A stretch of DNA of 64,000 nt from Candidatus Hinthialibacter antarcticus. Its GTDB lineage: Bacteria > Hinthialibacterota > Hinthialibacteria > Hinthialibacterales > Hinthialibacteraceae. This document shows, piece after piece, positions 1-64,000 of this stretch. The notes beneath the pieces are model-generated. The model saw nothing but the letters and a program-made list of their open reading frames with translations. It ran no database searches and was not told where the DNA came from. How positions within the stretch are numbered: the stretch's first letter is position 1; the number at the start of each line of letters is the position of its first letter. The stretch spans positions 124,001 to 188,000 of the forward strand of contig JAVCCE010000011.1 of assembly GCA_030765645.1 (NCBI GenBank), written 5' to 3'. The translations under genes and the position numbers were made by a program.

Positions 1-569
1 TTGTGCCGAATATCACCATTGGCCCGCTGGTTCTCGACAGCCTGAAAAACATCCCCGATTGCGCCTTTGACGTCCACCTGATGGTCACCAACCCCTCGCG
101 CCAGATAAAATGGTTTGACCGCGAAAACGTGCGCAGCCTCAGCATCCATATCGAAACTTCGTCTGACATTAAGCAAGACCTGCAATGGATACGCGACAGC
201 GGCAAGCGCTCGGGCGTTGCCTTAAACCCACCCACAACGGTTGAAAAGGTACATCCACTTTTGCCGTATGTAGACCAAATTCTAGTCATGTCTGTCTATC
301 CAGGATTCCCCGGTCAGACTTTTTTGAATGAGTCGCTGGCAAAAATTGAAGCGCTTGCCGAGCTGCGGGAACGTGAAGGACTGTCATACCTGATTCAAGT
401 TGACGGCGGTATCAACGAAGAAACCATGCGATGGGTCAATAACGCGGGCGCTGATGAAATCGTTTCGGGCAATACGATATTCAGCGATCCAAATCCCGCA
501 AACGCCTTTCAGCGCTTATCCGGTTTGCTGAAAGAGTGGTCACTCGCGGCCAAAGCGCATTCTGCATAA
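1..569 (+). CDS. rpe: Ribulose-phosphate 3-epimerase, 5'-truncated by the window edge
   Basis: Interconverts ribulose-5-phosphate and xylulose-5-phosphate in the pentose phosphate pathway (cytosolic). The frame is open to the left edge, and the first full codon (GTG at 3) reads as the V of the family motif F-V-P-N-I-T-I-G-P, not as a start. About 30 N-terminal residues are therefore missing. Visible family motifs are DVHLMV, ALNPPT, a phosphate-loop region PGFPGQ and the C-terminal VDGGIN. The family is usually about 220 aa and 188 are seen here, ending at a TAA. It is followed by a 107-bp gap carrying a promoter-like motif, so the next gene is probably transcribed separately. Confidence 0.95.
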   Translation, partial: VPNITIGPLVLDSLKNIPDCAFDVHLMVTNPSRQIKWFDRENVRSLSIHIETSSDIKQDLQWIRDSGKRSGVALNPPTTVEKVHPLLPYVDQILVMSVYPGFPGQTFLNESLAKIEALAELREREGLSYLIQVDGGINEETMRWVNNAGADEIVSGNTIFSDPNPANAFQRLSGLLKEWSLAAKAHSA

Positions 570-605
570 AAAAATAACTTGGCTCCGCATGAGATTCGCG
601 AAAGT

Positions 606-618
606 GTGTTATACTTTA
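606..618 (+). promoter_or_regulatory. Putative extended -10 promoter (TGTGTTATACT)
   Basis: The string gtgttatacttta, about 60 bp ahead of the 545-aa gene, resembles an extended -10 box (TG then TATACT). Almost the same string, with a similar left flank (gaaa.tgtgttatac), recurs at 9864-9877 ahead of the sialate esterase gene. I see no good -35 box. This is inference from the repeated motif only. Confidence 0.35.
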
Positions 619-675
619 TCTTCCTGCAATTACATGGGTTGAGAGAACGAGACGCCTTAGGGGATAAAAAAAGTT

Positions 676-2313
676 ATGGCGCCGCTTAGCCGTGAACAAA
701 TTCTACAATATATTAAAAAACTAGAAACCAAGGTCAAGCAATATCAGGTCGTCCTGAAAAAGCGTGACCTGGAAATCCATTCGTTAAAAACCGAATTGAC
801 CAAAATCACTGGCAGAGATGCGGAAGAGATCGTCGCCAGCGAAGCGGTTAAAGAAACAACGAAACAAACATCGGCGGCGCAAGACGCTTTAACCCAACAA
901 GCCCTTCAAAAAGTAAAAGCAAAAACCAAGCCGCTCGAAGAGCGTTCTGACACTTTTGTCAAAAAAGTCGCGCCTGGAACCGACCAGAAAATCAAAGACG
1001 CCGCGAAAGCAAAAAAGACCGACGATTTCGCCGCCGCCGCGCTCGAAGCCGCTTCAGACTCAGCGCCCGAACCAGAAAAACCCGCCGAAGAAAAAGAAGA
1101 AGTAAAAGCCGCGCCAGAAGTATTCACGTCATCGGTTAATTTTGAAGCAGGCCAGTTTTTAAGCGCCGTCTTAGAAGGCGAAGAAGAAGCCGACGAAATC
1201 AAAGGCCTGCTCGAACGCCTTGAGACCTGCGAACCAGACCAGCGGCGCGCCATATTCACTTCATTAACCGGCATCTATTGGCGCATGGTTGCGTCTTTTG
1301 GAAAACGCCTGGCCCGTGAAAGTCTCTCATGGGAAAAGCGCCTCTTCATGCGTTATGGAATGCTCGACGACAAATTGATGTCCGACCGCCAAGAGGTCTG
1401 GGAAAGGCTCTACCTCGACAAAAGCCGCCCCGAAGATTCCGGCGTCTATTTCATTGATGAATGGCTCGAAGAGATCTCGCGCGGCAACATCAAATACAGC
1501 GAGATCGACGAAATGTCGTTGGACGGCAGAAAGCCCGATCCCAACGCCCGAGGCGAAGTCGCGATTGGTTACGAATTGACCAATGTCCCGCAGATGCAGC
1601 GCATGTGCGTCGGCGCCCGCGCCAATCAATGCGCGATTCTCGTCCAGGATTACTGCGCCCCCAGTCGCGACAACCCCGTCGTCAATCGCGCCTGGATGAA
1701 AGACGCGATGAAGTCGGTACTCTCCTGCGATTACATTATGTTCGACCGAAAATATAAGGGCGAAGAAAAAGTCGTACAGCCGTTTTTCATCGTCCAACCC
1801 GGCTACGGCCAACGCGCAGGCTGTTGGGAGCCTTGGAGCCCCGGCAAAAAAGGCACCACCGGCCCCCGCATCTGTATCTGCGCCTTCCCGCCGCGCAACA
1901 GCATGAAGACGCTGCTGATGGGCATCGCCGACTACCGTTGGGAATGGGCCAAAGCCGACGCTATGCACTACTGGCTCAGCGAAGGACTGACCGGAAAATG
2001 GCTGGCGCTGTTTTCCCGAAAAGAACAACGCAAAGACCTCAAACAAATCTTCGCTGATAATTATCAACTGTGGGTATTGTTTGAATCGCGGCGCATCCCC
2101 AAGATGGAAAAACGCCACCGCGAATTTTTCTACACCAATTGCCCATTCAACGACGAAGTCAAACAACGCCTCAAAGGCGGCGGCGTGTTCGCCCGCATGA
2201 TCGAACTCGAAGACGCCAAAAAGAAACGCGACGAAGAAGAAGCCAAAGAAATCGAACGCATGAAAGCCGAACGCGAAGCCCGCAAAGCCAAGCGGGCGGC
2301 GGGCGCAGGGTGA
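676..2313 (+). CDS. Unrecognised 545-aa protein with coiled-coil ends
   Basis: I do not recognise the family. There is no signal peptide or membrane segment, so it is probably cytosolic. Residues 1-50 are a charged coiled coil. Residues 50-150 are a low-complexity Ala/Glu/Lys/Pro linker. Residues 155-500 form a globular domain rich in Trp, Tyr and Cys, including stretches such as GYGQRAGCWEPWSPG and RICICAFPPRNS. The last 40 residues are a very basic/acidic helix (E/K/R repeats ending KRAAGAG). The ATG has an AGGGG box upstream. Its stop is 3 bp before the sixA start, so the two are probably co-transcribed. A large antisense reading frame across the 3' half is a codon-bias shadow. Confidence 0.8.
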   Translation: MAPLSREQILQYIKKLETKVKQYQVVLKKRDLEIHSLKTELTKITGRDAEEIVASEAVKETTKQTSAAQDALTQQALQKVKAKTKPLEERSDTFVKKVAPGTDQKIKDAAKAKKTDDFAAAALEAASDSAPEPEKPAEEKEEVKAAPEVFTSSVNFEAGQFLSAVLEGEEEADEIKGLLERLETCEPDQRRAIFTSLTGIYWRMVASFGKRLARESLSWEKRLFMRYGMLDDKLMSDRQEVWERLYLDKSRPEDSGVYFIDEWLEEISRGNIKYSEIDEMSLDGRKPDPNARGEVAIGYELTNVPQMQRMCVGARANQCAILVQDYCAPSRDNPVVNRAWMKDAMKSVLSCDYIMFDRKYKGEEKVVQPFFIVQPGYGQRAGCWEPWSPGKKGTTGPRICICAFPPRNSMKTLLMGIADYRWEWAKADAMHYWLSEGLTGKWLALFSRKEQRKDLKQIFADNYQLWVLFESRRIPKMEKRHREFFYTNCPFNDEVKQRLKGGGVFARMIELEDAKKKRDEEEAKEIERMKAEREARKAKRAAGAG

Positions 2314-2316
2314 TTG

Positions 2317-2811
2317 ATGGAACTCTATATCATCCGACACGCTATCGCCGTTGACCGCTTCGACGCCGAAGTCCAATCCGACGCTGAGCGTTGGCTCACC
2401 GACGAAGGCATTGAAAAAATGAAGATCGCCGCGCGCGGCCTGGCAAGCCTCATTGACGGCTTCGACTGCATCTATACCAGCCCCTACCGCCGCGCCAAAG
2501 AAACCGCCCAAATCGTCGCCGACGCGCTGCCTGCGCCGATTGAAGAACTGGGCGAATTACAACCCGGCGTTGAATTCGGCCTAATCGCAAAAATGCTGCA
2601 ATCTAAAACCGACGACTGCGTCGCGCTGGTCGGTCATGAACCTGACTTAAGCGAATTGATTTCTGAGTCTATCTCCGCAACCATGCATGCGCGCGTGTTA
2701 ATGAAAAAAGGCGCCGTCGCCCGCATCGACTTCCCCTCGCAAATCGCGCCGGGATTTGGAACGCTGGCGTGGTTGTTACAGCCCAAACAGTTACGCGCAC
2801 TCGGTCAGTAA
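2317..2811 (+). CDS. sixA: Phosphohistidine phosphatase SixA-like (histidine phosphatase superfamily)
   Basis: A short (164 aa) member of the histidine phosphatase (RHG) superfamily, which removes phosphate from phosphohistidine in signalling proteins. The N-terminal catalytic motif is LYIIRHAIAVDR, followed by the conserved TSPYRRAKETA block, an acidic patch and the second catalytic His in VGHEPDLSE. The ATG at 2317 is preferred over TTG at 2314 because it opens directly into the LYIIRHA strand. It sits between the 545-aa protein (3-bp gap) and recF (5-bp gap), so it looks like an operon member. The physiological substrate cannot be told from the sequence. Confidence 0.9.
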   Translation: MELYIIRHAIAVDRFDAEVQSDAERWLTDEGIEKMKIAARGLASLIDGFDCIYTSPYRRAKETAQIVADALPAPIEELGELQPGVEFGLIAKMLQSKTDDCVALVGHEPDLSELISESISATMHARVLMKKGAVARIDFPSQIAPGFGTLAWLLQPKQLRALGQ

Positions 2812-2816
2812 AACTC

Positions 2817-3923
2817 ATGTACTTGTCTTCATTGCTGATTCGTAACTTCCGCCTGATTCAAGACGCGTCACTGGAATTCGGCCCAGGGTTACATCTGGCG
2901 CTCGGCCTCAATGCGCAAGGCAAAACCAGCCTCATCGAAGCCGTGGTCTTCTTATCGACCTCGACCTCTCACCGCACCCGCAAAGAAGAAGAACTCATCC
3001 GTTGGGGCGACGACACAGCGTTTCTACGGGGCGTGGTCGATCAAAACGGACAACAAGAGACGCTGTCTTGCGGCGTTGAGAAAAAACGTAAAGTCGTCAA
3101 AGTCGACGACCAACCCTTGCCGCGCATCAGCGATCTGTATGGACGATTACGCACGGTGCTGTTTGCGCCCGAAGACCTCATCATCGTCGCGGGCAGCCCG
3201 CAAGAACGCCGCCGTTTTATTGATATGGCCATCGCCCAAATCGACAGCGAATACATCCCGCTCTTGCAGCAATACCGCCGTCTGGTCAAACAACGCAATC
3301 ACGTCTTGCGGCGAATGCAACTCGATAAACGCAATGACCTGACAAAAGAACTCGACGTCTGGAACCATCCCTTTCTCGACGCCGCCGCCCAAGTCGCCGA
3401 ACGCCGGGGCGAGTTCATTGACCAGATCGCGCCTCTGTTGGAGCGCTTCTACGCAGGGCTAGCCGACGACGGCCCCTGCCGCATTGAATATCCAGCCGCA
3501 GCCCCCGGAGACGCGGAGGCCATCCGGGAGGATTTAGCCAAACGTCTGGAACGCACCCGCGCGAAAGAAATTGACCGCGGCAGCACCCAGCTCGGCCCCC
3601 ATCGCGACGACGCCCCCATCACCCTGGACGGCAAGAGCCTGGCGCAATTCGGATCGCAAGGCCAGCGCCGCGCCGCCTCATTGGCACTGCGTCTCGCCGA
3701 AGCCGACAACGCCCGCAACGCCGTCGGCGCCCCGCCGGTGTTGTTGATTGACGACGTCGTCTATGAAATGGATAATACCCGCCGTAAGCGGTTTTGGGAT
3801 AATATTGATTTTTCGGGTCAACTCATCGTCACAGCGACCGATAAAGATCATTTAGGAGCAACCCTAAACCCTACGCAAACTTTTGAGGTGAGTCATGGAG
3901 CGATACGTTCTTATTCATCGTGA
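2817..3923 (+). CDS. recF: DNA replication/repair protein RecF
   Basis: SMC-like ATPase that binds gapped DNA and, with RecO/RecR, loads RecA. The protein is 368 aa, normal for the family. It has Walker A in GLNAQGKTSL (about residues 30-39), the ABC signature region GSQGQRRAASLAL, and Walker B LLIDDVVYEMD, where the usual DE is DV. The start is the ATG at 2817, which begins MYLSSLLIRNFR, a typical RecF N-terminus, rather than the longer upstream frame inside sixA. The 3' end overlaps the next gene by 29 bp. It is not next to dnaA/dnaN here, which is its classical place, and sits instead between sixA and a HAD-like gene. Confidence 0.95.
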   Translation: MYLSSLLIRNFRLIQDASLEFGPGLHLALGLNAQGKTSLIEAVVFLSTSTSHRTRKEEELIRWGDDTAFLRGVVDQNGQQETLSCGVEKKRKVVKVDDQPLPRISDLYGRLRTVLFAPEDLIIVAGSPQERRRFIDMAIAQIDSEYIPLLQQYRRLVKQRNHVLRRMQLDKRNDLTKELDVWNHPFLDAAAQVAERRGEFIDQIAPLLERFYAGLADDGPCRIEYPAAAPGDAEAIREDLAKRLERTRAKEIDRGSTQLGPHRDDAPITLDGKSLAQFGSQGQRRAASLALRLAEADNARNAVGAPPVLLIDDVVYEMDNTRRKRFWDNIDFSGQLIVTATDKDHLGATLNPTQTFEVSHGAIRSYSS

Positions 3924-4458
3924 CGGCGCAGTCAACGTCCGTCAGGACAATCCAATTACCAAACTCGACGAGTTCGTTTTTCTCCCCTTTGCGCATGAAG
4001 CGTTCCGCGAGATGCAACTAAACGACGTCAAACCCATTGTATTGGTCTGGGAAGAAAGCCTGCACAACGGCGCCATGTCCCAAGAGGAATACGATAAAAT
4101 TACCAAAGAAATGAAAATTAGCCTGGAAGAGCAGGAAGGCAAAATCCACGATGTGATTACCTGCCCCAGCACGATGGCGCCGTGGGAAAAATGCGCCCTG
4201 CCCAAAAGCGGCCTATTGCAAATCGCCGCCGCCAAACACAAACTCAATCTCGCCGAAACCTATTTCATTTGCGACCGCATCGAATGCCTCGAAGCCGCCT
4301 GGTCGGTGGGATGCAAAACCATTCTGGTTCGCAGCGGCAAGCCATTTAAAACCATGCAAGCCCTGCGAAATTCAGAGAAGCAGCCCGACAAAATTGAACG
4401 CGACGTTCTCAGCGCCGCCATCAAAGTCGTCAGCCACTTTCGGGAAATCGATTCTTAG
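3895..4458 (+). CDS. Degenerate HAD-like protein (GmhB/HisB-N type fold, likely not a phosphatase)
   Basis: 187 aa. The layout matches small HAD phosphatases of the GmhB/HisB-N type: an N-terminal strand plus RDGAVN, a middle cap-less domain, a Cys-containing loop (C...C-A-L-P-K-S-G-L-L, like the C-x-K-P-x-P-G-M-L of GmhB) and a C-terminal VRSGKP. The catalytic motifs are altered. The nucleophile Asp of D-x-D-G is His8 (IHRDG), motif II T-N-Q-S-G is replaced by WEESL, and the G-D of motif IV is CD. The second Asp (D10) remains. This suggests a binding or regulatory role, but that is inference. Its start overlaps recF by 29 bp, so translation is probably coupled. Confidence 0.7.
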   Translation: MERYVLIHRDGAVNVRQDNPITKLDEFVFLPFAHEAFREMQLNDVKPIVLVWEESLHNGAMSQEEYDKITKEMKISLEEQEGKIHDVITCPSTMAPWEKCALPKSGLLQIAAAKHKLNLAETYFICDRIECLEAAWSVGCKTILVRSGKPFKTMQALRNSEKQPDKIERDVLSAAIKVVSHFREIDS

Positions 4459-4472
4459 TTGATCGTGTGGTA

Positions 4473-5618
4473 TTACTTCAAAAACAAGTCGCCGTCGAGA
4501 GGGGGGATTGAAAACACAGTCCCCTGCTCTCCGGTTGAGAGACGGGTGCGCGTTTCGTTAAACGTGATTTTGATTTCAGTATTTCCCATCGGGTTATAGA
4601 CAGCGGCGCCGCGTTCAAATTCGCGCTGCGCCCAACCCGTCTCGTGAATCACGCCTTTGTCGATGGGGCGTCCGAGCTGCTTGTCCCAAAAGGAATACCA
4701 GTCGTGTTGATGGTCGCCGGTGGGTAAATCATTTGGATCGGAAAACAACGCATACCCATCAGAGTGGGTCAGCGCCAGGCAGGTCGTGGCGCGCATCCGG
4801 CTGAAATCACGTCGCGAATTTTCATACCAGGTTTCGACGCAATTGATACGCGGCTCGCGCAGGTTTTCTTCCGCCCAGCGCAGCGTCTCCGCGATACGGC
4901 GCCAATCGCCGGGCGTCTTACTGCGCCAACATTCCATAAAATAGCCATTGATGTACGGCGCCGTCATCGGCGACTTGCGGTCATTGGCATTGACCAAAAT
5001 TAACGCGTCTTCGCCAATCGCGTCGCGGATGGTTTTGATTAGCGCCAGCCGATCTTCATCGTCAATCCACCAGTCAAGCATGACGCCATCCACCGCGCCT
5101 GTATCAAGCGCGGCCTTTGCCTGTTTCGCCACATGGGCGCGATAGGCCGGGTTCGAAAAATCGAGAATGTAATAGCCGCCTTCTTCCCACCCAACAACGC
5201 GATCACCCTTATCGTCGCGCTTCCACCATTCGTGGTCTTCAGGAAGAAAGCCGCTCCAGGCGTCGCGATATCGAATTTCCATCAAGACAATCTGGTTTGG
5301 ATTCAGGCGCAGCAATTCCCGACGCATCGCGCGAGCGTTTTTGACGCTGTCGGGATTAAATGCAACCGCTAAGCCAACATGAGGGCGGTCCCATTGCAAC
5401 TTGAGGCCGTGCTCTCCCATAAACGCTAAGTCATGTTTTGCGATGTTCTGCTCACGGCCCAATTCATCCAATCCGTCCGCTGGCGCCCACGCCATAAATA
5501 TTGACGGGAACGTCCGGTCAGTTATTCGTTGCATGATGGGTTTGATCTCTGCATTTTGGGCGAAAGCAGAATTTGCAACCAAACAACTAACGAATAAACA
5601 CAACGCCTGTTTCATCAT
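4473..5618 (-). CDS. Secreted glycoside-hydrolase-like TIM-barrel protein
   Basis: About 381 aa with an N-terminal signal peptide (MMKQALCLFVSCLVANSAFA then QN). The rest reads as a TIM barrel of the putative glycoside hydrolase type: VLMEIRYRDAW, YYILDFSNPAYR, GVMLDWWIDDED with candidate acidic catalytic residues, ILVNAND and GYFMECW. It may correspond to the GHL15-type putative glycosidase family, but I cannot assign a substrate. ATG at 5627 is also possible; 5618 is preferred because it gives a clean signal peptide and an AGGA at suitable distance. It starts near the stop of the preceding glycosyltransferase gene and is the last gene of a four-gene minus-strand cluster. Confidence 0.75.
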   Translation of the reverse strand: MMKQALCLFVSCLVANSAFAQNAEIKPIMQRITDRTFPSIFMAWAPADGLDELGREQNIAKHDLAFMGEHGLKLQWDRPHVGLAVAFNPDSVKNARAMRRELLRLNPNQIVLMEIRYRDAWSGFLPEDHEWWKRDDKGDRVVGWEEGGYYILDFSNPAYRAHVAKQAKAALDTGAVDGVMLDWWIDDEDRLALIKTIRDAIGEDALILVNANDRKSPMTAPYINGYFMECWRSKTPGDWRRIAETLRWAEENLREPRINCVETWYENSRRDFSRMRATTCLALTHSDGYALFSDPNDLPTGDHQHDWYSFWDKQLGRPIDKGVIHETGWAQREFERGAAVYNPMGNTEIKITFNETRTRLSTGEQGTVFSIPPLDGDLFLK

Positions 5619-7492
5619 GATGAACATCCTTGATCTTCCTTTAAAAGATTAATTATTACTTTCGCGCGGGACGCATAGGTGTGTTCAGCGGCGATGCGCG
5701 ATTGAGCACGAGTGACGATGTCGAATCGCTTTTTTTCATCTTGAACCAAGGCCTGAATGGAATTTAGCATTACATCGGGGTTCTCAAACCAAACCATTTC
5801 TTCATCCCGCTGGTAGACCGCGTCCAATCCCGGCGTCCATTCCGTCAGGAGAAATGCGCCTACGGCTGGGACTTCAAACACGCGCGGGTTTAAAAAACCG
5901 AATCCTTGCAGCGCATTAAATGAAAGATTGATCTTGCTCTCGTGATATAACGAATGGAGTTCGTCCGCCGAATCAATCCGACCTAGATAGCGCTCTTTCA
6001 TAGACTCCGGTAAAAGCGTTTTCCAAGCAGGCGGGCCGTAGATTCCAAGCGATTCGATGTCTGACAGCGATTCGACATAACGAAGCCGCCGCCGCGTATT
6101 GGCTTCTCCATAAAGAAAATAATCCAACAGATGCTTATCATTCATGTAGCGAGATTTGGCCTCGCGCATTTTCACCGCCGACGAGATTCCCTGTTGAATC
6201 GCCGGGTCGCAGGGATGCGCCGCCATGACCTCTTTCAAATCTTTGAGTGGGTCGTCCGCCTGGTCTTCAACGACGGCGTTGATCCATTCGACGGATTCAG
6301 TCGGTAATGAAGAAAAAACATGGGTATTGTCGATGACGGAGCCGACGTAACTCACATCATGGCGCCAGCGTTTCGGCGCTTTGGGCGGCTCCAGTTCATG
6401 CGGTGCGCCCACTGGCAATACGCCGAGCGCCTTGCCGCCGCGCCGCTGCGCTTCATCGCGAAAATTCTCCGCAATCAACAACAAGCGGTCTTCCGGGTGG
6501 TAGTCAAACTCGACCGTGTTCTTCGGATGGTCAACGTACCACACCAATCGCGGGATCGGCGCCTGCTGGGCAAACCACGAAACGTAATTGGAAGAATGGT
6601 TGACGCAGAGCATCAAGTCAGGCGCGTGCTGATAAAAATCATACGCAGACCGATAAAAGCGGGTAAACAAACGGTCGGTCAAACGCAGCCCATCGGCTTG
6701 GAGGCCAATTTGATGAAAGCCCTCGATCAATCCAAGCAGTACAGCGCCCGCTCCGCGATCATCGGTGATATGGGCCCAGACTCGTTCGGGAACCGCCTTC
6801 GGGTTCGACCAGCGGTTTTCGCATTGTTTCAAAATATCGAAATAGGCTTGGCGTTGTTGCTTGTGATGCGCCAGCATGGTTTGCAGCGTTTCTTGATAAA
6901 TCGAATTCTGGTCATCCCCTTGAGCCATCATTCCCTGGAAGGCGCCAATTTGCTGTTCATCGAGCGTTTCCAAATGATGGGCGTCCCAAATCGCTTGGCA
7001 ATCCTGCGCCAAGTCTGTCCCTGCGGCGAACATGACGCGTCCACTTTCGAGATGGGCGCTGAGGTCTACGCACCCCAAGAATGCCAGCAGCAATCCAGGG
7101 TCATGCTCTAAAACCAAAATCCCTTTCGGCTCGCCGGGGTGCTTTTGTTCAAGGTATTCCACCAGCGGCGCAACATGCCATCCGGCCCCGCACCCCATCA
7201 CCAGACACAGCCATTTGCCCTGATGAAACGCCTGCGCGATAGGACGACAGACAGCGTTGATTACGTCTTGCATCTCCTCATTCGCATCAACGGAAACGGC
7301 GCCGCTCGGCGTTTCATAGCGCAAGCGAAAGGTTTCTGGTTCTTCTTGTTTGATTTGAATATCGCTGCGCGAATGCTGCGATTCGAGACGCTGCGCCAAT
7401 CCGGGCTGGTTGCGTTCCAGCGCTTCGCGGTTGCGTCGCCAGTGAGGGAGTTCACACTGTGAAAGGGGTATCCAAAGGAGTTCCACCATCAT
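5615..7492 (-). CDS. CgeB-like glycosyltransferase with N-terminal Rossmann-like domain
   Basis: About 625 aa. The C-terminal half matches the CgeB/DUF3880-type glycosyltransferase pattern: APIPRLVWYVDHPKN, DVSYVGSVIDN, then SFNALQGFGFLNPRVFE and VPAVGAFLLTEW near the C-terminus. The N-terminal third has a nucleotide- or SAM-binding-like strand-turn (VMGCGAGWHVAPLVEYL) resembling motility accessory factor (Maf/DUF115) proteins. It is likely cytosolic and transfers sugar from a nucleotide donor; the acceptor is unknown. The frame extends 26 residues further upstream into the neighbouring gene, but ATG 7492 (MMVELLW) lies 7 bp after the upstream stop and is preferred. The large plus-strand frame inside it is a shadow. 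Confidence 0.8.
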   Translation of the reverse strand: MMVELLWIPLSQCELPHWRRNREALERNQPGLAQRLESQHSRSDIQIKQEEPETFRLRYETPSGAVSVDANEEMQDVINAVCRPIAQAFHQGKWLCLVMGCGAGWHVAPLVEYLEQKHPGEPKGILVLEHDPGLLLAFLGCVDLSAHLESGRVMFAAGTDLAQDCQAIWDAHHLETLDEQQIGAFQGMMAQGDDQNSIYQETLQTMLAHHKQQRQAYFDILKQCENRWSNPKAVPERVWAHITDDRGAGAVLLGLIEGFHQIGLQADGLRLTDRLFTRFYRSAYDFYQHAPDLMLCVNHSSNYVSWFAQQAPIPRLVWYVDHPKNTVEFDYHPEDRLLLIAENFRDEAQRRGGKALGVLPVGAPHELEPPKAPKRWRHDVSYVGSVIDNTHVFSSLPTESVEWINAVVEDQADDPLKDLKEVMAAHPCDPAIQQGISSAVKMREAKSRYMNDKHLLDYFLYGEANTRRRLRYVESLSDIESLGIYGPPAWKTLLPESMKERYLGRIDSADELHSLYHESKINLSFNALQGFGFLNPRVFEVPAVGAFLLTEWTPGLDAVYQRDEEMVWFENPDVMLNSIQALVQDEKKRFDIVTRAQSRIAAEHTYASRAKVIINLLKEDQGCSS

Positions 7493-7499
7493 GAAAGCA

Positions 7500-8525
7500 T
7501 TATGGCGCCAAGACGAATTTCCCGATATGGTCGCCGCGTTCCATTGCTTCATGCGCCGCGCGAACATCATCCAGCGAAAAAGTTTGCGCGATGCATTGTT
7601 TGAATGCGCCGGATGCGAAGCCGTCGAGTATTTCCGTATAGCCGCGTTGCAGCGCGGCGGCGTCGCCCATCACTTCATACAAGAGCCAACCGCGAATCGC
7701 CGCTTGTTTCACAATGAGCGGCGATACATCGACCGGGCCAACGTCGCCTAATAATCCATACACCCAAATCACGCCGCCTTTGGCGAGGCTCCGTATTTCT
7801 GTATCTAAAAAATGGCCCGATGCGACGGGATCAAAAAACACATTGACGCCCTTGCCGTCGGTGATTTCTTTTAACTGCTTGCGCCAGTCGGCGTCTTGTC
7901 CGTCCGGCGTTTTTGTAACTACAATATGGTCGAACATCGCTTCCGGCATCTCAGCCAAGCGGTCTGCTTTCGCCTGCCGCGTTGTCATACCGATTGAGAC
8001 GGCGCCTTGCGCTCGAATGATTTGCGAAGCGGCAAGACCGACGCCGCTGGAAGCCGCCGGAACCGCAACCAATTGCCCCGGTTGGATATTTTGCTTCCAA
8101 ACGAGGCATCCCCAAACAGTGAGATAGGTCAACCAAAGCGTCCCGAGTTCGATATCGTCTAACGCGTCTGAGGCCGTTACGACTTCGCTTTCAGCAACCA
8201 CGTAATGGCTGCGGTAGGTTCCATACAGCCCATCGGTTTTAGAACGCGGCGCACTGGCGCCAAGCACCACGCGCTCGCCGACCCGTCCTGCATTCACGCC
8301 CTCGCCGACGGCGTCGATCACGCCGCCGCCTTCCAGCCCCGGCGTAAAGGGCGGCTCGCCCGACATCAGGCGATACTCGCCGCGCCGCGCCATTAAATCG
8401 GCGTGGTTCATGCCGATGCTGGTTAATACGACACGCACTTCACCGGCCCCGGGCTCAGGGGTCGGCTCTTCAACGACGCGCAATTGATCAACCCCGCCAA
8501 ATGCGTCAACGACAACTCGTTTCAT
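7500..8525 (-). CDS. MDR-family zinc-less quinone oxidoreductase-like / alcohol dehydrogenase-like protein
   Basis: 341 aa, medium-chain dehydrogenase/reductase. It has a GroES-like N-terminal domain (MNHADLMARRGEY, PFTPGLEGGGVIDAVGEGV) and an NAD(P)-binding Rossmann domain (VAVPAASSGVGLAASQI), then FDPVASGHFL and a C-terminal HIGKFVL. The Cys ligands of zinc alcohol dehydrogenases are absent, which fits NADPH:quinone reductase or crotonyl-reductase-like members. The ATG is preceded by GTGAGGG. It lies 7 bp after the MFS transporter gene and 7 bp before the CgeB-like gene, so it belongs to the same transcript. The substrate cannot be predicted. Confidence 0.85.
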   Translation of the reverse strand: MKRVVVDAFGGVDQLRVVEEPTPEPGAGEVRVVLTSIGMNHADLMARRGEYRLMSGEPPFTPGLEGGGVIDAVGEGVNAGRVGERVVLGASAPRSKTDGLYGTYRSHYVVAESEVVTASDALDDIELGTLWLTYLTVWGCLVWKQNIQPGQLVAVPAASSGVGLAASQIIRAQGAVSIGMTTRQAKADRLAEMPEAMFDHIVVTKTPDGQDADWRKQLKEITDGKGVNVFFDPVASGHFLDTEIRSLAKGGVIWVYGLLGDVGPVDVSPLIVKQAAIRGWLLYEVMGDAAALQRGYTEILDGFASGAFKQCIAQTFSLDDVRAAHEAMERGDHIGKFVLAP

Positions 8526-8532
8526 AACACCC

Positions 8533-9738
8533 TCACGAACTTTCCTGTGTTGCTAAATTTTCAATGGCATATTGCCTACCCTTGTATGCGATCATAAGGA
8601 CCGCCGCATACGGCGCGATACAGCCCAGCGCAAAGACAATGTTATAACCATACGCTTCCGCCGCGCGTCCCAGCGCGAACGCGGTCACAGCATTGCCGAA
8701 ATCCATCATGCCAGTCATCAAAGCAATGCCCGCGCCGCGATAGCCCACCGGCGCCAGTACATATCCGAAGGTGGTTATGATAGGGAACACAAGCCCATGA
8801 CCCGCCCCGCAACAGACACCCGCGAAAATCAACATCGGCAGCGAGTGGCTGAATTGCAACAACAGCAACCCGGTTCCATAACAAAAAAAGCCCGGCGCCA
8901 GAATGCGTAGAAATCCAAATTGGTCCGCCCATTTTCGCCCGGCAAAGCGCGTGGTGATTCCCGTCACAGCGTATCCAGTAAAGAACAATCCAAAGAATGA
9001 TACGTCGCGCGACTCCATGACGGGCGCAATAAACGCCGACATGGTTGTGAACGAAATGGCCAGACAAAACGAAAAGAAAAACGCCAAACGAAAACGCGGC
9101 AAAACTGCAACCGTCTTAATTCCGGCAAATGAGAATGATGCAACTGCGCCGACCGCGCGCGGCGCCCGGATCAGCATCGCTAAAATCACCGCAGCGCCGC
9201 CCATAAATAACATAAACCAGAAGAACGCGGGCAGACCAAAGTTCTTAATCGTCAATTCACTGAGAAGCGGCCCCGCCAAACTCGCGACCATCCCCGATAC
9301 GCCATACATCGCCACCGCTTCGTTACTGCGGCCTTTCGGCGCCATTTGAGCGGCGAGAGTAAAAAACGCGGTTACATGAGCGCCAAAGCCAAAGCCCTGA
9401 ATGAGCCTCAGCACCCAAACCGCAGGCGTTAATCCCTCGTTGACAAGCGCGATGTAACCCAGACACGGCAGGCTATATAGCATGGCGCCCGCGATCATCA
9501 TGCGCTTCACGCCAAAGCGGTCGACCAGTGCGCCGTGCAGCGGCCGCCCCATCATGCCCGCTAAAGGGAACACCGCCATAAACAGACCAATCTCCTCCGG
9601 GCCGCCGCCAGCGAAATCCACGTAAAGCGGATACAACGCATTGCTGCTAAAGAGAAAGCCCATAAAAAAGTTATAGGCAAATCCCAAAACAAATGTTGCG
9701 GTATACAACTTGGTATGTTCAGAATGGCCGTGGGACAT
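8533..9738 (-). CDS. MFS transporter
   Basis: 401 aa, inner-membrane protein with about twelve hydrophobic segments. The major facilitator signature between TM2 and TM3 is clear: GRPLHGALVDRFGVKRMM. A second, weaker copy between TM8 and TM9 reads TTRFAGRKWADQFG. Loop patterns resemble sugar- or drug-efflux-type 12-TM members, but the transported compound cannot be told. It is the first gene of a four-gene minus-strand cluster (MFS, MDR oxidoreductase, glycosyltransferase, glycosidase-like). Confidence 0.9.
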   Translation of the reverse strand: MSHGHSEHTKLYTATFVLGFAYNFFMGFLFSSNALYPLYVDFAGGGPEEIGLFMAVFPLAGMMGRPLHGALVDRFGVKRMMIAGAMLYSLPCLGYIALVNEGLTPAVWVLRLIQGFGFGAHVTAFFTLAAQMAPKGRSNEAVAMYGVSGMVASLAGPLLSELTIKNFGLPAFFWFMLFMGGAAVILAMLIRAPRAVGAVASFSFAGIKTVAVLPRFRLAFFFSFCLAISFTTMSAFIAPVMESRDVSFFGLFFTGYAVTGITTRFAGRKWADQFGFLRILAPGFFCYGTGLLLLQFSHSLPMLIFAGVCCGAGHGLVFPIITTFGYVLAPVGYRGAGIALMTGMMDFGNAVTAFALGRAAEAYGYNIVFALGCIAPYAAVLMIAYKGRQYAIENLATQESS

Positions 9739-9863
9739 ACGTTGGGGAAAAATCCTTCTAATTGCGCATTATGAAATCACGTTTTTAATGCCTATTATCA
9801 TTGTATTCGCGATTGTATAAAACAACAGGTAGGCCCGCGCAACACTAAACAAACGCCCCGAAA

Positions 9864-9880
9864 ATGTGTTATACCGTATG
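9864..9880 (+). promoter_or_regulatory. Putative extended -10 promoter ahead of the sialate esterase gene
   Basis: The string atgtgttataccgtatg, 45-60 bp before the ATG, closely matches the one at 604-618 (shared gaaa.tgtgttatac..tat). It reads as an extended -10 (TGTGTTATAC). No convincing -35 is seen. Confidence 0.35.
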
Positions 9881-9924
9881 GGCTTATTTATTCTGAATCG
9901 ATCTGGTAAGAGGAGAACATTTTG

Positions 9925-11466
9925 ATGAAATCGAGAACAGCATTACAAATGCTAAGCGTCATGTTTGCGTTCGCGTTTTGTTTGACCGCAAGTTACGCCG
10001 ACGTAAAACCAAACGCCCTGTTCAGCGACCACATGGTCTTACAACAAGGCAAAACCATTCACGTCTGGGGGACAGCGAATCCCGGCGAAAAAGTCACCGT
10101 CCAGTTAGACCGCCAAAAAAAATCAACCAAGACGGGCGACAACGGCGAGTGGAAAGTCGCGCTGAAGAAAATGACAGTCGGCGGCCCCTACGAACTGACC
10201 ATCAGCGGCGATAACACCATCACCTACAACAACGTCATGCTGGGCGAAGTCTGGGTCTGCAGCGGACAATCCAACATGCAATGGACGGTCTCAAACAGTA
10301 ACAACCCTGACTATGAAATCAAAATGGCGAACTACCCCAACATTCGCCTGTTCTACGTCCCGCGCGTATCCACTGGCGAGCCGCAAAAGAACGTCAACGC
10401 AAAATGGGAAGTCTGCAACCCGTCCACCATCCCCGGCTTCTCTGCAGTCGCCTATTTCTTTGGACGCGAATTAAACACGCGCCTCAACGTCCCCATCGGT
10501 TTGATTCACACCTCCTGGGGCGGAACCCCCGCCGAAGCCTGGACGCGCCAACAAGAACTCGAAGACCTGCCGATCGCCTCTAAAATTGTTGAAGACGGCA
10601 AGAACAAATTAGCGAACTATCCAAACCAACTCGAAAAACTCGAACAAGATTATCTGGACTGGAAAGAACGCGCCCAACTTGCTGAATACAAAGGCGACCC
10701 TGTTCCAGAAGCGCCGCGTATCCCGGACGACTTCCGCCGCCACCCCTGGCGCCCCAGCGGCTTGTACAACGCCATGATCGCCCCACTGATTCCTTTCGGC
10801 ATCCAAGGCGCCATCTGGTATCAAGGCGAGTCGAACGCGGGCCGCGCCTATCAGTATCGCGAGTTGTTTCCAACCATGATTCAAAGTTGGCGCAACGCCT
10901 GGGACCAGGGCGATTTCCCCTTCTATTTCGTCCAACTGGCTAATTTCAAGCCGGGCGGCGGTAACTGGCCGGAACTGCGCGAAGCCCAAACCATGACGCT
11001 CAGCCTCCCCAATACCGGCATGGCGGTCACGACCGATATTGGCAACCCGGTTGACATTCACCCGCGCAACAAACAAGACGTTGGCAAGCGCTTGGCGCTG
11101 GTCGCGCTCGCCCAAGACTATGGCCACGACATCGTCTATTCAGGCCCGATGTACAAAGCGATGGAAGTCAAAGGAAACAGCGTTGCGCTTTCATTCGACC
11201 ACTTGGGTTCAGGAATGGTCACGTTAGGCGGCGATACCTTGAACGGCTTCATCATTGCGGGAAGCGACAAAGAATTTCATCCGGCATCCGCCAAAATCGA
11301 AGGTGACAAAGTCATCGTCTCCAGCGACGCGGTATCAAGCCCGGTCGCGGTTCGTTACGCATGGACGGACAATCCTGAAGAAGCCAATTTGTTTAATAAA
11401 GAAGGCTTGCCTGCGTCTTCGTTCCGCACCGATGAATGGCCGGGACAAACCGTAGACAACCGCTAA
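9925..11466 (+). CDS. Secreted sialate O-acetylesterase / SGNH-type carbohydrate acetylesterase
   Basis: 513 aa with a signal peptide (MKSRTALQMLSVMFAFAFCLTA...SYA). It has the hallmarks of the sialate O-acetylesterase family: NALFSDHMVLQQ, a beta-sandwich (IHVWGTANPGEKVTV), then the SGNH hydrolase Ser motif GEVWVCSGQSNMQW, GLIHTSWGGTPAEAW, IWYQGESNA, and DIHPRNKQDVG bearing the catalytic Asp/His. It removes acetyl groups from sialic acid or acetylated polysaccharides in the periplasm or outside. ATG 9925 follows AGGAG with 9-nt spacing; TTG 9922 is less likely. It is monocistronic, with its own promoter-like motif and a strong terminator. Confidence 0.92.
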   Translation: MKSRTALQMLSVMFAFAFCLTASYADVKPNALFSDHMVLQQGKTIHVWGTANPGEKVTVQLDRQKKSTKTGDNGEWKVALKKMTVGGPYELTISGDNTITYNNVMLGEVWVCSGQSNMQWTVSNSNNPDYEIKMANYPNIRLFYVPRVSTGEPQKNVNAKWEVCNPSTIPGFSAVAYFFGRELNTRLNVPIGLIHTSWGGTPAEAWTRQQELEDLPIASKIVEDGKNKLANYPNQLEKLEQDYLDWKERAQLAEYKGDPVPEAPRIPDDFRRHPWRPSGLYNAMIAPLIPFGIQGAIWYQGESNAGRAYQYRELFPTMIQSWRNAWDQGDFPFYFVQLANFKPGGGNWPELREAQTMTLSLPNTGMAVTTDIGNPVDIHPRNKQDVGKRLALVALAQDYGHDIVYSGPMYKAMEVKGNSVALSFDHLGSGMVTLGGDTLNGFIIAGSDKEFHPASAKIEGDKVIVSSDAVSSPVAVRYAWTDNPEEANLFNKEGLPASSFRTDEWPGQTVDNR

Positions 11467-11495
11467 GCGAATACTTGAAGTTCATCCAGAATCAC

Positions 11496-11528
11496 AACCG
11501 GGACGGCGCAACACCGTCCCGGTTTTTG
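11496..11528 (+). terminator. Rho-independent terminator after the sialate esterase gene
   Basis: An 11-bp perfect stem (aaccgggacgg / ccgtcccggtt) with a 7-nt loop, followed directly by a T run (11521 onward: ggttttt). Confidence 0.9.
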
Positions 11529-11545
11529 TATATCTATTGTTATTC

Positions 11546-11580
11546 CCCTTCTCCCTCTGGGAGAAGGTAGGGATGAGGGA
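11546..11580 (+). repeat. REP-like palindrome (ccttctccc...gggagaagg)
   Basis: A short palindrome (cccttctccc ct gggagaagg) followed by tagggatgaggg. Near-identical copies lie at 38953-38987 (opposite strand) and, more diverged, at 38810-38845. It is an extragenic palindromic repeat in a gap between convergent genes. Confidence 0.7.
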
Positions 11581-11649
11581 GGCTTTACAAGAGATGCCCG
11601 CTTCGCGGCCTTGGCTCGCCACCCCGCGCATGTCCACATGAGCGCTCCA

Positions 11650-13044
11650 TTACGAATTCGAAGCCATCCTTCGATTCACCCAATACAACACCAAGCCGAA
11701 TAGTACCAAGCCGAAGCCGATCAGCGAACTCCAACCGGCGTAATCGAGCGCACTGTAGAGCAGCATTCCTGAGGTCGCGATAAACACAAGTGGAATCCAC
11801 GGGTAGCCGTGTACGCGATAAGGGCGCTCAACATCAGGATCAATGCGCCGCAAAATAAAAACGCTAATGCCGACCAGCAGCAAGAACAACCAATGTGCGC
11901 CAGCAGTGTAGGTTACCAGGGTTTCAAAACTGCCGCTGGCAACCAAGATGACTGAGATCGCGCATTGCGCCCACAACGCCCCCAGCGGCGCATTGTTCGC
12001 GGTGACGCCCTTGCCGAGCATCCCAAAGATCGGGTAATCGCGCCCCAGCGTCATAAACAGCCGCCCGCCAGTCAGGGTCATGCCGTTGACGGCGCCCAGC
12101 GCGGAGGCGATCACCAACGCGCTTACGGAGCGGCGTCCCCAGTCGCCCCAGGCGAGCGCGGTATAATCCGCCACCACCGCATCCGACTCGATCATGCCTT
12201 GTACGCCCAATCCCCACAACAAGGCGATGTTTACGCCGATATAGATGATCGTTACCAGCACAATCCCAATCACCATCGAACGCAATACGTTGCGCTGCGG
12301 GTTGCGCATCTCGACCGTGACAAACGCGCAGTCACTCCAGCCGCCGAAGGTAAATTGCACGAAGACCATCGCCAGAAAGAACCCGCCGAAGGTGAGTTCC
12401 ATTGAGGTTTGGCTTGAATCTTCAGCAGGTGCGCCGGGCAACGAAAACACCGCGATCACAATCAGAATCAGCCCGACCACCTTCACGCTGCTCAAGATGT
12501 TTTGCATCCACTTGCCCTGTTGCAAGCCAATGCTGTTAATCACCGTGAATAAAACGATCGACGCGACCGCATACGCGAGTTCGCAGTAAGCGAATGAGTA
12601 AAACTGCGCCATGTAGACCGCCGAAATCGCCGCCATGCTGGCGATGTTTCCGGTATGGATCACCGCCAACCGCGCCCAAGCGAACAGAAAGCCTGCCCAG
12701 GGGCCGTAAGCGCGGGTCAGATAAAAATACTCGCCGCGTTCGCGTGGGTAGGCGGAGGCCAGTTCGGCGTAACACAATCCGCCCACCAGCGACAAGGCGC
12801 CGCCCGCCGTCCACACAATGAGAATAAGTAGTGGAGAGCCTAAAAGCGCAGCAATCGTCGAGGGCGTGAGGAAAATTGCGCTGCCGATAATGACGCCCAA
12901 AATGATGCAAACGACGTCAAATACGCCCAATGTTTCTTTCGTTGGAATAACAGAAATCTCTATTGCGCCATCTAGCGCCTCGGTTGGCTTGAATACGCCC
13001 AATGTTTCTTTCGTAGATTCTTTAGATGACCTGGTTTCGCTCAT
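11650..13044 (-). CDS. APC-superfamily amino acid permease
   Basis: 464 aa, inner-membrane transporter with about twelve TM segments after a 40-residue hydrophilic N-terminus. Family features: VCIILGVIIGSAIFLTPS in TM1 with the broken-helix GSAIF motif, WTAGGALSLVGGLCYAELA in TM2-3, and RGEYFYLTRAYGPWAGFLFAW. This fits the LAT/SteT-like amino acid exchangers of the APC family, importing or exchanging amino acids. The N-terminus carries a duplicated TKETLGVF segment 24 codons apart (see findings). It is divergent from a DeoR regulator 220 bp away, a usual place for a control gene. Confidence 0.88.
   Translation of the reverse strand: MSETRSSKESTKETLGVFKPTEALDGAIEISVIPTKETLGVFDVVCIILGVIIGSAIFLTPSTIAALLGSPLLILIVWTAGGALSLVGGLCYAELASAYPRERGEYFYLTRAYGPWAGFLFAWARLAVIHTGNIASMAAISAVYMAQFYSFAYCELAYAVASIVLFTVINSIGLQQGKWMQNILSSVKVVGLILIVIAVFSLPGAPAEDSSQTSMELTFGGFFLAMVFVQFTFGGWSDCAFVTVEMRNPQRNVLRSMVIGIVLVTIIYIGVNIALLWGLGVQGMIESDAVVADYTALAWGDWGRRSVSALVIASALGAVNGMTLTGGRLFMTLGRDYPIFGMLGKGVTANNAPLGALWAQCAISVILVASGSFETLVTYTAGAHWLFLLLVGISVFILRRIDPDVERPYRVHGYPWIPLVFIATSGMLLYSALDYAGWSSLIGFGLVLFGLVLYWVNRRMASNS
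12920..13014 (-). repeat. Direct repeat (23 bp, 72-bp period) inside the permease 5' end
   Basis: The same 23-bp string beginning aatacgcccaatg occurs at 12920-12942 and 12992-13014, in frame and 72 bp apart. It encodes TKETLGVF twice. This points to a recent in-frame partial duplication of the 5' coding region. Confidence 0.9.
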
Positions 13045-13264
13045 TGAACGCTCACTTGATTAAGTTAAATGTCCCTCTTTTATTCCATAAAACCGCTTGA
13101 CGCGTCAAGCCACACTGATTTCATTCACTTATTTATTCAAAAATACAGCAAACCCATTAGAAACACGTCGCTATTTATGTCATAATTAGGCGCAAGATAC
13201 CGCGAATAATTCAAATTATGCCACAGACCCTCACCATCTTGTCAGTCAGGAACCTGAATCTACC

Positions 13265-14047
13265 ATGATGAAGCAACAGCGATACGACCAAATCCTCAGT
13301 CATCTCAACCAAAAAGGCTACCTGACCGTTGATGACGCCGTTGAACTGCTGCAAACCAGCCGCTCAACCGTAAGCCGAGATTTTAACGATCTGGCCAAGA
13401 ACGAATTGGTCATTCGTACGCATGGGGGCATTGGGCTTCCTAAGCGAAGCGATTTTCGCAACCTGCCTTATGCGCTGCGTCAAATTAAAAACATGGATGA
13501 GAAAGAAGCGATTGCGCGCGCCGCGGTTGCGTTGTTGCACGAGCGCGACACGCTCTTTCTTGACGGCGGCACCACAACCCTGCAAGTCGCGTCCTTTCTT
13601 CCCGCTCGCGGGTTGACCGTTGTTACCAATTCACTCCATCACGCCTCACAAATTATCGAAAACCAAAAACCGGATGCGCCAGTCGAGGTGTTCATCGCCG
13701 GAGGCTTGGTTTACGCCCCCTGGCACGTGAATATCGGACCGCAAACCCGCTACTGCCTGGAGCAATATCACGCAACCTGGGCGTTTTTCTCCGCGAAGGG
13801 CATCGACAAAGACGGCGTGTATAATCACAACGAGTTGATCGTCGAGTCTGAACGCACCATGATCTCGAACGCAGACAAAGTGGTGCTGTTGGCGGACCAC
13901 ACCAAATTCAGCGAACGCTCGGTGTTCTTTTTATGCGAACTCAAAGAGATTGATATTCTCATTACAGATGAACATCCCAAAAGCAAGGCGCTACTGAAAG
14001 ACATTGCCAAATTAGGCGTTGAAGTTATTACCGTCAAAGACGAGTAG
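13265..14047 (+). CDS. DeoR-family transcriptional regulator
   Basis: 260 aa. The N-terminal winged helix-turn-helix (about residues 6-57: RYDQILSHLNQKGYLTVDD..LQTSRSTVSRDFNDL) is followed by the family wing VIRTHGGI and a DeoR-C sugar-phosphate sensor domain with LDGGTTTLQVASFL and VVTNSLHHA. The C-terminal part keeps ADHTKF and SVFFLCEL..IDILITDE. These proteins usually repress sugar catabolic genes and are released by a phosphosugar. Here the only adjacent target is the divergent amino acid permease or the gene itself. ATG 13265 and 13268 are both possible starts. Confidence 0.92.
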   Translation: MMKQQRYDQILSHLNQKGYLTVDDAVELLQTSRSTVSRDFNDLAKNELVIRTHGGIGLPKRSDFRNLPYALRQIKNMDEKEAIARAAVALLHERDTLFLDGGTTTLQVASFLPARGLTVVTNSLHHASQIIENQKPDAPVEVFIAGGLVYAPWHVNIGPQTRYCLEQYHATWAFFSAKGIDKDGVYNHNELIVESERTMISNADKVVLLADHTKFSERSVFFLCELKEIDILITDEHPKSKALLKDIAKLGVEVITVKDE

Positions 14048-14105
14048 AATCCACCCCATTAATCCCTGCCGCGCCACCGCGAGCACAGCGACGCGATAGG
14101 AGCAC

Positions 14106-14206
14106 GGGGAGGGCGAGGCTCCCGCCGAGCCGAAAAAAACGAAACTGTTTCAATTTATTATGGCTCACCAGGAGCCTGCCTGCCGCAGGCAGGGTTCGCC
14201 CTCCCC
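14106..14206. repeat. Multi-branched palindromic element (about 100 bp)
   Basis: An outer 11-bp perfect stem (ggggagggcga at 14106-14116 with tcgccctcccc at 14196-14206) encloses three further hairpins. These are ggct..agcc at 14118-14131, ggctc..gagcc at 14162-14176 and the long palindrome cctgcctgccgcaggcagg at 14175-14193. The fold would be cloverleaf-like. It has no coding potential and lies between the DeoR gene and the hydrogenase operon terminator. Confidence 0.75.
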
Positions 14207-14231
14207 AAAATTTAAATTCGATACGCATAGA

Positions 14232-14262
14232 CGCAAAAAAGGGCGGGAAAACCCCGCCCTTT
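14232..14262 (-). terminator. Rho-independent terminator of the hdr-mvh operon
   Basis: A 10-bp stem (aaagggcggg / cccgcccttt) with a 5-nt loop. Read on the minus strand it ends in a run of T (the aaaaaa at 14235-14240 on the plus strand). It lies 30 bp after the stop of the protease gene. Confidence 0.85.
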
Positions 14263-14291
14263 GTGTATGTTTTATGAAAAATTCATTTCAC

Positions 14292-14771
14292 TTAGGCCAA
14301 AGCAGTCTCACAAATCCATTCGTCCACTTTTGTTTTCACCTGTTCAACCAACTTCGGCAAGGCGTTTAACACGCCTTGGGTCATACCGCCGCCGATGGTG
14401 AACGGGTCTTCGACTTCAATTGCATAGATCACAAATTCTTTTGGAAAATCGAGTTCCAATTCGTTCGCCAGCGCCAACAGTTCGGGCAAGCCCGCATAGT
14501 GCGGCGACGGCGCCAGCACCGCGCCCAAATCTTCCAAGCGTAATGATGTGATTTCACCGACTGGCGTTTTACCGGTCTTCACGGCGTCAATCAAAACCAC
14601 CCGGTCATAGTCGATCAATTCTTCGAGCAGCGCGATGCCGGACATCGAACATTCATGCACGTCCACATCGGGCGTTTCAGCGAATATTTCACGCAGGCGA
14701 CGCGCGGCTTCAATGCCGACGCCGTCATCAGCGATCAGGTCATTACCTAAACCCAGGACAAGGGTTTTCAT
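14292..14771 (-). CDS. Hydrogenase maturation endopeptidase (HyaD/HycI/FrhD type)
   Basis: 159 aa. Cleaves the C-terminal tail of the NiFe hydrogenase large subunit after nickel insertion. The start LVLGLGNDLIADDGVGIEAARRL contains the conserved GxGND...DDG nickel-sensing region, with D and E residues as expected. Further motifs are DVHECSMSGIALLEEL, DRVVLIDAV, SPHYAGLPELLALA and VIYAIEVEDPF. ATG 14771 is preferred over the longer frame because the large-subunit gene ends at 14773 (1-bp gap) and GGAGCG precedes this ATG. It is the last gene of the hdrCBA-mvhDGA operon, and its dedicated substrate is the cleavable tail of the adjacent MvhA. Confidence 0.92.
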   Translation of the reverse strand: MKTLVLGLGNDLIADDGVGIEAARRLREIFAETPDVDVHECSMSGIALLEELIDYDRVVLIDAVKTGKTPVGEITSLRLEDLGAVLAPSPHYAGLPELLALANELELDFPKEFVIYAIEVEDPFTIGGGMTQGVLNALPKLVEQVKTKVDEWICETALA

Positions 14772-14772
14772 A

Positions 14773-16242
14773 TCACGCTCCGTTTCGGACCAATTCATTC
14801 ACGATATTTTTGTCAGCGTCATACAAACGCACCATCAACGGCATCTGCCCCGGCAAGGCGTGAGTCGCGCAGCCGTGACAAGGGTCGTAAGCACGAAACG
14901 CCATCTCGACCATATTCAACAGACCGTCATTCACTTCGCCTTTTTTGATTAAGCCCTTGGCGGCTTTATCAACCGACAACGCAATACGCGCCGCGTTGTT
15001 TTGGGTCGCGACAATCAGGTTCGCGTGGGTAATCACGCCGCGTTCGTCAGTTTTGTAATGATGGAACAACGTACCGCGCGGCGCTTCGACCGCACCAATG
15101 CCTTCGGTCGGCTTCTCCGTCGGCAGAGTACGTACGTTGGGGTCGGTAATTTCAGGATCATTGGCCAGCTCTTTGAAACGCTCAGCGCAATAGAGCAATT
15201 CAATCAAACGCGCCCAGTGATTGGCGAGGGTATGATGGACCGGCTTTCCGCCCAGGGTCGCATAGAATTTTTCGTATGCTTCCTGCGCCAACGGCGTCGC
15301 CATACCGTCCGATGCATTCAAGCGGGCCAGAGGCGCGACGCTAAAAATGCCGCTATCGGCGCCGTCTTCAAAACCTTTCCAGCCGATATCTTTCAGATAG
15401 CAGAATTTGATGTAACTCCACGGTTCTACATGCTCAGCAATGTGATCGAGATAATTTTTGGGATCAAATGTTGAGTGTTCGGCGCCGTCCGGCTTCACGA
15501 CGCGGATGTTACCGTCATAAAAATTGACTTTGTTATTTTCGTCCACCATCCCCATGTAATAGGTTTGGTGGGTATAAGCGTCAGAAGTGATCCATTCGAC
15601 GTATTGCGAATTTTTCAACACCAAGTCATCGAAGACTTGCAGGCTGAACTTACCAAACTCAATGGCGCGGTCTGCGGCGCCGGTGAACTTTTCGAGGTCG
15701 GCTTTTTTTAATGATTTTGAAACGCCGCCGGGCAAGCCAAATACGGGGTGAATGACCTTGCCGCACATCAGGTTAATCAGGCCGCGCAGTTCTTTTCGCG
15801 CTGCAATTACCTGTTTGCCGACTTCCAACCCGACCTTACCGATAACGCCCAGAATGTTGCGTTCCCCCTTGGGCGCATCCGGCCCGACCACGAAGTCAGG
15901 CCCGCCGAGAAAATAAAAATGCAGCGCGTGATCTTCGATGGTGAAGATGTTATAAATCATCTCGCGAATTTTCTTGCCCGCAGGCGGAGGCGTGACTTTG
16001 TAGAGGTCGTCAAGCGCTTTGGCGGACGCCATGTGGTGCGCCATCGGACACACGCCGCAGATGCGCGAGGTGATTTGGGGCATGTCTTCACACGGACGCC
16101 CTTCGGCGAATTTTTCAAACCCGCGCAGTTCCGGCACCTGGAAATAGGCGCGGTCGACATTGCCCTCGTCATTCAAAAAAATATCGATCTTGCCGTGGCC
16201 TTCTAGCCGTGTGATGGGATCAATGGTGATTTTTTGACTCAT
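14773..16242 (-). CDS. mvhA: NiFe hydrogenase large subunit, MvhA type (group 3c)
   Basis: 489 aa, catalytic subunit that splits H2. The four Ni-Fe ligands are in place: RICGVCP (C62, C65) and DPCHGCATH near the C-terminus (C455, C458). A 28-residue tail follows the His and would be removed by the protease encoded next. N-terminal ITRLEGHGKIDI is typical of group 3 large subunits. The neighbours (MvhG, MvhD, HdrA) and the F420-independent gene set point to the MvhADG class rather than FrhABG, since no FrhB gene is seen. It is predicted to be cytosolic (no Tat signal on the small subunit). Spacing to mvhG is 12 bp. Confidence 0.95.
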   Translation of the reverse strand: MSQKITIDPITRLEGHGKIDIFLNDEGNVDRAYFQVPELRGFEKFAEGRPCEDMPQITSRICGVCPMAHHMASAKALDDLYKVTPPPAGKKIREMIYNIFTIEDHALHFYFLGGPDFVVGPDAPKGERNILGVIGKVGLEVGKQVIAARKELRGLINLMCGKVIHPVFGLPGGVSKSLKKADLEKFTGAADRAIEFGKFSLQVFDDLVLKNSQYVEWITSDAYTHQTYYMGMVDENNKVNFYDGNIRVVKPDGAEHSTFDPKNYLDHIAEHVEPWSYIKFCYLKDIGWKGFEDGADSGIFSVAPLARLNASDGMATPLAQEAYEKFYATLGGKPVHHTLANHWARLIELLYCAERFKELANDPEITDPNVRTLPTEKPTEGIGAVEAPRGTLFHHYKTDERGVITHANLIVATQNNAARIALSVDKAAKGLIKKGEVNDGLLNMVEMAFRAYDPCHGCATHALPGQMPLMVRLYDADKNIVNELVRNGA

Positions 16243-16254
16243 GGTGCGACTCCC

Positions 16255-17220
16255 TTAAACCGAAACTTTGCGATGTACAAACGTATGGGCCATGCTATAG
16301 CGGTTAAACGAACCCGCCGGATCGACGATATTCTCAAGCGCTTTATCAATTTCCGCTTCGTCTTCGCTTTCCATCATCGACGCGAACACAGAAAGCGCCG
16401 ACAAGCCAAAATCCTTCACCCGGCTGGTTGGCCCCAGGCACCCGGTGCAGGGCATGTTGCCTTCGATGCAGGGAGCGCTGCAGCCCATGCGGGTTGCAGG
16501 CCCAAGACACAACAGGCCTTGCGCGAGCAGGCATTTTTCTTCGTCGATAATAATATCTTGCGGGCGTTTGAATTCGGTGATTTTCAGATCATCCGGCTTA
16601 CTGTCGATGCGCTTGCACTCGTTGCAAAGCGCTTTGTCCGGCGCGAGCACCGTCCCTTTGGGCGGCAGTTTGCCTTCTAAAATGGCGGTGACTGCGCCGA
16701 GCAGCAAATTGACCGGCGGCGAACACCCCGGAACGTAATAGTCTACGTCAACGCACTGGTCGAGCGAGCGGACGTAGTCTAAGAATTCCGGCAATTCGAC
16801 GTCGCCTTCCGGCATTTTTGAAATAGTCTGCGGATAGGTCTTTTCAGGATTCACGACGCTGAATGATTCTTCGTAGTCGTGTTTTAATATTTCATCTTTG
16901 GGATACAGATTCCCCAAGGCGGGAATGCCGCCGCTGTGCGAGCAACTGCCGAATGCAATCAGGATTTTGGCCTTTTTGCGCAGCAGATGCACCATCTCTT
17001 CTTCTTCCGAAGTTCGAATCGCGCCGTTAACAAAGCAGGCGTCAATTTCGCCGTCCGCCATGGCGCGCACATCGTCTTTTTTAAAGTCCATGGCGCAGGG
17101 CCAGAAAACAATATCCACCGCTGCGACAACGTCTAGAATGCTCTCGTTTAAATCAACGACGGCTTCTTCACAACCGCCGCATGATGCGCACCAGTAAAAG
17201 CCGATTTTGGGCTTGCTCAT
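16255..17220 (-). CDS. mvhG: NiFe hydrogenase small subunit, MvhG type
   Basis: 321 aa iron-sulfur subunit that carries electrons from the NiFe site toward MvhD. It lacks the N-terminal Tat signal of membrane uptake hydrogenases, so it is cytosolic. Cys residues for the clusters: CASCGGCEE (C11, C14, C17), FGSCSHSGG, VPGCSPP, CNEC, and a dense C-terminal set (LLCLGPATRMGCSAPC, MPCTGCLG) for the medial and distal clusters. The start has an excellent GGAGGAGC box. It lies between mvhD and mvhA, as in Mvh operons of methanogens and sulfate reducers. Confidence 0.95.
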   Translation of the reverse strand: MSKPKIGFYWCASCGGCEEAVVDLNESILDVVAAVDIVFWPCAMDFKKDDVRAMADGEIDACFVNGAIRTSEEEEMVHLLRKKAKILIAFGSCSHSGGIPALGNLYPKDEILKHDYEESFSVVNPEKTYPQTISKMPEGDVELPEFLDYVRSLDQCVDVDYYVPGCSPPVNLLLGAVTAILEGKLPPKGTVLAPDKALCNECKRIDSKPDDLKITEFKRPQDIIIDEEKCLLAQGLLCLGPATRMGCSAPCIEGNMPCTGCLGPTSRVKDFGLSALSVFASMMESEDEAEIDKALENIVDPAGSFNRYSMAHTFVHRKVSV

Positions 17221-17275
17221 AGTTGCTCCTCCATGCTGTCGTCGACCGCCGGTTGACGCCGGGGCGACGTGTTCT

Positions 17276-17752
17276 TTACTCTACTGCCGCTAATTCTTTT
17301 GCGTCCGCTTCAACGCCGTTCAGTTCCGGCATGGGCATCGACGGCATTTCTAACGGCCCCATAGCGCGAAGCGATTCAGTCATCTCGTTGATGACGCGCT
17401 GCACCTTGTCGCCTTCCGAGGCGGCGATCCATTCTAAACGAACGCGATCTTCTTCAATGCCGACCATTTTCAAATATTTGCGCATCAGGCGATAACGCCG
17501 CAGCATTTTGTAATTGCCTTCAATGTAGTGGCAGTCGCCGGGATGGCAGCCGCCGATTAACACGCCGTCGGCGCCTTGGCGTAACGCCGCCATGATAAAT
17601 TGCGGGTCAATGCGGCCCGAACACATCACGCGAATCACGCGAACATTGTGCGCATAATCGAGACGGGATATGCCTGTCAGATCCGCCGCCGTGTAAGTGC
17701 ACCAGTTACAGAAAAATGCGACGATTCGAGGTTCGAAGGTCGAATCAGACAT
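17276..17752 (-). CDS. mvhD: MvhD, electron-transfer subunit between hydrogenase and HdrA
   Basis: 158 aa, FlpD/MvhD family, carrying a [2Fe-2S] cluster that passes electrons from the hydrogenase to HdrA. Conserved motifs are FFCNWCTYTAADL (C15, C18), VRVIRVMCSGRID and GGCHPGDCHY, together the Cys set of the family. Its ATG lies within the last codons of hdrA (8-bp overlap, ATGtcTGA type), so translation of HdrA and MvhD is coupled. This fits their direct contact in the known Mvh-Hdr complex. A GAGGGGG box lies at the right distance inside hdrA. Confidence 0.95.
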   Translation of the reverse strand: MSDSTFEPRIVAFFCNWCTYTAADLTGISRLDYAHNVRVIRVMCSGRIDPQFIMAALRQGADGVLIGGCHPGDCHYIEGNYKMLRRYRLMRKYLKMVGIEEDRVRLEWIAASEGDKVQRVINEMTESLRAMGPLEMPSMPMPELNGVEADAKELAAVE

Positions 17753-19748
17753 AGCTTAATACCCCCTCGATTTCTGCGTAAATTTGTTCATCTAAGAAGA
17801 GATTCTGGTGCGCGGCGCCCGATGGGCAGGTCGCGACGCACGTACCACAGCCTTTACACAACGCCTCGTTCACCACCGCAACGCCCTTTTCTTCATCACG
17901 GGTAATCGCGGTATATGGACACATCGAAATACAACTCTTACATCCCGAACAATCTTCTTCAACGATGAAGGCGGTGTTGGGTTCGAGTTCAACATATCCC
18001 CGGTCGACCAGCGCCAACGCTTCGGCCGCCGCCGCGCCTGCTTGCGCGACCGTGTCGGGAATGTCCTTCGGGCCTTGGCAAGCGCCCGCGAGGAACACGC
18101 CGTCAGTCGCGGTGGAAACCGGCGCCAGTTTCGGGTGCCGTTCAGTGAACCATCCGGTCTTGCTGCACGAGATGCCAAACATGCGGCGCACGTCATCGGC
18201 GTCTTCTTGCGCTTCTAATCCAACCGAAAGAATGACCATATCAACCGGGATGCGCCGCGGCATTCCAACCATGGTGTCTTCAGCGCGCACGATCAGTTTG
18301 CCTTCTTCTTCCGGCGTCAGCGCCCAGTCGGTCACTTCGGCCACGCGCCCGCGAATGAAGTGGGTTCCTTCTTCTAACAGGCGATCATAAAACTCTTCGT
18401 AGCCTTTGCCGGGCGTACGCATGTCAATGTAGAAGTTATACACTTCGCTTTCAGTGCGCTCTTTAATCAGGTGCGCGAGTTTAAGCGAGTACATACAACA
18501 CACCCGCGAGCAATGCTTATTGGTTTTGTGATCGCGCGAACCCACGCAGTGGATAATCGCCACCGACTTGGGCTGTTCGCCGTTGCGCATGATAACTTCG
18601 CCGCCGGTCGGGCCAGACGCATTCACCAGGCGCTCGACTTCGAGGCTGGTGTAAACGTTGAGGTACTTGCCATATCCATATTGCGGCGTACGCATCGGAT
18701 TGAATGTCTTGAAGCCAGTCGAAAGAATTATGGCGCCGACTTCGACCTCTTTGATTTCTTCCTGCTGGTTGAAATCAATGGCGTGTTTTTCGCACGCTTC
18801 GGCGCAAAGTTGCTTGCATTTGCCTTTTGAGAGTTGCAGGCACGATTCCGGGTCGATGACGACTACAGGCGGCGTCGCCTGCGGGAACGGAATAAAAATG
18901 GGTTTGCGTTTATCCAACCCCTGGTTGAACTCGTCGTTGACATTGCCTTTTTTGTAGACGCAATGGTCGACGCACATCATGCAGCCCACGCATTCATCTT
19001 CATTCACATAACGCGGTTTGCGGCGCACTTTCACCTTAAAGTTGCCCGCGTAGCCGTCGACTTTTTCGACTTCGGAATACGTCCACAAGGTAATGTTAGG
19101 ATGTTCTTTCACTTGCGACATTTTCGGCGTCAGAATACAGGCTGCGCAGTCCAGCGTCGGGAACGTTTTATCAAACATCGCCATGTGGCCGCCGATGGTC
19201 GGTTCACGCTCGACCAACAGCACGTGCCGACCTGAATCGGCAATGGTCAACGCCGAGTGGATGCCCGCGATGCCGCCGCCGACGATCAACACGTCAGGAT
19301 GAACCTTGACGCGTCTTTTCTCCAGCGCCTGATGCAGCGAAACGCGCCGCACCGCCGCCCCAAGCAACGCCTTGGCTTTTTCAGTCGCGGCGGCTTTGTC
19401 TTTGGTTACCCAACTGACATGCTCGCGAATGTTCGCCATTTGAAAATAAAACGGGTTAATGCCCGCCGCGCCAGTGGCTTTGCGGAAGGTCTCTTCGTGC
19501 ATTAAAGGCGAACAGGAAGCAACGACGACGCGATTGATTCCGTTCTCTTTAATGTCTTTTTGAATCAACTCCTGACCAGGGTCGGAGCACATAAATTTGT
19601 ATTCTTTAGAAACCGCCACGTTCGGCAGAGATTTCGCAAATTCCGTCACTTCGTCAATCGAAACCTTGCCCGCGATATTAATGCCGCAGTGGCACACATA
19701 TACGCCGATGCGGGGTTTCTCATTTTGCCCATTACCGTTAGTAGACAT
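17745..19748 (-). CDS. hdrA: Heterodisulfide reductase subunit A-like, FAD/iron-sulfur bifurcating subunit
   Basis: 667 aa, the flavin-based electron-bifurcation hub. N-terminal domain with YVCHCGINI (C19, C21) and a Cys at about residue 79, then the FAD Rossmann loop VLIVGGGIAGIHSAL (about 154-167) and EREPTIGGHM. An inserted ferredoxin region has CVGCMMCVDHC and CLQLSKGKCKQLC. The C-terminal pair of 4Fe-4S motifs is CSGCKSCISMCP and CKGCGTCVATCP. In methanogens it splits H2 electrons between ferredoxin and CoM-S-S-CoB. The acceptor in this bacterium is unknown. The AAGGAG box lies upstream of ATG 19748; hdrB ends 12 bp before. Confidence 0.96.
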   Translation of the reverse strand: MSTNGNGQNEKPRIGVYVCHCGINIAGKVSIDEVTEFAKSLPNVAVSKEYKFMCSDPGQELIQKDIKENGINRVVVASCSPLMHEETFRKATGAAGINPFYFQMANIREHVSWVTKDKAAATEKAKALLGAAVRRVSLHQALEKRRVKVHPDVLIVGGGIAGIHSALTIADSGRHVLLVEREPTIGGHMAMFDKTFPTLDCAACILTPKMSQVKEHPNITLWTYSEVEKVDGYAGNFKVKVRRKPRYVNEDECVGCMMCVDHCVYKKGNVNDEFNQGLDKRKPIFIPFPQATPPVVVIDPESCLQLSKGKCKQLCAEACEKHAIDFNQQEEIKEVEVGAIILSTGFKTFNPMRTPQYGYGKYLNVYTSLEVERLVNASGPTGGEVIMRNGEQPKSVAIIHCVGSRDHKTNKHCSRVCCMYSLKLAHLIKERTESEVYNFYIDMRTPGKGYEEFYDRLLEEGTHFIRGRVAEVTDWALTPEEEGKLIVRAEDTMVGMPRRIPVDMVILSVGLEAQEDADDVRRMFGISCSKTGWFTERHPKLAPVSTATDGVFLAGACQGPKDIPDTVAQAGAAAAEALALVDRGYVELEPNTAFIVEEDCSGCKSCISMCPYTAITRDEEKGVAVVNEALCKGCGTCVATCPSGAAHQNLFLDEQIYAEIEGVLSYV

Positions 19749-19760
19749 GTTGCGCTCCTT

Positions 19761-20639
19761 TTACACCGCTGCCGTTGTCTTGAAGGGAACGAACAAGCGT
19801 TGTAGACCCAGTTCCTGGTCTGACAATCCAAACGCCTTGCCCATGAGTTGCGTAAAGAACACGACGGGGATGTCGATTTCTTCGCCGAACTCTTTTTTCA
19901 TTTCATTTTGGTAGCATTCAAGATTGAACTGACACAATGGACAGGTCGTTACAATCACGTCAGCCCCGCGCTTTTTGGCTTCTTTAAGAAGAATAAAACT
20001 GAGGCGAAGCCCGACTTCGGGAATCGTCCCCGTCATCGAACCACCGCAGCAGCGCGTCTTGAGCGGCCATTGAATCGCCTCAGCGCCCAACGACTCAACC
20101 ACTTTGTCCATCACCATCGGGTTATATTGATCGTCAAACGTCGAATAGGGCCGCACAATCTGGCAGCCGTAATAACAGGCGACTTTAAGGTTCGCCAAGG
20201 GTTCGCTCACTCGTTCTCCAACCGCGTCTAAGCCGATGTCGTTATAGAGAATGTCGAGTGGGTGGCGGACGGTCACCTTGCCGTTATAGTTGAGGCCGAC
20301 TTCGCCCAGCGCGTTGACCAGTTTGCGGTCGCCAAGCGCGTCTTCTTCCAGTTTTTTCTGGGTCTTCATCAACACCAGATAACAGGCGTTGCACGGCGCC
20401 ATCACTTCAACCGGCTTACCGTTGGGTTTGCCCTCGTTCTCTGCAAGGGCCAAGTTTCGTGAAGCCAAAGCGTAGGCTTTGTCTTGGTCGACTGCCATAT
20501 AAGCGGTTGCGCCGCAGCAGTTCCAATCGTCGATTTCCTTATGCTCAATCTGCAATGCGTTGAACACGGCCCGCAGCGACTCGTCGTATGCGCGACCGGT
20601 CCCTTTCAGTGAGCACCCGGGATAGTAGAAATAGGTCAT
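19761..20639 (-). CDS. hdrB: Heterodisulfide reductase subunit B-like (two CCG domains)
   Basis: 292 aa. Catalytic subunit of Hdr that holds two non-cubane 4Fe-4S clusters. Both CCG sets are complete: C9, C41-C42-G, C83/C86 for the first domain and C155/C159, C197-C198-G, C233/C236 for the second. An intact set argues that it still reduces a disulfide (or similar) substrate rather than being a relic. In methanogens this is CoM-S-S-CoB, but no genes for those cofactors are in the window. A GAAGGGA box precedes the ATG, and hdrC ends 24 bp upstream. Confidence 0.95.
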   Translation of the reverse strand: MTYFYYPGCSLKGTGRAYDESLRAVFNALQIEHKEIDDWNCCGATAYMAVDQDKAYALASRNLALAENEGKPNGKPVEVMAPCNACYLVLMKTQKKLEEDALGDRKLVNALGEVGLNYNGKVTVRHPLDILYNDIGLDAVGERVSEPLANLKVACYYGCQIVRPYSTFDDQYNPMVMDKVVESLGAEAIQWPLKTRCCGGSMTGTIPEVGLRLSFILLKEAKKRGADVIVTTCPLCQFNLECYQNEMKKEFGEEIDIPVVFFTQLMGKAFGLSDQELGLQRLFVPFKTTAAV

Positions 20640-20663
20640 GATGTTGTCCCTTCGATGCGCGAA

Positions 20664-21260
20664 TTAAACCGTCTGGCTTCCGTGACCGTTTCCAGCGATT
20701 TCCAACAATTTTTTCAACTGACGAATGCCTTTGATTTTCTTCGGCAATACTTCCAGGCGCCCGGTGAAAAATAAACGCATCCCCATCGCGCTTTGCTTGA
20801 TGAGTTTGGTTGGCTGCGTTTTCAAAAACAATTTAGTGATAAGCATGCCTTCACTGGTGCGTCCGTTGCTTTCGACCTGTTTGAAGAACTCTTTGGCCAA
20901 AACCGGCACAGCAAAGCGCTTTGGATGTACATGCTCTTCGATGGCCCGCTGTTTGATCGCGTACATGGTTTCGGTAATCTTCACTTCTTTGGGGCATTCA
21001 ACGGTGCAGGAGTAACACGACGCGCAAATCCACGGCGTGAAACTATGCAGCACTTCGTCTTTGAACCCCTCCCGTACCATGGCGACAATGCGGCGTGGAG
21101 TAAAATCCATGTAGAGACTGACGGGGCACGTGGCGCTGCACGTTCCACATTGGATACAGTGGCGTAAACTTTCACTGCCGACGTCATCCATGATTTCATT
21201 GCAGAAATCTGGATCTAACTCCGCTTCATACTTGATGCTTCGCTTTCCCCAATCGTGCAT
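20664..21260 (-). CDS. hdrC: Heterodisulfide reductase subunit C-like ferredoxin subunit
   Basis: 198 aa, with two 4Fe-4S clusters that connect HdrA and HdrB. Motif 1: CIQCGTCSATCP (C35, C38, C41, C45). Motif 2: CASCYSCTVECP (C79, C82, C85, C89). The helical C-terminal half is basic and of usual length. It is the first gene of the operon hdrC-hdrB-hdrA-mvhD-mvhG-mvhA-protease; AAGGAG precedes its ATG. No TM anchor (HdrE/DsrM-like) is present, so the complex should be soluble. Confidence 0.95.
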   Translation of the reverse strand: MHDWGKRSIKYEAELDPDFCNEIMDDVGSESLRHCIQCGTCSATCPVSLYMDFTPRRIVAMVREGFKDEVLHSFTPWICASCYSCTVECPKEVKITETMYAIKQRAIEEHVHPKRFAVPVLAKEFFKQVESNGRTSEGMLITKLFLKTQPTKLIKQSAMGMRLFFTGRLEVLPKKIKGIRQLKKLLEIAGNGHGSQTV

Positions 21261-21979
21261 AGTTGCATCTCCTTAGTTGTGAACGGCAAACCAAGCCGCT
21301 AGGGGAACGCGCACTCAGTCCGTCGAGGGATTGATGTTGGAGTTATGTAGAAATAATAGGATGGCTCTTAAAACGCTCCGTCCTTTCACTCCTGTGGTCT
21401 ATCCGAAAAATAATCAAAAAAAAACCAAATGAACTTATATACCCTAGTTTATAGATGGAAAGCCTAAGAAGTCAATAACCTTAGAGATATATTTCTCTAA
21501 TTATGACAAAAAACACGCAAAACTAAAATCATACAATATGTATAGACATTATAAAGTTCATTATCTAAACCCGCTCACAACAACAACCCTCACCACAAGA
21601 AGCACTATGAATAATACACTTAAGAAACGTGTTTTATATATAACAAGATAGCTATATTCGCATATAGGACATGATGATACGCACTCTTGATTCAGTAATA
21701 CATCTGGAAGTATATAAGTATTAAATTTGATTTCGCCTCACATATAAACCGCCTAAAAGAAAGGTACAAAAAATACCTATCTATGTTTTTTGAATAACAG
21801 TATCTATTACCCGTTGCCTACATTGAGGAGCTTTTACGGAATTGAAGACCCAAAAATCAAAAATTTGGGCATAAGAGCCTGAAAATCTTTACTTTTTCAA
21901 GCTGATGTAGTTGAATTTAATGAACAACGAAATACGATGTTTAGAAGAACAATCTACATTACACATCATGAGGTGAAAC
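21261..21979. other. 719-bp AT-rich intergenic region between hdrC and ferredoxin gene
   Basis: The divergent genes on both sides should take their promoters from here. The DNA is clearly more AT-rich than the surroundings, without any open frame of note, strong terminator or member of the repeat families seen elsewhere. I could not point to a convincing -35/-10 pair or operator. Its length and composition suit a regulated divergent promoter. Confidence 0.6.
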
Positions 21980-22213
21980 ATGGCAGATATCGGTGAACGC
22001 TGGGAAGATAACATTTCTGGTAAATTCTACATTGACAAAACCTGTGCGTTTTGTTCAGTGTGCATGGATGAAGCGCCTGACAACATTACAGAGAGTGAAG
22101 ACGGCGACCATTGTATCGTATCAAAGCAGCCTGCTGGCGACGACGAAATCGAAGCCATGAAAGCAGCGATTGATTCCTGCCCCACCGGTTCAATCGGCGA
22201 AGATGGCGAATAA
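21980..22213 (+). CDS. Small 4Fe-4S ferredoxin
   Basis: 77 aa, acidic, single-cluster ferredoxin. Ligands are CAFCSVC (C22, C25, C28) and CPTGSI (C67). C45 is an extra Cys. The sequence lacks the second CxxCxxC motif, so it holds one 4Fe-4S. It is divergent from the hdrC operon. A low-potential ferredoxin beside a bifurcating Mvh/Hdr set is the expected electron partner of HdrA, though this is inferred from position only. AGGTG precedes the ATG, and a good terminator follows, so it is a one-gene transcript. Confidence 0.92.
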   Translation: MADIGERWEDNISGKFYIDKTCAFCSVCMDEAPDNITESEDGDHCIVSKQPAGDDEIEAMKAAIDSCPTGSIGEDGE

Positions 22214-22250
22214 GTCGCAGCAACTTTATTTTTGAAATTACAATTGATTG

Positions 22251-22285
22251 CGCTCCGTCCTCATCATTGGGAACGGAGCGTTTTT
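22251..22285 (+). terminator. Rho-independent terminator after the ferredoxin gene
   Basis: Stem cgctccgt / acggagcg (8 bp), loop of 14 nt, then ttttt. It overlaps the stop region of the convergent glycosyltransferase gene. Confidence 0.85.
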
Positions 22286-23960
22286 ATTTCTGCTTGACAT
22301 ACGCCTCAATCATCGGCCCCGGCCTCTGACGCTGCCAGAGTTGCGTAACCGGGTGGTAGGTATCCTCCACATTGGCGTCTTGCATCACGCTCTCATACCG
22401 AAACGGATTGAATACTGCGACAGGGTTTCTGGAGCCGACATACGCTTGCACCGCTCTTCGACGCTGCGCCAGTGAACCGGGTATGAAACCAGGAAACGAA
22501 TCGTAAGAACTCACGAGGACGCAATTTACGGGCTTATCGAATTGGTCCAGTTTCCATAATTCCTGCGACGCCAATTGGTCAATGGTGATATGCCTCGGGT
22601 CTGCGGGCGCGCCCCAAGGCGGTTGGTTGGTGCGATAGGGCAGCGGCAAGGTAAACTGCCCTCCGGCGATGTAACCGGGGTCGGGCCGTTCTTTCGCGAG
22701 CCATTCCAAACACAAAATCCGCGTATCGGTTTGGTGAAACAACCAGTTCGAGCGCAAATCTTTCGCCAGCGGTTCGACAAGGCAAATCGCCGCGACCACG
22801 CAAAGCGCCATGGTTTTCTTTGGCAATTTTTCCGCCAACATCAAAGCGCCGCAAGCGGCAAATAACGCAACCCACGGCAATACCGGCAACGTGAACCGCA
22901 CAAAGAATAAGGGGTGCGTTGCAACCAGAAAAAAATACCCTGCGAAAAATATAAACGGCGTCCACTTCTTCTCACGTACCCAAACATAAGCGCCATACAG
23001 CGCGAGCAACGAGGTCAAAACGCCTTCGCTCAAAACGACTGATTTTAGCAGTTGCCATCCTGACCATGACCTATCCTGCCCCGGCCACGGCTTGACGGCG
23101 GCGACGCGTAACTTGTCGATCTCAGCAAAAAACATTTGGGGATCAATAAACGGAAACGGGCAAACCAACAGAAAGCCGCATCCGGCCAATCCCAAACAAA
23201 ATACGATCTCTTTAAAGATATCCTGAACGGGTTGGCTCTTGCCTTTTGAGCGGGCGTCAATCTCACGCATGACCGCCAGCGCAATCACAGCGGGAAACAT
23301 ATTGTATTTCATCGCGACCGCAACGCCCGCGATCACGGCGGCGAAATAAAAGGTACGCTTTGAATCCAAACGGACCGCCCGCATTCCGACATAGAGCGAC
23401 AGCGTCGCCCAAAAACAGGCGGCTGCGTCATTCACCGCAAAATGGCTTTCTCTCACTGCAACAAACGAAACCGCCGCAAACAAAGCCGCCAACAACGCCA
23501 ACCGCTTGCATCCCAATTCACGCCCCAGCCCATACACCAGCAACACTGTCAGCGTTCCTAAAATCGCGGCAAGCGCGCGCGCGCCATATACAAGTTGATA
23601 GGGACGTTCGATCAACGCCTGGGCAGGGTTCATCGACGGCGAAGCAAGCGGCCCCACCTTGTACCATTCCGGGATTTCAACGGTCGGCGCGATTCGTAGC
23701 CAGACAGGAAACCAAGCGGCGTTCATGTAAGAGAAGCCTGGAGGATTGCGAAAATACTTCGGGTTCCATTCTCCGGCGTGAACATTCGCCCCGGCGGAAA
23801 CATATTTCCATTCATCGGGATGCAGCCGAAACGGCAACCCCCAGTCGGACCCATCCAGTCGCAACCATAACGCCATGAATAAAACAATTGCCAAGCACAC
23901 CCAATGCAGAATGCGCTTCGTATCATTTTTTTGCTGAGGATTGATCTGTTGGTCGTTCAT
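22284..23960 (-). CDS. GT-C-type membrane glycosyltransferase (GT39/ArnT-like)
   Basis: 558 aa with about ten TM helices. The first large loop has the acidic motif LRLHPDEWKYVSAG (Asp-Glu after TM1), as in PMT/ArnT-like enzymes that use a lipid-linked sugar donor, and SFVAVRESHFAVNDAAACFW in the next loop, another family feature. The C-terminal 130 residues are a soluble, extracytoplasmic tail. It probably glycosylates a cell-envelope acceptor; donor and acceptor are unknown. Start ATG 23960 begins a cytosolic Gln/Asn-rich leader. Confidence 0.85.
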   Translation of the reverse strand: MNDQQINPQQKNDTKRILHWVCLAIVLFMALWLRLDGSDWGLPFRLHPDEWKYVSAGANVHAGEWNPKYFRNPPGFSYMNAAWFPVWLRIAPTVEIPEWYKVGPLASPSMNPAQALIERPYQLVYGARALAAILGTLTVLLVYGLGRELGCKRLALLAALFAAVSFVAVRESHFAVNDAAACFWATLSLYVGMRAVRLDSKRTFYFAAVIAGVAVAMKYNMFPAVIALAVMREIDARSKGKSQPVQDIFKEIVFCLGLAGCGFLLVCPFPFIDPQMFFAEIDKLRVAAVKPWPGQDRSWSGWQLLKSVVLSEGVLTSLLALYGAYVWVREKKWTPFIFFAGYFFLVATHPLFFVRFTLPVLPWVALFAACGALMLAEKLPKKTMALCVVAAICLVEPLAKDLRSNWLFHQTDTRILCLEWLAKERPDPGYIAGGQFTLPLPYRTNQPPWGAPADPRHITIDQLASQELWKLDQFDKPVNCVLVSSYDSFPGFIPGSLAQRRRAVQAYVGSRNPVAVFNPFRYESVMQDANVEDTYHPVTQLWQRQRPGPMIEAYVKQK

Positions 23961-24006
23961 CGCAAAACTATATCATAAGAGAGACGAAAAAAGGGAGCGC
24001 AATTCA

Positions 24007-25176
24007 TCACTCGTCATAAAACAACGCCATGCTGGCAGTGTGGCCGTGGATGAAGTTTTTTCCGCCGATGGGGCCAATTTCGCCCGCGCAGAAAAATCCT
24101 GAAACCGGCGGCGAATTTAACGCGCTTTGGAGAATACGTAAGTCGTGGTCTTCTTCTGAATACATCCGCATCCCGCGCCCGTTGCATGAAAATACCAACA
24201 CGCCTTTTGGAGGCTGCGGTTGATATTGTTCGAGCATCAAGCGCAGGTCTTCGTCCGCCGTCTCCGCGTCGCGAATATGAAACTGGATGGTCGCGCCGAC
24301 TTGGACGCGGTCCATCACCGCAATCGAGCCATTCTCTTTATCGGCGCCCATCAGGTTGCGGATCAAAAAGTCGCCGCGCACAAATTCTTGTTTGTATTCA
24401 TCAATCACGCGACCAACAAACAGGCCGTGCCCCATCAGTTCCTGGTCGTGCGCAGGCAACACCTTGTACATCTCTTGCACGATGTCTAAGGGCGCGCGTC
24501 CGCCCAGCCCGGTAATCACGTTCTTTTCGCCTTGAGTGATAATGTAGGGCTGCCCAATCGGACGGCAACCTTGCGAGATGACGGTCTCGATGCGTACGCC
24601 GCCTTCGATGCACACGCCAACGCCGCCGTCGTCAATCTGTTCGCCGTTGAGCGACAAAAACGTCCCGCCCGGCGACATCGCGCCGCTGGCCATTCCACCG
24701 ATCAGTGGAACGCCGGGCGCATATTGGTTTAAACCTTCCAACACCTCATTCACGTTTAATGAAAAGGGATCGCCCAGTAAAAACAACGCGCTTTTTTGGG
24801 GATCGCCAATCTGAAAAATGTCGCGCCAGTCGCCTTCATTTTCGGCGTGATGAAGCGACTCCTGCCGGATATGAAACGGTTTGACGTTTGATTGCGGCAA
24901 CTGGGCGAGCCATAGGGCAATCGCAGGCTCGCGCTCATATTCATGCTTAGGGCCAATCACGCTTTCCGCGTTGCATCCGATCAAGCATTTGGCCTGCGTC
25001 ACCTGTTGGATGCGGTCAGCAATCAGCTTGGCTTTGCTGCTAAAATCCGATGATAGAAAAAAAACGCCGAAATCAACGGCGGACGAATCAAGTTGCATCG
25101 ACAACGATTCAAACAGCGTGTCGAGGGCGACTTCAACATTTGGGTCAGAACCGCTGGCGGCGGCGAATTGGGCCAT
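24007..25176 (-). CDS. FIST-domain sensory protein
   Basis: 389 aa with FIST_N and FIST_C domains, which bind small ligands (thought to be amino acids) and are often linked to signal transduction. Typical blocks: VDFGVFFLSSDF, KCLIGCNAESVIG, SALFLLGDPFS, VPLIGGMASGAM, RPIGQPYIITQGEKNVI and, near the C-terminus, GVLVFSCNGRGMRMY...SGFFCAGEIGPIGG. No output domain is fused. ATG 25176 (MAQFAAASG) follows AGGA, so the 22 extra upstream residues are excluded. It lies 46 bp before the GT-C gene on the same strand, without obvious functional link. Confidence 0.88.
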   Translation of the reverse strand: MAQFAAASGSDPNVEVALDTLFESLSMQLDSSAVDFGVFFLSSDFSSKAKLIADRIQQVTQAKCLIGCNAESVIGPKHEYEREPAIALWLAQLPQSNVKPFHIRQESLHHAENEGDWRDIFQIGDPQKSALFLLGDPFSLNVNEVLEGLNQYAPGVPLIGGMASGAMSPGGTFLSLNGEQIDDGGVGVCIEGGVRIETVISQGCRPIGQPYIITQGEKNVITGLGGRAPLDIVQEMYKVLPAHDQELMGHGLFVGRVIDEYKQEFVRGDFLIRNLMGADKENGSIAVMDRVQVGATIQFHIRDAETADEDLRLMLEQYQPQPPKGVLVFSCNGRGMRMYSEEDHDLRILQSALNSPPVSGFFCAGEIGPIGGKNFIHGHTASMALFYDE

Positions 25177-25322
25177 AAGAATCCTCACTCCGTCGTGGGT
25201 TAATAGAAATAACGCGCAGAAGAAAAAATCATGTGAGAACAAAGCCTAGAGGGTTTTCCCTCTCGAAAAAGGGCTGGAACGTGATTGAAAATATTCTCTT
25301 CTTCTAAAACGAACCTGAAAAG

Positions 25323-25356
25323 TTGACGTTGCTGAACGCACCGCCAGTGATACACT
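25323..25356 (+). promoter_or_regulatory. Putative fumC promoter
   Basis: TTGACG at 25323-25328 and TGATACACT at 25348-25356, 40 bp before the fumC ATG, read as a -35 box and an extended -10. The spacing is longer than ideal (about 22 bp), so this is tentative. Confidence 0.35.
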
Positions 25357-25396
25357 ATCCATATCCCTATTTTTGATTGGCAAAAAGGAGAAAGTT

Positions 25397-26788
25397 ATGG
25401 CCTTTCGGGTCGAAAAAGACACCATGGGTGAAGTCCAGGTCCCAGAAGAAGCGTACTACGGCGCCCAGTCAGGACGCTCGCTGATGAACTTCCCCATCGG
25501 CATCGAAACCATGCCGGACGAATTGATTCAAGCCTTCGCCATTCTCAAAAAGGCCTCCGCAATCGTCAACTTTAATCTTGAAGTTCTTCCTGAAGACAAG
25601 AAAGACTTGATCGTCCAAGCGTCGGACGAGATCATCGAAGGAAAACTAGACGGGCACTTCCCGCTTTCCGTCTGGCAAACCGGCAGCGGCACGCAATCAA
25701 ACATGAACGTCAACGAAGTCATTTCAAACCGCGCCAACGAAATCGCTGGACAGCCGCGCGGCACAAAAAGCCCGATTCACCCCAACGACGACGTCAACAA
25801 ATCGCAATCGTCGAACGATACCTTCCCCACCGCGATGCACATTGCGGCGGCGATGCAAATCAATAAGTTGCTAATCCCTGCCGTGAGCAACCTCGCCGAT
25901 ACGCTGCAAACAAAATCTGACGCATTCAAAGACGTCATCAAAATTGGTCGCACGCACTTAATGGACGCAACCCCGCTGACCTTAGGGCAGGAATTTTCCG
26001 GCTACGTCACCCAGTTGCGTCACGGCTTGAAACGAATCGCCAATTCCCTGCCTCATCTCTATGAACTCGCGCTGGGCGGCACCGCCGTCGGCACAGGGCT
26101 GAATACGCCTCCAGGCTACGCCGTCAAAGTGGCGGAAGAAATCGCCCAATTGACGGAACTGCCTTTCGTCAGCGGTGAGAATAAATTTGAAGGGCTGTCC
26201 GCGCACGACGCCATTGTCGAAGCCAGCGGCGCCTTGAAAACGCTGGCGGCGTCGTTGTTCAAAATCGCCAACGACATCCGCTTTTACGCTTCCGGCCCGC
26301 GCTGCGGCATCGGCGAGTTGGACATCCCCGAAAACGAACCCGGCTCCAGCATCATGCCGGGCAAAGTCAACCCGACTCAATGCGAGGCCATGACCCAGGT
26401 CGCCGTACAAGTGATGGGCAATGACGCTGCGATTGGGTTTGCCGGTTCATTGGGCAACTTCCAACTCAATGTCTTCAAACCCGTCATGATCTACAACCTG
26501 CTGCAATCGGTTCGCCTGTTGGGCGACGCCTGTAATGCGTTCAACGACCATTGCGCCGTCGGTATCGAACCCAACCGAGTGAACATCGAAAAGAACCTGA
26601 ACAATTCCCTGATGCTAGTCACGGCGCTGAACACTCACATTGGTTACGACAATGCCGCCAAAATCGCCAAAACCGCGCATAAAGAAGGTCTGACCTTGAA
26701 AGAAACCGCCGTCAAATTGGGCATCCTCACCGAAGAGAAGTTCGATGAAATTGTCCGTCCTGAAAAAATGATCGGCCCCAAAGAATAA
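25397..26788 (+). CDS. fumC: Fumarate hydratase class II
   Basis: 463 aa, usual length. Converts fumarate and malate in the TCA cycle without an iron-sulfur cluster. Motifs: [30 protein letters not shown] (active-site loop), [30 protein letters not shown], and the signature [16 protein letters not shown]. The ATG at 25397 follows AAGGAG with 6-nt spacing; the 8 extra upstream residues in the frame are not needed. It has its own promoter-like site and a terminator, so it is a single-gene transcript. Confidence 0.97.
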
Positions 26789-26813
26789 GCAACCCGGCCT
26801 GAAGTGGACAATC

Positions 26814-26852
26814 AAAACGCCGCCCGGATGTTCCGACGCGGCGTTTTCTTTT
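26814..26852 (+). terminator. Rho-independent terminator after fumC
   Basis: Ten-bp stem aaaacgccgc / gcggcgtttt around a 14-nt loop, followed by tttctttttt-type T-rich sequence. Confidence 0.88.
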
Positions 26853-26919
26853 TACCTATGATTATTCTGGATCGTTATTATGGTATTGTTTGAATGGACA
26901 GAAATTTAAGAAATTGATA

Positions 26920-29286
26920 ATGCGTAAATTCAACCACTACATTCATATCCTCTTTTTAATCACGACTGTGGTTCTTTCGGTTCATGGCGCGAGCGAAACC
27001 GCAGAACCGCCGTTGTTTCGCTTTTCAGCAAGAACCGAAGCGGTCAACGAAAAGTCCGCCTATCTCGAATTGAGTTGTATTCTCGCCTTCAACGATCCGG
27101 GCGCATCAATTGAAATGGGATTACAAAACCCGCAAGGCAAGCTGATTGCGGAGAATGCAACCCGTGATTTCATTAGCGACAACTGGTTCCAACAAGCAAA
27201 TATTTCGATCTCTATTGAGAACCCTCAATACTGGAACGCCGAACAACCCAATCTCTATCAACTGAATTTTGTCATCAAACGCAGCGATGGAGAACTGATT
27301 ATTGAACAGCACCGAATTGGATTGGCGGAATACGCCGTCAATGAAAACAAACTCACATGCAACCAAACGCCGATTGTCTTCCAGGGCGTTCAATACTCGC
27401 TCGCGCATCCAACCCGGAGCACGCCCTTCTCAATCGACAATTACCGTGAAGACATCTCACTCATGCAGCAAATGAACTTCAACGCCGTACGCGTCATCGG
27501 CGCGGCGCCGCCTCCTGAATTCACTCAACTCTGCGATGAAATAGGCATGTACGTCCTGATCGACGTCGGAGAAACCGACGCCGCGCCAACCATTCAAACC
27601 TATCAAAACCACCCGAGCGTCTTTGCCTGGAACCTCGATTCCCGAAAGATCGAAACAGACAACCTCGCGGCTGCAATCAAACGAATCAAAAACTTAGATC
27701 GCTCTCATCCGCTCTTGGTTCAATCGGGTTCCATTCGAACGGCGCCTCCACTCGGCGATGGGTTTCTCATCACAAACCCGCCCCGCAATGAATGGCGCTT
27801 TCTTGGGACTTCAACCCGACCGTCACTCGCTTGCGACCTGTTACCCGCGATGGGGCATTCCATTGAAGGCGCGGCTTACTTCTTCGCGATGGCAAGGGCC
27901 AATGCGAGTTTGCGCGGCGGATTCATTCAACAATTCGCCGACATCGCATCAAATGCCGATCCAGCGCCGCTGACGGCGGCGCTGATTGACGACCGCGCCG
28001 CACAACAGCAATGGGCGTTTGGACATGACGGCTTGCTCAACGCCGACCGCACCCCGCAGCCCGATTTTTGGCAAACCCGCCAGGTGTTAAACTGGATCGA
28101 ACTCGAAGAGCGAGAAGTCGAATTTCGCCCCGGCCGCAGCATTGAACTGTCGATCAAAAATTGGCATTCATTCACCAATTTGAATGCGTATGACGCCATT
28201 TGGTTTTTACAAGAAAACGGCGCCGTCATCGAGCAAGGCGAGATGAAAATCAACTTGCCGCCGCAGCGCTCAATGAAAATCGCCGTGCGTCCGCAACACG
28301 CCCAACCCAATCCCGACGCAAACACCTACTTGGTCATGCAGTTACTAAAAGACGGTGAAATTACGTCCGAACATTCGGTGTGGTTAAAGCCGAAATCTTT
28401 CGAACAAGATTTCACCATGCGGCTGCGCGACTTGTCTTGGGACAAAAACTGGACGGTGACGACTGATATTGAAGAATCGCGCATCGACCATCACGACTTT
28501 ATTTTTCACACCCGCACAGACAATTGCGCTTGGTTTCTGCTGGCCCGCGAAGGCAACAGGCGGCTGATTACCGACGGCCCGTTTCTCGACCTCAACCGGA
28601 GCCTCACCCCGCCCGAACGCCTCCACGCCCTTCAATCGGGCGCCGCGCTTCCATGCGAACAAAATGCGCCTCCGTTGCGCGTACTCGAACGCCAGGTCGA
28701 CCGCCGCGGGCCGGATATCGAAATCAAAACTCGCGTCGCCTCGTCAATTCCAGAATGCTCGACTGAAGTCGAAGCGCAAATTGATCTGCTCTCATCGCCC
28801 TACGGCTTTTGCGACGTGCGCTTTTCATTTCACGAAATACAAACCTCGCAAATCATCACAGAAGCAGGCCTGTCGTTTCTCGTCCCTTCGACGCTCGACC
28901 AAATCGGCTGGCTGGGCGACGGGCCTCATCCCGCCTACCCTGGCATGGACCAATTATCCTTGCCCGGGTTCTTCAACCTGAGACCCGTCTCTTCAATCAT
29001 TCCCGGCAACCGTAGGCGAGTACAAGCGTTGCTGCTCACGAATAATGAAGGCGCCGGGCTTGGCGTCTTGCTTTGGGGCGGCGATGTTTCTATCCATCCG
29101 ACACCTGACGGAACCATGGTTCGCATCCAGGCCGCCGTCGCAGGGCGCGGCGACGCAAACGATCCGACCCGCTTCCCCATCCGCCCCGATTCACTCGCAC
29201 AATCGAAGCAATCGACCACATTCAGGCTGGTTCCAATCGGGCCGGGCGCCGCATCGCATTTTTTTCAACCTTGGTTAAAGAAATGA
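26920..29286 (+). CDS. Secreted GH2 beta-galactosidase-like protein with lost catalytic residues
   Basis: 788 aa with a signal peptide (MRKFNHYIHILFLITTVVLSVHG). The order matches LacZ-type GH2: sandwich domain with PQYWNAEQPNLYQL, TIM barrel with REDISLMQQMNFNAVRV and LCDEIGMYVL, then a Bgal-small-N-like domain with QIGWLGDGPHPAYPG and LLTNNEGAGLGVL. The catalytic sites are altered. The acid/base region, N-E in LacZ (WSLGNE), is WNLDSR here, and the nucleophile region CEYAHAMGNS is CDLLPAMGHS. The substrate loop CSHYPN is VIGAAPP. It may bind sugar rather than cleave it. ATG 26920 opens the signal peptide; the TTG 30 bp upstream is rejected. Confidence 0.8.
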   Translation: MRKFNHYIHILFLITTVVLSVHGASETAEPPLFRFSARTEAVNEKSAYLELSCILAFNDPGASIEMGLQNPQGKLIAENATRDFISDNWFQQANISISIENPQYWNAEQPNLYQLNFVIKRSDGELIIEQHRIGLAEYAVNENKLTCNQTPIVFQGVQYSLAHPTRSTPFSIDNYREDISLMQQMNFNAVRVIGAAPPPEFTQLCDEIGMYVLIDVGETDAAPTIQTYQNHPSVFAWNLDSRKIETDNLAAAIKRIKNLDRSHPLLVQSGSIRTAPPLGDGFLITNPPRNEWRFLGTSTRPSLACDLLPAMGHSIEGAAYFFAMARANASLRGGFIQQFADIASNADPAPLTAALIDDRAAQQQWAFGHDGLLNADRTPQPDFWQTRQVLNWIELEEREVEFRPGRSIELSIKNWHSFTNLNAYDAIWFLQENGAVIEQGEMKINLPPQRSMKIAVRPQHAQPNPDANTYLVMQLLKDGEITSEHSVWLKPKSFEQDFTMRLRDLSWDKNWTVTTDIEESRIDHHDFIFHTRTDNCAWFLLAREGNRRLITDGPFLDLNRSLTPPERLHALQSGAALPCEQNAPPLRVLERQVDRRGPDIEIKTRVASSIPECSTEVEAQIDLLSSPYGFCDVRFSFHEIQTSQIITEAGLSFLVPSTLDQIGWLGDGPHPAYPGMDQLSLPGFFNLRPVSSIIPGNRRRVQALLLTNNEGAGLGVLLWGGDVSIHPTPDGTMVRIQAAVAGRGDANDPTRFPIRPDSLAQSKQSTTFRLVPIGPGAASHFFQPWLKK

Positions 29287-29358
29287 GTAGAAAAAAACGT
29301 ATAATTTTTATAAAATGAGCTCAGCTCATTCATAAATAACATCTGGAGGTAGGGATTC

Positions 29359-29895
29359 ATGGTTTCAACGAAGTGGTTTCGGTATGGTATTTTAGCGTTG
29401 TTTTTGGCAGCCCCGTTCAGCGCGTTGGCGCAAGATGAGCCTCAATTGCCGCTGACGTGGGAAGGCGAAGGCGTAACCTGGTATATTGAAGATGGAGAAA
29501 TTGGCAAAGATAACTTTGACATCTCCTTCAAAATCGACTCAGACGGCTGGGTGACCGGAAAAGCGACAACCGATGAAGGCACGGCAAAATTGCAGAGGTT
29601 TTATTATACCACCCAGGATAACGGCGTCCGTATGATCGTGATTGCCTTGGTGTCTGACGATGAAGACGCGCCCCTGCTTTTCTTGATGAAAGGCAAAGTG
29701 ATCCAAGGCAAACTCTTCGTCGGCGAAGTCTACGCGAAGGCCTATGAAAAAGACGGAAAGGTCGAAAGCGACCTCTATTTGGGCAGCAACTCCGCAGTGG
29801 AGATCACCGAAGAATACATGCCCAGTAGCCTCAAAAGCGCTTTCTGGAACAGCAAACTGCTTGGCGGTTTCAAAGTAGAAGGCGGCATCAAATAA
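29359..29895 (+). CDS. Small secreted protein of unknown function
   Basis: 178 aa with a clear signal peptide (WFRYGILALFLAAPFSALAQ, cleavage near residue 25). The mature part has about 150 residues with alternating beta-strand-like segments and many acidic residues (ITEEYMP, DSDGWVTGKATTDEGT). I recognise no family. It may be a beta-barrel or lipocalin-like fold, but this is a guess. GGAGGTAGGG lies upstream of the ATG, and a terminator follows, so it is expressed on its own. Confidence 0.75.
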   Translation: MVSTKWFRYGILALFLAAPFSALAQDEPQLPLTWEGEGVTWYIEDGEIGKDNFDISFKIDSDGWVTGKATTDEGTAKLQRFYYTTQDNGVRMIVIALVSDDEDAPLLFLMKGKVIQGKLFVGEVYAKAYEKDGKVESDLYLGSNSAVEITEEYMPSSLKSAFWNSKLLGGFKVEGGIK

Positions 29896-29916
29896 GCAAT
29901 CGCTCCTACGCAATGC

Positions 29917-29953
29917 AACGGCCCGTCCAATTTTTGGCGGGCCGTTTTTTTTT
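29917..29953 (+). terminator. Rho-independent terminator
   Basis: Stem aacggcccg / cgggccgtt (9 bp) with a 12-nt loop, then eight or more T. Confidence 0.9.
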
Positions 29954-30085
29954 CAACGAACGCGCTTGTTTCCGAAAATAGAAAATCCCGTTACAATGAC
30001 GCTGTTCAACATCGCGATTCCATCAGAAGCACAATGCTGCTTGCGCCACTACAAACAACCGCTAACGAAATGATGCGTAGCCGAA

Positions 30086-30346
30086 ATGATTGAACCTAAA
30101 AAATTGTTTGCAAACTATCAATGCGTCAAATGTCGTGGGCGGTCGTTTAATACAGAAGAGATTTCACTGCGCAGCCGAAACAAACGCGGCATTATCCGCC
30201 CGACGGACGACCCCTACCTGGTCGTCACGTGCGGCCTTTGCGGGTTTTCAGAACTCTACTCAATGAAAGTGTTGGCCACCCAAAAAGAAGATGCGCCCGT
30301 CGAGGTCAAGTCGCCGATGGTGAAAGAATCAGAAACGTCTGGATGA
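30086..30346 (+). CDS. Small zinc-ribbon protein
   Basis: 86 aa. A CVKC pair (C13, C16 in NYQCVKCRGRS) and CGLC (about residue 50, VVTCGLCGFSE) form a four-Cys zinc ribbon. The C-terminal 25 residues are polar and likely disordered. Similar ribbons are known in small nucleic-acid-binding or regulatory proteins. The role is unknown. The DNA right after its stop holds a broken phoU-like fragment on the other strand. Confidence 0.75.
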   Translation: MIEPKKLFANYQCVKCRGRSFNTEEISLRSRNKRGIIRPTDDPYLVVTCGLCGFSELYSMKVLATQKEDAPVEVKSPMVKESETSG

Positions 30347-30352
30347 ATTGTA

Positions 30353-30480
30353 TCAGTCGCCGCTCAATTCAGGACTATGCGGCGGCATAATCTCGCCTTC
30401 GACCATGTATACCACTTCACGCGCAACATGTTTCGCCATATCGCCCAGCAGCGCTTGAGTTCATCAATTTCGTGATGAAG
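30353..30480 (-). pseudogene. PhoU-like C-terminal remnant with frameshift
   Basis: Reading the minus strand back from the TGA at 30353-30355 gives LLGDMAKHVAREVVYMVEGE then PPHSPELSGD. This closely resembles the last helix of PhoU phosphate-transport regulators (G-D-x4-IAE-x-VVYMVEGE). Upstream, HHEIDELKR continues in a different frame, with the break at about 30451 consistent with a one-base deletion. No further PhoU homology is found upstream in any frame, and no start or RBS is present. Only about 42 codons survive, so this is a gene relic. Confidence 0.6.
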
Positions 30481-30822
30481 ATTACAGTGGACATTCTGTT
30501 ACACTGTTTCGTCATGTGTAATCTGAAATGCGACTCTGTAATCACATTTCGGGCTACAAATCAGCCGCCAATTAATAGCAAAAGATTTAAAATATCGTAA
30601 ATACCCGCCGGTCTCGCCAATATCCTCCCTAAAAGAGTAGATAATAAACCACCTGATTTTTATGTCTTTATGACTTATTGATTTTTTCACCCTCAACATT
30701 TCAGACATTCATACGCCAAATCTCATAAAAAAAATGAGGGAAAATAAAATAACGGCGCCATTCTTGTATATGAAGTAATAGATAAATTATATAGAACCCT
30801 ATTGGTTGAGGTAGGTTGAATC
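30481..30822. other. Gap with no supported gene
   Basis: AT-rich sequence between the phoU relic and the small ORF at 30823. A 69-aa minus-strand frame is present but has no recognisable family, no good ribosome site and poor codon usage, so I do not call it. Confidence 0.5.
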
Positions 30823-31092
30823 ATGCAGCAACAAAATACGCACATCTCGTTTATCAAAAAAATAGCAAATTGTTTGCATCACTACTCAGAAAAAATTTTT
30901 ATGGCGCCGCCGATACAAGAATATATCTTTGTTTTAGAGCCAATTTCGAATCCATGTAAACTTCGTAAACTATTATTTGGATCATACGAAGGGTTGCCTT
31001 TTTCTCACAGAACGTCTCGTTCTTCTCACGGAAGCCCAATTCCACCACTGAGAATTGTTCGTTTGTACTGTTCTCAACAGGAGAAGAAGTAG
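30823..31092 (+). CDS. Small hypothetical protein (doubtful)
   Basis: 89 aa, no recognised family. The ATG has a GAGGTAGG box, and the stop is 3 bp before the next gene (whose own box lies in this ORF), so it could be a coupled short gene. Composition is atypical (many Ser, Arg, Pro; no predicted fold), and the AT-rich setting makes a chance frame possible. Confidence 0.35.
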   Translation: MQQQNTHISFIKKIANCLHHYSEKIFMAPPIQEYIFVLEPISNPCKLRKLLFGSYEGLPFSHRTSRSSHGSPIPPLRIVRLYCSQQEKK

Positions 31093-31094
31093 CC

Positions 31095-31514
31095 ATGATT
31101 CCTAATAACGACACAGTATTTCTCATATCGAGTGACGCGTTACTATCAGACCAGGTCGAGCGAATATTGTTTGACGAGTTTGGTTTGAATACTCTTATTT
31201 TGCATAAGAACGATTTCGCCAAAGTGTTGTTTATGGACAGCCCCCGTTTCATTATCTGGGACGGGCAAGTCCAAAGCGATAAGGATGAAAATCTGTTACT
31301 TTGGTTGCGCGAACATTTTCACGGTAAGGCCATCGTCGCCATTCTCGAACATCGGGACGACAATAACAATCAAATTAATTGGTATCAGCATGGAATCACG
31401 ATGTTTTGTTTTACCAACGATAACGAGCTAAAAGAAACCTTGTCATTCCACACAAGGGCGATTCTTGAACATCAGGCGAAAAGACAGGCCCTCGAAAGCA
31501 GCCACTTGGCTTAA
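31095..31514 (+). CDS. Receiver-like protein, degenerate
   Basis: 139 aa. The strand-helix order looks like a CheY-type receiver (TVFLISSD, RFIIWDGQVQ with Asp at about 56, AIVAILEHRDDN, GITMFCFTND). The phosphoacceptor-like Asp is in place, but the N-terminal acidic pair is SSD and the Lys after the fourth strand is not obvious. It has no DNA-binding or other output domain. It may be a pseudo-receiver or a single-domain regulator. CAGGAGAAG lies before the ATG. Confidence 0.55.
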   Translation: MIPNNDTVFLISSDALLSDQVERILFDEFGLNTLILHKNDFAKVLFMDSPRFIIWDGQVQSDKDENLLLWLREHFHGKAIVAILEHRDDNNNQINWYQHGITMFCFTNDNELKETLSFHTRAILEHQAKRQALESSHLA

Positions 31515-31600
31515 CCGCCAATTCAGGGCCTGCCGTATATTTTCCTGGATATGGTATCCTCTCTTTGCCGACAAATATTTGGGAGGATACAACACCCCGC

Positions 31601-32233
31601 ATGAATACCACACAGATTTTAGCTTGGGCGAGAGCCTTGCAGGCGATGGCCCAGAACGGCCTTGAATATTGCAAAAATGAATACGACCGCCTGCGCTATC
31701 AGGAACTCCAAAAAATTTCCGCTGAAATGATCGCAGAACATTCTAACTTAACGTCCGATGAACTTCTGACACTCTATGCCGACCAGATCGGATACGCGAC
31801 GCCCAAGGTAGATGTTCGAGGCGCGATATTTCGCGACAACAAGGTGCTGCTTGCCAGCGAACTGATGGATGAAGGCCGCTGGACGCTGCCCGGCGGCTGG
31901 GCGGACGTAAATGACACGCCCAGCGAAGCAGTGTTGCGCGAAGTGGTCGAAGAAACCGGCTACGAAGTCAAACTCATCAAGCTCATCGCCGTGCTCGACC
32001 GCGAAAAGCAGGGCAACCGGCCGCCGCTTCCCTTTCATGTATACAAACACTTTTTCTTGTGTGAAATCATCGGCGGCAGCCCCAACCCTGACCATGAACA
32101 CGAAATCGGCGAAGTGAGATTTTTTGATTTAGACGCATTGCCCGAACTTTCAATCTCACGCACGACGGAAGCGCAACTGCGGCTTTGTTACGAGCACTTT
32201 TTGAATCCAGATTCTCCGACTGCGTTTGATTGA
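31601..32233 (+). CDS. NUDIX hydrolase with Nudix_N domain (ADP-ribose-pyrophosphatase-like)
   Basis: 210 aa. The N-terminal about 60 residues (ILAWARALQAMAQNGLEYCKN..YDRLRYQELQ) are the Nudix_N helical domain found in ADP-sugar pyrophosphatases. Then comes the NUDIX box GGWADVNDTPSEAVLREVVEETGYE, in which the first Glu of G-x5-E is Asp, usual for this subfamily. It is predicted to hydrolyse a nucleoside diphosphate linked to a sugar or similar. ATG 31601 is chosen because it begins at the Nudix_N domain, although GGGAGGA lies 13 nt upstream, somewhat far. It ends at a bidirectional terminator. Confidence 0.88.
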   Translation: MNTTQILAWARALQAMAQNGLEYCKNEYDRLRYQELQKISAEMIAEHSNLTSDELLTLYADQIGYATPKVDVRGAIFRDNKVLLASELMDEGRWTLPGGWADVNDTPSEAVLREVVEETGYEVKLIKLIAVLDREKQGNRPPLPFHVYKHFFLCEIIGGSPNPDHEHEIGEVRFFDLDALPELSISRTTEAQLRLCYEHFLNPDSPTAFD

Positions 32234-32271
32234 TCCGTCAGCCCGATATTTCCACCCAACGAATTTCAAAA

Positions 32272-32302
32272 AATCCCGCATCAGTTTAACGGATGCGGGA
32301 TT
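32272..32302. terminator. Bidirectional terminator between NUDIX and aldo-keto reductase genes
   Basis: Stem aatcccgcatc / gatgcgggatt (11 bp), 9-nt loop. On the minus strand it runs into tttttt; on the plus strand the T-rich tail is weaker. It serves both convergent genes. Confidence 0.8.
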
Positions 32303-32325
32303 CATATTTTGTGTCAAGAAACTTG

Positions 32326-33237
32326 CTAGGCGTTTAAGGCGCGGGTGAGGCGGTCTGATGTGTCGTCAACATGCGCAACTTCGGTCATACCGACCGTCAT
32401 CGCGTCAACCAGATCGTTGCCTGCAACGTATTTCATCGAGGCGTCTTTTTCTTCGGATTTAATCAATGTACCTTCTCCGAAAATTTTCATTCCAACCACC
32501 GCCTTGCCGTTGGCGCGCGCGGTTTTAATTACTTCGGTCACTTCTTCGACAGTCCCGTCCATTTTATATTTTCTGCCGCCCATGTGGTTAATGCGGGCAA
32601 AGATGACGTCTGTCCAGGGGTCGCTGGCAGCGACTTTCAGGCCGCCGAGATCATGGCACGAAACGCCGACGGCGCGGACCACGCCCTTCTCTTTCATTTT
32701 GGCGAGACCTTCGCGAACGCCCTCTAATTCTTTTGTCCACTGGTCGTTGGTAATGCAATGGATCAAGCACACATCCAAATAGTCTGTGCCGAGTTCTTTG
32801 CAATAGCGCTCCACTTCTTCGGCCCCGCTGCTTGACGGTTTGTTCCAATCGGCTTCGCGGAACCACAACTTGGAGAGCATGACATACTCATCGCGGGGCA
32901 GTTCTTTCAGGGCGTTTCTGACAAACGGGTGCGTCCCATAGAGGTCGGCCATGTCGTAGAAGTTTAAGCCTTTTTCAAAACCATGGCGAAAAATCTGGTT
33001 GCATTTTTCTTGTCCCATGCGGGTGTGTTCTGACTCACGGGCGCCGCCTCTCATGCCGGTGCCTTGCGCAAGACGCGAGACCTTGATGCCTGTCTTGCCC
33101 AGTTCAACGCGATCAAACGCATCCCGCTTGGCTTTGGGTTTCGCTTCCGCCGCCTGGCCTAGTGATGGAGAAGCCAAGATCGCTCCGGCCCCGGCAAGCG
33201 ACCGGTTTAAAAAACTCCGTCTGGAAATATCACTCAT
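32326..33237 (-). CDS. Tat-exported aldo/keto reductase
   Basis: 303 aa. The N-terminus is a twin-arginine signal (SDISRRSFLNRSLAGAGAIL..ASPSLGQAA), so it is predicted to be exported folded to the periplasm. The body is an aldo/keto reductase TIM barrel: VELGKTGIKVSRL, GLNFYDMADLYGTH (with the catalytic Asp and Tyr), VMLSKLWF (Lys), LDVCLIHCI and GVVRAVGVSCHD. NADPH-dependent reduction of an aldehyde or ketone of sugar is the likely reaction, but how NADPH is supplied outside is unclear. ATG 33237 has GAGGAGG; the upstream ATG is not used. Confidence 0.88.
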   Translation of the reverse strand: MSDISRRSFLNRSLAGAGAILASPSLGQAAEAKPKAKRDAFDRVELGKTGIKVSRLAQGTGMRGGARESEHTRMGQEKCNQIFRHGFEKGLNFYDMADLYGTHPFVRNALKELPRDEYVMLSKLWFREADWNKPSSSGAEEVERYCKELGTDYLDVCLIHCITNDQWTKELEGVREGLAKMKEKGVVRAVGVSCHDLGGLKVAASDPWTDVIFARINHMGGRKYKMDGTVEEVTEVIKTARANGKAVVGMKIFGEGTLIKSEEKDASMKYVAGNDLVDAMTVGMTEVAHVDDTSDRLTRALNA

Positions 33238-33405
33238 GCCAACCTCCTCAGGGTTCAATTAAAAATTGTTTCGCATAAATTCACACAAACGATGACGGCA
33301 AGCCATATTGGGGTTGGTCGTTTCGCTATGCGTGGATGTTCCGGCTTTTCGTTTCGATTGTAATGCGATATCTTACCATATCTCTATTGTAACGAGGAAA
33401 CCACA

Positions 33406-34560
33406 ATGAAACAAATCACATTTGCCCTCACCCTTCTATTTCTTTTTGGAGCATTCGCGAACAACGGCGTCTCCCAAACCACAACCCACTCACTCTTCAA
33501 TGGCAACGACCTAACAGGTTGGTCGGGCGTCAATAAAACCGAGTTTGGCGTTGAAGACGGCGTCATGCAATTAAAAAGCGGGATGGGTTGGCTTCGCACC
33601 GACCAAGTCTTTGACGATTTCATTTTAGAATTTGAATGTAAACCGTTGGTCGAAAATTATGACAGCGGCCTGTTCTTCCGCTCCAGCCTCGACGGCGAGC
33701 CTTGGCCGAACAAAGGGTTTCAGGTCAATTTAAAGTTCAATGGCTTCGGAACCTTGGTGCGCGGCTATCAAGCCATGATCCCCAGCGAACATCCTCCCGT
33801 CAAAGTCGGCGAATGGGCAAAGTTCCGTTTGGTCTCACAAGGCGAAGACGCATCGCTGCAAATTGACGGCAAAGACGTTTGGGAAGCCGACTTCATTGAA
33901 CCGGAAATCGGCCTCATCGGCATCCAGGCCGAAGACCGCGCGTTTGAATTTCGCAATTTCAATATCAAAGAAACCGGTTACGTCAATCTGCTTGAAGGCG
34001 AAGGCCGTGACTTCAAACATCTGCAAGTCCACCAGGGGTCGCAAGAGGCCTGGCATATTGACGAAGACGGCGTCTTAGTCTGCGACGGCGGAGGCGGTGG
34101 TTGGATCGGCACCAAAACAGACGATTATGGCGACTTCGTTTTTAAATTTGATTTCTGGGTTCCGAAAGAAGGAAACAGCGGCATCTATATTCGCCGCCCC
34201 AAAGAGGGCGACGGCGCCTATACCGCGATGGAAATTCAGATCATCGACGATGACGCCAAACACTGGGGCGAACTGCAAGAATGGCAAAAATGCGGTTCTA
34301 TCTATCACGAAGTGACCCCGTCCGTCCGCGCAACCCGGGAAGCGGGCCAATGGCAAACCATGGCCATCATCTGCAACGACAACGAGATCGACATCTATAT
34401 CAACGGCGTCCAAATCACCGACGCTGACTTGGACGAATACACAACCTCAACCACCAGCGCTAAGCCATTGAAAGAGCGCCCACGAGTTGGGTATTTAGGG
34501 TTCCAGAATTACGACGGGATGATTAAGTACCGCAATGCGTTCGTTAAACGGTTGAATTAG
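33406..34560 (+). CDS. Secreted protein with two tandem DUF1080 (3-keto-disaccharide hydrolase) domains
   Basis: 384 aa with a signal peptide (MKQITFALTLLFLFGAFANNGVS). Two DUF1080 jelly-roll domains are seen. Domain 1 is about 28-192 (SLFNGNDLTGWSGV, WLRTDQVFDDFIL, DSGLFFRSS, GEWAKFRLVSQG, FEFRNFNIK). Domain 2 is about 195-384 (GSQEAWHIDEDGVLVCDG, FKFDFWVPKEGNSGIYIRRP, EAGQWQTMAIICND, LGFQNYDG). These domains are common in Planctomycetes-like genomes and act on oxidised disaccharides. Start: GAGGA box ahead of ATG 33406. It is preceded by a divergent aldo/keto reductase, both sugar-related. Confidence 0.92.
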   Translation: MKQITFALTLLFLFGAFANNGVSQTTTHSLFNGNDLTGWSGVNKTEFGVEDGVMQLKSGMGWLRTDQVFDDFILEFECKPLVENYDSGLFFRSSLDGEPWPNKGFQVNLKFNGFGTLVRGYQAMIPSEHPPVKVGEWAKFRLVSQGEDASLQIDGKDVWEADFIEPEIGLIGIQAEDRAFEFRNFNIKETGYVNLLEGEGRDFKHLQVHQGSQEAWHIDEDGVLVCDGGGGGWIGTKTDDYGDFVFKFDFWVPKEGNSGIYIRRPKEGDGAYTAMEIQIIDDDAKHWGELQEWQKCGSIYHEVTPSVRATREAGQWQTMAIICNDNEIDIYINGVQITDADLDEYTTSTTSAKPLKERPRVGYLGFQNYDGMIKYRNAFVKRLN

Positions 34561-34612
34561 TCTCTTAATGAAACCCAAGTAAAATATTGGCATTATGTAT
34601 CGACTTTTATTA

Positions 34613-34697
34613 CGCCGCAGGGGATTGGGTGAAGCGGCTTTCGTAGTAACGGCCCTTAAAGGCCGTACGGAGACAAGCGCAGCCCAACCCCGAGGCG
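34613..34697 (+). repeat. Family-1 hairpin element, copy A
   Basis: Outer arms cgcc + ggggattgggt and gcccaacccc + ggcg pair across the element (one bulged A, one G-U). An inner perfect hairpin acggcc-cttaaa-ggccgt lies at 34649-34666. The core (ggcc..aaaggccg.ac.ga..caagcg) is a diverged form of the core shared by copies B to E. It overlaps the region just before the EEP phosphatase gene. Confidence 0.7.
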
Positions 34698-34732
34698 TAT
34701 TTAGGATATTGAATTTGATCCATAGGTTAATA

Positions 34733-35551
34733 ATGCCGCGTTTCACACTCTCATTGGTTTTGTGCTTATGCCTCAGCGTCGCAGCGCATGCCGATGCAAT
34801 CAGCGTCATCTGTTGGAACATCGAACGCGGGTTCTCGCCGGACGCGAACCCCTACTATGTTGCGATGCGCGTCTCACAAATGCCGCAGTATGATTTATGG
34901 GGGTTCTCAGAAGTCAGCCGTTCGGATTTCAGCCTCCTCGAAGAATCCTGCGAGTTTAATAACGACGATGACTATCAACGTATTGAAGGTGGAAAATCCA
35001 GCGACCATCTGTTGGTGGTATACAACTCAGTGCGCCTGGAGAAGCTGCAATCACTCGAATTGATTACCATTGAAGACGGCGTCGGCAACCAACCCTTCAA
35101 CCGCCAAAACATCCGTCCTCCACTAGGCGGCAAATTCAAAGACAAGAGCAGTGGTCAGGAATTCTATTTCTTCGTCAATCACTTCCATCGCGGCAATGCA
35201 GAAAACCGCCAGCGTCAATCCCGCGCGCTAATGCGCTGGGCGCAACGCGCCGACGCGCCCGTCATTGTTACCGGCGACTTCAATTTCGATTGGGACATTG
35301 ACCTTCGTGCGGGAAACCGCGCCTTTGATATTTTCACCCAAGGCAACCAATTCGATTGGATCGAACCACAGCGCCTCATCAAGACGCAATCCAGCCCGCG
35401 TTATAATTCGATCCTCGATTTTATCTTCATCGCTAAAGCCCCCACTGTTTGGAGCGCAACGTCGAGTATCCTCGTCACCCCCGGCGATGACCGCGACAAT
35501 GAAACCATCCCCGATCACCGCCCGGTCGAAGGTTTGATTCATTTGAATTAA
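34733..35551 (+). CDS. Secreted endonuclease/exonuclease/phosphatase (EEP) family protein
   Basis: 272 aa with a signal peptide (MPRFTLSLVLCLCLSVAAHA). The EEP fold: SVICWNIERGF (N-terminal Asn and Glu), LWGFSEV (metal-binding Glu), FYFFVNHFHRG with the catalytic His, VTGDFNFDWD (D, N) and C-terminal IPDHRPVEGLIHL (D-H pair). All active-site residues are present, so it is probably an active phosphodiesterase or phosphatase outside the cytoplasm; the substrate is unknown. ATG 34733 is chosen because it starts the signal peptide; the longer frame reaches into a repeat element. Confidence 0.88.
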   Translation: MPRFTLSLVLCLCLSVAAHADAISVICWNIERGFSPDANPYYVAMRVSQMPQYDLWGFSEVSRSDFSLLEESCEFNNDDDYQRIEGGKSSDHLLVVYNSVRLEKLQSLELITIEDGVGNQPFNRQNIRPPLGGKFKDKSSGQEFYFFVNHFHRGNAENRQRQSRALMRWAQRADAPVIVTGDFNFDWDIDLRAGNRAFDIFTQGNQFDWIEPQRLIKTQSSPRYNSILDFIFIAKAPTVWSATSSILVTPGDDRDNETIPDHRPVEGLIHLN

Positions 35552-35642
35552 GACGCCATTCATCATCCTCAGCAAAACTCATTTCGTCGGTATAATGCTA
35601 GAAGCCATCTCAAAAATATTGATTACAAATAAAGAAATTCTG

Positions 35643-35720
35643 GCATGGGTGCAACTCTGGGAGCGCCTGCGCCTAGGGGCCTGAAAGCCCGCACTGAAGC
35701 GAGCGAAGTTGTACCCATGC
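35643..35720 (+). repeat. Family-1 hairpin element, copy B
   Basis: 78 bp. Terminal arms gcatgggtgcaact and agttgtacccatgc pair over 14 bp with a single G-U. The core gcgcctgcgcc..ggggc, ctgaaagcccgcactg and aagcgagcg contains the inner hairpin gggc-ctgaaa-gccc. Copy E (51207-51282, opposite strand) is nearly identical. Confidence 0.9.
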
Positions 35721-35784
35721 AACTTACAGCAAAAGAGTAAGTGTTTTTGAGATGGCATCTACAGACTCACTTGAGGGATTCCAC

Positions 35785-37068
35785 ATGTCGTCTTCATCCA
35801 CAGACCTATTGCATTACATCATTTTGATCGTCGGCGATGAGATTCTTGAAGGCCGCCGCGTCGACCGCCACGTCTCCTGCATGAGCCGCACCCTGGCGCC
35901 GTACGGCCTGCGTTGCATCCGCGCCGAAGTGGTCGCCGATCGCCGCGAATGGCTGCAGCAATCCATTGAACGCGCCCAGTCAGAAGTCGATTTGGTTTTA
36001 ATCACCGGCGGACTAGGCCCCACGGTTGACGATATCACCCGCGAAGTCATCGCTGAGACTCTTGGAACCGACCTCACCGAGAACGACGACGTGTTGGAAA
36101 TGATCCGCGCCCGTTTTATGAAAACCGGACGCGACATGACCGACAACAACCGCCGCCAAGCGCTGGTCCCGCAAGACGGGACCTTTATCCCCAACCCAAA
36201 CGGCACCGCGCCCGGCTTGGTCTATGACAAGAACGGAAAATACATCATCGCCATGCCGGGGCCGCCGCGCGAACTCGAGCCCATGCTTCGCGACAGCGTG
36301 ATCGGCCTTTTGCAAAAACGCTTTCGCTTGGATACCAAATTCTCACACCAAATGCTGCGTTTTTGCTGCATCGGCGAGTCGAATATTGATACCGTGTTCC
36401 GCGATGAAATCGGTCAGCCGCCCGACTTAAAAATATCGTCGCTGGCGCAGTTAGGGACTGTTGACTTGACGCTCTACCTGCCCGGCGAATCAACAGAAAT
36501 AAACATTCGTCTCAATCAATATGCTGACTGTCTCCGTAAAAAACTGGCTCCGTATATCTATTCAGAAAATGACCGCACTCTTGCGGAAACCGTCGGCGCC
36601 CTGCTGATGCAACAGAGCCAGACGCTGGCCGTCGCGGAATCTTGCACCGGCGGAATGCTCGGATCGGTTCTCACCGACAACCCCGGCGCTTCGGACTATT
36701 TTAAAGGTGGGATCATCGCCTATAATAATGATGTCAAGCGCGATTGCCTCGGCGTGGACGAAGGCTTGCTGAAACAACACGGCGCCGTCAGCCAACCCGT
36801 CGCAGAAGCCATGGCGCAAGGCGCCCGCAAAGCCCTCGGCGCCGATTGGGGCGTCTCATTGACAGGGGTCGCCGGGCCAGGCGGCGGGACGGACGACAAA
36901 CCCGTCGGCACGGTCTGGATCGCGGCGGCGCAGCCTGACGGCGCGGTATTTTCATTCAAGACCGCTCTGTTCGGCGACCGAACCAGTATCCGCCAGCGCA
37001 GTTGCGTCTATGCGCTTGATGAAGTCCGTCGATTGTTGCTCAACATGGAACCTCACCAGAACAGGTGA
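35785..37068 (+). CDS. cinA: CinA-like protein: MoaB/MogA-like domain plus NMN amidohydrolase domain
   Basis: 427 aa, the usual full-length form. N-terminal molybdopterin-binding-like domain about 1-170 (IILIVGDEILEGRRVDRH, VLITGGLGPTVDDITRE, PNPNGTAPGL). The C-terminal PncC domain is about 260-420 (VAESCTGGMLGSVLTDNPGAS, GIIAYNNDVKRD, SLTGVAGPGGG, GTVWIA), which deamidates nicotinamide mononucleotide to recycle pyridine nucleotides. ATG 35785 has TGAGGGA at 7 nt; the upstream frame is rejected. A family-1 element (copy B) lies 65 bp upstream. Confidence 0.95.
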   Translation: MSSSSTDLLHYIILIVGDEILEGRRVDRHVSCMSRTLAPYGLRCIRAEVVADRREWLQQSIERAQSEVDLVLITGGLGPTVDDITREVIAETLGTDLTENDDVLEMIRARFMKTGRDMTDNNRRQALVPQDGTFIPNPNGTAPGLVYDKNGKYIIAMPGPPRELEPMLRDSVIGLLQKRFRLDTKFSHQMLRFCCIGESNIDTVFRDEIGQPPDLKISSLAQLGTVDLTLYLPGESTEINIRLNQYADCLRKKLAPYIYSENDRTLAETVGALLMQQSQTLAVAESCTGGMLGSVLTDNPGASDYFKGGIIAYNNDVKRDCLGVDEGLLKQHGAVSQPVAEAMAQGARKALGADWGVSLTGVAGPGGGTDDKPVGTVWIAAAQPDGAVFSFKTALFGDRTSIRQRSCVYALDEVRRLLLNMEPHQNR

Positions 37069-37118
37069 ATCACTCGTTGGCAAAAAACTAAAAAGCTTTT
37101 ACAATACCCATTACAAAA

Positions 37119-38534
37119 ATGCCAATTGAAAATAATGTATTTCATAAAATAAAAATGTTATTTCGACGCGATGTGTCTGAGGGCGCGCCGGACGAATCTC
37201 ATGATGAATCCGGCCCGAAAAAATTGACGTTCATGGTCAAAAAAGAGGTGAAAGAACACCTCGAAAGAGGCCGCGCCTCGCTCAATCAAGGGCAAATCGA
37301 CGAGGCAATTCAGTCGTACATGACGGCGGTCAGCGCCGACCCCAGCTGTGCGCTGAGCCATTTCAACCTTGCGTACGCCCTGCACGAAAAAGGCCGCTTT
37401 GAAGACGCCCGCGACGCCTATTTAAAATCCGTCGAACTCGAACCCACGTGCAGTCTCTTTCTTGAGAATTACGCCCGTCTGCAATTCGACACGCTCGACT
37501 ATCGCGAGTCGGCCCGCCATTTTCAGCGCGCATCCATGGTGGGCAGCATCCAACCCATCAGCCTGGGGCTGTGGGGGCGCTCGTTGTTTGAGCAGGGGCT
37601 CTTCGAGCAAGCCGTCGAAACCTTTGAAAATTTAATCGACCGCGACAAACAGCCGCTGATTCAACTCGGCGCCCAATATTGGCTGGCGTTGGCGCACATC
37701 AAACTCGGGCGCATCGCCGCCGCGCGGCGTTTGGCCGAAGCGATATTACAATCATCAAATGTCGATCCCAAAATCCTATTCGACTTGGGCGAGCATTTCA
37801 TCGAAGTGCGCTGCATCAGCCTCTCGCGCAATATTTTTGAACGCATAACCCATGATGACTCCGAAGCGCTCTCCTCGCGCCTGCGCCTTGAAGACATCAA
37901 AAAAATCGAAGACCAAATCGACGATGCTTTGCCGCGATTGTTCGACGGCGACGAAGAACGCCTGTTGCACCAGATTCACGCCCTGCGCGAATTCGGCAAC
38001 GACCGCATCTCGAAAGCCTTGCTGGCGCTGATTGATTCGCAGTCGGCGCCGGTGCGCGAAAGCGTGATTCGCTATCAGACCAACTACGGCTATAACGCGG
38101 CGGAAAAAATCGCCCCGCTGCTACAAGACCCTGTGGTTTACGTCCGCGAGGCGGCCTATGATTATTTTGAAAAGTTAGACCACGGCGGTTCGCTCGACCA
38201 AATCAAGCCGGGACTGAACGATCCGCATCCGACCGTGCGCAAGAAAGCCGCGCGCCTGATCGGGCGTTTCGGCGGCGTGGACATGCTGCCTGAGTTGGAG
38301 ATGATCTACACCGACCCGCAAAACAAGGAATGCCGCGACGACATCCGCGCTGCACTGGCTTCGATCAAGCGGCGTTTCCAAAAGAAGCAAGACAAACTCT
38401 CGCGCATGAACGTGCTCATCCCCAAAAACAGCGACGACTACGCCTCCCCGCGCGACTTCAAATTCTGGCTGCTGCTGATGCTGCAGATGCTGGTCATCGG
38501 CTACCTGATCTACTACATCTTCTTTAAGTTTTAG
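37119..38534 (+). CDS. TPR + HEAT repeat protein with C-terminal membrane anchor
   Basis: 471 aa. After a basic 35-residue start, residues 45-250 hold tetratricopeptide repeats (LNQGQIDEAIQSYMTAVSAD, YALHEKGRFEDARDAYLKS). Residues 290-415 hold HEAT-like repeats (APVRESVIRYQ, VVYVREAAYDYF, PTVRKKAARLIGRFG). The last 25 residues are one hydrophobic helix (FWLLLMLQMLVIGYLIYYIFF), so it is probably a tail-anchored inner-membrane scaffold facing the cytosol. The partner is unknown. It begins 50 bp after cinA, so co-transcription is possible. The ribosome site is weak. Confidence 0.85.
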   Translation: MPIENNVFHKIKMLFRRDVSEGAPDESHDESGPKKLTFMVKKEVKEHLERGRASLNQGQIDEAIQSYMTAVSADPSCALSHFNLAYALHEKGRFEDARDAYLKSVELEPTCSLFLENYARLQFDTLDYRESARHFQRASMVGSIQPISLGLWGRSLFEQGLFEQAVETFENLIDRDKQPLIQLGAQYWLALAHIKLGRIAAARRLAEAILQSSNVDPKILFDLGEHFIEVRCISLSRNIFERITHDDSEALSSRLRLEDIKKIEDQIDDALPRLFDGDEERLLHQIHALREFGNDRISKALLALIDSQSAPVRESVIRYQTNYGYNAAEKIAPLLQDPVVYVREAAYDYFEKLDHGGSLDQIKPGLNDPHPTVRKKAARLIGRFGGVDMLPELEMIYTDPQNKECRDDIRAALASIKRRFQKKQDKLSRMNVLIPKNSDDYASPRDFKFWLLLMLQMLVIGYLIYYIFFKF

Positions 38535-38560
38535 GGAGGGTTCAAGGATATTCCAGTCCC

Positions 38561-38660
38561 GTAGGGTGGGATGAACAAAATGAATCCCACCATTTACTTT
38601 TAAATATTGAATTCGGAAAATTTCTATTGGTGGGTTTCGCTGCGCTCAACGCCACCCTAC
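38561..38660. repeat. Palindromic repeat pair (gtagggtggg / ccaccctac)
   Basis: gtagggtgg at 38561-38569 pairs with ccaccctac at 38652-38660. Within it, tcccacc at 38585-38591 and ggtggg at 38629-38634 are also complementary. It has no coding potential. Hairpins with this 'gtagggtggg' theme are common bacterial repeats. Confidence 0.7.
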
Positions 38661-38681
38661 TTGATACGTCTCATTCATCCG

Positions 38682-38721
38682 AGGTAGGGTGGGCTCAAAT
38701 TACAACGTAATTTAGCCCACC
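38682..38721. repeat. Palindrome tgggct.aaatta...taatttagccca
   Basis: A second copy of the gtagggtgggct theme with a near-perfect 11-12-bp arm (gggct/agccc plus aaatta/taattt) around a short loop. Same gap as the previous repeat. Confidence 0.65.
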
Positions 38722-38809
38722 ATGCAATGGTCCGATTTCATACGGCCGGGCGCCAAGCCAAGGCAGCGAAGCAGGCAGCCCTTGAAGTACAACAAAAAAA
38801 CTTGCAGTT

Positions 38810-38845
38810 CTCCCTCTCCCTCTGGGAGAGAGATGGGGTGAGGGT
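38810..38845 (+). repeat. REP-like palindrome (ctccctctgggag)
   Basis: tccctctccctctgggagagag then gatggggtgaggg. Diverged copy of the repeat at 11546. Confidence 0.6.
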
Positions 38846-38952
38846 TTTAATATTTGTAGTATCCGCACACTCGAAGGGCTCAGCGATAAATTCAAAAATG
38901 GATGGATGATTAGAAAATAACCAAGATGCAACACAGAAGGCGGCGAGGCCGC

Positions 38953-38987
38953 CCCCTCATCCTAACCTTCTCCCAGGGGGAGAAGGG
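38953..38987 (-). repeat. REP-like palindrome, inverted copy
   Basis: Reverse-strand copy (ccttctccc ... gggagaagg plus gatgagggg) of the repeat at 11546. Lies just before the YhiN-type gene. The whole 38535-39026 gap (490 bp) consists of these repeats with no gene. Confidence 0.65.
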
Positions 38988-39026
38988 ATTCCCCTAACGC
39001 GTTAATCAAATCACCAAGGCATCAAT

Positions 39027-40238
39027 ATGGACGTTGCAATCATAGGCGGTGGAGCGGCGGGGTTCTTCGCGGCGATCACGGTCAAAGAAAACCATCCCGG
39101 CGCCAAGGTCGCCATCTTCGAGAAGACAAAAAACTTGCTCGCCAAAGTCAAAGTCTCCGGCGGCGGACGCTGCAACGTCACCAACGCCTGTGCGGATATC
39201 AAACAACTGTCCGACGCCTACCCGCGCGGAAAGACCGCACTCAAACGGGCATTCCATACCTTTAACACCCAACACGCCATGCAGTGGTTTGAATCGCGCG
39301 GCGTCCCCTTAATAGCCCAAGACGACCACCGCGTGTTTCCCGCCTCGCAAAATTCGCAAACCATCATTGATTGCTTCTTGAATCAAACCCAAAAACTCGG
39401 AATTCAAATCGAAACCGGATGCGGCGTCCGCTCCATTCGCCCCATCGACGATCAACTGGAATTGAACTTCTCCGACAATGCGCCCGCGCAAAGGTTCGAT
39501 AAAATCATTGTCGCGTCCGGTGGCTCTCCCCAACGAAAAGGCCTGCAATGGCTCGAACGATTGGGCCACAAAATGATTGATCCCGTCCCGTCGCTGTTCA
39601 CCTTTAATTGCCCCGGCGAACCGATTACCGAACTGATGGGAATCGCCGTCGAAGACGCGCGGGTCAGCATCCAAGGGACCAAGTTGAAATCCCAAGGCCC
39701 GCTGCTCATCACTCATTGGGGCATGAGCGGCCCGGCGGTGTTGAAGTTGTCCGCTTTCGGCGCCCGAATACTGAGCGAGATGGATTACGAATTCAACATC
39801 CAAGTGAATTGGGCCGCGACCATTAACAACGATCTCGTCATGATTGAATTGAGAGACATCGCGAACCAACATCCCGGCAAAGTGCTACCGAAGATCAAGC
39901 CCTATTCGTTACCGGAACGCTTATGGCGATTTTTATTGGAAAAATGCGAACTGCCCGCGACAAAAAAGTGGGGCGAACTCAGCAAGAAGGCGACGAACCA
40001 ATTGGTGAACGTCCTGACCAACGATGTCTATTCGGTCAAAGGCAAAACCACATTCAAGGAGGAATTTGTCACCTGCGGCGGCGTCAGTTTAGCAAGCATC
40101 GATTTCAACACCATGCAAAGCAAAGCGTGTAAGAACCTCTATTTCGCTGGAGAAGTTCTCGACATCGACGGCGTCACCGGCGGCTACAATTTCCAAGCCG
40201 CCTGGACAACTGGTTACATCGCCGGGCAATTGAAGTGA
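39027..40238 (+). CDS. FAD-dependent oxidoreductase, HI0933/YhiN family
   Basis: 403 aa. N-terminal FAD loop VAIIGGGAAGFFAAI (about 3-17), then the family block AKVKVSGGGRCNVTNAC, middle IVASGGSPQRKGLQWL, THWGMSGPAVLKLSAFGA and C-terminal GGVSLASIDFNTMQSK and FAGEVLDIDGVTGGYNFQ. All are hallmarks of the YhiN/HI0933 flavoproteins, whose reaction is not settled. Start ATG 39027 opens the FAD motif; AAGG lies just upstream. A 500-bp repeat-rich gap precedes it, so it is a separate transcript. Confidence 0.92.
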   Translation: MDVAIIGGGAAGFFAAITVKENHPGAKVAIFEKTKNLLAKVKVSGGGRCNVTNACADIKQLSDAYPRGKTALKRAFHTFNTQHAMQWFESRGVPLIAQDDHRVFPASQNSQTIIDCFLNQTQKLGIQIETGCGVRSIRPIDDQLELNFSDNAPAQRFDKIIVASGGSPQRKGLQWLERLGHKMIDPVPSLFTFNCPGEPITELMGIAVEDARVSIQGTKLKSQGPLLITHWGMSGPAVLKLSAFGARILSEMDYEFNIQVNWAATINNDLVMIELRDIANQHPGKVLPKIKPYSLPERLWRFLLEKCELPATKKWGELSKKATNQLVNVLTNDVYSVKGKTTFKEEFVTCGGVSLASIDFNTMQSKACKNLYFAGEVLDIDGVTGGYNFQAAWTTGYIAGQLK

Positions 40239-40239
40239 T

Positions 40240-40274
40240 ATTTGCAGGGTGGATTGTGAGTTCACTCTGCAAAT
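40240..40274. terminator. Hairpin between convergent genes, weak terminator
   Basis: Arms atttgcagggtg and cactctgcaaat (one mismatch) lie directly after the YhiN-type stop and before the HupE-like stop. No T run follows on either strand, so termination is uncertain. Confidence 0.45.
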
Positions 40275-40299
40275 GAATTACTTCATTATTGAATTACGT

Positions 40300-41382
40300 T
40301 TAAAGGACACCAATCAGTTCGTATTCGCCATTGGTTTTTACGCTGACGATCACTTCTTCCGTCCCATTATTTTTCCACCACCAGCCATGTGAACCTTCAA
40401 AAGGAACGACTACTTCACCGCTATCTGTATTATGCGTTCCTTCTTTATAGGACGTTTCGTCATCTAATTTATACTCTCCGCTTGCGACTTTCACTTCACC
40501 GTGAAGATCAAAATATAGCTCGCCGCCGTTCGTTTGCCAAACATATTCTATTTTATTTCCTGGATGCATATAGAATTTGTACTCAAGCCCTTTACCAGCG
40601 AGAATCCGAATATCAATCGTATCTTGCCATTCTGAATCAGTTGATTCAGACATCACAATCATTGAATCCATCGCTTCGGCTTCATTGACCTGGTGGGAGT
40701 AATCGTGCATCTGCATCAAAAATATAAACGCCCCAGCGCACACCAATCCAAAATTTGAGGCTGTGCTGAAACGCTGAAATGATTGGGTTTTTCTCCAGGC
40801 GGAAAGCGCAAGCAGCATAACAGAAAGCGCAATCACCTGACCGATCTCAACGCCGACATTAAATGACAGAATTTTTAGCAACAAGCCGTCATCACCAAGC
40901 GGTAGCTGCTGCAACCGAGTGGAAAGCCCAAACCCATGAATCAGCCCAAAAACAAAAACAAGCATGACAAGGTTCGGCGATTTCATTTGTAAAAACTTTT
41001 TAAAGCCGTCTAAATTATCAAAGCCTTTATAAATCACTGTAAGTGCGATTAATGCATCGACTAAATAGTAGTTTGCGGTGATTTCCATGAATGTGGCAAA
41101 AATTAAAGTGATGCAATGGCCTAAAGTAAACGCGGTAATAAATTTAACCACATCTTTGAATTGCGTCAGAAAAAAAATAACACCAAAGAGAAACAGCAAG
41201 TGGTCATAACCCGTAAGCATGTGCGAAGCGCCAAGGCGGATATATTCCAGATACCCGCCCTCAATCATGGATTGCTTATCACTATCAGAAATTCCGTGAG
41301 CAAATACTGAAGAACAAGAGCACAGCACTAAGAAAAAACTACATGTCGTCTTTAGGTAAAAATGATACGTTCGTAACACCAT
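40300..41382 (-). CDS. HupE/UreJ_2-family membrane protein with C-terminal soluble domain
   Basis: 360 aa. After a first hydrophobic segment, the HupE/UreJ_2 pattern appears: RLGASHMLTGYDHLLFLFGVI, FTLGHCITLIFA, LIHGFGLSTRLQQL and FNVGVEIGQVIAL, with His residues that may bind nickel or another metal. The protein has about seven TM helices to residue 240. A soluble about 110-residue region follows (YKFYMHPGNKIEYVWQTN, WWWKNNGTEEVIVSV), probably periplasmic. Such proteins are linked to metal transport; the metal here is unknown. It is not next to the hydrogenase operon. Confidence 0.85.
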   Translation of the reverse strand: MVLRTYHFYLKTTCSFFLVLCSCSSVFAHGISDSDKQSMIEGGYLEYIRLGASHMLTGYDHLLFLFGVIFFLTQFKDVVKFITAFTLGHCITLIFATFMEITANYYLVDALIALTVIYKGFDNLDGFKKFLQMKSPNLVMLVFVFGLIHGFGLSTRLQQLPLGDDGLLLKILSFNVGVEIGQVIALSVMLLALSAWRKTQSFQRFSTASNFGLVCAGAFIFLMQMHDYSHQVNEAEAMDSMIVMSESTDSEWQDTIDIRILAGKGLEYKFYMHPGNKIEYVWQTNGGELYFDLHGEVKVASGEYKLDDETSYKEGTHNTDSGEVVVPFEGSHGWWWKNNGTEEVIVSVKTNGEYELIGVL

Positions 41383-41540
41383 TATTCTCTCGCTTCCAAT
41401 TTAAACGTAATTGCAGAAATTCGCCTATATAAAGATGAAAATTATGAATGGTTCACCAAAATTGTCAATTAAAAACTTCTCAAGCAGAGTAATAACCGTC
41501 AGCAATTGAATTTTATTAAGAAAAGGGGAAAGTAAAAGCG
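41383..41540. other. Upstream region of HupE-like gene and tRNA-Phe 3' flank
   Basis: No gene, repeat or clear promoter is identified. Confidence 0.5.
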
Positions 41541-41613
41541 TGGCTTGAGAGGGATTTGAACCCCCGACACAAGGATTTTCAATCCTCTGCTCTACCAACT
41601 GAGCTACCAAGCC
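41541..41613 (-). tRNA. tRNA-Phe (GAA)
   Basis: 73 nt on the minus strand. Acceptor stem GGCTTGG pairs with TCAAGCC (one G-U) plus discriminator A. D arm is TAGCTCAGTTGGTAGAGCA; anticodon arm gaggatTGAAAatcctt gives anticodon GAA (Phe); T arm GGGGGTTCAAATCCCTC. The CCA end is not encoded. Confidence 0.97.
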
Positions 41614-41827
41614 GCGTTTTGGTGTCCGGTGAGTGTACTGGGTCAAACGACAGCCCCTAGACGGAACCGCGTTTCACAAACTGCCAGAATAAGATAGCAG
41701 TGTTCTAATATTAGCCAAGCCCTTCGGAACGCTGTTTTTGCCCTTTTTAATCCATTCGCGCCGCCCGCCTCAACCTGTCCCCATTTTGGACGATAACAGA
41801 TAGAATTGATGCAAAAGGACGGGGCGA

Positions 41828-42097
41828 ATGGCCAGCGAAAAAGCGATCAAAAAAATGATTAACGCAATTATGGACCGACGCAAAGAACTCGGCCTGCTCG
41901 ATTGGGGCGTGGTGGCGCCCGAAGAAGTCATCGACCGCATCAACAACCCCAAAACGCCGCCAAAGAATGCGCCCGCCTCCTCAAGCCTTGCCCCAAACGC
42001 ATCATCGAACCACAATACCCGCTTAGACGCTTCCACCGAGGATATAAGCGCAGAACCCAAGCCAATAAGGAAACCCCGCGATGTCAATCGCCGTTAA
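41828..42097 (+). CDS. Small hypothetical protein preceding membrane protein
   Basis: 89 aa. A helical start (ASEKAIKKMINAIMDRRKEL) is followed by a Pro/Ser/Asn-rich disordered tail. No known family. The gene overlaps the next one by 17 bp, which fits translational coupling, and begins shortly after a GGACGGGG-like stretch. Codon use looks coding in the first half. Confidence 0.55.
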   Translation: MASEKAIKKMINAIMDRRKELGLLDWGVVAPEEVIDRINNPKTPPKNAPASSSLAPNASSNHNTRLDASTEDISAEPKPIRKPRDVNRR

Positions 42098-42578
42098 CGT
42101 ATGCGTCACCGTCATTGGACTGATTGCGGTGATCTATGCTTTTAATTCAGAACGCTTTCGCTTCAACATCTTAAACCATCTGCCCGGCCCGTTGGGCGAA
42201 CGTAAGGTCGTGTTCATCATCGGCTTCGCGATTATGTTGCTGAGTTTCGGCTTGGCGTATATCATCGGCCCGCTGCACGGCCTGGTAGGCGTACTGGGCG
42301 GCTGGCTGATGCTGCTCGGGTCCGTCGAATGGTTCAACCTGCGCATCGTGCGCAAACTGTTCGCTCCAGTCGAAAATAAGGTCATTCGCATCACCATGTT
42401 TTCCGGCGCCATTATCACCATACTCAGCACGGGCTTTTTGTTCTTCCCTCCGGCGTTTTCCCCCGGCGGATTTTTAATGGGCGTCTCGGTCACCATCCTC
42501 GCAGGCCGCCTGTGGTGGAACGAAGACCTCGGCTATCTCTCCCACACCGCCAAACAAAGCAAGCGCGACTATTTTTAA
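42081..42578 (+). CDS. Small integral membrane protein (four TM segments)
   Basis: 165 aa with four hydrophobic helices (AVNVCVTVIGLIAVIYAF; VVFIIGFAIMLLSFGLAYII; HGLVGVLGGWLMLLGSVEWF; ITMFSGAIITILSTGFLFFP and a fifth half-helix near GFLMGVSVTILAGRLWW). Unknown family. Overlaps the preceding 89-aa ORF, so the two may be an operon. Confidence 0.75.
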   Translation: MSIAVNVCVTVIGLIAVIYAFNSERFRFNILNHLPGPLGERKVVFIIGFAIMLLSFGLAYIIGPLHGLVGVLGGWLMLLGSVEWFNLRIVRKLFAPVENKVIRITMFSGAIITILSTGFLFFPPAFSPGGFLMGVSVTILAGRLWWNEDLGYLSHTAKQSKRDYF

Positions 42579-42619
42579 GTTTCACTTAGCAACTTCTTTA
42601 AGTTTCAAACCATCTCTGT

Positions 42620-42656
42620 TTCTATCGCTGAGCCGTTCCGGCGCGCTGATACTGAG
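42620..42656 (+). repeat. Family-2 element fragment (atcgctgagcc....ggcgcgct)
   Basis: Carries tatcgctgagccgttccggcg then cgct, similar to 43830-43853 and (reverse strand) 62743-62765. No clear flanking arms; in a gene-free stretch of 387 bp (42579-42964). Confidence 0.5.
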
Positions 42657-42670
42657 TGAGTTCTATCTAA

Positions 42671-42762
42671 TAAAAAGGCTTGGGGGCGGCTCTGTGAACG
42701 CCTGTGCATAAGGGGCATAAAAGCCCGCACTGAAGCGAAGAGAGACGTACCCAAGCCTTTTA
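42671..42762 (+). repeat. Family-1 hairpin element, copy C
   Basis: Arms aaaaggcttggg (42673-42684) and cccaagcctttt (42750-42761) pair fully over 12 bp. The core (gcctgtgcataaggggcat, aaaagcccgcactgaagcga) contains the inner hairpin gggc-ataaaa-gccc. The arms share no sequence with copies A, B or E. A similar unit (copy D) follows 179 bp downstream. Confidence 0.9.
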
Positions 42763-42849
42763 CGTAACAACCTGCATGAAGCCTTTTTACTCCACTTCAA
42801 ATATCATCGCTTCGCAACACCTTGATTCACCAATTTCCTAGATCGCACA

Positions 42850-42940
42850 TAAAAAGGCTTGGGGGCGGCTCAGTGAGCGCCTGTGCATAAGGGCATATAA
42901 GGCCGCACCGAAGCGAAGAGAGACGTACACAAGCCTTTTA
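42850..42940 (+). repeat. Family-1 hairpin element, copy D
   Basis: Tandem relative of copy C, 179 bp downstream, with the same arms (aaaaggcttggg / cacaagcctttt, one mismatch) and nearly the same core. The downstream flank (cataacaacctgtatgaaac) also matches copy C's (cgtaacaacctgcatgaagc). Its right end lies 25 bp from the trpF stop. Confidence 0.88.
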
Positions 42941-42964
42941 CATAACAACCTGTATGAAACCTTT

Positions 42965-43642
42965 TTACTCCGCTCCGCGCACCGCCTCAATCAACGCATG
43001 AACTTTCGCCGGGTCTTTCTTGCCCTTCTCTTGTTCCACGCCAGACGATACATCAATTGCATACGGCTTCACGCTGCTCACCGCCTCCGCCGCGTTGCCT
43101 GGTTTGACTCCCCCAGCAAGTACCAGCGGTAACGCAAGCGCCTTACGCAAAACACGCGCCGCGTTCCAATCGACCGTCTTGCCCGTGCCGCCCATTTGCG
43201 CGACGCCAGCGACAACGGCCTTTGCGTCAATGAGTATCCGGTCTGCACCGGCTTCTTGATAGGGAGCAATTTTTTTTAGAATTTGATCCAGTTCCGGCGC
43301 CGTGCCGTCATCACATGCAGGCAAGTGAATTACTTTCCAGATTTCTGCGCGGGTTTCCTGCTTCAATAAGGAAACGGTCTCCGGCGACTCAGCGCCGTGT
43401 AATTGCAACGCTGTTGGTTTAAGCAATTCGGCGACGCGCAAAATATACGCCGCCTCTTCGTTCATCGTGACTGCAACCAGCGGCAGCGGCATATCGGCGC
43501 TGAGGCGCTGCGCATCCTCAAGCGTCACGCCGCGCGGAGAATCAATATTAACGAGCAATCCGCCATAATCAGCGCCCGCTTGCGCAATCAGGTTGATATC
43601 ATCCAGGTTGGTTAATCCGCATATTTTGATCTTACAGGACAT
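42965..43642 (-). CDS. trpF: Phosphoribosylanthranilate isomerase
   Basis: 225 aa TIM barrel, converting N-(5-phosphoribosyl)anthranilate to CdRP in tryptophan synthesis. Family motifs: KIKICGLTNLDD with the catalytic Cys, GADYGGLL, RGVTLEDA, LQLHGAES, LIDAKAV (catalytic Asp), LAGGVKPGNA and VSSGVEQEKGKKDP. The trp operon genes are not adjacent, so trpF is isolated here. The start ATG 43642 has GGAAAT-type sequence only. Normal length. Confidence 0.95.
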   Translation of the reverse strand: MSCKIKICGLTNLDDINLIAQAGADYGGLLVNIDSPRGVTLEDAQRLSADMPLPLVAVTMNEEAAYILRVAELLKPTALQLHGAESPETVSLLKQETRAEIWKVIHLPACDDGTAPELDQILKKIAPYQEAGADRILIDAKAVVAGVAQMGGTGKTVDWNAARVLRKALALPLVLAGGVKPGNAAEAVSSVKPYAIDVSSGVEQEKGKKDPAKVHALIEAVRGAE

Positions 43643-43782
43643 GACAATTTCCTTTAAAAAAGATATTTAAATTGTACCATGACATACGAAGTCAAACAGA
43701 CCGTGAGACAACACAACAAAGGCAGCGCGAGTTCTCTACCCCGGCGCCCGCCTTCCGATTACAATGCTTTTATTGTGGTTAT

Positions 43783-43862
43783 CAGAACACTGTACAAAAT
43801 GAGATTTCGTAGCTGCACTTATCGCTGAGCCCTACGGGCGCGCTTGACGAACAGTATTTTGA
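43783..43862 (+). repeat. Family-2 element ahead of radical SAM gene
   Basis: Contains tatcgctgagccctacggg then cgcgcttgacgaacag. Imperfect arms aacactgtac and gaacagtatt could pair (8 of 10). The core also occurs at 62743-62765 (opposite strand) and 42620. Confidence 0.5.
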
Positions 43863-43881
43863 GGACAGCTGCAGGATAAAT

Positions 43882-45033
43882 ATGAAATTCATCAAACTCA
43901 AAAAAGCGGCGAACCTGCTTCATGCATATTACGATTTGCTATTGGCGCGCGATAAGCCGCGCGCGATGCCGGTCGAGTTGTCGCTGGGGACGACATCGTT
44001 CTGCAATCTGAAGTGCGTCATGTGCCCTCGCGAAGGCAGCGACGGAAACCTCACCCCATTCGATGAGCACATCGACATGCAATACTTTGTCGAGATGCGC
44101 CCGTACCTCGAACGCGCCAAAGAGATCAGCCTCTACGGCCTGGGCGAACCGATGATCGACCGCGGCTACTTTGAAAAAGTACGTTTCGTCAATTCGTTCG
44201 GCGCCGAGGTCAGCCTGTCCTCAAACGGCACCTTGCTTGACGACCAGCGCTGCCGCGAAGTAATTCAGTCGGGCATCAAAGCCATCGGAATTTCTCTCGA
44301 CGCCACTTGTGAAGACACCTTCAAAGTGGTGCGTCCCCCCGGCGGATTCGACGCAATCGTTGAAAACGTCAAGCGGCTTTCAAAGTTCAAAAAAGAAATG
44401 AACTCCCCAACGCCCGAATTGCATCTTTCATTTGGGGTGATGAAACAAAACATCCACGATGTTGAAACGTTTCCTGACTTGGCGAAGGAACTGGATGCGC
44501 AGGTAGTTGTCGTCCACACCATCATTCACCAATCGCGCTACGCCGAGCGGGAATTGGGCGTCACCCGCAACGAAGTGAAAGCCGTTGCGGACAAAGCGCG
44601 TAAACGGGCCGAAGAACTCAAACTGAATTTCGTCTATTGGGACCTCGACTCATCGACGTTTTTGAAATCGGTTGATTTCTATAAAGAGAATCCGGTGGAG
44701 TTGCAGCCGAAACTCGATGGTAAAAGTGTAGGCAAGCCCAAAGCCTATTGCCATTTCTTATGGCGCAACGCCATGATTCAAGGCAAAGGCGAGTTGTTCC
44801 CCTGTTGCTACCTGAGTAATTTAAAAGTCGGAAAAGTTGAAAATGGAAACCTGCGCGAATTACGCAACGACCCCGTGTTAGTCAACATGCGACGCAGCAT
44901 CTACGCAGGCGACGCGCCGCCCCCCTGCCAAACATGCCCGCAAATGGTTCCATTCAGCCGCAAGCAGATTCTCAAAAACGCCTGGACGGAATTGAAGGCT
45001 TTGCTTCGCGCAAAACTTTCTACTCCACAGTGA
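43882..45033 (+). CDS. Radical SAM / SPASM-domain protein
   Basis: 383 aa. The N-terminal AdoMet radical domain has SFCNLKCVMCPREG (C41, C45, C48, the CxxxCxxC motif), GLGEPMIDRGYFEK, and SLSSNGTLLD. The C-terminal SPASM/twitch region has AYCHFLWRN, FPCCYLSNLKVG and PPPCQTCPQM, giving Cys ligands for an auxiliary cluster. Such proteins modify peptides or proteins or small molecules; no precursor peptide is seen nearby. It may be part of an envelope-biosynthesis set but no specific role can be given. Confidence 0.88.
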   Translation: MKFIKLKKAANLLHAYYDLLLARDKPRAMPVELSLGTTSFCNLKCVMCPREGSDGNLTPFDEHIDMQYFVEMRPYLERAKEISLYGLGEPMIDRGYFEKVRFVNSFGAEVSLSSNGTLLDDQRCREVIQSGIKAIGISLDATCEDTFKVVRPPGGFDAIVENVKRLSKFKKEMNSPTPELHLSFGVMKQNIHDVETFPDLAKELDAQVVVVHTIIHQSRYAERELGVTRNEVKAVADKARKRAEELKLNFVYWDLDSSTFLKSVDFYKENPVELQPKLDGKSVGKPKAYCHFLWRNAMIQGKGELFPCCYLSNLKVGKVENGNLRELRNDPVLVNMRRSIYAGDAPPPCQTCPQMVPFSRKQILKNAWTELKALLRAKLSTPQ

Positions 45034-45109
45034 CAGACTTCGCCAGGTTGCGTCGCTTGTCTTTACGACTTGCAAGCGGCTCTCATTCAGGATGCAAACG
45101 CCAGCGCTG

Positions 45110-46207
45110 TCATTGCCGCGATATTTGCGGAGAAATTTCAAAAATCGCGAAATCAGGCGGACAAAAAACACGAATCTTCGGTACGCCCGCCGCACGCTCA
45201 CAGCCGACGCCTGCTGAGACGTTGATGCGCGTCTTTCCATATTCATGGAACCCTCGCGCCATATTTTTGGGAACGCTGCTAAATGTCACAATCGGCCCAA
45301 ATCCAGGGAGCACAATCTGCCCGCCGTGCGTATGCCCCGCAAAACACAAGTCAATTGGTAATTCGTTTAGTCCCAAAACATAATCGGGGTAATGCCCAAT
45401 GACTAACGACAATTCATCTTCAGGTAACGACTCAAACCACGGGCGGATTTTGTCTGCCTCCCCACGCGCCGATCCGTTATAACTCACGCCGTATAAATGA
45501 ATGGCTTTTCCATGCCAGTCGAGCGTCACGCCTTCCCCATTGAGTATTTTGATTCCCCTGAGTTTTTTAAGGCGTTTCTCTTCCATCCAAGGGTCGACAT
45601 TGCCGATTACGCCATAGACGCCAAGCGGCGCGTCGATCTTCTCAAATAACACGCTTATTTTTTCAATTTCCTGGTCTATCGTTTTATAAATGAGGGGCTG
45701 TAAGAGGTCGCCTGTGAATAAAACCAGGTCTGGCTTCTGTTCGATAGCCAGCTGAATGGCGCGTTCTTCATAGGCGCCGACGTTGGCTGACTGAATATCC
45801 GTGAGATGAACAATTCGAAGCGGCGCATCTACTTTTGCTGATGTGATTTGATGTTCAATGATCTGCAAGCGATGCGGTTCAATGTGCGTCGCGTAAATGC
45901 GCACTCCAAACAACAACGCGGCGCAGATAATCAGAACAGTATACGCCCTCCCCCAGCGAATAGGCCGCATACACAACAACGATAAAACGGCCCAGGCAAC
46001 AAACAGCCCCGGAAGAAAAAGCGTATTTAAATTGTAAACATTCTTAATGACGCTAAAAAAATAGGGATTGAGAGATAACATCCAAACCAATACAAGCGCA
46101 TTCAGCGTAAGTGCAACAACAAAAGCTGTTTGAACCCCCAACTTCATATCATCCCGAGGTAGAAGCCACTGAAATGGCGTTACGGTTTTCTCTTCCAATT
46201 CATTCAT
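45110..46207 (-). CDS. Membrane-anchored metallophosphoesterase (YaeI/YkuE-like)
   Basis: 365 aa. N-terminal membrane part (about residues 24-115) with three TM helices. The calcineurin-like domain has HLTDIQSANV (where D-x-H usually reads DLH), VLFTGDLLQ, VYGVIGNVDPW (where GNHD is usual), LVIGHYPDYV and FAGHTHGGQI. Two metal-ligand-type His residues are replaced (by Gln and Val), while GHxP and GHTHGGQ remain, so activity may be changed. It probably acts on lipid or nucleotide phosphoesters at the membrane. It is convergent with the radical SAM gene, 76 bp apart. Confidence 0.82.
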   Translation of the reverse strand: MNELEEKTVTPFQWLLPRDDMKLGVQTAFVVALTLNALVLVWMLSLNPYFFSVIKNVYNLNTLFLPGLFVAWAVLSLLCMRPIRWGRAYTVLIICAALLFGVRIYATHIEPHRLQIIEHQITSAKVDAPLRIVHLTDIQSANVGAYEERAIQLAIEQKPDLVLFTGDLLQPLIYKTIDQEIEKISVLFEKIDAPLGVYGVIGNVDPWMEEKRLKKLRGIKILNGEGVTLDWHGKAIHLYGVSYNGSARGEADKIRPWFESLPEDELSLVIGHYPDYVLGLNELPIDLCFAGHTHGGQIVLPGFGPIVTFSSVPKNMARGFHEYGKTRINVSAGVGCERAAGVPKIRVFCPPDFAIFEISPQISRQ

Positions 46208-46445
46208 ACCAAGCCTCGATCTAGACTCATGTTGGTGATTTTTTTAAAATTTTACGACTAATTAGATTAGGTATAACGAATAGAATCCCTTGTCTAGTTG
46301 CCTGATTTTTTATAGGATGGTTGTTCATCTAAAAGAAACAATACAAACTTTAGCATCGTAATTTATGTATTCTGCTTTTTTCATCTGGTGTGGATAGTGA
46401 AAGCAATTTAAACGCTGAGTTTGTCTTCAGAAGGGAGAAACAGGG

Positions 46446-47723
46446 ATGCCCACAATTCGTGAAAAATTAGCAGAACGCATTCCCCGGTTCCGTGATGAGA
46501 TTAAGCAAATGCTGGTCGATCATGGCGACAAAGTCGTATCCGAAGTAACAATGCGGCAAGTGTACGGGGGCATGCGGGGGGTCAAAGGGCTATTCTGTAA
46601 TACGTCATCCGTCGATCCTGAAGAGGGATTGATTATTCGAGGCGAACCGATTTTAGATTTATCTGAACGTCTGCCCGAAGAGATTGTCTTTTTGTTAATC
46701 TCAGGAGAATTTCCTGATGAAGAAGGGCTGAACGACCTTCAAAAAGAAATGGTCGAGCGGCGTGACGTTCCGTCATACGTATGGGACGTGTTGAACGCCA
46801 TGCCCAAAGATTCTCACCCTATGTGCATGTTCAATACGGCCATATTGAGTATGCAAAGAGAATCTGTTTTCGCCAAAAAATATGAAGAAGGCATTGGCAA
46901 AAATGAATATTGGGAGCCGATGCTGGAAGATTTTCTCAACATCTGGGCGCGCCTCCCGGGCATCGCCGCCTATATTTATCGGCTTCGCTTTAACAAAGGC
47001 GAGCGCATTAACCACGACCCCAACCTGGATTGGGCCGCAGACTTCGCGCAAATGCTTGGCCTAGATGACTCCAACGGCGAATTCACCAAACTGATGCGCC
47101 TCTACATGGTGCTGCATACCGACCATGAAGGCGGAAATGTCAGCGCTTTCACGGCGCATACCGTCTCATCGGCGTTGTCCGACCCGTACTATTCGCTTTC
47201 GGCTGGGCTGAACGGTCTTGCCGGACCGCTGCACGGTCTCGCCAATCAGGAATGCCTCAAGTGGGTGCTTGAACTTGTTGAGGAATTCGGCGGCGTTCCC
47301 GAAGAAAAACGGCTCGAAGAATATACCTGGGAAACATTGAACAGCGGGCGAGTCATCCCCGGCTATGGTCACGCCGTCTTGCGCGTAACCGACCCGCGCT
47401 TCACCGCGTTCCATGCGTTCGGTAAAGAATATTGCATGAACGACCCCGTCTTCCAAACCGTTGACCGCGTCTTTAACGTGGTGCCGAAAGTCCTCAAGCA
47501 AATCGAAAAAATCAGCAACCCCTGGCCGAATGTTGATGCGGCCTCCGGCTCGCTGCTGCACCACTACGGTCTCAAGGAATTTTCTTACTACACCGTCTTG
47601 TTCAGCGTGTCCCGCTCGCTGGGCATCGGAGCGCAAAACATTCTGGCGCGCGGCTTCGGGCTTCCCATCGTACGTCCTAAATCCGTCACGCTCGAATGGA
47701 TGCGCGACTTCCTCGCCAAGTAA
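46446..47723 (+). CDS. Citrate synthase of the mitochondrial (eukaryotic-like) type
   Basis: 425 aa, makes citrate from oxaloacetate and acetyl-CoA. The sequence follows mitochondrial Si-citrate synthase: GMRGVKGLFC, SVDPEEGLIIRG, LPKDSHPM-like MPKDSHPMCMFN, HTDHEGGNVSAFTAHTV, GLNGLAGPLHGLANQE (catalytic His263), VIPGYGHAVLRVTDPRF (His309) and NPWPNVDAASG (Asp364). Ordinary bacterial GltA does not have this pattern. GAAGGGAG precedes ATG 46446. It ends with a hairpin terminator and has no operon partner. Confidence 0.95.
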   Translation: MPTIREKLAERIPRFRDEIKQMLVDHGDKVVSEVTMRQVYGGMRGVKGLFCNTSSVDPEEGLIIRGEPILDLSERLPEEIVFLLISGEFPDEEGLNDLQKEMVERRDVPSYVWDVLNAMPKDSHPMCMFNTAILSMQRESVFAKKYEEGIGKNEYWEPMLEDFLNIWARLPGIAAYIYRLRFNKGERINHDPNLDWAADFAQMLGLDDSNGEFTKLMRLYMVLHTDHEGGNVSAFTAHTVSSALSDPYYSLSAGLNGLAGPLHGLANQECLKWVLELVEEFGGVPEEKRLEEYTWETLNSGRVIPGYGHAVLRVTDPRFTAFHAFGKEYCMNDPVFQTVDRVFNVVPKVLKQIEKISNPWPNVDAASGSLLHHYGLKEFSYYTVLFSVSRSLGIGAQNILARGFGLPIVRPKSVTLEWMRDFLAK

Positions 47724-47751
47724 TCAATCCAGCAATTCAATGAATACCAAA

Positions 47752-47785
47752 CGGGCCGGTCAATTTGACCGGCCCGCTGTATTTT
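47752..47785 (+). terminator. Terminator-like hairpin after citrate synthase gene
   Basis: Arms cgggccggtca / tgaccggcccg (11 bp perfect) with a 3-nt loop, then ctgtatttta. Confidence 0.75.
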
Positions 47786-47821
47786 ATGCGACTCACAATT
47801 CTTTTTTTTCAAATCTAGTCA

Positions 47822-48718
47822 TCACTCTTCCCTAAAAATCTCCCTCAATGCTTGCGAGATGGGCGTAAGCGTGAGGCCGAGGTCGGTTTGAATGCGCGTA
47901 CTATCAAGCGAGACGTCGCGCGTGCGGGGGTAACCAGTATCCACGTCTTTCAGTTGACATGGATTGATCAAGGAAGGGTCGCACCCCGCCGCGTCGCACA
48001 ACATCGTCGCGAATTCAACCCGGTTTACACTCTCCGGCGCGCCGATGTGATACAAGCGATGCGAAGTCTTATTGGAATCCATCAGGCCATCAACCGCCCG
48101 CGCAATGTCGATCGCGTAGGCGGGCGTTCGATACTCGTCCGTAAACAAATTGACTTTTTCGCCTGCTTGAAAACGGTGCAGCATCCAGTGCATGAAGCAG
48201 CCTTTTTTCGATTCAGGCATCGGGCCGTAAATCAGCGCGGGGCGCAACACGACAGTGTTCTTGCCGCTCTCGAGCACGATGCGTTCCGCCTCAAGTTTTA
48301 CGTCTCCATACACGCTAATCGGGTTCGCTGGGTCGTCTTCGGTATAGGGCGCATGTTCTCCATCGAGAACCAAGTCCGTTGAAATATGAATGAACCGTAT
48401 TTTTGAATCGGGCAGCGACTCGACCAAACGCGCCGCGCCGTCCATATTAATTTCCCTGGCCAATTGAGGGTCGTGTTGACACGATTTGGCGTTGGCCAGC
48501 GCCGCGCAATTGATCACGACGTCCGGCTCAAACAGGTCGATGGCAACATGAATGGTCTCGACCCGCAAAAAATTGAGATGGTAGGCTTTGCACCCCTCAA
48601 TCGCAATCTTGCGGTTTGAATAGGTAAACGCCGTCTTGTATTTGTCACGAAAATACTGGGCGAGTACGCCCCCCAAAAAACCGCTGCCGCCTGTAATGAG
48701 TATGCGTTTTGGTTCCAT
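47822..48718 (-). CDS. dTDP-4-dehydrorhamnose reductase-like SDR (RmlD family)
   Basis: 298 aa. N-terminal NAD(P) loop ILITGGSGFLGGVLAQ, DVVINCAALAN, FIHISTDLVLDG, and the YGDVKLEAER segment with Tyr-x3-Lys. This follows RmlD-type reductases that finish dTDP-rhamnose, or related extended SDR sugar-nucleotide enzymes. No rmlABC is next to it, so the substrate is open. ATG 48718 is preferred; the longer frame runs back into mazG, whose stop is 5 bp upstream. Confidence 0.82.
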   Translation of the reverse strand: MEPKRILITGGSGFLGGVLAQYFRDKYKTAFTYSNRKIAIEGCKAYHLNFLRVETIHVAIDLFEPDVVINCAALANAKSCQHDPQLAREINMDGAARLVESLPDSKIRFIHISTDLVLDGEHAPYTEDDPANPISVYGDVKLEAERIVLESGKNTVVLRPALIYGPMPESKKGCFMHWMLHRFQAGEKVNLFTDEYRTPAYAIDIARAVDGLMDSNKTSHRLYHIGAPESVNRVEFATMLCDAAGCDPSLINPCQLKDVDTGYPRTRDVSLDSTRIQTDLGLTLTPISQALREIFREE

Positions 48719-48722
48719 CGCG

Positions 48723-49526
48723 TCACCCCGCGCTCTTGCGCTCGCGCTGTTTGGCTTCTTCCCACAGCGCGTCCATCTCAAACAAGGTTGCTTGTTCAAG
48801 CGTCTTGTTCTGCTTTTTGACTTCGGTTTCTATATGCAAAAATCGCCGCATAAATTTCTGGTTGGTTTTGCGCAACGCGTCTTCAGGGTCAACCTCAACA
48901 TAGCGGGCGACATTCACCATGGCAAACAAAATATCGCCGAGTTCTTCTTTGATATGTTGCGGATCTTTGTTTTCTCTTGCCTCGCGAAACTCGCGCCACT
49001 CTTCTTCCACTTTGTCTAACATGTCATCCGCGTTTTCCCAATCGAAACCGACGCGGCGCACTTTTTTTTGAATCTCGCTGGCTTGCATCAACGCGGGCAG
49101 GTCGCGCGGGACGCCTGACAAAATCGACTCGCGCTCGGGTTTTTCTTTTTGCTTGTCCCGCTCCCAATTGCGCAACACTTCTTCAGAATTGGCCGCGTCG
49201 CGGTCGCCGAACACATGAGGATGACGCCTGACTAACTTATCGCAGATTGATTCGATCACATCCAATATATCAAACCGGTCCTCCTCCGACGCCATCTGCG
49301 CATGAAAGACCACTTGCAATAACACGTCGCCGCATTCTTCCGTCATGGCGGCGTCGTCGGCCTCATCAATACTGTCGAGTAGTTCGTAGGCTTCTTCGAT
49401 TAGATATTTTTTGAGGCTGGAATGGGTTTGCTCGATATCCCAGGGGCAGCCGTTTTCACCGCGCAGCGCGGCCATGATTTCAACCAGGTGAATAAATTTC
49501 TGCGCAATCAATTCTTTAGATGACAT
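48723..49526 (-). CDS. mazG: Nucleoside triphosphate pyrophosphohydrolase MazG
   Basis: 267 aa with two MazG-like domains. It removes pyrophosphate from (d)NTPs, including damaged ones. Motifs: EIMAALRGENGCPWDIEQTH, EEAYELLDSID, EECGDVLLQVVFHA and, in the second domain, KVEEEWREFREARENK and EELGDILFAMVNVAR. Normal length. Followed after 5 bp by the SDR gene on the same strand, so both are likely co-transcribed. Confidence 0.93.
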   Translation of the reverse strand: MSSKELIAQKFIHLVEIMAALRGENGCPWDIEQTHSSLKKYLIEEAYELLDSIDEADDAAMTEECGDVLLQVVFHAQMASEEDRFDILDVIESICDKLVRRHPHVFGDRDAANSEEVLRNWERDKQKEKPERESILSGVPRDLPALMQASEIQKKVRRVGFDWENADDMLDKVEEEWREFREARENKDPQHIKEELGDILFAMVNVARYVEVDPEDALRKTNQKFMRRFLHIETEVKKQNKTLEQATLFEMDALWEEAKQRERKSAG

Positions 49527-49571
49527 CGTTTCCCGCCGAAAATTATATAGTGGTACTTACGCATTGTATCC

Positions 49572-49632
49572 GCGTTTCAAAATCGACCGCAGAGCACTTC
49601 GGGCGCACTTAAGGAACATGCATTTGAAACGC
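49572..49632. repeat. Hairpin element with 10-bp arms, possible family-2 member
   Basis: Arms gcgtttcaaa (49572-49581) and tttgaaacgc (49623-49632) are perfectly complementary around gagcacttcgggcgcactt, loosely similar to the family-2 core. It lies between the divergent mazG and the secreted-protein gene; TATAAT at 49640 follows. Confidence 0.5.
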
Positions 49633-49639
49633 TTTCCGT

Positions 49640-49645
49640 TATAAT
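49640..49645 (+). promoter_or_regulatory. Putative -10 box TATAAT
   Basis: Perfect TATAAT 41 bp before the ATG at 49686. No good -35 at 17 bp. Its place right after the hairpin element is notable. Confidence 0.4.
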
Positions 49646-49685
49646 ATCTGACTATAGCATCAGAACACAGCAAGGGTGAGTTTGA

Positions 49686-50369
49686 ATGCGCACCGCTAGA
49701 ATCTCTTTGATATGGATGCAGTTATTGCTGATCGCTCATGCGATTGTTTGTCAATTTGCGTCTGCGGACATGGTGGTTTTCCAGAATGGCGAGCGTCGAT
49801 ACGGCGCCGCGAGTTATATTGGCTCCACCAGTGATATCGTTCTGGTTTCTGACGACTCATCCAAGCAATTCCGCTCGACTCAAATCCGTGAAATCGTTTG
49901 GGGCATTGACGGCCCCATCGCGGCAGCAACCACCCCTGCGGCAGCGGCGACAGTACCCGGCGCAACCGAAACCTATATTCCATTTGCCAGCAGCGGCGAC
50001 GTTTTTGATATCACCGGGGCAAGCGTTTATCGCAAAACAATGGTCAACAATGATGGTCGTGAGTTTATTTTGGATGTGGAAGAATATTTCGACGTCCCCA
50101 TCATGCGGCTTTATCCGACAACCTATTCATTCTTTGGACGGCGAGGCTGTTTCTTTGTCGCCCTGCTCAAAAATCGGGAGCCGCTCCCCTGGCACCCAGC
50201 GGAATTTCGCGTCAAATTTTTTAGAGAAGACGGCGATTTATTAACCTCAAAAGATTTTTACGTATACCGCCTGCCCGGCAAAAATACCGGCGCCCGCGTG
50301 GTCGAAGTCGAGTTCCCTGACGTTCCCTATGAACTCGTAAAACATATTACGATGGTTCGTAAGTGGTAA
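49686..50369 (+). CDS. Secreted protein of unknown function
   Basis: 227 aa with a signal peptide (RISLIWMQLLLIAHAIVCQFASA). The N-terminal mature part (MVVFQNGERRYGAASYIGST..IVLVSDD) has an SH3-like or beta-rich look, followed by an Ala/Thr linker (AAATTPAAAATVPGA) and a domain of about 120 residues (FDITGASVYRKTM, YPTTYSFFGRRGCFFVALL, WHPAEFRVKFF). No family recognised. It ends at a bidirectional hairpin terminator. Confidence 0.75.
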   Translation: MRTARISLIWMQLLLIAHAIVCQFASADMVVFQNGERRYGAASYIGSTSDIVLVSDDSSKQFRSTQIREIVWGIDGPIAAATTPAAAATVPGATETYIPFASSGDVFDITGASVYRKTMVNNDGREFILDVEEYFDVPIMRLYPTTYSFFGRRGCFFVALLKNREPLPWHPAEFRVKFFREDGDLLTSKDFYVYRLPGKNTGARVVEVEFPDVPYELVKHITMVRKW

Positions 50370-50372
50370 AAA

Positions 50373-50400
50373 AAAAGGGCTCCCAGATGGAAGCCCTTTT
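50373..50400. terminator. Bidirectional terminator
   Basis: Arms aaaagggct-cc and gg-a-agccctttt, followed by T-rich sequence on the plus strand and by a T run on the minus strand. Serves the convergent secreted-protein and GPx genes. Confidence 0.8.
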
Positions 50401-50421
50401 CAATTACGATTTCAGACCGTT

Positions 50422-50994
50422 TTACGCTTTCAGCGCTTTTTCAATCGCCTTGGTCATATCTTCGCTCAGCGGTTCGGTCTTGCTGCGGAAGCGGTGCAGC
50501 AACTTGCCGTCTTTGCCGATAAGGTATTTTTCAAAGTTCCAATTGATATCGCCTTTGAAGTCTGGGTTTTCTTGTTTGTTCAAATAAGAGACCAATGGGT
50601 GAGTGTCATCGCCTTTAACGGACACTTTTGACAACATCGGAAACGACACGTCGAATTTTTCTGTACAGAACTCTAAAATTTCCTTGTCTGACCCTGGTTC
50701 CTGACCGCCAAAATTGTTAGCGGGAAGCCCAACAATAACCAAACCTTTTTCTTTATACTTACCATAGAGTTCTTGCAATGGTTTGTATTGTTTGGTGTAA
50801 CCGCACTTTGAGGCGACATTGACCAGCAAAACAACTTTGCCTTTGAATTTTTCTAACTTGAGTTCTTTGCCATTGATGTCTTTCATCGTAAATTCATGCA
50901 CGGATTTATGCTCCTTTTCGCTTGCGACCGCCACTCCAGCAACCACCATCACCGCCGCAAGGGCGCAGGCAAACACGGTAGATAAAACCTTCAT
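50422..50994 (-). CDS. Exported glutathione-peroxidase-family protein
   Basis: 190 aa with a signal peptide (VLSTVFACALAAVMVVAGVAVA). The GPx fold has the peroxidatic Cys in NVASKCGYT (C64), ANNFGGQEPG, and INWNFEKYLIGKDG. The usual FPCNQF reads LPANNF, so that Cys is Ala here. It reduces peroxides in the periplasm, with thioredoxin- or glutathione-type donors unknown. GAAGGAG precedes ATG 50994. Confidence 0.9.
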   Translation of the reverse strand: MKVLSTVFACALAAVMVVAGVAVASEKEHKSVHEFTMKDINGKELKLEKFKGKVVLLVNVASKCGYTKQYKPLQELYGKYKEKGLVIVGLPANNFGGQEPGSDKEILEFCTEKFDVSFPMLSKVSVKGDDTHPLVSYLNKQENPDFKGDINWNFEKYLIGKDGKLLHRFRSKTEPLSEDMTKAIEKALKA

Positions 50995-51445
50995 AACAAT
51001 TTCTCCTTCGTATATTAGTAGGGACTTGGTCGCCTATGCGGAGACCAGGGTTCCATTTTATGATTAAAATTTGATGAAATTAGTCAGGTTGGAGAATCAA
51101 TCACGATTGAATGCTACAAGTCTTAGTATACAGAAATTACTGGAAGAAGCAAAAAGCAAAAATCTAGAAACCTACTCAAAAATATTTGATTTTTTGCTGC
51201 ATGTGTCATGGGTACAACTCTGCTCGCTTCAGTGCGGGCTTTCAGGCCCTTTTGCACAGGCGCTCCCAGAGTTGCACCCATGCCTGAATTCGTTTGTCAA
51301 TTTTCGATATGTCGGATTTTTTATTGAAGGCGATTGAACAGCGTATCAGCCATTTCGGGAGGGAGTGCAATGCTAATTTTCTTCAAAACGATATTCCTAT
51401 CTCCTTCATATCCATGGTCGCAATAATTCACACCAGACACAATAA
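50995..51445. other. Gap upstream of GPx gene
   Basis: About 450 bp without a gene. It holds family-1 copy E (51207-51282) and otherwise AT-rich sequence. Short frames here are not supported. Confidence 0.6.
51207..51282 (-). repeat. Family-1 hairpin element, copy E
   Basis: 76 bp. On the minus strand the arms catgggtgcaactctg and cagagttgtacccatg pair over 16 bp with a single G-U; on the plus strand the same position would be A-C. The core is nearly identical to copy B, differing chiefly in gcctgtgc..aaaggg. Lies between the GPx gene and the pilus ATPase. Confidence 0.92.
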
Positions 51446-51481
51446 AAAAAAGCCGAAACGTGATGACGCTTCGGCTTTTTT
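51446..51481 (-). terminator. Rho-independent terminator of the pilus gene cluster
   Basis: Arms aaaaaagccgaa / ttcggctttttt (12 bp), 12-nt loop, with T run on the minus strand. It ends the pilB-like transcript. Confidence 0.88.
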
Positions 51482-51501
51482 GATTCAGAGAAATTGTATG
51501 C

Positions 51502-53325
51502 TTAGTGAATGGTGTGAGACAAGACTTCTTCCATGGTGGTGATGCCCTGGATGATCTTCTCCCAGCCGTCTTCACGCAGAGTACGCAAACCGTCTTTACG
51601 CGCTTGCTGGAAGATAACGGAACTGGCGGCGCGTTCGAGCACGAGTTCTTTGACTTCTTCACTCAAGATCAGAAGTTCATAAGCGCCCACCCGGCCCTTA
51701 TACCCCGTGTAGTTACATTCCGCGCAGCCTTTGCCGTGGAAGAAGGTGATATTTTCTACTTCTTCGGGGTTAAAGCCCATTTCGCGAATTAATGCGTGGT
51801 CAGGTTTATACGGTTCTTTGCATTCGCCGCAGATGGTACGCATTAAACGCTGGGCGACGACGCCCGCCACCGCAGAGGTAATCAAGAAGGGTTCAACGCC
51901 CATATCAATCAGACGCGTTAGAGTTCCCGGCGCGTCATTGGTGTGCATGGTTGAGAGAACCAAGTGGCCCGTGAGCGACGATTCGATCGCCATACCAGCG
52001 GTTTCAAAGTCACGGATTTCACCCACCATGATGACATCAGGATCCTGACGAAGAATGGCGCGTAGACAGCGCGCAAACGTCAAACCGACCGATGCGTTAA
52101 TGTTGACCTGTACGATGCCGTCCATCTGATATTCAACCGGGTTCTCGGTGGTAATCATTTTTGACATTGGACTAAAAATACGGTTCAGCGCCGAATACAG
52201 CGTCGTCGTCTTGCCGCAACCCGTTGGCCCCGTAACCAAAACGATTCCATTCGGGCGCTTAATCATTTTGTCAAATGTTTCCAGCGTATCGGGCAGCATT
52301 CCCAACTGTTCGATGCCCATATTGAGCACCTGGCTGTCGAGAATACGCATAACGATGCTTTCTCCATTAACAGTGGGCAGCGAACTGACGCGAAGTTCGA
52401 TGTTGCGGTCGGCCATGGTCAGTTTCACGCGCCCATCTTGAGGGAGACGGCGTTCAGCGATATTCAGACCAGACATAATCTTGAAACGCGAGATAATCGC
52501 CGTCGTCAAATGCCCGGGCGGCGGCACCGTTTCATGCAAAATGCCGTCAACGCGATAACGAATACGAAGCGAGTTTTCAAACGGTTCGATGTGGAGATCT
52601 GACGCGCGCTCTTTGATCGCTTGGAGCAAGATCAAGTTGACCAGCTTAACAATCGGCGCTTCGTTTACGATCTTTTCCAGATCGCCAAAACTTTCGTCTT
52701 TTAAATCTAATTCAACGTCATCGGTATCGAGTTGGCTGAGGACATCGTCCACCGACTCCGTACCAGTTCCATAAAATTCTTCGATGGCTGATTCGATGTC
52801 ATCCGCTGACGCGATCACGCCGCGCAGGTCCCGGTTGAGCCACATACGCAAGTCATCAATGGTGCGTACGTTTAGCGGATCAGAAATGGCGACCGTCAAG
52901 ACATTGGTCTCTTCATCCAGTTCGACGGGAAACACCTTATACTGACGGGCCAGATCAGGCGGGACTTGCTTGATGATTTCATCATTGAGAGTGTAATTGT
53001 TGATCTTGACCAGTTCCATGCCGACTTGTTGCGCAAGCACGGCGAGAAGATCATCTTCGGAAGCGTAGCGGGTTTCTTGTTCGGAGGCGTGCGACACTTC
53101 TTCCAACACGGCGTCACGGACCGCCTGCCCCGCTTCTTCGCCAGCCAGAGCGTTGCCGCCGGATTGGTCGCCAACGGCAGCGGCGCCTTCCGACTCGACC
53201 ACATGAGCAACCGCGTCTGGCATGAGTTCATCTGTCGCTAGCGCTGGCTCTTCGACGGATGGATTTTGCTCTTCGGCGTCAACTGGCGCCGGTTCTTGTT
53301 TTTTCTTTTTACCCAGTCCAAGCAT
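51502..53325 (-). CDS. PilB/GspE-type assembly ATPase (copy 2)
   Basis: 607 aa. An acidic disordered start is followed by a T2SSE_N/MshEN-like domain (about 90-190: LAQQVGMELVKIN..KQVPPDLARQYKVFPV) and the ATPase: VNLILLQAIKERASDLHIEP, Walker A GPTGCGKTTTL, Walker B region MVGEIRDFETA, His box LSTMHTNDAPGT, and the zinc tetra-Cys CGECKEPY...CAECNYTGYKG. Powers pilus or pseudopilus assembly at the inner membrane. ATG 53325 follows GAAGGA; the 7-residue longer start is less likely. It lies 36 bp after pilT. Confidence 0.95.
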   Translation of the reverse strand: MLGLGKKKKQEPAPVDAEEQNPSVEEPALATDELMPDAVAHVVESEGAAAVGDQSGGNALAGEEAGQAVRDAVLEEVSHASEQETRYASEDDLLAVLAQQVGMELVKINNYTLNDEIIKQVPPDLARQYKVFPVELDEETNVLTVAISDPLNVRTIDDLRMWLNRDLRGVIASADDIESAIEEFYGTGTESVDDVLSQLDTDDVELDLKDESFGDLEKIVNEAPIVKLVNLILLQAIKERASDLHIEPFENSLRIRYRVDGILHETVPPPGHLTTAIISRFKIMSGLNIAERRLPQDGRVKLTMADRNIELRVSSLPTVNGESIVMRILDSQVLNMGIEQLGMLPDTLETFDKMIKRPNGIVLVTGPTGCGKTTTLYSALNRIFSPMSKMITTENPVEYQMDGIVQVNINASVGLTFARCLRAILRQDPDVIMVGEIRDFETAGMAIESSLTGHLVLSTMHTNDAPGTLTRLIDMGVEPFLITSAVAGVVAQRLMRTICGECKEPYKPDHALIREMGFNPEEVENITFFHGKGCAECNYTGYKGRVGAYELLILSEEVKELVLERAASSVIFQQARKDGLRTLREDGWEKIIQGITTMEEVLSHTIH

Positions 53326-53360
53326 AACCTTTTCCTTCGCAGGCAATCGGGTTGTTCAAT

Positions 53361-54455
53361 TTATGAGAACAAAATTTTCTTGCGCATTTCGTCAGGTTCT
53401 TGCGAACGTTCGATGGCGTCTTCCGCCGAAATGGTTCCTTCAGAATAAAGTCTACTCAAAAATGCATCCAGCGTCGTCATTCCCAACTTACCGCCCGTTT
53501 GAATCATCGAAGTGATACGGTTGGTTTTGGCTTCGCGGATAAGGTTGGCGATACCGGCTGTCATAACCATAAACTCATACGCCGCCACACGCCCGCGTCC
53601 GCTCGCGCGCCCTAACAACTGTTGGGCGATGCAAGCAATCAGCGTAACCGACAACTGCATACGAATCTGTTCCTGCTGATTGGTGGGGAACGCGTCAACG
53701 ATACGGTTGACGGTTGCCGCCGCGCTGTTGGTGTGAAGGGTCGCGAACACCAAGTGACCGGTTTCCGCCGCCGTGATCGCCGCCGACATCGTTTCCGTAT
53801 CGCGCATTTCACCGACGAGAATAACATCGGGGTCCTGCCGCAACGCCGAGCGAAGACCGTCAGCAAATGAAATCAAGTCAACGTGCAGTTCGCGGTGAGT
53901 CACGATAGATTGACGGTGCGGGTGAAAATATTCGATCGGGTCTTCAATGGTAATGATGTGGGTGTCACGGTTACGGTTAATATAATCGAGCATGGTCGCG
54001 AGCGTGGTCGTCTTGCCAGACCCCGTCGGCCCGACAATCAACACCAGACCGCGCGGACGGTGAAGAAGTTCGCGCACTTGCGACGGCAAGCCCAAATCTT
54101 CAAAGGTCAGGATACGTGACGGGATCAACCGCATGACCATGCCGTAGTTGCCCATAGTACGAAAAATCGACACACGGAACCGCGCCAGATTTTGAAAGGC
54201 GTAGCCATAATCAGCGCTGCCAATTTCCGCGATGGATTCACGGTGCATGTCAGGGGAGATGCTCGACATCAAATATTCGGTGTCATTGGCGGTAAGCGGT
54301 TCGTTTCCTAAATCTTCAAGGCGACCGTCAATGCGGATCACCGGAGGACGTCCAACACGAAGGTGGAGGTCTGAAGCATCGCGCTCAACGACGATCTTCA
54401 ATAAGTCTTCCATCTGGATGCGTTTAGAATTATCAGTAGCCACAGCAGCAGACAC
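53361..54455 (-). CDS. pilT: Type IV pilus retraction ATPase PilT
   Basis: 364 aa. PAS-like N-terminal domain (VERDASDLHLRVGRPPVIRIDG), Walker A GPTGSGKTTTLATMLDYIN, Asp box (IEDPIEYFH), Walker B ILVGEMRDTETM, His box FATLHTNSAAATVNRIVD and the C-terminal AGIANLIREAKTNRI. Lacks the zinc Cys set of PilB, as expected for retraction motors. Drives pilus depolymerisation and twitching motility. It lies between two PilB-like genes on the same strand. Confidence 0.96.
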   Translation of the reverse strand: MSAAVATDNSKRIQMEDLLKIVVERDASDLHLRVGRPPVIRIDGRLEDLGNEPLTANDTEYLMSSISPDMHRESIAEIGSADYGYAFQNLARFRVSIFRTMGNYGMVMRLIPSRILTFEDLGLPSQVRELLHRPRGLVLIVGPTGSGKTTTLATMLDYINRNRDTHIITIEDPIEYFHPHRQSIVTHRELHVDLISFADGLRSALRQDPDVILVGEMRDTETMSAAITAAETGHLVFATLHTNSAAATVNRIVDAFPTNQQEQIRMQLSVTLIACIAQQLLGRASGRGRVAAYEFMVMTAGIANLIREAKTNRITSMIQTGGKLGMTTLDAFLSRLYSEGTISAEDAIERSQEPDEMRKKILFS

Positions 54456-54498
54456 TCCTATCTATTTTATACAAGTCGTATTCCGTTCGGGTTTACGC

Positions 54499-56226
54499 CT
54501 AATCGTCAGCGGCGGTGATGCGGGCCACTTCGACCATGGTGGTCATGCCGCGCAACACTTTTTGCCAACCATCTTCACGCAATGTGCGCATTCCTTGTTT
54601 TCTGCCCATTTTACGAATTTCGTCCGTGCTGGCGTTATTCATAACCAAGTCGCGGATTTCATCCGAATTCTCTAAAATTTCGTGGATCGCGGTACGGCCT
54701 TTGTAGCCGGTATAGTTGCAGGTTTCACAGCCTTTACCGCGTACAAATGTGTGTCCTTGATATTCATCGGGATCAAAGCCGAGGTCTTTAATGACCAGCG
54801 GGTCGGCCTCGTAGGGCTCTTTGCATTCTTTGCAGGTCGTACGAACGAGACGCTGTGCAATAATCGCCTGGATAGCCGAAGAAACCAAGAAGGGCTTGAT
54901 GCCCATTTCAACCAAACGCGTGTTGGCGCCAGGAGCGTCATTGGTGTGAAGCGTTGAAAAGACCAAGTGACCGGTCATCGCGGCGCTGATGGCGATTTCA
55001 GCGGTTTCGAGATCGCGAATTTCACCGACGAGAATAACATTGGGCGCCTGGCGCAAGATTGAGCGCAAGGCCAGCGAGAATGTAAGCCCAATTTCGTCGT
55101 TCACCTGCACCTGGTTGATGCCTTCAATCTGGTATTCAACCGGGTTCTCGACCGTAACGATCTTAGTATCGACGTTGTTAATAACATTCAAGGCGGAATA
55201 CAGCGTCGTCGTCTTGCCCGACCCTGTCGGCCCCGTCATCAGAATAATGCCGTGCGGACGCCGAATCATTTGCTTAAACCGCGCGACCGTATCTTCTAGA
55301 AACCCGATCTGTTCCAAACCAAGCAAGACGCCTGACTGTTCAAGCAAACGGGTAACGATGCTCTCGCCGTGCAACGCCGGCAGCGAAGAGACGCGGAAGT
55401 CAAAGTGACGGCCCAATAACATTTTTTGAATACGGCCATCTTGCGGGACCCGCTTTTCGGAAAGGTCCATACCGCTCATCAATTTGAGACGGGACAAGAT
55501 CGGCCCTTGCAACTTCTTGCTGGGAGACTGAATCTCATGCAACACGCCGTCAATGCGAAAGCGGATGATGAATTTGTTTTCAAACGGTTCAAAGTGAATA
55601 TCCGAGGCGCGCAAGCGAACGGCTTCTTCAAACACCAAGTCAACCAGGCGAATAATCGGCCCTTCATCGTCGCCGCTGATATCTGAGTCTAACAGATCGC
55701 TAAGAGATTTCCCCTCAGCAGCGCCGCCGCCGCCCTCTTCGCTGATCTCGTTCAGCATCTCTTCGACCATCTGGTTGTCGCCTTTGTAATAGCGCTCAAT
55801 GGCCATACGGACATCGTCTTCGCGGGCAATCACCCATTCGATTTTGCGCCCGGGAAAGCGAAAGCCCAGGGTATCATGGGCGTCGAGATCAAAAGGGTCT
55901 GAGACAGCGATTTTGAGAGTCTCATCGTCAGCGTCAACGACAATCGCATTGAACCGCCGCGATAATTTTTCGGGGAGAAAATTCACCACTTCAGTTTTCA
56001 GGCGCACTTTGCGGAGATGAAAAATCTCCATATTGGCCTGTTGCGCCAACGCTTCCAGCATGTCTTCTGCGCCAACTTCGACCGTCGCGAAATCAACGTC
56101 CTGCAATCGCTGGGCGCTTTCTCCCTCGACGTCATATTTTGACGAGGATGCGCTTGGCTGGTCTTCCATGTCTTCAAGTTGAGCGTCGTCGCTTTCAATG
56201 GGCGGCGCGTCTTTTGGGTCGGCCAT
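54499..56226 (-). CDS. PilB/GspE-type assembly ATPase (copy 1)
   Basis: 575 aa. N-terminal T2SSE_N-like domain (about 50-150: LAQQANMEIFHLRKVRLKTEV..LPEKLSRRFNAIVV), then ATPase with ASDIHFEPFENKF, Walker A GPTGSGKTTTLYSAL, Walker B ILVGEIRDLETA, His box FSTLHTNDAPGANTRL and the zinc Cys set CKECKEPY..CETCNYTGYKG. Similar to copy 2 over the whole length but clearly diverged, so it is an old paralogue or has a different partner (pilus versus type II secretion). Followed by pilT after 43 bp. Confidence 0.95.
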   Translation of the reverse strand: MADPKDAPPIESDDAQLEDMEDQPSASSSKYDVEGESAQRLQDVDFATVEVGAEDMLEALAQQANMEIFHLRKVRLKTEVVNFLPEKLSRRFNAIVVDADDETLKIAVSDPFDLDAHDTLGFRFPGRKIEWVIAREDDVRMAIERYYKGDNQMVEEMLNEISEEGGGGAAEGKSLSDLLDSDISGDDEGPIIRLVDLVFEEAVRLRASDIHFEPFENKFIIRFRIDGVLHEIQSPSKKLQGPILSRLKLMSGMDLSEKRVPQDGRIQKMLLGRHFDFRVSSLPALHGESIVTRLLEQSGVLLGLEQIGFLEDTVARFKQMIRRPHGIILMTGPTGSGKTTTLYSALNVINNVDTKIVTVENPVEYQIEGINQVQVNDEIGLTFSLALRSILRQAPNVILVGEIRDLETAEIAISAAMTGHLVFSTLHTNDAPGANTRLVEMGIKPFLVSSAIQAIIAQRLVRTTCKECKEPYEADPLVIKDLGFDPDEYQGHTFVRGKGCETCNYTGYKGRTAIHEILENSDEIRDLVMNNASTDEIRKMGRKQGMRTLREDGWQKVLRGMTTMVEVARITAADD

Positions 56227-56374
56227 TATTCATCACCTATAACTTGGTAAGCGGTAAAAGAGATTGGACTGTACAGATCACAAACCAAAAATCCAACGAG
56301 GAACAACAATAAAGATTCCTTCATCCCGCTATCGCTAGTATATCGTCCGTTCAAAACAAGCGTCAAGGAACGTT

Positions 56375-58993
56375 CTACCCCGTTTCCTGCTCAATCCAGC
56401 CTTGGACGCGTTGAATCGCTTCCTGTAGCCCGGGCTGGTCCGAATCTAACTGCGAACTCATTTGCAATAATTTATATGATTGTGAGTACAACCCCCGGTC
56501 GCCAAACAAGACGCCCAGTGCGCGATACGCGGGCGCCAGTCTCGCATCTAACGCAATCGCTTCCCGCAATTGCGCTTCCGCCTCATTGGGGCGATTGAGC
56601 CGCGCCAGGGCGATACCGTAATTCATAGCGATATAGGGATTACTTGGCAACGTAGAACGCGCCGTACCGAGCGACTCAGCCGCTGCGCTCCAATCGTCTT
56701 TTTGCATCTTGATTAATCCGTCCAAGAAATGGCGTTCTCCCGTCGAAGGCGCAATCGAATTCAACCGTCGATAGTAGGATTCAGCAGTCTGCAAGTCGCC
56801 TTTATGCAGAGCAGCGGCGCCCCGGTTGTAGAACAACGTCACGTTTTGGCCATCCTGCTCAATTGCGCTTTCAAGCAAGGCCGCCGCCTCATCCGTACGA
56901 CTTGCATAGAGCAGCGCCGCCGCCTGATTGTTGGTGATATCGACCCGCTCCGGCGCTGCGCGATGCGCGCGGTTCAACATTTGGGCCGCGTCGTCATACC
57001 GCCGCCGATCAATATATAAGTCCGCGAGGTTAACCAACGCAGGCAGAAACTGCGGATATTTTTCCAGCAGAGAAACATACGACGAAACCGACGCCTCATT
57101 ACGGAACGAGCGTTGATAAAACAGCGCGAGGTTGTATAACGCCTCGGGCAGCGCATCGGGATCATTTGACGCTTCTTGCAGGCGGTCTAAATCTTGTATG
57201 CTGGGCGAATCTGCGCTGGGCAAGATGAAGTTCACCTCAGCGAACCGCTTGCCCCATTCGGTAGAGCGCTCAAGTTGCTCCCAAATTTTTCGGGCGGCGG
57301 CCAAATCGCCTGATTTCAAATCAAGCAGCGCTTTTGCGTTTTGCAGTTCATCTTTGCGTTCCGGCAACAGCGAGTCGGTGCGATTATCCAGGTAGTCGTA
57401 TGCGGATTTCGCGGCGTCCACCATGTCCAGACGATAGGCCGCGTGCGCAAAGCCAAAGCGGGCGCGCAATAATTCGGGATCTTTGTCAATGATGGTTTGA
57501 AACGCCTGCAGCGCATCATTAAATTGAAAGACGCGCAAAAGCATCTCACCACGCAGTAGCGTCAACGTGGCTTGGTTTTCTTCATCCACTGGCGTACGTT
57601 CCAGCAACAACACAGCGCTTTGGGTATCGCCCGCCTGAAATCGCTCCAACGCCTGGACGCGCAAAATCGCCGCAAACGCGGGATGGTCATTGCTTAATTG
57701 GTCGATCACCGAACGCGCATCGCCGCGCCGTTCGTTGGCAAGCAAACTCATCGCAAAGTTGATCTGCGCCGGGAAAAACGCGTCATCAATTTGCAACGCG
57801 GCGCTGAAGTATTCCGGCGCCAAAAAGCGCTGTGGCGCTTCTAACGCCAGACAGCCCAGATTGTAATACGCCCATAAATTGTCGGGGTCTTGTTCGACGG
57901 CGTTTTGGTATGAATCATAGGCGCGCTGATAGTCGCCGCTGTTCCAAAGCCGGTGGCCCCGTTCTAAAAGCGCTTCTGGAATAAACGGTCGGTCGGCGAT
58001 AATTTCGTTTAAGAGCGCGTCCGCCTCGTCCCAACGGTTGAGCCGCGCATAGATTGAGTACAAAAACATGCCGACGCTGGGCCGCGGATTAAGTTGCCAG
58101 GCTTCTTTCATTTGGCGCAAGGCGGTGGTGTTTTCTTGACGCGCCAAACTGATCTTGGCTGCATCCACCAACGCCGAGGCTTTCATTTCGCCTCCGCCGT
58201 TAATGATTTCGGTTAACTGGGTTTGTGCATCGCGAATCCGCCCCTGCCGATAAAGCGACTGGGCGAGATAATAATTGGTTTCGTCTTGCGAACCGCCATA
58301 CGTCAACGCCTTACGAAACGCCTCTTCTGCCTCGACGTAGTTCCCCGCCGACAACAGCGCCCGTCCCAACATCAAGTACGGTTCTGACCAGTACGGTTCG
58401 AGTTCGACGGCTTTGCGGGCTTCTTCAACCGCGCCGGGGACATTGCTCTCAATCAGTTTCATTTCAGCGGACGCCAATCGCGCTTCCGCCATGTTGGGAG
58501 AGTTTGCTAAAGCATCGGCAATATAAGATTGCGCGTCGGCGAGTTCTTTATCTTTGTATCCCTCGCTGCGGGCAAGATATACCGAGGCTAGCCCCGCATT
58601 CGCGTCTTGCGTCTGCCCAAGCGCTTCCAAACGGCCAAAGCGGTCTTGCGCCTGCAAGAGAGAGCCTTGTTTTAAAAGAATCCACCCTGAAAGCGCTACG
58701 GCGCGTTTGTCTTCGTCGCCAAAACGCAGATGGGGTTCCAACACCTGTTGGGCTTCATCAAATCGACGCAAGCGATACAGCGCTTCCGCGCGAAGAACGC
58801 GAGCGTCAACGGTGCCGTATTCACCCTGGGTTTTGGGTTCTAAATAGTCGATCACTCCTACGTAATCGCCTTGGTTAAATAGCGTTTGAGCGTACGAAAC
58901 CTGGGAATAGCGGTAAGTCTGGAAGGTGACGATCCCAATCAAACTTCCGACGACGACAATTACGGCAAGAATAATCCAATTGGATTTTGACAT
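56375..58993 (-). CDS. Large TPR-repeat protein with N-terminal membrane anchor
   Basis: 872 aa. One N-terminal TM helix (NWIILAVIVVVGSLIGIVTF) and then over 20 tetratricopeptide-type repeats to the C-terminus (for example GNYVEAEEAFRKALTYGG, GDYQRAYDSYQNAVEQDP, GDLQTAESYYRRLNSIAP). It probably faces the periplasm and serves as a scaffold, perhaps for pilus or envelope assembly, as suggested by its place in front of the pilus ATPase genes (149 bp away). No catalytic motif seen. Confidence 0.85.
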   Translation of the reverse strand: MSKSNWIILAVIVVVGSLIGIVTFQTYRYSQVSYAQTLFNQGDYVGVIDYLEPKTQGEYGTVDARVLRAEALYRLRRFDEAQQVLEPHLRFGDEDKRAVALSGWILLKQGSLLQAQDRFGRLEALGQTQDANAGLASVYLARSEGYKDKELADAQSYIADALANSPNMAEARLASAEMKLIESNVPGAVEEARKAVELEPYWSEPYLMLGRALLSAGNYVEAEEAFRKALTYGGSQDETNYYLAQSLYRQGRIRDAQTQLTEIINGGGEMKASALVDAAKISLARQENTTALRQMKEAWQLNPRPSVGMFLYSIYARLNRWDEADALLNEIIADRPFIPEALLERGHRLWNSGDYQRAYDSYQNAVEQDPDNLWAYYNLGCLALEAPQRFLAPEYFSAALQIDDAFFPAQINFAMSLLANERRGDARSVIDQLSNDHPAFAAILRVQALERFQAGDTQSAVLLLERTPVDEENQATLTLLRGEMLLRVFQFNDALQAFQTIIDKDPELLRARFGFAHAAYRLDMVDAAKSAYDYLDNRTDSLLPERKDELQNAKALLDLKSGDLAAARKIWEQLERSTEWGKRFAEVNFILPSADSPSIQDLDRLQEASNDPDALPEALYNLALFYQRSFRNEASVSSYVSLLEKYPQFLPALVNLADLYIDRRRYDDAAQMLNRAHRAAPERVDITNNQAAALLYASRTDEAAALLESAIEQDGQNVTLFYNRGAAALHKGDLQTAESYYRRLNSIAPSTGERHFLDGLIKMQKDDWSAAAESLGTARSTLPSNPYIAMNYGIALARLNRPNEAEAQLREAIALDARLAPAYRALGVLFGDRGLYSQSYKLLQMSSQLDSDQPGLQEAIQRVQGWIEQETG

Positions 58994-59068
58994 TCGGGCG
59001 TTTTCGCTCCCTCAGAGATTCGGAGTATAAAGTATCCTAAATCAATGGGTTTGTCTAACGGAAATTGG

Positions 59069-61360
59069 TCATTCTTCGTCCGACGCTTGAGTTGGCACCC
59101 GGAAAACAACGATTCCTTCGGATAAGTCATCCGGCTTTTCGTCATATCGAAAAACTTCTTCCAAGAGACCGCCGTGCAATAATCCCTCTAACGCAGCGAC
59201 ATTGGGCGACTCGGCCTCCGCAACGCTCAAGCGCTGCACAAATTCCTGAATCCAGAAGTTATATTCATACGGATAATGCAGCCGGGCGTATTCTTTGCTG
59301 ATAAATTCCCGCAGCAACGGCAGGCCCTTCTCACGCGGCAGTCGGAACAAGCGGTAATATGGCAAGTACATCTGATTGTATTGATTGATGTTACCATAAT
59401 TCAGCGCGAGATATTCAATGCCTTCCGCTTGCAGTCGTTTTAATAACGCATCGGCGCCGTTCGCCTGCCATGACCAGGAAATCAAAACGTCTGTATCGAA
59501 CCAATCCGCCCATACATAGTCATTTTTGCAATAAAACGGCTCCTGAATTCCATGTAAGAGTACGCGGGTTTGAGGTTCAGCGTTCTGTTCGAGAAAATGA
59601 AACGCCTGGTTCTGATGGCGGGTTTCGTCGCTGATTTCGAGCAAATAGGTTTCTTGATCGACCTGGCCCCCGGTGAGCATCCACGGCATATACGAGCCGG
59701 GGATCAGCGTCAAACCATGCGTCGTCATCAAATTATAGAAGACGGCAACAACAATAAACCAGCGCAAGGAGCGCGTACGCTCCAGCATATCTGACCAAAT
59801 GACGCCCAGCAGCGGCGCCGCAGTCACGAGACACGGCAAGAGAAAGCGAAGGTCGCGGTAGGTCGCGCCCCAAAACACAAACAGCAGAACCGACATCCCG
59901 CCCAGAAACGGCATTCCCGCCCGCCATGACCGGCAAAAGATCGCCAAAAGCGCTCCAGCCAGCCACAAGACGCCCGTCGGCATGTCGCCAAAATTTTCGA
60001 TGCGGTAGACGTCGCTCGAATAAAGCGTGGCGCGAAACGGCAGCGTGATAAAGTCCGTCACTTTTTCGATCACAGATGATTGGCGCACCGCGTTGAGGCT
60101 GCCCTTCATTCCTGCGTGATACGAAAAGAATTCCTGATTGAAGGCCGTCCACTCATGCGTCGGGAACACCGAACCCCCAAACGGAAACACGGGATTGCTA
60201 AATAAGACGATATTTTTGATATACCACGGCGAGGCAATCAGCAACGCCAACACAATCGCCGTCGTCGCGATGGGAAACCGCTGTAAAAACGTGAGTTTCG
60301 GCGCACGGCCCGGCCACAACAGCGCAAGCCCCAAAAACGCAACCGTCGCCAGCGCGGTATATTTGCAGCCAAGCAACAATCCGCCGACAACACCGAGCAA
60401 TATCGCCCAGCGCCAAGCGTTGGAGCGCTCACCGTTCACAAATGCGCTGCGCACCGCCATCGCGCACTGGATCGCGAATAGCGTATAGGCCGACAAAGCA
60501 AACTCGATAAACGCCCACGACGCAAAAATAGGGACAAACGGCGTCGATGCAATTAATAAAGCCGCGATAACGCCGGCTCGCCGTCCGCCCCAGTGATTGG
60601 CCATTTTCGCAGCCTGAAGCAGGGTAATGATAAAAAACAAAAAGTGAATCAACTTCGGCCCGGCAATTGACCCGAACTCGAGTGGGATCAAGAACAAATA
60701 TTCAATCAAAAACGGAAAATTCGAGAAAGACAAAGTATCTAGCGCGACAAAACCGCCGTGACGCAAATACAACTCAGGGACGGTCAAATGATATCGAAGC
60801 GCGTCGGATTGGGTCGGCGGCAGCAACGACGACCAGAAAGCGATCCAAACCGCAAACCCAATCGCCAGCCCCGGCCAAAAATACGCGCGGGCTGTTTCTA
60901 CTATGCTGCCCTGCTGCTTACACCACCCAAGTTGTTCCCGCAGCCACACAACCACTCCAGGCGTTGCGATGAGAAGCAGCGCAATACCCGGGACGAATAT
61001 CGACAGGGCGCTTAAATGTTGCAAAAAGACCAGCGACATCAACCAAACAGCAATCGCCCCCAAACCTAACAATAAACTCGCAGCCGATTTTGAGATAAAA
61101 TCAGGAAAAGGAGAAAAAAAATTGAGAAAAAGATTTCCAACACCAAGTGCGCTGTAAACAATGGCGCCGAATATGGTTAAGTCATACCAAGCACGAAAAA
61201 AATTGAGTGGGTTTAAAGAGATAATTATATAATACGAATTGAAAAGGATTGCGTCATATCGTATCGCATTGTAGCATATATATATGAGCAATAGCGAAAC
61301 ACAAATCAACCAAGAAAGAAGACTACTTTTCGCACTTTGAATTACGTTCATTGCACTCAT
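59069..61360 (-). CDS. Multi-pass membrane protein, GT-C glycosyltransferase-like
   Basis: 763 aa with about fourteen TM helices and a C-terminal soluble domain of about 200 residues. The first extracytoplasmic loop has LLPPTQSDALRYHLTVPELYL with an Asp typical of GT-C enzymes. The repeated pattern IAALLIASTPFVPIFASWAFIEF and the HHHHH-less membrane core resemble DUF2029/ArnT-like families. Donor and acceptor unknown. Possible starts are ATG 61360 and 61351, both with weak ribosome sites. It is divergent from the RsbU-like gene 149 bp away. Confidence 0.75.
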   Translation of the reverse strand: MSAMNVIQSAKSSLLSWLICVSLLLIYICYNAIRYDAILFNSYYIIISLNPLNFFRAWYDLTIFGAIVYSALGVGNLFLNFFSPFPDFISKSAASLLLGLGAIAVWLMSLVFLQHLSALSIFVPGIALLLIATPGVVVWLREQLGWCKQQGSIVETARAYFWPGLAIGFAVWIAFWSSLLPPTQSDALRYHLTVPELYLRHGGFVALDTLSFSNFPFLIEYLFLIPLEFGSIAGPKLIHFLFFIITLLQAAKMANHWGGRRAGVIAALLIASTPFVPIFASWAFIEFALSAYTLFAIQCAMAVRSAFVNGERSNAWRWAILLGVVGGLLLGCKYTALATVAFLGLALLWPGRAPKLTFLQRFPIATTAIVLALLIASPWYIKNIVLFSNPVFPFGGSVFPTHEWTAFNQEFFSYHAGMKGSLNAVRQSSVIEKVTDFITLPFRATLYSSDVYRIENFGDMPTGVLWLAGALLAIFCRSWRAGMPFLGGMSVLLFVFWGATYRDLRFLLPCLVTAAPLLGVIWSDMLERTRSLRWFIVVAVFYNLMTTHGLTLIPGSYMPWMLTGGQVDQETYLLEISDETRHQNQAFHFLEQNAEPQTRVLLHGIQEPFYCKNDYVWADWFDTDVLISWSWQANGADALLKRLQAEGIEYLALNYGNINQYNQMYLPYYRLFRLPREKGLPLLREFISKEYARLHYPYEYNFWIQEFVQRLSVAEAESPNVAALEGLLHGGLLEEVFRYDEKPDDLSEGIVVFRVPTQASDEE

Positions 61361-61508
61361 TAAAACCGATTGTATTTGAAACTCGTAACGACTGTACTTG
61401 TTTATTGACGCCCTTTAAAGGCATGGTTTGGTCAAGTTGGAGCTAAGGCGATTGTTATTGAATCGGCATTTTTGCCAAGCATCTTTGATTTTTTTTTTGG
61501 AGCCCAAC

Positions 61509-62717
61509 ATGAAAATCTTCAATTTAGTTGTTATATTTTTACTAATTGCATGTTCGATCATTTTAGGAGCGAATGAATTGACCGGGAGCGAAGAGTTATA
61601 CTTTGATACTCTCAACATTTGGTTGATTGGCTTAGCGCTCGCGTTCGCAGGAGGGGGAGCGTGGGGGCTGATCCGTACCTTTTCAACCTCCTCAGGTCTG
61701 ACTCATATCATATTCAAACTCATTCAACGCGATTATTCCGACAACCCTCATCCAATGACTCCTTTTATCCTCAAACCATTGGTCTCAGCGGTTGAGCAAT
61801 TAAGGACGACATTACAATCTCGCGATAATGAGTATGAAAAACATGTCGTCACTCTGCAATCAAAACTCGACAGCGCACTATCGGAAAAATCAAAAGAGAT
61901 GCTTACTTTAATTGACGACAATAAAAAATTAGGCGCGATCTCTCACGAATTAGGCCAAGCCCACGCTCGTCTCAACCGCGACCTTGGGCAGTTAGAAGAA
62001 ATACAACGTAGTCTACTGCCCGCGTTGTACGTTGAAGATAAAGAACTTAGCATCCGATCGTATTATCAACCCAATGGAAAAACCGGCGGCGATTATTATG
62101 ACTTTATCCTGGCGTCTGATGACGAAGTCTTCTTGGCAATTGCAGACGTCTCCGGCCACGGCAGCCCGGCCGCGTTTATTATGGGCATCACCCGTGCATT
62201 ATTACACAGCAAAATCGTACATCATCAATCGCCTGCTGAGATACTTCAGTCGCTGAATGAATATCTGATTCGCTCGATTCGCTCAAACGAATTTGTCACC
62301 ATGTTTTTAGGCCGCCTTGATCGAAAAACAAAGAAATTCACGTTTTCAAATGCGGGCCATTTGCCTCCCGTCTGGTTGCGTCCGTCGGATGAAGAAATTT
62401 GTGAACTCGAAGAAAGCCGGGGCGTCCCCTTGGGCGTTCTGGATGAGCCGAATTACGATGAAACGCAGATTCAGATGGGGCCAGGCGAAAAAATCGTCCT
62501 GTATACCGACGGCGTCGTCGAACTGTTTAACAAAGAACGGATGACATACAGCGAGGAGCGCTTACACTCGCTTCTCAAAGAGAACCGAAACAACGATTCG
62601 GTCGATTTATTGGATGTCATCATCCAGGATTTGCAAATGTTCCTGGAACGCGACCTCGACGTACTTCCGGTTGAAGACGATTTGACTGTCGTGGTATTTA
62701 CGCTGGATGACTGTTAG
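61509..62717 (+). CDS. SpoIIE/RsbU-type PP2C serine phosphatase with membrane anchor
   Basis: 402 aa. Two N-terminal TM helices (about 4-21 and 38-58), a coiled coil (about 100-165), then a SpoIIE domain: LEEIQRSLLPALYV, GGDYYDFILASD with metal-binding Asp, LAIADVSGHGSPAAFIMG, FVTMFLGRLD, FSNAGHLPPVWLR, VLYTDGVVELFN and DDLTVVVF. Dephosphorylates anti-sigma antagonists in stress signalling. The partner-switch proteins are not next to it. ATG 61509 follows GGAG and starts TM1. Confidence 0.9.
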   Translation: MKIFNLVVIFLLIACSIILGANELTGSEELYFDTLNIWLIGLALAFAGGGAWGLIRTFSTSSGLTHIIFKLIQRDYSDNPHPMTPFILKPLVSAVEQLRTTLQSRDNEYEKHVVTLQSKLDSALSEKSKEMLTLIDDNKKLGAISHELGQAHARLNRDLGQLEEIQRSLLPALYVEDKELSIRSYYQPNGKTGGDYYDFILASDDEVFLAIADVSGHGSPAAFIMGITRALLHSKIVHHQSPAEILQSLNEYLIRSIRSNEFVTMFLGRLDRKTKKFTFSNAGHLPPVWLRPSDEEICELEESRGVPLGVLDEPNYDETQIQMGPGEKIVLYTDGVVELFNKERMTYSEERLHSLLKENRNNDSVDLLDVIIQDLQMFLERDLDVLPVEDDLTVVVFTLDDC

Positions 62718-62733
62718 AGCCTTAGTATAAATT

Positions 62734-62796
62734 TGTGCGGAAAGCGCACTCGTAGGGCCTAGCGATGGATACCGTTACGGAAACTCAATCCGCACA
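62734..62796 (-). repeat. Family-2 element downstream of RsbU-like gene
   Basis: Arms tgtgcgga / tccgcaca (8 bp perfect). The core on the minus strand, atcgctaggccctacg then agtgcgct, is close to the cores at 42620 and 43830. 13 bp after the stop codon, in an otherwise empty gap. Confidence 0.6.
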
Positions 62797-62922
62797 GTAT
62801 TCTGGCAACCACTATAAATCCATCACTCCCGATGAATAAGCCTGCAAAGTTGAGTTAAACCTTTTATACTGTGTACGATCTCCTGCTCAGTTCGAGCCGC
62901 TTGGGAGGAAAGGCATAGATAT

Positions 62923-63795
62923 ATGATTTTGCGAAAGTCTGGTTTTATGTTAGCGCCCTTCGTCGTTGGCCTGATTGCATTGAATCTTCTGCTCAATCTG
63001 GATGTTTGCGCATTCGATTGGATCAAAGACCCTGACGAAGCATTCAAGCGATCAAAAGACAGCGGCAAACCCGTGATGATGTACTTCTATCATCCATTTT
63101 CATTACGCGAAGACAACAAAGTATTTACGAATGCGCTGGTGCAGCGCTATTCAGATAAGTTAATCGCCGTGCAGATCAATATCGACTCCAACGGCGACTT
63201 GGCCAGCCGCTTTAATGTATATAGCCTTCCCGCCGTCTTGTTTTTTGACGAAAAAGAGCGGGAACTGATCTCGTTTCGCTACGAAGCCGAAAAGCTGCTG
63301 CGCACCCGACTGGTTCAACGCATAAAACAAACCATTGCGAATATTGACGAGTTCACCTTAGTCGAAAGCCAGGTCGAAACGCTCAAAGACAACCCGGACT
63401 TTCTCTACCGATATGCGCGCGGGTTGCGCGACCGGGGGCTATTCAAAGAAGCCGATTCTCATTTCCAACGTCTGTTTGAACACCCGGACGCGTCCATTGA
63501 ATTGAAACAGAAAGCCAAGACGGCTTTTCTCAGCATGTTGATCCTGCAAGCCACCCAACATTTATACAGCCAACGCTATGACGCGGCCATCAATCAGCTG
63601 CAACGCCTGATCGACAAAGTCGACGTACCGTCAATCGTCTATCAGTCGCAATATTTGTTAGGCACCGCGTATTGGGAAGCGGGCGACAAGAAAAAAGCCG
63701 AATCCACGCTAAAAAAATTGATCCGCGATAAAAAATCCGAACCGTTCGCTTCAATGGCAAAACGCTTTTTAGAAGAAAAGGAAGGCAAGCGCTGA
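62923..63795 (+). CDS. Secreted thioredoxin-fold protein lacking CxxC, with TPR-like C-terminus
   Basis: 290 aa with an N-terminal signal or anchor (LAPFVVGLIALNLLLNLDVCAF). Residues 30-130 look like a Thioredoxin_7/DUF255-type fold (KDPDEAFKRSKDSGKPVMMYFYHPF, DKLIAVQINIDSNGDLASRFNVYSLPAVLFFDE). The CxxC motif is absent; HPFSLRED stands in the active-site position. The C-terminal 150 residues have TPR-like helices (GLFKEADSHFQRLFEH, GDKKKAESTLKKLIRD). Probably a structural or binding role. It ends where the GT9 gene begins. Confidence 0.78.
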   Translation: MILRKSGFMLAPFVVGLIALNLLLNLDVCAFDWIKDPDEAFKRSKDSGKPVMMYFYHPFSLREDNKVFTNALVQRYSDKLIAVQINIDSNGDLASRFNVYSLPAVLFFDEKERELISFRYEAEKLLRTRLVQRIKQTIANIDEFTLVESQVETLKDNPDFLYRYARGLRDRGLFKEADSHFQRLFEHPDASIELKQKAKTAFLSMLILQATQHLYSQRYDAAINQLQRLIDKVDVPSIVYQSQYLLGTAYWEAGDKKKAESTLKKLIRDKKSEPFASMAKRFLEEKEGKR

Positions 63796-64000
63796 GAACC
63801 GTTCACGCTGACTGCCGCCATTATGTTGGCGACCGACCCTGTACGCCGCACAAACAAAGCGGCGTGTTTTGTGACGGCTGCCCCCAATACGATCCGGTCC
63901 AGTCGCGCATTCTCGTCATCAAACTGGGTGCGACCGGCGACGTATTGCGAACGACGGCGTTAATCAAAACGCTGCAATCGCTTTACCCTGCGTCACATCT
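63792..64000 (+). CDS. Glycosyltransferase family 9 (heptosyltransferase-like), 3'-truncated by the window
   Basis: The readable frame gives a Cys-rich start (ADCRHYVGDRPCTPHKQSG, then CDGCPQY), then RILVIKLGATGDVLRTTALI, the N-terminal signature of GT9 heptosyltransferases of LPS core or similar. The Cys set (C-x8-C-x11-C-x2-C) probably binds zinc or iron. No ATG, GTG or TTG is available ahead of this domain. The best start is CTG at 63792, overlapping the previous TGA (CTGA), with AGGAAGG 6 nt upstream. The remainder lies beyond the window. Confidence 0.8.
   Translation, partial: MRTVHADCRHYVGDRPCTPHKQSGVFCDGCPQYDPVQSRILVIKLGATGDVLRTTALIKTLQSLYPASH

Follow-up and report, generated by a model that had tools for sequence, protein, structure and literature searches.

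The analysed window, a stretch of 64,000 nucleotides from Candidatus Hinthialibacter antarcticus (contig JAVCCE010000011.1), harbours a gene for a predicted exported protein related to E. coli β-galactosidase LacZ, here referred to as the target or pseudo-LacZ. Upstream of it lie a FIST-domain gene and a fumarase gene (window positions 24007-26788), while a second gene for a small exported protein follows directly downstream. The features relevant to the following discussion are:

26920 to 29286, plus strand: pseudo-LacZ coding sequence, 788 amino acids plus stop, with an ATG start; a TTG at 26890 is an alternative start
26920 to 26991, plus strand: predicted signal peptide of about 24 amino acids (hydrophobic N-terminus, cleavage site assigned by eye)
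27034 to 27321, plus strand: Ig-like LacZ domain 2, about residues 39-134 (Pfam Glyco_hydro_2, E 2.3e-8)
27328 to 28119, plus strand: shortened TIM barrel, about residues 137-400 (Pfam and AlphaFold model), less conserved in the clade than domain 5
27628 to 27645, plus strand: acid/base motif W237-N-L-D-S-R242, with Arg242 at the position of LacZ Glu461 (phmmer and 18-protein alignments)
27835 to 27837, plus strand: nucleophile position, with Asp306 in place of LacZ Glu537 (phmmer and 18-protein alignments)
28120 to 28404, plus strand: LacZ domain 4, about residues 401-495 (Pfam LacZ_4 at 410-471, E 2.7e-9)
28405 to 29283, plus strand: LacZ domain 5 super-sandwich, about residues 496-788 (assigned by fold), the most conserved part in the clade
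29359 to 29895, plus strand: small exported protein of 178 amino acids without Pfam family, a predicted β-barrel and likely partner, starting 72 nt after the pseudo-LacZ stop
29917 to 29946, plus strand: terminator-like hairpin of 11 pairs, 8 of them G-C, followed by a T run (pattern match)

Fold and domain architecture

The description of the protein as secreted and LacZ-like, given in an initial annotation made from the DNA alone, is borne out by LacZ homology in sequence as well as in an AlphaFold model, the hydrophobic N-terminal signal having been judged by eye; in the model, the N-terminus (residues 3-23) forms a helix of low confidence. The best phmmer match in the PDB is E. coli β-galactosidase (3vd5, E 6.7e-30), and LacZ-type NCBIfam models match down to E 1.5e-49, yet far below their cut-offs. 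The model, built from ten aligned sequences, has a mean pLDDT of 80.6 and a pTM of 0.79. Its top Foldseek matches are β-galactosidases (6sd0 from T. maritima, 2.4e-47; 6cvm from E. coli, 1.1e-46), and the top row of VIA-align 2 is the Arthrobacter β-galactosidase 6sec (Z 34.1, 3.0 Å over 668). The comparison with LacZ that had been proposed as a check gave Z 31.5 for E. coli LacZ 6drv (3.4 Å over 703 residues, starting from LacZ residue 211), with domains 2-5 fitting. A chance resemblance to LacZ is ruled out by these Pfam, phmmer and structural matches.

The GH2 domain order, in contrast, is not intact as had been assumed: the N-terminal jelly roll is gone, the barrel lacks the stretch following strand 3, and Bgal_small_N stays under its sequence cut-off. 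Domain 2, the TIM barrel and domain 4 of the GH2 LacZ type are present by Pfam matches above cut-off and by fold. For Bgal_small_N, E is 0.0039 with 17.3 bits versus a cut-off of 25, and domain 5 is present by fold. The barrel is matched in two Pfam stretches (joint E 1.3e-22) which cover only positions 2-76 and 117-300 of the GH2_C model; hence, the region of LacZ Glu416/His418 after strand 3 is deleted. For the GH2N jelly roll no Pfam match was obtained in the target, and the structural alignment to E. coli LacZ begins at about LacZ residue 208 in most rows. As the structural alignments thus start at around LacZ residues 208-211, domains 2-5 are present and domain 1 is absent, although two N-terminal β-sandwich domains are described as common to all GH2 architectures (PMC5145203). 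That a mis-called start hides the jelly roll upstream can be rejected, because the gap between the fumarase stop and the target ATG is no longer than 131 nt.

Catalytic site and relatives

In the phmmer alignment with 3vd5, the N460S variant of E. coli LacZ, WSLGSE is paired with WNLDSR of the target and CEYAHAMGNS with CDLLPAMGHS. The initial annotation had correctly noticed that WNLDSR replaces W-x-L-G-N-E, WSLGNE in LacZ, in the acid/base region; to this must be added the correction that the acid/base position itself is occupied by Arg242. Glu461 is the acid/base of LacZ, and in this fold class acid/base and nucleophile are located at the ends of barrel strands 4 and 7. In the AlphaFold model, Arg242 is found two residues past strand 4 (234-240) and Asp306 directly past strand 7 (302-305). 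Asp306 falls into the column of Glu537, which is identified as the LacZ nucleophile in the title of Gebler et al. (1992), and the proposed replacement of the nucleophile Glu by Asp therefore holds. The substrate-binding region is likewise altered as suggested, with six pocket residues changed (LacZ His357, His391, Asn460, Tyr503, His540 and Trp568) and Arg388 kept. Glu416/His418, the metal-site stretch of LacZ, and Trp999 are absent from the target, but also from five more distant relatives (L074-L078) which keep the catalytic pair. Other Glu and Asp residues exist in the target barrel, none of them a Glu at the end of strand 4 or strand 7. A Glu pair concealed by a faulty alignment, named at the outset as the way in which the assignment could fail, was looked for in the strand positions of the model and in the columns of 18 aligned proteins; none was found at the ends of strands 4 and 7, and this possibility is rejected.

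This 18-protein alignment comprises six proteins from the target's family (the clade), three from a sister family (f2), L074-L078 from elsewhere and four LacZ sequences; L009, the clade protein of genome G004, is one residue short at its end here and in alignments A1 and A2. L074-L078 are called active relatives for keeping both Glu residues, their activity being predicted from sequence. In the nucleophile column the six clade proteins carry D, N, D, A, S and G, hence no Glu at all, while Glu is found in all five active relatives and all four LacZ proteins and Ala in 3/3 f2 proteins; altogether, the nucleophile position is without Glu in the nine aligned proteins of the order. The acid/base column of the clade reads R, E, T, C, Q and G (one Glu in six), whereas all 12 non-clade proteins have Glu. 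The survey of homologues thus identifies the loss as a trait of the whole clade, not a peculiarity of a single genome. L009, the closest homologue of the target, has its acid/base Glu in an altered motif, WIVDPES, and Asn as nucleophile residue. A motif W-x(1-4)-N-E was found in 24 of 29 GH2 loci of the phylum, a count too crude to serve as a control: at least two matches (L002, L067) are probably spurious, L001 and L056 represent the same gene, and the f2 loci contribute three of the genes. Without the nucleophile, the acid/base and a large part of the sugar pocket, the target should be unable to perform the LacZ double displacement. Judged from sequence, LacZ catalysis has very probably been lost, and the protein would not be expected to act as a hydrolase in practice.

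A protein search of 61 genomes (the target's own and 60 relatives) returned strong homologues from all five further genomes of the target's family, sharing 33-42% identity with the target and in one case split into two pieces. All six family genomes contain one full-length open frame without internal stops. In a profile search of 14 genomes of the phylum, a family match was obtained in 6/6 family genomes, a weaker whole-length relative in 3/3 genomes of f2; the remaining five gave nothing beyond general GH2 matches. When 386 genomes were searched with domain 5, scoring up to six candidates per genome, more than 460 bits were reached in the six family genomes only, with others at no more than 62 bits among the matches listed. 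Two motifs of domain 5 were used to scan 84,980 species genomes, a method that can miss members; nine loci were obtained, four of them clade members (RI_285, SURF_12, Ch114 and Zod_Metabat.949) and five others. Three of these four are labelled Omnitrophota; the OLB16/SURF_12 lineage is reported to have been misclassified as Omnitrophica (PMC10066038), and OLB16 is treated in a review as the same lineage as Ca. Hinthialibacterota, for which Urusiota is another name (PMC11382960). Taken together, these links would place the window in this phylum. No relatives emerged from the 19 stretches of a genome-contig search with the single target protein or from the five stretches of a viral-contig search with domain 5, and plasmid tblastn gave distant GH2 proteins (21-23% identity in the best rows). 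LacZ paralogues with a full catalytic set are encoded elsewhere in the target's genome, and also in G004 and G001.

In the phylogenetic tree, the six clade proteins form one branch (support 100/100). The f2 proteins are placed outside active relatives plus clade (87/98, a fork that is unresolved by the program's rule), hence their nucleophile loss may be a separate one. A tree constrained to unite the clade with f2 is worse by 11.9 log units (AU p 0.0405); two separate losses of the nucleophile are therefore favoured, though not firmly shown, and a single common loss is weakly disfavoured. The f2 loci L014 (G008), L015 (G007) and L016 (G006) encode exported-looking GH2 proteins and represent a natural nucleophile-less glycosidase scaffold. 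The jelly roll, in turn, is absent from three clade proteins (target, G003, G005) and present in the other three, including G004, the sister of the target with 100/100 support. If regain is barred, this distribution requires three losses on the tree, while bare parsimony gives two changes; in G005, what looks like a remainder of the first jelly-roll strand is still present.

Conservation, neighbouring genes and possible function

Sequence conservation is inverted in the clade. In the barrel, mean pairwise identity amounts to 33.4% for the clade (15 pairs), 54.7% for the active relatives (10 pairs) and 57.6% for LacZ (6 pairs); the corresponding values for domain 5 are 41.3%, 34.5% and 30.9%. 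Domain 5 exceeds the barrel in 13/15 clade pairs, the inversion not being seen in the other two, but in 0/10 pairs of active relatives and 0/6 LacZ pairs; among the f2 proteins, which are nearly alike, it does so in two of three pairs, the two parts differing by no more than 1.2 points. For this inversion, a Mann-Whitney p of 2e-6 was obtained, which overstates the certainty because the pairs share sequences (six clade proteins on one tree). When clade proteins are compared with active relatives, identity is higher in the barrel than in domain 5 (31.0% versus 23.9%): domain 5 diverged from that of the ancestor and was then held. Accordingly distributed are the positions invariant in the clade and not in the active relatives (39 of 59 in domain 5, 9 in the barrel) and those invariant in the active relatives and not in the clade (72 of 112 in the barrel). 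Clade-only invariant residues of domain 5 include R501, D504, W538, R548, Q620, D622, S626 and R634. Several polar ones alternate on neighbouring predicted strands (Q620, D622 and S626 on 616-626; D632 and R634 on 630-637), as would be expected of one exposed face if the modelled strands are correct. The clade proteins are too diverged for dN/dS, while whole-gene values of 0.10-0.14 in f2 point to purifying selection on a nucleophile-less relative. As conservation is inverted from barrel to domain 5, the target gene is not decaying. The earlier reading of the 788-codon frame as a maintained one can be endorsed: it runs without stops from the ATG at 26920 to the stop at 29286, homologues occur in 5/5 other genomes of the family, and domain 5 is constrained. 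That its function is maintained is almost certain; that this function has been relocated to domains 4-5 is probable to a lesser degree.

The small barrel protein encoded downstream has homologues in 6/6 family genomes and in one of the eight other genomes of the phylum. Its gene directly follows the pseudo-LacZ gene in four of the six (target, G004, G002, G005); in G003 and G001 the homologues are located on other contigs, and the contigs carrying the pseudo-LacZ gene end about 0.6 and 1.0 kb after it. A model based on three sequences (pLDDT 78.4) consists of nearly all β-strands plus one helix. Its best VIA-align rows are β-barrels of several kinds, including avidin-like ones (Z 9-11), which would indicate a fold class only; no Foldseek match below E 0.001 and no match in a PDB profile search with the family were obtained. 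No terminator-like hairpin was found between the two genes on the plus strand, such sites numbering 5 in the region versus 5.9 expected from shuffles, and a promoter-like match at 29288-29316 between the genes belongs to a class no more frequent in the region than chance expects. The small barrel protein probably works together with the pseudo-LacZ, and the two may be co-transcribed and in physical contact. One paralogue from the target's own genome (L093 / L125, on C28) carries a fused 3-keto-disaccharide hydrolase domain, with Gfo/Idh/MocA oxidoreductase, β-helix and weakly GHL6-like genes in its vicinity, and around others, genes for apiosidase-like, CBM9 and dockerin proteins are found. 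These surroundings stem from a scan of 20 of the 45 neighbouring frames listed at seven loci, the 20 being selected by eye, and many of the matches are unrelated to carbohydrates; a glycan link of the family is plausible, not shown. At the paralogues L121 (4566-6028) and L123 (4520-5931), a gene for a sigma-70-like factor follows, and the genes beyond these factors share 48% identity over 287 amino acids, the one scanned being without Pfam family. The other neighbours of the target (FIST, fumarase, Nudix) form no glycan-utilisation cluster. A FIST gene near the homologue in L072 and a fumarase gene near that in L071 indicate that parts of the neighbourhood are old. A few kb downstream, an aldo/keto reductase and a 3-keto-disaccharide hydrolase are encoded (window 32326-34560).

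Taken together, we favour, with moderate confidence, the interpretation of the target as a non-hydrolytic, exported binding or scaffold pseudoenzyme derived from a GH2 LacZ-type glycosidase, whose function resides in domains 4-5 in conjunction with the small barrel. The protein displays homology to active enzymes with loss of the catalytic residues and is kept by selection (6/6 genomes), as expected of a pseudoenzyme. The TIM barrel would persist as structural core, selection would act on a function of domains 4-5, for which binding of a glycan or of a protein partner is most likely, and the small exported β-barrel encoded 72 nt downstream would probably act together with them. Against this interpretation stand one clade member (G004) that retains the acid/base Glu, the two clade pairs without inversion, the two genomes in which no small barrel gene was seen beside the pseudo-LacZ gene, the promoter-like match between the two genes, the lack of a glycan-utilisation cluster among the other neighbours, and a dead GH26 relative that did not bind any glycan tested.

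Three alternatives place the function elsewhere or deny it. The old barrel pocket might serve as lectin site of a glycan-binding or regulatory protein without hydrolysis, and inactive glycosidase relatives that bind through the old active site do occur in other families. Pocket-lining residues, however, vary from member to member in the clade and the jelly roll is lost in 3/6, which renders this improbable. Alternatively, the barrel could still be an enzyme, for instance with a catalytic pair moved to Glu316 and Asp341 or with Asp306 as weak nucleophile. Glu316, located just before the helix after strand 7, is invariant in all six clade proteins and Glu in none of the 12 others aligned, Asp341 after strand 8 is invariant in 18/18 proteins, and by model secondary structure both follow barrel strands on the active-site face. 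Yet domain 5 is better conserved in the clade than the barrel, the loop that follows strand 8 is of very variable length, many pocket residues are gone, and Asp occupies the nucleophile column in only 2/6, so that a working barrel is considered quite improbable. Finally, ordinary decay of an unused lacZ, consistent with the repeated loss of the N-terminal domain (absent in 3/6), is rejected as highly unlikely in view of full-length open frames in 6/6 genomes at 33-42% identity to the target, a domain 5 more conserved than in working relatives, a GC3 of 0.61 close to the 0.61-0.68 of neighbouring genes, and the low dN/dS of f2.

Under the preferred reading as an exported binding or scaffold pseudoenzyme, ligand binding would take place at domain 5. 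A glycan as ligand can be put forward only tentatively. The most far-reaching version, in which LacZ turned into an exported glycan receptor or scaffold with the domain 5 super-sandwich as its working site, acting in combination with a new family of small exported β-barrels, the TIM barrel only as frame and the sugar-binding jelly roll repeatedly shed, is speculative and, taken as a whole, rather unlikely.

Comparison with known systems

Dead glycosidase relatives as such are already known, and the new aspect is a LacZ case that extends over a whole clade. In the literature searched by titles and abstract beginnings, a scope largely outside subscription papers, no report of a catalytically dead LacZ family was found, and a term search of the main text of a GH2 subfamily survey (PMC12243196) gave no occurrence of the word "inactive". 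Family-level annotation would label the target and its relatives GH2 enzymes or β-galactosidases and thus ascribe to the bacteria an activity of which, by the known mechanism, the proteins should not be capable. At the same time, a natural series is available, from both Glu residues elsewhere via nucleophile-only loss in f2 to full loss in the family and jelly-roll loss in half of it, which allows the step from enzyme to non-enzyme to be tested on one of the best-studied folds, while the inverted conservation indicates where to seek the new function.

With E. coli LacZ and GH2 proteins containing Bgal_small_N, the target shares the fold of domains 2-5 and the LacZ_4 and GH2_C signatures; compared with E. 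coli LacZ, it is without jelly roll, catalytic Glu pair, Glu416/His418 stretch and Trp999. The nearest relatives found outside the order are L074-L078 (from Prolixibacteraceae, KSB1, two Phycisphaerae/Phycisphaerales MAGs and one unclassified source), exported-looking GH2 proteins which share W-L-G-(D/N)-G-P-Y-P-(S/A)-Y-P, a motif used in the search, and G-N-R-x-x-V with the clade in domain 5. Unlike the target, all five retain both catalytic Glu residues, and the jelly roll is present. Within the order, the full-length f2 proteins (G006, G007, G008) resemble the clade in lacking the nucleophile (Ala in 3/3), whereas their acid/base Glu and jelly roll are kept.

The closest published parallel found comes from another GH family and is GH26B of Segatella copri, a secreted protein without catalytic Glu that was confirmed to leave β-mannosides uncleaved, did not bind any tested glycan, and is speculated by its authors to be a binding protein (PMC12704710). 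In contrast to the clade, GH26B is a single protein and sits in a glycan-utilisation locus. It follows from this precedent that the kind is already known and that the ligand of such proteins may be hard to find. Pneumococcal BgaA, a β-galactosidase, is reported as an adhesin (PMC3167885); in contrast to the target, BgaA is an exoglycosidase. Chitinase-like proteins and Klotho have kept the glycosidase fold after loss of catalytic residues. Beetle polygalacturonases provide a further case of glycosidase-derived pseudoenzymes (PMC6549527). These pseudoenzymes belong to other folds or families; in the target, the surface under selection seems to have shifted to an accessory domain.
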